DNA of 10,590 nucleotides from Planctomycetales bacterium (GTDB taxonomy: Bacteria; Planctomycetota; Planctomycetia; Planctomycetales; Planctomycetaceae), in the NCBI GenBank assembly GCA_020050375.1, contig JAGVKR010000369.1:1-10590 (forward strand), read 5' to 3'. Shown here in pieces: positions 1 through 10,590 of the stretch (its first letter is position 1; each line of letters begins with the position of its first letter). A program made the translations under genes and the position numbers. Below the pieces are notes generated by a model, which searched no databases, was not told the DNA's origin, and saw nothing but the letters and a program-made list of their open reading frames with translations.

Positions 1-1
1 A

Positions 2-1237
2 GTCGCCGTGACGGTGGCGCCGGTCACAGGTCGCGTCGTCCAGCGGCGCGTGCAGGTTGTGGGATCGTTGCATGGCGCCGAGGAAATCGAAGTCGCCTCG
101 AAAGTCGACGGGCGCGTGATTCGGATCGTGCATGACATGGGAGACGTCGTTCACCCGGGAGAGATCCTGTTGGAGGTCGATCCGACTGATCTCAGGCTGG
201 CGACCACCGAAGCGACACGGGCCCTCGAGCTCGAACTGGCCCGCATCGGATTGTCCGCGGCCCCCGAAGGTCCGTTCGACGTGGCAACTCTGCCAGGGGT
301 TGCCAGGGCCCGGCTGCTCGAAAAAAATGCTCGCAACAAACTGGACCGCAGCCAGGCGCTGCTCAAGCGTCAGGCGCTTTCACACGAAGATTTGGAACAG
401 TCTGAGACCGACTTTGAGGTCGCCCAGGCGAATACGCGACAGGCGATACTCGACGCCGAGGCGACCGTCGCATCGATTCGCCAGCGCGAGGCGCTGCTGG
501 AAACCGCGCGGCAAAAGCTCCGCGACGCGCGGATCGTTGTCCCGACGCCGTCGACGATTAGCGCGCGGATGGCGCAGCGGATCGTTCCAGTCTCCGCCGG
601 CGGCCGCGGCAAGACGGGAAGCGCGAATTCCGACATTGAGTACGTCATCGCCGCCCGCATGGTCTCGGAAGGCGAGATGGTCCACGACGCCCCCTCCAGC
701 ACGATCGTTTTTCGGCTCGTCATGGATCGACCGCTCAAGCTGAAAGCCAACGTCCCCGAGCGATATGCCGGGGAAGTCGCCATCGGCCAGCGGGTCGATG
801 TGTCGGTCGAGGCGTACCCGAAAGAAGTCTTCGAGGGCAAAATCGCCCGCGTCAATCCGACCGTCGATCGTGAAAACCGCACATTTGAGATCGAAGTTCG
901 AATTCCCAATGACGACCGCCGGTTGCGGGCGGGAAGCTTTGCCAAAGCGGCGCTCCTCACGCGCGAAGAGGCGAGCGTCCCCACGATACCCGAAGAAGCG
1001 CTGGTCCGGTTTGCCGGAGTCGTCAAGGTTTTCGTCGTTCGCGACGACGTCGTCCAGGCGGTTCCCGTCGAGCCGGGCTTGCGAATCGAAGTCGATTCCG
1101 ATGGTCGTCGTCTGAATTGGCAGGAGGTAACAGGCGGCCTTGAGCTCGAGGATCTCGTCGTCACCAGCGGCCATTCGCAACTGGCCGACGGGACGACGGT
1201 CCGCATTCGTGAGACGCCGGTGACGAAGGAGAAGTGA
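2..1237 (+). CDS. RND efflux periplasmic adaptor subunit (membrane fusion protein, HlyD/AcrA-like), 5' end outside window
   Basis: Adaptor that would link an inner-membrane RND pump to an outer-membrane channel. The reading frame is open to the left edge and ends with TGA at 1235-1237. A GTG at 8 is possible as a start, but the protein there begins directly with mature-type sequence and has no signal peptide or membrane anchor, so the true start is probably upstream of the window. Counting from that GTG: first half of the lipoyl/barrel-sandwich domain at about 28-60 (SKVDGRVIRI, GDVVHPGEILLEVDP), a long helical hairpin rich in Ala, Arg, Glu and Gln at about 61-175, the second lipoyl half at about 210-230 (ARMVSEGEMVHDAP), a beta-barrel at about 240-320 (RVDVSVEAYP...GKIARVNPTVD), and a membrane-proximal domain to the end. 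This order is typical of the family. The neighbouring downstream pump gene on the same strand supports the role. The exported substrate cannot be told from sequence. Confidence 0.9.
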   Translation, partial: VAVTVAPVTGRVVQRRVQVVGSLHGAEEIEVASKVDGRVIRIVHDMGDVVHPGEILLEVDPTDLRLATTEATRALELELARIGLSAAPEGPFDVATLPGVARARLLEKNARNKLDRSQALLKRQALSHEDLEQSETDFEVAQANTRQAILDAEATVASIRQREALLETARQKLRDARIVVPTPSTISARMAQRIVPVSAGGRGKTGSANSDIEYVIAARMVSEGEMVHDAPSSTIVFRLVMDRPLKLKANVPERYAGEVAIGQRVDVSVEAYPKEVFEGKIARVNPTVDRENRTFEIEVRIPNDDRRLRAGSFAKAALLTREEASVPTIPEEALVRFAGVVKVFVVRDDVVQAVPVEPGLRIEVDSDGRRLNWQEVTGGLELEDLVVTSGHSQLADGTTVRIRETPVTKEK

Positions 1238-1299
1238 ACTTTAAGATGGTCCCGAAGTCTAACTCTTGACGCTTGATCCCTGCCGAGCGACCCCCCCTG

Positions 1300-1320
1300 C
1301 CCCCCCTTCCTAAGGGGGGG
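1300..1320. repeat. C/G palindrome, 9-bp arms
   Basis: The left arm CCCCCCCTT (1300-1308) and right arm AAGGGGGGG (1312-1320) are exact reverse complements around the loop CCT. A further C-run lies just upstream at 1291-1297. Palindromes of this CnTT...AAGn type are scattered between genes in many GC-rich genomes. There is no T-run after it, so it is not a classic intrinsic terminator on the plus strand. As RNA it could form a strong hairpin between the two efflux genes and affect pump expression or mRNA stability; that is inference. Confidence 0.6.
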
Positions 1321-1335
1321 AAAGGCGCGTCCCCC

Positions 1336-1363
1336 GAATCCTGAATCCTGAATCCTGAATCCT
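1336..1363. repeat. Tandem heptamer repeat, 4 exact copies of GAATCCT
   Basis: Four head-to-tail copies of GAATCCT occur at 1336-1342, 1343-1349, 1350-1356 and 1357-1363, without mismatches. The unit is seven bases, so it would change the reading frame in coding DNA, but it lies between genes. Short perfect tandem repeats can vary in copy number by slippage. No function is evident. Confidence 0.85.
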
Positions 1364-1419
1364 CTGCTCCCCAACCCCCGCCCCCTAATTCCCGCCCCCT
1401 GCCCCCGACCCCCTCCGCC

Positions 1420-4400
1420 ATGTCTATCTGGGACATCTGCATTCGCCGGCCGATCTTCACGGCCATGCTCATCTCGGCGCCTGTTGTGCTGGGCCTGGCG
1501 TCGTTCGCGCGGCTGGGCGTCGACCTGTTTCCCAACGTCGACCTGCCGATTGTCACCGTGACGACCACGCTCCGCGGCGCGAGCGTTGAAGAGATGGAGA
1601 CGGGGGTCACGAAACCGATCGAAGAGATCGTCAATACCGTTTCGGGGATCGACGAGCTGCGCTCCACGTCCAAGGAGGGGACGTCGCAGATCACGATCCA
1701 GTTCGTCCTGGAAAAGAACGGCGCCGTCGCAGCACAGGAAGTCGACGGCAAAATCCGCACGATCCTCAGCCAGCTTCCTGAGGGAATCGACTCGCCGATC
1801 ATCGATCGCTTCGACATCGACGCGGCCCCCGTCATGACGATCGCCGTCTCCGGTCAGCGCGACATGCGCGAAGTCACCGAGCTGGCGAAGAAACAGATCA
1901 AGGAAGACCTCGAAACTCTTCCTGGAGTCGGGGCCGTGATTCTTGTTGGCGGCCGGACGCGGGCCGTCAACGTGTATGTCGATCCCGAAAAGCTCCTCAA
2001 ATACGAGAACCTCTCGATTGAAGATATCCGGCAGGCGCTGATCCGCGAAAATCAGGAGCAGCCCGGAGGGCGCGTCGATCAGGGGGCGGGGGAGCTCGTC
2101 CTGCGGACGATGGGCCGCATGCGGAACCCAGCCGACTTCCGCCAGTTGATCGTCGCCAACCGGAACGGCCAGCCCGTGCGGATCGAAGACGTCGGTCGCG
2201 TCGAAGATTCGTTCGAAGAGCCGCGCGGCGTCAGCCGGCTCTGGAATAAGGACCGCGATGGCGACGCGACCGAACTTCCGGCCGACAACGCCGTGAGCCT
2301 GATCGTCCAGAAGCAATCGGGGACGAACACGGTGCAGGTCGTCGATCGGGTGAAGCGCCGCCTCACCGAAATCGGCGCACTATTGCCGGCCGACGTGGGG
2401 ATCGAAGTAATCCGCGATCAGTCGCGATTCATCAAGAACTCGATCCACGAGGTGCAGACGCACCTCCTGCTGGCGGCGGTGCTCGTCAGCCTGACGATCC
2501 TGCTGTTCATCCGCGACTGGCGAACGACGATCATCGCCACGCTGGCGATTCCCACGTCGATGGTCGCAACGTTTGCGTTCATGGACCTGATGGGCTTCAC
2601 GCTCAACAACATCACGATGCTCGGGCTGATCCTGGCGGTCGGAATCGTCGTCGACGACGCCGTCGTGGTTCACGAGAACATCTTTCGCCATATGGAAGAA
2701 TACGGCCGAAGCGCCACCGAAGCGGCCTCGACAGCGACGCGCGAAATCGCGCTGGCGGTCGTGGCCACAACGCTGTCGCTCCTGGTGATTTTCATCCCCG
2801 TGGCCTTCATGGGGGGACGCGTCGGGCGATTCTTTTCTAGCTTCGGCTACGTCGTCGGGTTCTCGATCCTGATGAGCATGTTCATCTCCTTCACGATGAC
2901 CCCCATGCTCTGCGCCAAGTTCCTCGTGCTCGAAGAAGGGGGGCACGGCGGCAGCAAAGGGGGCTGGTTCTGGAACCTGGTCGACCGCGTCTACGGCGGG
3001 ATCCTCGCCTGGTCCCTTCGGCATCGATGGGTCACGATCCTTGTGACGCTTGGCGTGCTGGCGGCGACGCCGGTCTTCATCAAAGTCGTCGGCAAGGATT
3101 TTGTCCCTCGCGACGACCAGAGCGAGTTCGAGGTGGCCGTAATGTTGCCCGAAGGTTACTCGCTGTCGCGGGCCGATGAAGTCACCTCCGAGATAGAACG
3201 CCGCCTCCGCGAAGTCCGCGGGGTGACGCACACCTTCACGATCATCGGCGACACCACCGGCCGCGTCTCGCGCGGGCAGGGAGAAGTCACCTCGGCCAAG
3301 ATTTACGCCCGGCTCATCGACCTGTCGGAACGGCCCTATACGCAATTCGACGTGATGGGCGAAGCGCGCGGGATTCTCACCGATTATCCCGACCTGCGGG
3401 CCGCCGTGCAGGATGTCTCGGCCTTTCAGGGGACCGGCTTCCGCCAGGTGATGATCGACCTCAACATGCGCGGGCCCGACATGTCGAAGCTCCAGCAGTA
3501 TTCCGAGATAATAACCGGCTGGCTTCGCGAGCATCCCGAGTACGTCGACGTCGACACCAGCCTGTCGCTGCGGAAGCCCGAGCTGCGCGTGCATCCCGAT
3601 CGCGAGCGGGCCTCGGATTTGGGCGTTTCGATTCAGGCCATTTCCTCGACCGCCAATGTGCTCGTCGGCGGAGAGCCGGTCAGCAAGTACAAGGAGAACG
3701 ACGAGCAGTACGATGTCTGGCTGCGTGCCGAGCAACATGCCCGCGACGACACCGACGCCATCGCCCGCCTGACCGTCCCGTCCATCAAGCCCGGGTTGGG
3801 AACGGTGCGGATGGGCAGCGTGGCCCGGTTCGAATTCGCCCAGGGGCCCAGCACGATCGAGCGGTTCTCCCGCCAGCGGCAGGTGGTCGTCTCGGCCAAT
3901 CTGCGGGAAGGGGTCGCCCTCGGCGAAGGGGTCCAGCGGCTTGGCGATTTCGTGAAAACGCTCGACTTGCCGGCCGATTATCGCTGGGAGTTCATCGGCC
4001 AGGCCAAGACGCTCGGCGAAACCACGAACAACTTCCTGATTGCCTTCGGGCTCAGCTTTCTGTTCATGTACATGATCCTGGCGGCCCAGTTCGAGAGCTT
4101 CGTGCATCCGATCACGATTCTGCTGGCGCTTCCGCTAACCATTCCGTTCGCCCTCCTGTCACTGATCCTGCTGCAAACGAATCTCGACATCTACGCCATG
4201 TTCGGGCTGTTCATGCTGTTCGGGATCGTGAAGAAGAACGGCATTCTGCAGGTCGACTACACCAACATCCTCCGCGAGCGCGGCATGCCGCGCGACGCGG
4301 CGATTCTCGAAGCCAATCACACCCGCCTCCGTCCGATCCTGATGACGACCGTGATGCTGGTCGCGGCGATGATCCCCATGGCGCTCGGCAAGGGCCCCGG

Positions 4401-4602
4401 CGCAGCGTCGCGGGCGGGAATGGCCAAAGTCATCCTTGGCGGACAGACTCTGTCGCTGCTCCTGACGCTGCTCGTCACCCCCGTCGCCTATTCGCTGTGG
4501 GACGACCTCACCGTCTGGTGGCGGCGAAAGTTCCTGCGGAAGTCGTCGGCCATCATCGACCCCGCTCCACTCGAACCGGCGGCACACGAACATGCTTTCT
4601 GA
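1420..4602 (+). CDS. RND family efflux pump, inner-membrane permease (HAE1/AcrB-like)
   Basis: Proton-driven trimeric pump of the inner membrane that would extrude drugs or other amphiphiles through the upstream-encoded adaptor. At 1060 residues it matches the family length (E. coli AcrB has 1049). The N-terminus (SIWDICIRRPIFTAMLISAP) is the usual first membrane helix, followed by the porter signature at about 30-100. The proton-relay residues are visible: Asp412 and Asp413 in transmembrane helix 4 (GIVVDDAVVV), Lys939 in helix 10 (GIVKKNGILQVDY), and Arg969 and Thr976 in helix 11 (RLRPILMTT), corresponding to AcrB D407, D408, K940, R971 and T978. ATG 1420 fits the family N-terminus, although no Shine-Dalgarno precedes it. 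The residues around 285-300 (KDRDGDATELPADNAV) look like a small insertion in the porter domain. The motifs put it with hydrophobic/amphiphilic efflux rather than metal (CzcA) pumps, but the substrate is unknown. Confidence 0.95.
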   Translation: MSIWDICIRRPIFTAMLISAPVVLGLASFARLGVDLFPNVDLPIVTVTTTLRGASVEEMETGVTKPIEEIVNTVSGIDELRSTSKEGTSQITIQFVLEKNGAVAAQEVDGKIRTILSQLPEGIDSPIIDRFDIDAAPVMTIAVSGQRDMREVTELAKKQIKEDLETLPGVGAVILVGGRTRAVNVYVDPEKLLKYENLSIEDIRQALIRENQEQPGGRVDQGAGELVLRTMGRMRNPADFRQLIVANRNGQPVRIEDVGRVEDSFEEPRGVSRLWNKDRDGDATELPADNAVSLIVQKQSGTNTVQVVDRVKRRLTEIGALLPADVGIEVIRDQSRFIKNSIHEVQTHLLLAAVLVSLTILLFIRDWRTTIIATLAIPTSMVATFAFMDLMGFTLNNITMLGLILAVGIVVDDAVVVHENIFRHMEEYGRSATEAASTATREIALAVVATTLSLLVIFIPVAFMGGRVGRFFSSFGYVVGFSILMSMFISFTMTPMLCAKFLVLEEGGHGGSKGGWFWNLVDRVYGGILAWSLRHRWVTILVTLGVLAATPVFIKVVGKDFVPRDDQSEFEVAVMLPEGYSLSRADEVTSEIERRLREVRGVTHTFTIIGDTTGRVSRGQGEVTSAKIYARLIDLSERPYTQFDVMGEARGILTDYPDLRAAVQDVSAFQGTGFRQVMIDLNMRGPDMSKLQQYSEIITGWLREHPEYVDVDTSLSLRKPELRVHPDRERASDLGVSIQAISSTANVLVGGEPVSKYKENDEQYDVWLRAEQHARDDTDAIARLTVPSIKPGLGTVRMGSVARFEFAQGPSTIERFSRQRQVVVSANLREGVALGEGVQRLGDFVKTLDLPADYRWEFIGQAKTLGETTNNFLIAFGLSFLFMYMILAAQFESFVHPITILLALPLTIPFALLSLILLQTNLDIYAMFGLFMLFGIVKKNGILQVDYTNILRERGMPRDAAILEANHTRLRPILMTTVMLVAAMIPMALGKGPGAASRAGMAKVILGGQTLSLLLTLLVTPVAYSLWDDLTVWWRRKFLRKSSAIIDPAPLEPAAHEHAF

Positions 4603-4730
4603 ACAAACGGTTATTTTTCGGCCGAATTGTCAGTGAATCTGCCCGCCCCGCAGCGGCATATCCGTCTGGACAAATTCTCGAAAACCGTCTGTAATCCCTC
4701 GCACCCCTCGGCCACCATTCAAGATCGACC

Positions 4731-4770
4731 CGTGCCGCACCCGGCACGATGACGTTGCATGGATGCAACG
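4731..4770. promoter_or_regulatory. Two adjacent inverted repeats upstream of the TPR gene
   Basis: The first repeat has arms CGTGCCG (4731-4737) and CGGCACG (4742-4748) around a four-base loop. The second, only four bases further on, is CGTTGCATGGATGCAACG (4753-4770), with 8-bp arms around GG. Neither is followed by a T-run, so they do not form a standard terminator. The compact second element, 38 bases before the TPR start codon, has the shape of a binding site for a dimeric regulator or of a small 5' leader hairpin. The function is inference. Confidence 0.4.
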
Positions 4771-4795
4771 ATCACTGAGATTGCACCCTGAGTTC

Positions 4796-4804
4796 GGGAA
4801 GGAA
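4796..4804 (+). promoter_or_regulatory. Ribosome binding site of the TPR gene
   Basis: The purine run GGGAAGGAA ends four bases before ATG 4809. It contains the Shine-Dalgarno core AAGGA and fixes this ATG as the start. It contrasts with the pump gene, which has no such sequence. Confidence 0.6.
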
Positions 4805-4808
4805 CCCG

Positions 4809-5582
4809 ATGAACAGCACCACGAATCGCGGAATCGCCGCCGGCAACCACAGCGCCACCTTTCATAAGGCTGTTGCCCACCATCAGGCCGGCGAACTGCC
4901 CCAGGCCGAGAAACTGTTGCGGCGCATCGTGCGCGTCGATTCGCACCACGCCGAAGCATGGCATCGCCTCGGGATCGTCGAGCAGCAGTCCGGCCGCGCC
5001 GATCAGGCGGCGCAATGCCTGTCGCGGGCCGTCTCGCTCGATGGATCGCAGTCGAACTTCTTTCGCGATCTGGGGGCAGTCTGTCTCGAGCTCGGCCGAC
5101 TCGAAGACGCCGCCGATCACCTGCAACATGCGATCCATCTCACTCCCGAAGATGCCGATCTGCACTATCGATTGGGGGTCGTCCTCCGCCAGCAGGGGAA
5201 CCTGATCGGGGCAAAGCTGCGGTTGCAGCAGGCGACAAAGCTGCGCCCGGAGTTCGTCCCCGCGTGGAACCATCTGGGGCTCGTCCATCAGGCGCAGGGG
5301 GACTTCGCCGCCGCCGCCGATTGCTTCGAAACCGTTCGCCGGCTGGATCCCGATCTGGTCGACGGACACTTCAATCTCGGCCACGTGCGAATGAACCAGA
5401 ACCGCCCGGCGGAAGCCGTGCTCTGTTTCGCCGCCGCGCTCGAGCGTCAACCCGATCTTGCGCCCGCCCTGCAAAGCCTCGGCAAAGCTCTCTCCCAAAT
5501 CGGCCGCACGGCCGCCGCCGAAGCCTGCTATCGCCTGGCGGCAAATCCGCCTGAGCCGCGGCGAAGCGGTCGTGCCGCGTGA
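4809..5582 (+). CDS. Tetratricopeptide repeat (TPR) protein
   Basis: A 257-residue protein made almost wholly of about seven TPR units of 34 residues: roughly 14-47, 48-81, 82-115, 116-149, 150-183, 184-217 and 218-249. Each shows the pattern of small and aromatic positions, for example AWHRLGIVEQQSGRADQAAQ, HYRLGVVLRQQGNLIGAKLR and AWNHLGLVHQAQGDFAAAAD. TPR arrays form superhelical scaffolds that bind peptides or other proteins. There is no signal peptide or membrane segment, so it is probably cytoplasmic. Similar arrays are often the N-terminal part of larger enzymes such as glycosyltransferases or sulfotransferases, but here the frame stops (TGA 5580-5582) after a short Arg/Pro-rich tail, so this is a stand-alone array or a shortened one. 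The partner is unknown, and I see no firm link to the efflux genes. Confidence 0.85.
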   Translation: MNSTTNRGIAAGNHSATFHKAVAHHQAGELPQAEKLLRRIVRVDSHHAEAWHRLGIVEQQSGRADQAAQCLSRAVSLDGSQSNFFRDLGAVCLELGRLEDAADHLQHAIHLTPEDADLHYRLGVVLRQQGNLIGAKLRLQQATKLRPEFVPAWNHLGLVHQAQGDFAAAADCFETVRRLDPDLVDGHFNLGHVRMNQNRPAEAVLCFAAALERQPDLAPALQSLGKALSQIGRTAAAEACYRLAANPPEPRRSGRAA

Positions 5583-5889
5583 CGTGGAAGTCGCCATTCG
5601 GGTGACGAAGTCTCCGCGAGTCCGACGCGCCCAACCGAAACCGACGCGCCAGTGACTGCCCGCCGCCGGAAGCCGCTGATATCGCCCGCTCGTGCAGTTT
5701 CGACGCGTCGGTCGATGTGACCGAGGCATGTTGATGAGGCTGGCTGTTGATCAGCGGCGATGGAAACTCGTTCGCTCCAACGCTTGCTTTTAAACAGGCG
5801 GCGCAACTGACGTCCCAATCGCTCGTACTCACCCAGGTGCGGGCGGCCTGGACGGCCTTGTGCTCAGCGGGCGTCGGTGTGCCGACAGC
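5583..5889. other. Stretch without a recognisable gene
   Basis: About 300 bases follow the TPR stop. Short open frames exist on both strands but none has a ribosome binding site, recognisable domain or coherent composition. On the minus strand this is downstream of the PIN-domain remnant and may be degraded accessory DNA. No tRNA, terminator or clear repeat was seen. Confidence 0.5.
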
Positions 5890-6009
5890 TCATTGGGCCG
5901 CACTCGCAGCGAAGGGATTGATGACGGTGACGCCATCATAGTTCTGCCCGTCATTCCGATCCTCGCTGAAAACGGTGTGGCAGCCCATCTGCTTTGCCGC
6001 CGCCACGTA
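5890..6009 (-). pseudogene. C-terminal remnant of a PIN-domain (VapC-like toxin) gene
   Basis: Read on the minus strand from about 6009 to TGA at 5892-5890, the frame gives VAAAKQMGCHTVFSED, then RNDGQNYDGVTVINPF and a short tail. This matches the end of PIN-domain ribonucleases, where a helix (..VAAA...GC) is followed by a strand, the acidic SED motif, (H/D)GQ, and a terminal (V/I)xNPF. The natural C-terminus seems complete. The N-terminal part with the first catalytic acidic residues and the usual (W)DALI sequence just before VAAA is absent. Instead the upstream DNA belongs to another gene in a different frame. A cognate antitoxin is not visible. It could not work as a nuclease in this form. 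Confidence 0.65.
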
Positions 6010-6310
6010 CCTCATAGGTCTCCGAGAAGAGAGGCGAACCAAGTAATTCGTCGGCGACACACTCGAATCGATTTTCGGCGATACTCCACTCAACGGCACG
6101 GATTCGCAAATACAATGTTAAGGGCACGCCACGTTTTCTTGCCTTCGAAAAGGTGAGATAGAGGCCAGGATATGGCACAAAGGGGAGCATAATGCTTCCC
6201 TCGGCCCTCAGGAGCTTGTGCTCTTTGTACTTCGTGCGAGGTCGAATCGGTCCGGCGGCTTGCGCCATGATTTCCACCCGGAATTGTGATGGACTGGAAG
6301 CAGTGGACAT
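5951..6310 (-). CDS. Small protein of unknown function, probably with altered C-terminus
   Basis: A 119-residue frame from ATG 6310 to TGA 5953-5951 on the minus strand. The start is chosen because GGGAGA (complement of 6317-6322) lies six bases upstream; the frame is open further upstream to 6502 but the extra sequence does not look like protein. Residues 10-100 have coherent composition (QFRVEIMAQAAGPIRPRTKY, IMLPFVPYPGLYLTFSKA, LTLYLRIRAVEWSIAENRFE) suggesting a small beta-rich domain. I do not recognise the family. From about residue 101 (VRGGGKADGLPHRF) the frame runs through DNA that encodes the PIN remnant in another frame, so the last ~19 residues are probably not original and the gene may be a truncated or fused product. 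No signal peptide or membrane helix is visible. Confidence 0.55.
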   Translation of the reverse strand: MSTASSPSQFRVEIMAQAAGPIRPRTKYKEHKLLRAEGSIMLPFVPYPGLYLTFSKARKRGVPLTLYLRIRAVEWSIAENRFECVADELLGSPLFSETYEVRGGGKADGLPHRFQRGSE

Positions 6311-6316
6311 CGAATG

Positions 6317-6322
6317 TCTCCC
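6317..6322 (-). promoter_or_regulatory. Ribosome binding site of the small minus-strand gene
   Basis: The complement reads GGGAGA and lies six bases before ATG 6310. The spacing and sequence suit a Shine-Dalgarno element and decide the start against upstream in-frame codons. Confidence 0.5.
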
Positions 6323-6587
6323 TAAAAGTCGCGGATCAACCTGGCCGTCATTCAGACGTGTTTCGGCCCATGCCCGCTTCGATCGATGTAACGGATGTGG
6401 GGAGCGTGACCCGGATTTATGAGTGACGTCGGGCCAACTGAGCGTGCCTGCGTCACTCGCCGCACGGTAGGATTCTGCCTCTGCACTTCCGTAAATCAGC
6501 ATTATCCAGATAATGTTCGAGTTCGATCAGTTCGTCATTGGAGCGTCATCGCTCATCTCAACACACGACGACCATGGGGGCCGTGAA
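6323..6587. other. Divergent intergenic region
   Basis: This region lies between the minus-strand small gene and the plus-strand restriction-enzyme fragment, so promoters for both should be here. At 6500-6515 there is an inverted repeat, CATTATC and GATAATG around CA. Its right arm contains GATAAT (6509-6514), which would serve as a -10 box for rightward transcription, but no good -35 lies 16-18 bases upstream. No gene was recognised in between. Confidence 0.4.
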
Positions 6588-7313
6588 ATGCCTGACTTGA
6601 AAACGGCCATTGCCCGATTTGGCGCCGACGCGAAAGCAAAGCTCTCGAATCCCGGCGCGACCGGCGAGCGCGAGGACCAGCTCCGCGCCCCGCTGGAACG
6701 GCTCTTCGCTGATCTCGCGGAGCTTTGCGGCTTCAAGCGGGAGTGGCTCGCGGCAGTCGGAGAATCGTCGCTCTCCACGCTCAAGACGCGGCCCGATTAC
6801 GCCATCACTGTCCGCAACGTGCTCATCGGCTTCGTGGAGGTCAAGGCGCCCGGCAAAGGCGCCGACCCGCGCCGCTTCAAAGGGCACGACAAGGAACAGT
6901 GGGAAAAGCTGCAATCCCTTCCCAACCTGTTGTACACCGACGGCAACTCATTCAGTCTTTGGCAAGACGGCGAGCTTGTCGGCTCGGTCGTCGAGTTGCA
7001 GGGTGACATCGAAACGTCAGGAGCGAAACTCGCCGCACCGCTCGAACTCGTGGCACGGTTCGACAAGTTCCTTCGCTGGGAGCCGATTCCGCCAAAGTCT
7101 GCTGCCGAACTTGCGAACGTCTCGGCGCGGCTCTGCCGCCTGCTGCGCGACGAAGTCACCGAGCAATTGGCCGAGAAAAGCCCCGCCCTCACCGACGAAC
7201 GGGACCAAGTCGGGAGGCAATTTGGCTCAGTAGCAGTCACGCTGTTCCGCGTGTACACCGAGCTGAATCGAACAAGGAGGCTTGGGATCGGACTCGCGTT
7301 CTTGTATTCTTAA
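6588..7313 (+). pseudogene. N-terminal nuclease fragment of a type ISP/IIG-like restriction-modification enzyme
   Basis: The 241-residue frame starts best at ATG 6588 (PDLKTAIARFGADAKAKLSN); an in-frame ATG at 6513 would add 25 residues that do not look conserved. It matches the start of large single-chain enzymes of about 1000 residues that join a nuclease, an N6-adenine methylase and a C-terminal specificity domain. A PD-(D/E)XK nuclease core is visible: RPDY with Asp70, then 13 residues to Glu84-Val-Lys86 (GFVEVKAPGKGADPRRF), plus the helix GEREDQLRAPLERLF before it. Family-like sequence continues through VSARLCRLLRDEVTEQL to SPALTDE (about 7199). After that the residues (RDQVGRQFG...) no longer fit, and the frame stops at TAA 7311-7313. 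The methylase is missing from this piece, and the matching C-terminal end lies 2.2 kb downstream beyond a separate restriction system. It is therefore a broken gene, although its nuclease domain could still be made. Confidence 0.75.
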
Positions 7314-7328
7314 CCGTCGGCACAACAA

Positions 7329-8225
7329 ATGACAATCACTTCACCGAGCGTTCCTGGGCCTCGGAGCAGCTTCGCGGATTACCGCGCAGACGCGGCGAAT
7401 TGGATCACGCTTGCCGGCGGAGAGTATTACCCGGATATTCTTCCAGACGCGTGCGAGCTTTACAAACCCGTGCTTGTGCTATTCGGGCAAATTCTTAAGC
7501 GTTCTGAATCGTCGCAAGCGCTGTTCATGAGCATTTGCGAATTGCGGGAGACGTGGATGCGCATTCAGCTTGCCCGCGTCTTTCGGAAGTACGTCAGTCC
7601 CTCGACACCGGTCGAAATGCTCAAGGGCAAACGGAAGGCGACGACGATATGCGAGCAATTCGGGAGCGGTTTTCGTCCAATTGACCAGGTGCAGTCGGCT
7701 TTCGAATCACGTCCGATTCCCGACGAAGCGCTTTGCGCCGTGCTATGGGAATACAAAGACCGGGGCAAGAAAGGATATGACCTAACGGAGAAGTTCTTCT
7801 CTCTGATCCGCCGGCATTTGCCGAACGTGACGGTGAAGGGTCCGGAACGTGCCGGCAAAGACATTCTTCTGGGCTCGATCTGGCCCGAATACAAACGCCC
7901 TAAATACCCCGTCGACTTCGTTTTCGAACGGGATGCCAGTCTGCTTGCGATCGGGTTCGCTCGGTACGATGGTGATCGTGGCGGCGCGCAGGAGGATGAC
8001 CGCACCGGCGGTTACCACGGCGCGGCTGCGGAAGTACTGGCGTACGCTGTCACTGAAAATCTCCGTAAAGTGAAGCTGATCTTTCTGAACGACGGTCCCG
8101 GCTTGCTGTTGGGGTCAATGTGGTCGGATTATGCGGCGCTCGAAGAGATCGGCAATGGACGTATCATGGTCTGTACCCTTCGGATGGTTACTCAGAGAAT
8201 CACGATGCACTGGTTGGAGTCATAA
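7329..8225 (+). CDS. Putative type II restriction endonuclease
   Basis: A 298-residue protein that would cut unmodified DNA at the site protected by the adjacent methyltransferase. ATG 7329 is the first start after an in-frame stop at 7311; no clear Shine-Dalgarno precedes it. The evidence is mainly context: its stop is five bases before the start of a DNA methyltransferase, the usual layout of a type II pair. The C-terminal third has the feel of a nuclease core: PVDFVFERDASLLAIGFARY (Asp196), then DGDRGGAQEDDRTGGYHGAA, then LIFLNDGPGLLLGSMWSDY. A plain ExK is not visible after Asp196, the corresponding strand reading IGFAR, so the active site would be a variant or use acids in the QEDD stretch (222-224). 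I cannot name the specificity or family. Base composition is lower than in the efflux genes (30 G+C in 7441-7500 against 39 in 4321-4380), consistent with transfer. Confidence 0.65.
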   Translation: MTITSPSVPGPRSSFADYRADAANWITLAGGEYYPDILPDACELYKPVLVLFGQILKRSESSQALFMSICELRETWMRIQLARVFRKYVSPSTPVEMLKGKRKATTICEQFGSGFRPIDQVQSAFESRPIPDEALCAVLWEYKDRGKKGYDLTEKFFSLIRRHLPNVTVKGPERAGKDILLGSIWPEYKRPKYPVDFVFERDASLLAIGFARYDGDRGGAQEDDRTGGYHGAAAEVLAYAVTENLRKVKLIFLNDGPGLLLGSMWSDYAALEEIGNGRIMVCTLRMVTQRITMHWLES

Positions 8226-8230
8226 GGTTC

Positions 8231-9418
8231 ATGGCGACTGGTATTCCATCCAATGGTCGAAATCGTGTGGGGGGCTATTCGCTCCAGTACGCCGGAAAAA
8301 TATCGCGCGAGCAAGTCTTGGTCTTGCCGGACGTACCGCCAACCGAAGTATCCATTGGGTTGAAAGACGGGAAACTGTACCAAGCCGATAACCTCACCGC
8401 GCTGCTATGGTTGCGAAAACAATCGAATATCCGTGGACAAATCCGCGCTGTCTACATCGATCCGCCGTACGCCACGTCGATGACGTTCGTCGATCGCGAC
8501 GTCAAGCACGCCTACGAAGACCATCTCGATGGCGCAGAGTACGTCGAAGCGCTTCGTCGGCGACTGATCGTCCTTCACGATCTGCTTGCCGACGATGGTT
8601 CGATCTTCCTCCACCTTGATCAGAACATGATTTTCGAGGCCAAGCTCGTCATGGACGAGGTGTTCGGCCGCGACAACTTCCGCAACTTTATCACACGGAA
8701 AAAGTGCAATACGAAGAACTACACGCGTAACAATTTGGGGAATATCGCCGACCACATTCTGTTTTATTCGAAGAGCGATCGAAACGTTTGGCACCGCCCG
8801 TATGACGCCTGGACAGTCGAAAAGATCGCCGACGAGTATCCGTGCGTCGATGCCGCAACCGGAAGGCGTTTCAAGAAAGTGCCCGTTCACGCGCCTGGCG
8901 AACGCAATGGTGAGACCGGCAAGGCGTGGCGCGGCAAGCTTCCCCCCAAGGGAAAGCACTGGCAATATCCGCCCGCCAAGCTCGACGAACTCGACGCTGC
9001 CGGCGAGATTTATTGGTCGCCGAGTGGCAATCCTCGTCGCAAGGTCTACTTCGATCGCAGCAAAGGTATTCCGGTCCAAGACATCTGGATGAACTTCAAG
9101 GACGCCCATAACCAGAACATCCACATTACCGGCTATCCTACCGAAAAGAACATCGACCTCGTTCTGCGCCTGCTTACCGCGACGACAAATCCAGGAGATC
9201 TGGTGCTCGATTGCTATTGCGGCTCAGGTACGACACTCGAAGCCGCTGCCATGCTGGGGCGTCGTTTTATCGGAATTGACGCGGCCGATGCCGCCATCAA
9301 GGCGACGGTCAAACGCCTCGCCCAAGGACGCTCAGCCATGGGCGACTTCGTTGGTGCCCGCGCGCGGAAATCAAAACCACCGCAGCGCGGCCAAGCAACA
9401 TTATTCCCCGATCCCTGA
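8231..9418 (+). CDS. Site-specific DNA methyltransferase, beta class (probably N6-adenine)
   Basis: Transfers a methyl group from S-adenosylmethionine to a base in the recognition site, protecting host DNA from the partner nuclease. The 395-residue product starts best at ATG 8231; the frame is open back to 8120 but that part overlaps the endonuclease gene. Motif IV DPPY is at residues 77-80 (AVYIDPPYATSMTF) and motif I is late, at 327-335 (LDCYCGSGTT, where FCGSGTT is more usual), preceded by YPTEKN...TNPGDLVL. Catalytic motif before SAM-binding motif, with a target-recognition region between (about 180-300), defines the beta class. DPPY favours adenine, though N4-cytosine cannot be excluded. 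IADHILFYSKS is a further conserved segment. AAGG at 8224-8227 is close to the start and GGAG at 8216-8219 lies further off. The low-GC patch 8701-8760 (26 of 60 G+C) supports foreign origin. Confidence 0.9.
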   Translation: MATGIPSNGRNRVGGYSLQYAGKISREQVLVLPDVPPTEVSIGLKDGKLYQADNLTALLWLRKQSNIRGQIRAVYIDPPYATSMTFVDRDVKHAYEDHLDGAEYVEALRRRLIVLHDLLADDGSIFLHLDQNMIFEAKLVMDEVFGRDNFRNFITRKKCNTKNYTRNNLGNIADHILFYSKSDRNVWHRPYDAWTVEKIADEYPCVDAATGRRFKKVPVHAPGERNGETGKAWRGKLPPKGKHWQYPPAKLDELDAAGEIYWSPSGNPRRKVYFDRSKGIPVQDIWMNFKDAHNQNIHITGYPTEKNIDLVLRLLTATTNPGDLVLDCYCGSGTTLEAAAMLGRRFIGIDAADAAIKATVKRLAQGRSAMGDFVGARARKSKPPQRGQATLFPDP

Positions 9419-9457
9419 ACGGCTGGGTCTGTTAGCCCGACAATCTGTGGATCGCTC

Positions 9458-10055
9458 GGGCCGCCGCGTCTGCCGAAGGAGCGAGCGCCGCGAATTCCCA
9501 AAGCCGAGGCGATCCCGGACGATCCAGATTCCATGCCCGACGAAATCGACTATGATGAAACAACACAGCGCTTGCTGATCGGAAAGGGTTTCGTCGACAA
9601 CGTGCCGGCCGCAGTGTGGCAGTACGAAGTCTCCGGCAAGCGAGTGTTGACGCAGTGGTTCAGCTATCGTAAAAAAAACCGCGAGCGGCCGATCATCGGT
9701 GACCGCCGGCCGCCCTCCAAGCTCGGCGAGATCCAACCCGACCACTGGCTCGCCGAATACACGACCGAACTGCTCAACGTCCTGCACGTTCTGGCGTTGC
9801 TCGTGGATATGGAACCGGACCAGGCGAAAATCATGGAGGCGATCTGTGAAGGACCAACACTTGATTACCGTCGATGAGCTCCGGGCCGCCGGGGCTTTGG
9901 ACGTCCCCGCCGCTTGGCGCAAGTCACTCGGCGTTGAACGCGTTCAGCGCGACCTGTTTTCCGGCTTGTCCGAGGGTGACGAGTCACTCCGCGAAGCCGA
10001 ACAAGCCACGCTTAGCGACCCGGACGATGACGATTCGGCGGACGAACTTCCGTGA
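9458..10055 (+). pseudogene. C-terminal specificity-domain remnant of a type ISP/IIG-like enzyme, frameshifted
   Basis: From about 9458 one frame reads GPPRLPKERAPRIPKAEAIP, MPDEIDYDETTQRLLIGKGF (ATG 9533), VPAAVWQYEVSGKRVLTQWF, and QPDHWLAEYTTELLNVLHVL, stopping at TGA 9875-9877. This is the typical end of large single-chain methylase-nuclease enzymes (type ISP C-terminal specificity domain). Such proteins continue past ICxGP with (I)xVDELxAAGxLxVPA. Here that continuation, ITVDELRAAGALDVPAAWRK, is present but in the next frame from 9864 to TGA 10053-10055. One extra base near 9863 therefore separates the two parts. There is no methylase domain and no clear ribosome binding site before ATG 9533. 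It is read as the other end of the gene begun at 6588. The same frame is also continuous with the methyltransferase upstream apart from its TGA at 9416-9418. Confidence 0.75.
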
Positions 10056-10479
10056 TCGTCACGACTTGGATCGTGTCCGTCCGGATTCGGCTTGGCCGTG
10101 CCATGTTGTTCAGCGCGAGCTCGCGCCGATTGCCAAGGCGATGCAACGGGAGTTGAACGCACACTTTGAGTGCGCGCCTCGGTCCGACACACCGACAGAC
10201 TCGCGTGCATCAGCACACTGTCAGCGGGTTCCAACAGCCCATCACCAGGCGGATGATGGGGCAGTCGGCTGACGAATTCCTGCCTGAAATCCGGAGGGCC
10301 TCCGCCAATCCGGGAAGTTCAGCCCGCCAGGGCGCGATGAAATAGCCGGCAGTGGCAACCGCCGGTCGGTTGGTCGCGACGAAAGTCAAAGCCCCGGTGA
10401 GGGGCGGCACAACGCGTTTTGCAGTCCCCATCGCCAGAAATGATGGATGCACAACCTGGCCCGGCATGCGCCCGCTGTC
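10056..10479. other. Stretch without a recognisable gene, containing a small hairpin
   Basis: Open frames on both strands (for example minus strand 10467-10210) have no ribosome binding site or recognisable domain, and they are not supported as genes. An inverted repeat with arms CCCATCA (10238-10244) and TGATGGG (10254-10260) around nine bases could form a hairpin after the broken restriction gene, but it lacks a T-run. A tight CGGAGG/CCTCCG repeat lies a little further on, near 10300. The region may be decayed accessory DNA. Confidence 0.45.
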
Positions 10480-10508
10480 TTGACATTTGTAATAAACATG
10501 TGTATACT
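10480..10508 (+). promoter_or_regulatory. Strong sigma70-type promoter reading rightward
   Basis: TTGACA at 10480-10485 is a perfect -35 box. TATACT at 10503-10508 matches five of six bases of the -10 consensus TATAAT. The spacer is exactly 17 bases (10486-10502) and AT-rich, which stands out from the GC-rich surroundings. Transcription would begin near 10515. The first ATG downstream is at 10543 and its frame stays open to the window edge, but no Shine-Dalgarno precedes it, so the controlled gene cannot be identified. Confidence 0.65.
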
Positions 10509-10590
10509 ATAGTGATCTGTTTTTGTGGGCCATCATCCAGCAATGCTCGCCGTCCGTCCACACGACCCCGCCGACCGCTTTATGCTTTGC

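Follow-up and report, generated by a model that had tools for sequence, protein, structure and literature searches.

The window studied herein, meaning the whole stretch of DNA that was analysed, is an entire contig (C565; 10,590 nt) of a Planctomycetales bacterium, drawn from one assembly only, which comprises 845 contigs and is 66.6% complete. On its plus strand, at 6588-10055, a restriction endonuclease gene (R) and a DNA methyltransferase gene (M) lie nested between two pieces of another restriction gene, in the following order:

8-1237: HlyD-type membrane-fusion protein, upstream neighbour of the locus
1420-4602: RND (ACR_tran) transporter, upstream neighbour of the locus
4809-5582: TPR protein, upstream neighbour of the locus
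6588-7194, plus strand: N-terminal stump of a type IIG restriction-methylation gene, 202 codons (PDLC03631 and the relative L091)
7195-9457, plus strand: inserted segment, 2263 nt, in place of 2216 nt of the host gene (borders by alignment to three relatives; GC)
7195-7328, plus strand: insert leader, 134 nt, upstream of R; the N-stump frame ends inside it at 7313
7329-8225, plus strand: R, BstEII-like restriction endonuclease, 298 aa (PDB 9ibq; 14-sequence alignment)
8231-9418, plus strand: M, DNA methyltransferase (N6_N4_Mtase), 395 aa (Pfam PF01555, 1.4e-45; methylase beside BstEII)
9419-9457, plus strand: insert tail, 39 nt (alignment border)
9458-9877, plus strand: C-terminal stump, last part of a Type_ISP_C specificity domain (PF18135, PDLC03631 and L091)
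9846-10055, plus strand: small downstream ORF, 69 aa, in another frame and separate from the C stump, with a GTG start overlapping the stump end

Scanned for PADLOC families, the upstream neighbours (the membrane-fusion, RND and TPR genes and one minus-strand ORF) returned weak TPR-repeat matches alone. The window's RND protein reaches at most 43% identity to the RND proteins of the four family members searched. The contig end (10449-10590) recurs, at 71-76% identity, on contigs C674, C412 and C600 of the same assembly and holds TTGACA and TATACT-like boxes, as judged by eye.

The two outer pieces are opposite ends of one gene, as the preliminary description had held. Specifically, the PADLOC model PDLC03631, which represents a type IIG restriction enzyme-methyltransferase over 1086 positions, matches the N stump at 4-187 (E = 1.2e-59) and the C stump at 941-1043 (E = 3.5e-33), in the frames 6513-7313 (true start 6588) and 9533-9877, and a search of the whole assembly gave exactly these two matches and no intact IIG copy. 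Because the stumps are opposite ends of one 1086-position model and lie at the sole two places in the assembly that match it, a chance pairing is excluded. Control genomes match the model too, 3 of 14 at 1e-20 and 8 of 14 at 0.1, and matches in its methylase part alone therefore carry little information. Further, the C stump covers positions 266-340 of the 342 in Type_ISP_C (PF18135; E 4.8e-11). In the N stump, a D...EVK motif presumably marks a PD-(D/E)XK-type nuclease; searched by sequence against solved structures, this stump had no match at E below 0.2.

Matches to the N stump occur in four of 170 same-family genomes, its own included, and hence in three others. An intact 1080-aa gene from a same-family genome (L091) aligns at 6578-7194 (84.3% DNA identity) and at 9458-9878 (85.3%), and DNA identities to the N and C stumps are 75.2% and 76.8% for L092, 77.7% and 76.7% for L093, which is cut by a contig start, and 65.5% and 72.3% for a more distant copy, L094. 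Each of L091, L092 and L093 aligns, as a single reference, to both ends with the middle missing. The one TAA recorded in the best relative is a stop just before its ATG and not within the gene. Genome G110 carries two open IIG-family copies, L091 and L094, which share 88% and 65% identity with the N stump. A reading of the outer pieces as a pair of naturally short genes is hardly credible: each piece is indeed an open frame, but both are contained in single frames of 1080 and 1086 aa in relatives, at near-equal divergence, and both find the same model and the same relatives.

Alignment to the relatives places clean breakpoints at 7194/7195 and 9457/9458. From its ATG at 6588, the N stump is homologous to intact genes up to 7194, where its frame passes into 39 codons of non-homologous sequence that end in a stop at 7311-7313; homology returns at 9458, from which the C stump is open until its stop at 9875-9877, and neither stump has internal stops or frameshifts. 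The C-terminal fragment had earlier been drawn out to 10055, which proved too long, since the stump stops at 9877 and 9846-10055 is a separate ORF. Compared with PDLC03631 enzymes, both ends of which the stumps match, the window has the insert in place of residues 203-941 (739 of 1080, or 68%), a loss that agrees with the first estimate of roughly two thirds and that takes in the methylase and most of the specificity domain. With these gone, the IIG enzyme is presumably now inactive.

The host gene had been described as type ISP/IIG-like, of which the IIG half stands and the ISP half falls. Both gene ends belong to the PDLC03631 family, and the methylase expected in the same polypeptide of a type IIG enzyme, absent from the broken gene in the window, is present in the two intact relatives scanned, which PDLC03631 matches nearly end to end. 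In these two relatives, the stretch deleted from the window holds most of Type_ISP_C, together with N6_Mtase, which passes its Pfam cut-off, and Eco57I, which narrowly misses its own. A related methylase region and the Type_ISP_C specificity domain are shared between the host gene's relatives and type ISP enzymes (LlaGI and LlaBIII). However, in type ISP enzymes the nuclease and the methylase are separated by a helicase-like ATPase of superfamily 2 (PMC4666363), whereas the two intact relatives contain no helicase family in Pfam at E 0.01 and the host-gene relative has 1080 aa against the 1578-residue LlaBIII chain. The methylase region of L091 (residues 307-677) aligns to LlaBIII residues 847-1201, and therefore leaves no room for a helicase in L091. 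Because its intact relatives show no helicase, the host gene is, as classified by homology, type IIG and not type ISP.

The insert had been read as a compact pair of endonuclease and methyltransferase, which our searches bear out, with R a relative of BstEII and M a member of PF01555. R matched nothing at a useful E-value among the families of Pfam, NCBIfam and PADLOC; it is homologous to BstEII (PDB 9ibq, 9ic8) over residues 14-297, with E 5e-85 against 9ibq, and its motifs RGGAQEDDRTG and NDGPGLLLG are invariant in 14 aligned R sequences. M starts at the ATG at 8231, the 8120 of the automatic ORF list being too early, and stops at 9416-9418, and its first residues (MATGIPS) align with the start of the methylase beside BstEII. 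That methylase, from the Geobacillus stearothermophilus plasmid pBSO1, is identical to M at 208 of 380 aligned positions (55%); the R relative on the same plasmid is 50% identical to the window's R and is itself the BstEII chain of the PDB, identical over all 285 residues compared. On pBSO1 (L124), this BstEII-identical gene (3998-4861) is annotated merely as 'hypothetical protein', and transposases lie around it. The arrangement differs between the two systems: on pBSO1, R and M converge and a small HTH gene adjoins M, whereas in the window both genes point the same way, with 5 nt between them.

According to PMC4346585, BstEII cuts G^GTNACC. Because R is a relative of BstEII and M is close to the methylase encoded beside BstEII, R is predicted to cut and M to methylate GGTNACC, a specificity assigned by homology at about 50% identity for R. 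The window contains two GGTNACC sites, against about 3.5 expected from base composition, a difference that says nothing either way. No BstEII structure paper was found by title in the literature searched.

We consider it highly probable that a BstEII-like two-gene type II R-M pair was inserted, in the same orientation, into an ancestral one-gene type IIG system, replacing its middle 2216 nt and thereby destroying it. The insert ends carry neither a target duplication nor terminal inverted repeats, and the insertion qualifies neither as transposon-like nor as one with a long target duplication. No 7-mer is common to the border regions or to the insert ends and the native breakpoints, and no inverted 8-mer connects the insert ends. 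The best direct repeat near both borders (23 nt at 74%, 7102/9470) and the best inverted pair (a perfect 12 nt, 7386/9462) lie off the insert ends, and both are of a size that we would expect by chance in 4.2 kb. Sequence resemblance of the insert to the deleted stretch might have explained their lengths of 2263 and 2216 nt; the best match had E 0.18, so the near-equal lengths are taken as coincidence. An assembly chimera, in which R-M sequence was falsely joined into an intact IIG gene, is very improbable. Fragmentation of the assembly into so many contigs, with a third of the genome wanting, speaks for such an artefact, but it would need two independent misjoins that kept the gene ends ordered and oriented on one contig, neither R nor any IIG part occurs a second time in the assembly, and the borders offer no shared 7-mer to drive a misjoin. 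Against insertion and loss of the IIG system, in turn, the window is a whole contig of a single assembly, in whose missing part a second IIG copy might conceivably lie.

The flanks of the intact genes share with this locus only the small downstream ORF and one 43-nt match, and a related strain with an intact gene at this same locus, which the preliminary description had suggested looking for, was not found; a genome of the same genus (G102) is without R and without the N stump, and its closest counterpart of the window's RND protein is 33% identical. A relative of the small ORF at 9846-10055 also follows the IIG gene in L091, L092 and L093, and the ORF is possibly an unrecognised partner of this IIG branch. 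It is acidic, has no Pfam or PADLOC match at E 0.01, and is missing 28 codons near its start relative to L091.

The stumps themselves hold no clear sign of relaxed drift. Their dN/dS against L091 is 0.079 (N) and 0.172 (C), compared with 0.070 (dS 2.07) and 0.119 (dS 1.35) between two intact genes, where the dS values are high and make the ratios unreliable; the C-stump ratio, somewhat higher than that of the intact pair, counts against the insertion reading. With L092 as outgroup, the window has 7 unique residues against 10 for L091 in the N part, and 9 against 10 in the C part. Because the stumps are open and their unique residues do not exceed those of L091, either the break is recent relative to the split from L091 or the stumps are still constrained. 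The second option would have the N stump working as a stand-alone nuclease, or the C stump as a DNA-binding piece, in partnership with the new R-M pair, the N stump being translated directly before R. The open N stump, its low dN/dS and a frame that ends 15 nt before R agree with this; however, an open frame and low dN/dS are equally expected after recent disruption, the window-specific changes and those of the intact gene are similar in number, there is no methylase, and the specificity domain is reduced to its end. Further, among the 49 of 392 sampled genomes with a match (at most two candidates scored per genome), the window's genome alone has matches to the N end and to the C end on a single contig while the stretch between them is unmatched. 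We thus regard working stumps as quite unlikely.

Promoter capture by R is possible, because R follows the N stump on the same strand and the frame of the stump stops just short of it. It is improbable that the R-M pair both took over the old expression signal and has the N stump co-translated with R as a retained accessory; were that so, the locus would be a defence takeover that reuses parts of the loser. A promoter scan of 6400-10100, a weak tool for such organisms, gave no promoter-like site on the plus strand and three on the minus strand, where 1.2 were expected.

Beyond this locus, a search of the GTDB genome collection found 135 relatives of R. Eighty were kept; judged by their titles, they span many phyla, and the closest ones, at 72%, belong to genomes with Planctomycetia or Phycisphaerales/Phycisphaerae in the title. 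In all 80 kept relatives M directly follows R, although one relative (L071) is cut by a contig end, and the gaps between the two genes are estimated at -31 to 54 nt. Closer to the window, none of the other 169 family genomes searched has R, and neither has any of the other 391 drawn from the phylum, a set that overlaps the family set. GC content is 56% for R and M, 63% for the N stump, 59% for the C stump, 63% for the RND gene and 66% for the TPR gene. This lower GC of R and M relative to the 59-66% of stumps and neighbours, together with the rarity of R in family and phylum, fits horizontal acquisition. Four records place R on plasmids, and none was found in phages or viral contigs. The insert leader alone has no second copy in the assembly and, by blastn against the 80 R-M loci, no match among the best 30 matches listed.

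A habit of this R-M family of landing in IIG genes was considered and finds no support in the examined flanks of the 80 kept loci, some of them short, none of which contains an IIG match (tblastn, E 1e-5, with intact IIG proteins as query). With one large upstream ORF taken at each of 66 loci, the PADLOC families listed (25 of 61) have one member each, as do those listed (25 of 33) for one large downstream ORF at 70 loci; these ORFs were picked by a longest-frame rule, a coarse one to which split genes are not visible. A few of the families listed are other R-M or defence genes, for example MTase_II and pAgo on the upstream side and MTase_II and REase_II on the downstream side.

How the pair came to rest in the IIG gene can be outlined. 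R and M fill the insert save for 134, 5 and 39 nt, and there is thus no room for a transposase or integrase gene. A survey of mobile R-M forms was reportedly made by Furuta in 2010. In PMC4615327, PabI-family pairs are described as inserted with loss of target, the lost stretches being 62 bp, 4 bp and a type II R gene, and in a laboratory study of PaeR7I (PMC3031569) two of 28 products were joined by crossing-over at 1-3 bp of identity. Given these precedents, the lack of end repeats and the lack of room for a mobility gene, illegitimate recombination is the best mechanism. Specifically, an R-M fragment would have arrived by horizontal transfer and joined by illegitimate recombination, as an insertion with deletion. 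Cells keeping the R-M pair would then survive, as loss of such a system may kill the cell and so aid its persistence (as PMC4615327 would suggest). The break would be recent relative to the split from the nearest known relative.

The closest earlier report of such nesting found, in a literature that excludes most subscription papers and all preprints, is the Campylobacter cuniculorum PabI-family case, in which, by the account in PMC4615327, a two-gene R-M system likewise replaced part of another with loss of target DNA. There, however, the replacement took a free-standing R gene and disrupted its M gene, whereas in the window the middle of a single fused gene is gone. Because R-M mobility and the replacement of one R-M system by another have already been described (PMC3874152 and PMC4615327), the case is confirmatory rather than surprising, and what it cleanly exemplifies is a familiar type of event, not a novel sort of system. 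The competition in a defence locus proposed in the preliminary description finds no support in the neighbouring genes or in the differing flanks, and a neutral landing in a gene that the cell can spare accounts for the data equally well. The locus offers a base-resolved case in which one restriction system lands in the gene of another and destroys it; the incoming system has a predicted specificity, and the broken gene has intact relatives for comparison. The case adds to the evidence for movement of type II R-M pairs as two genes and nothing more, through insertion with deletion.
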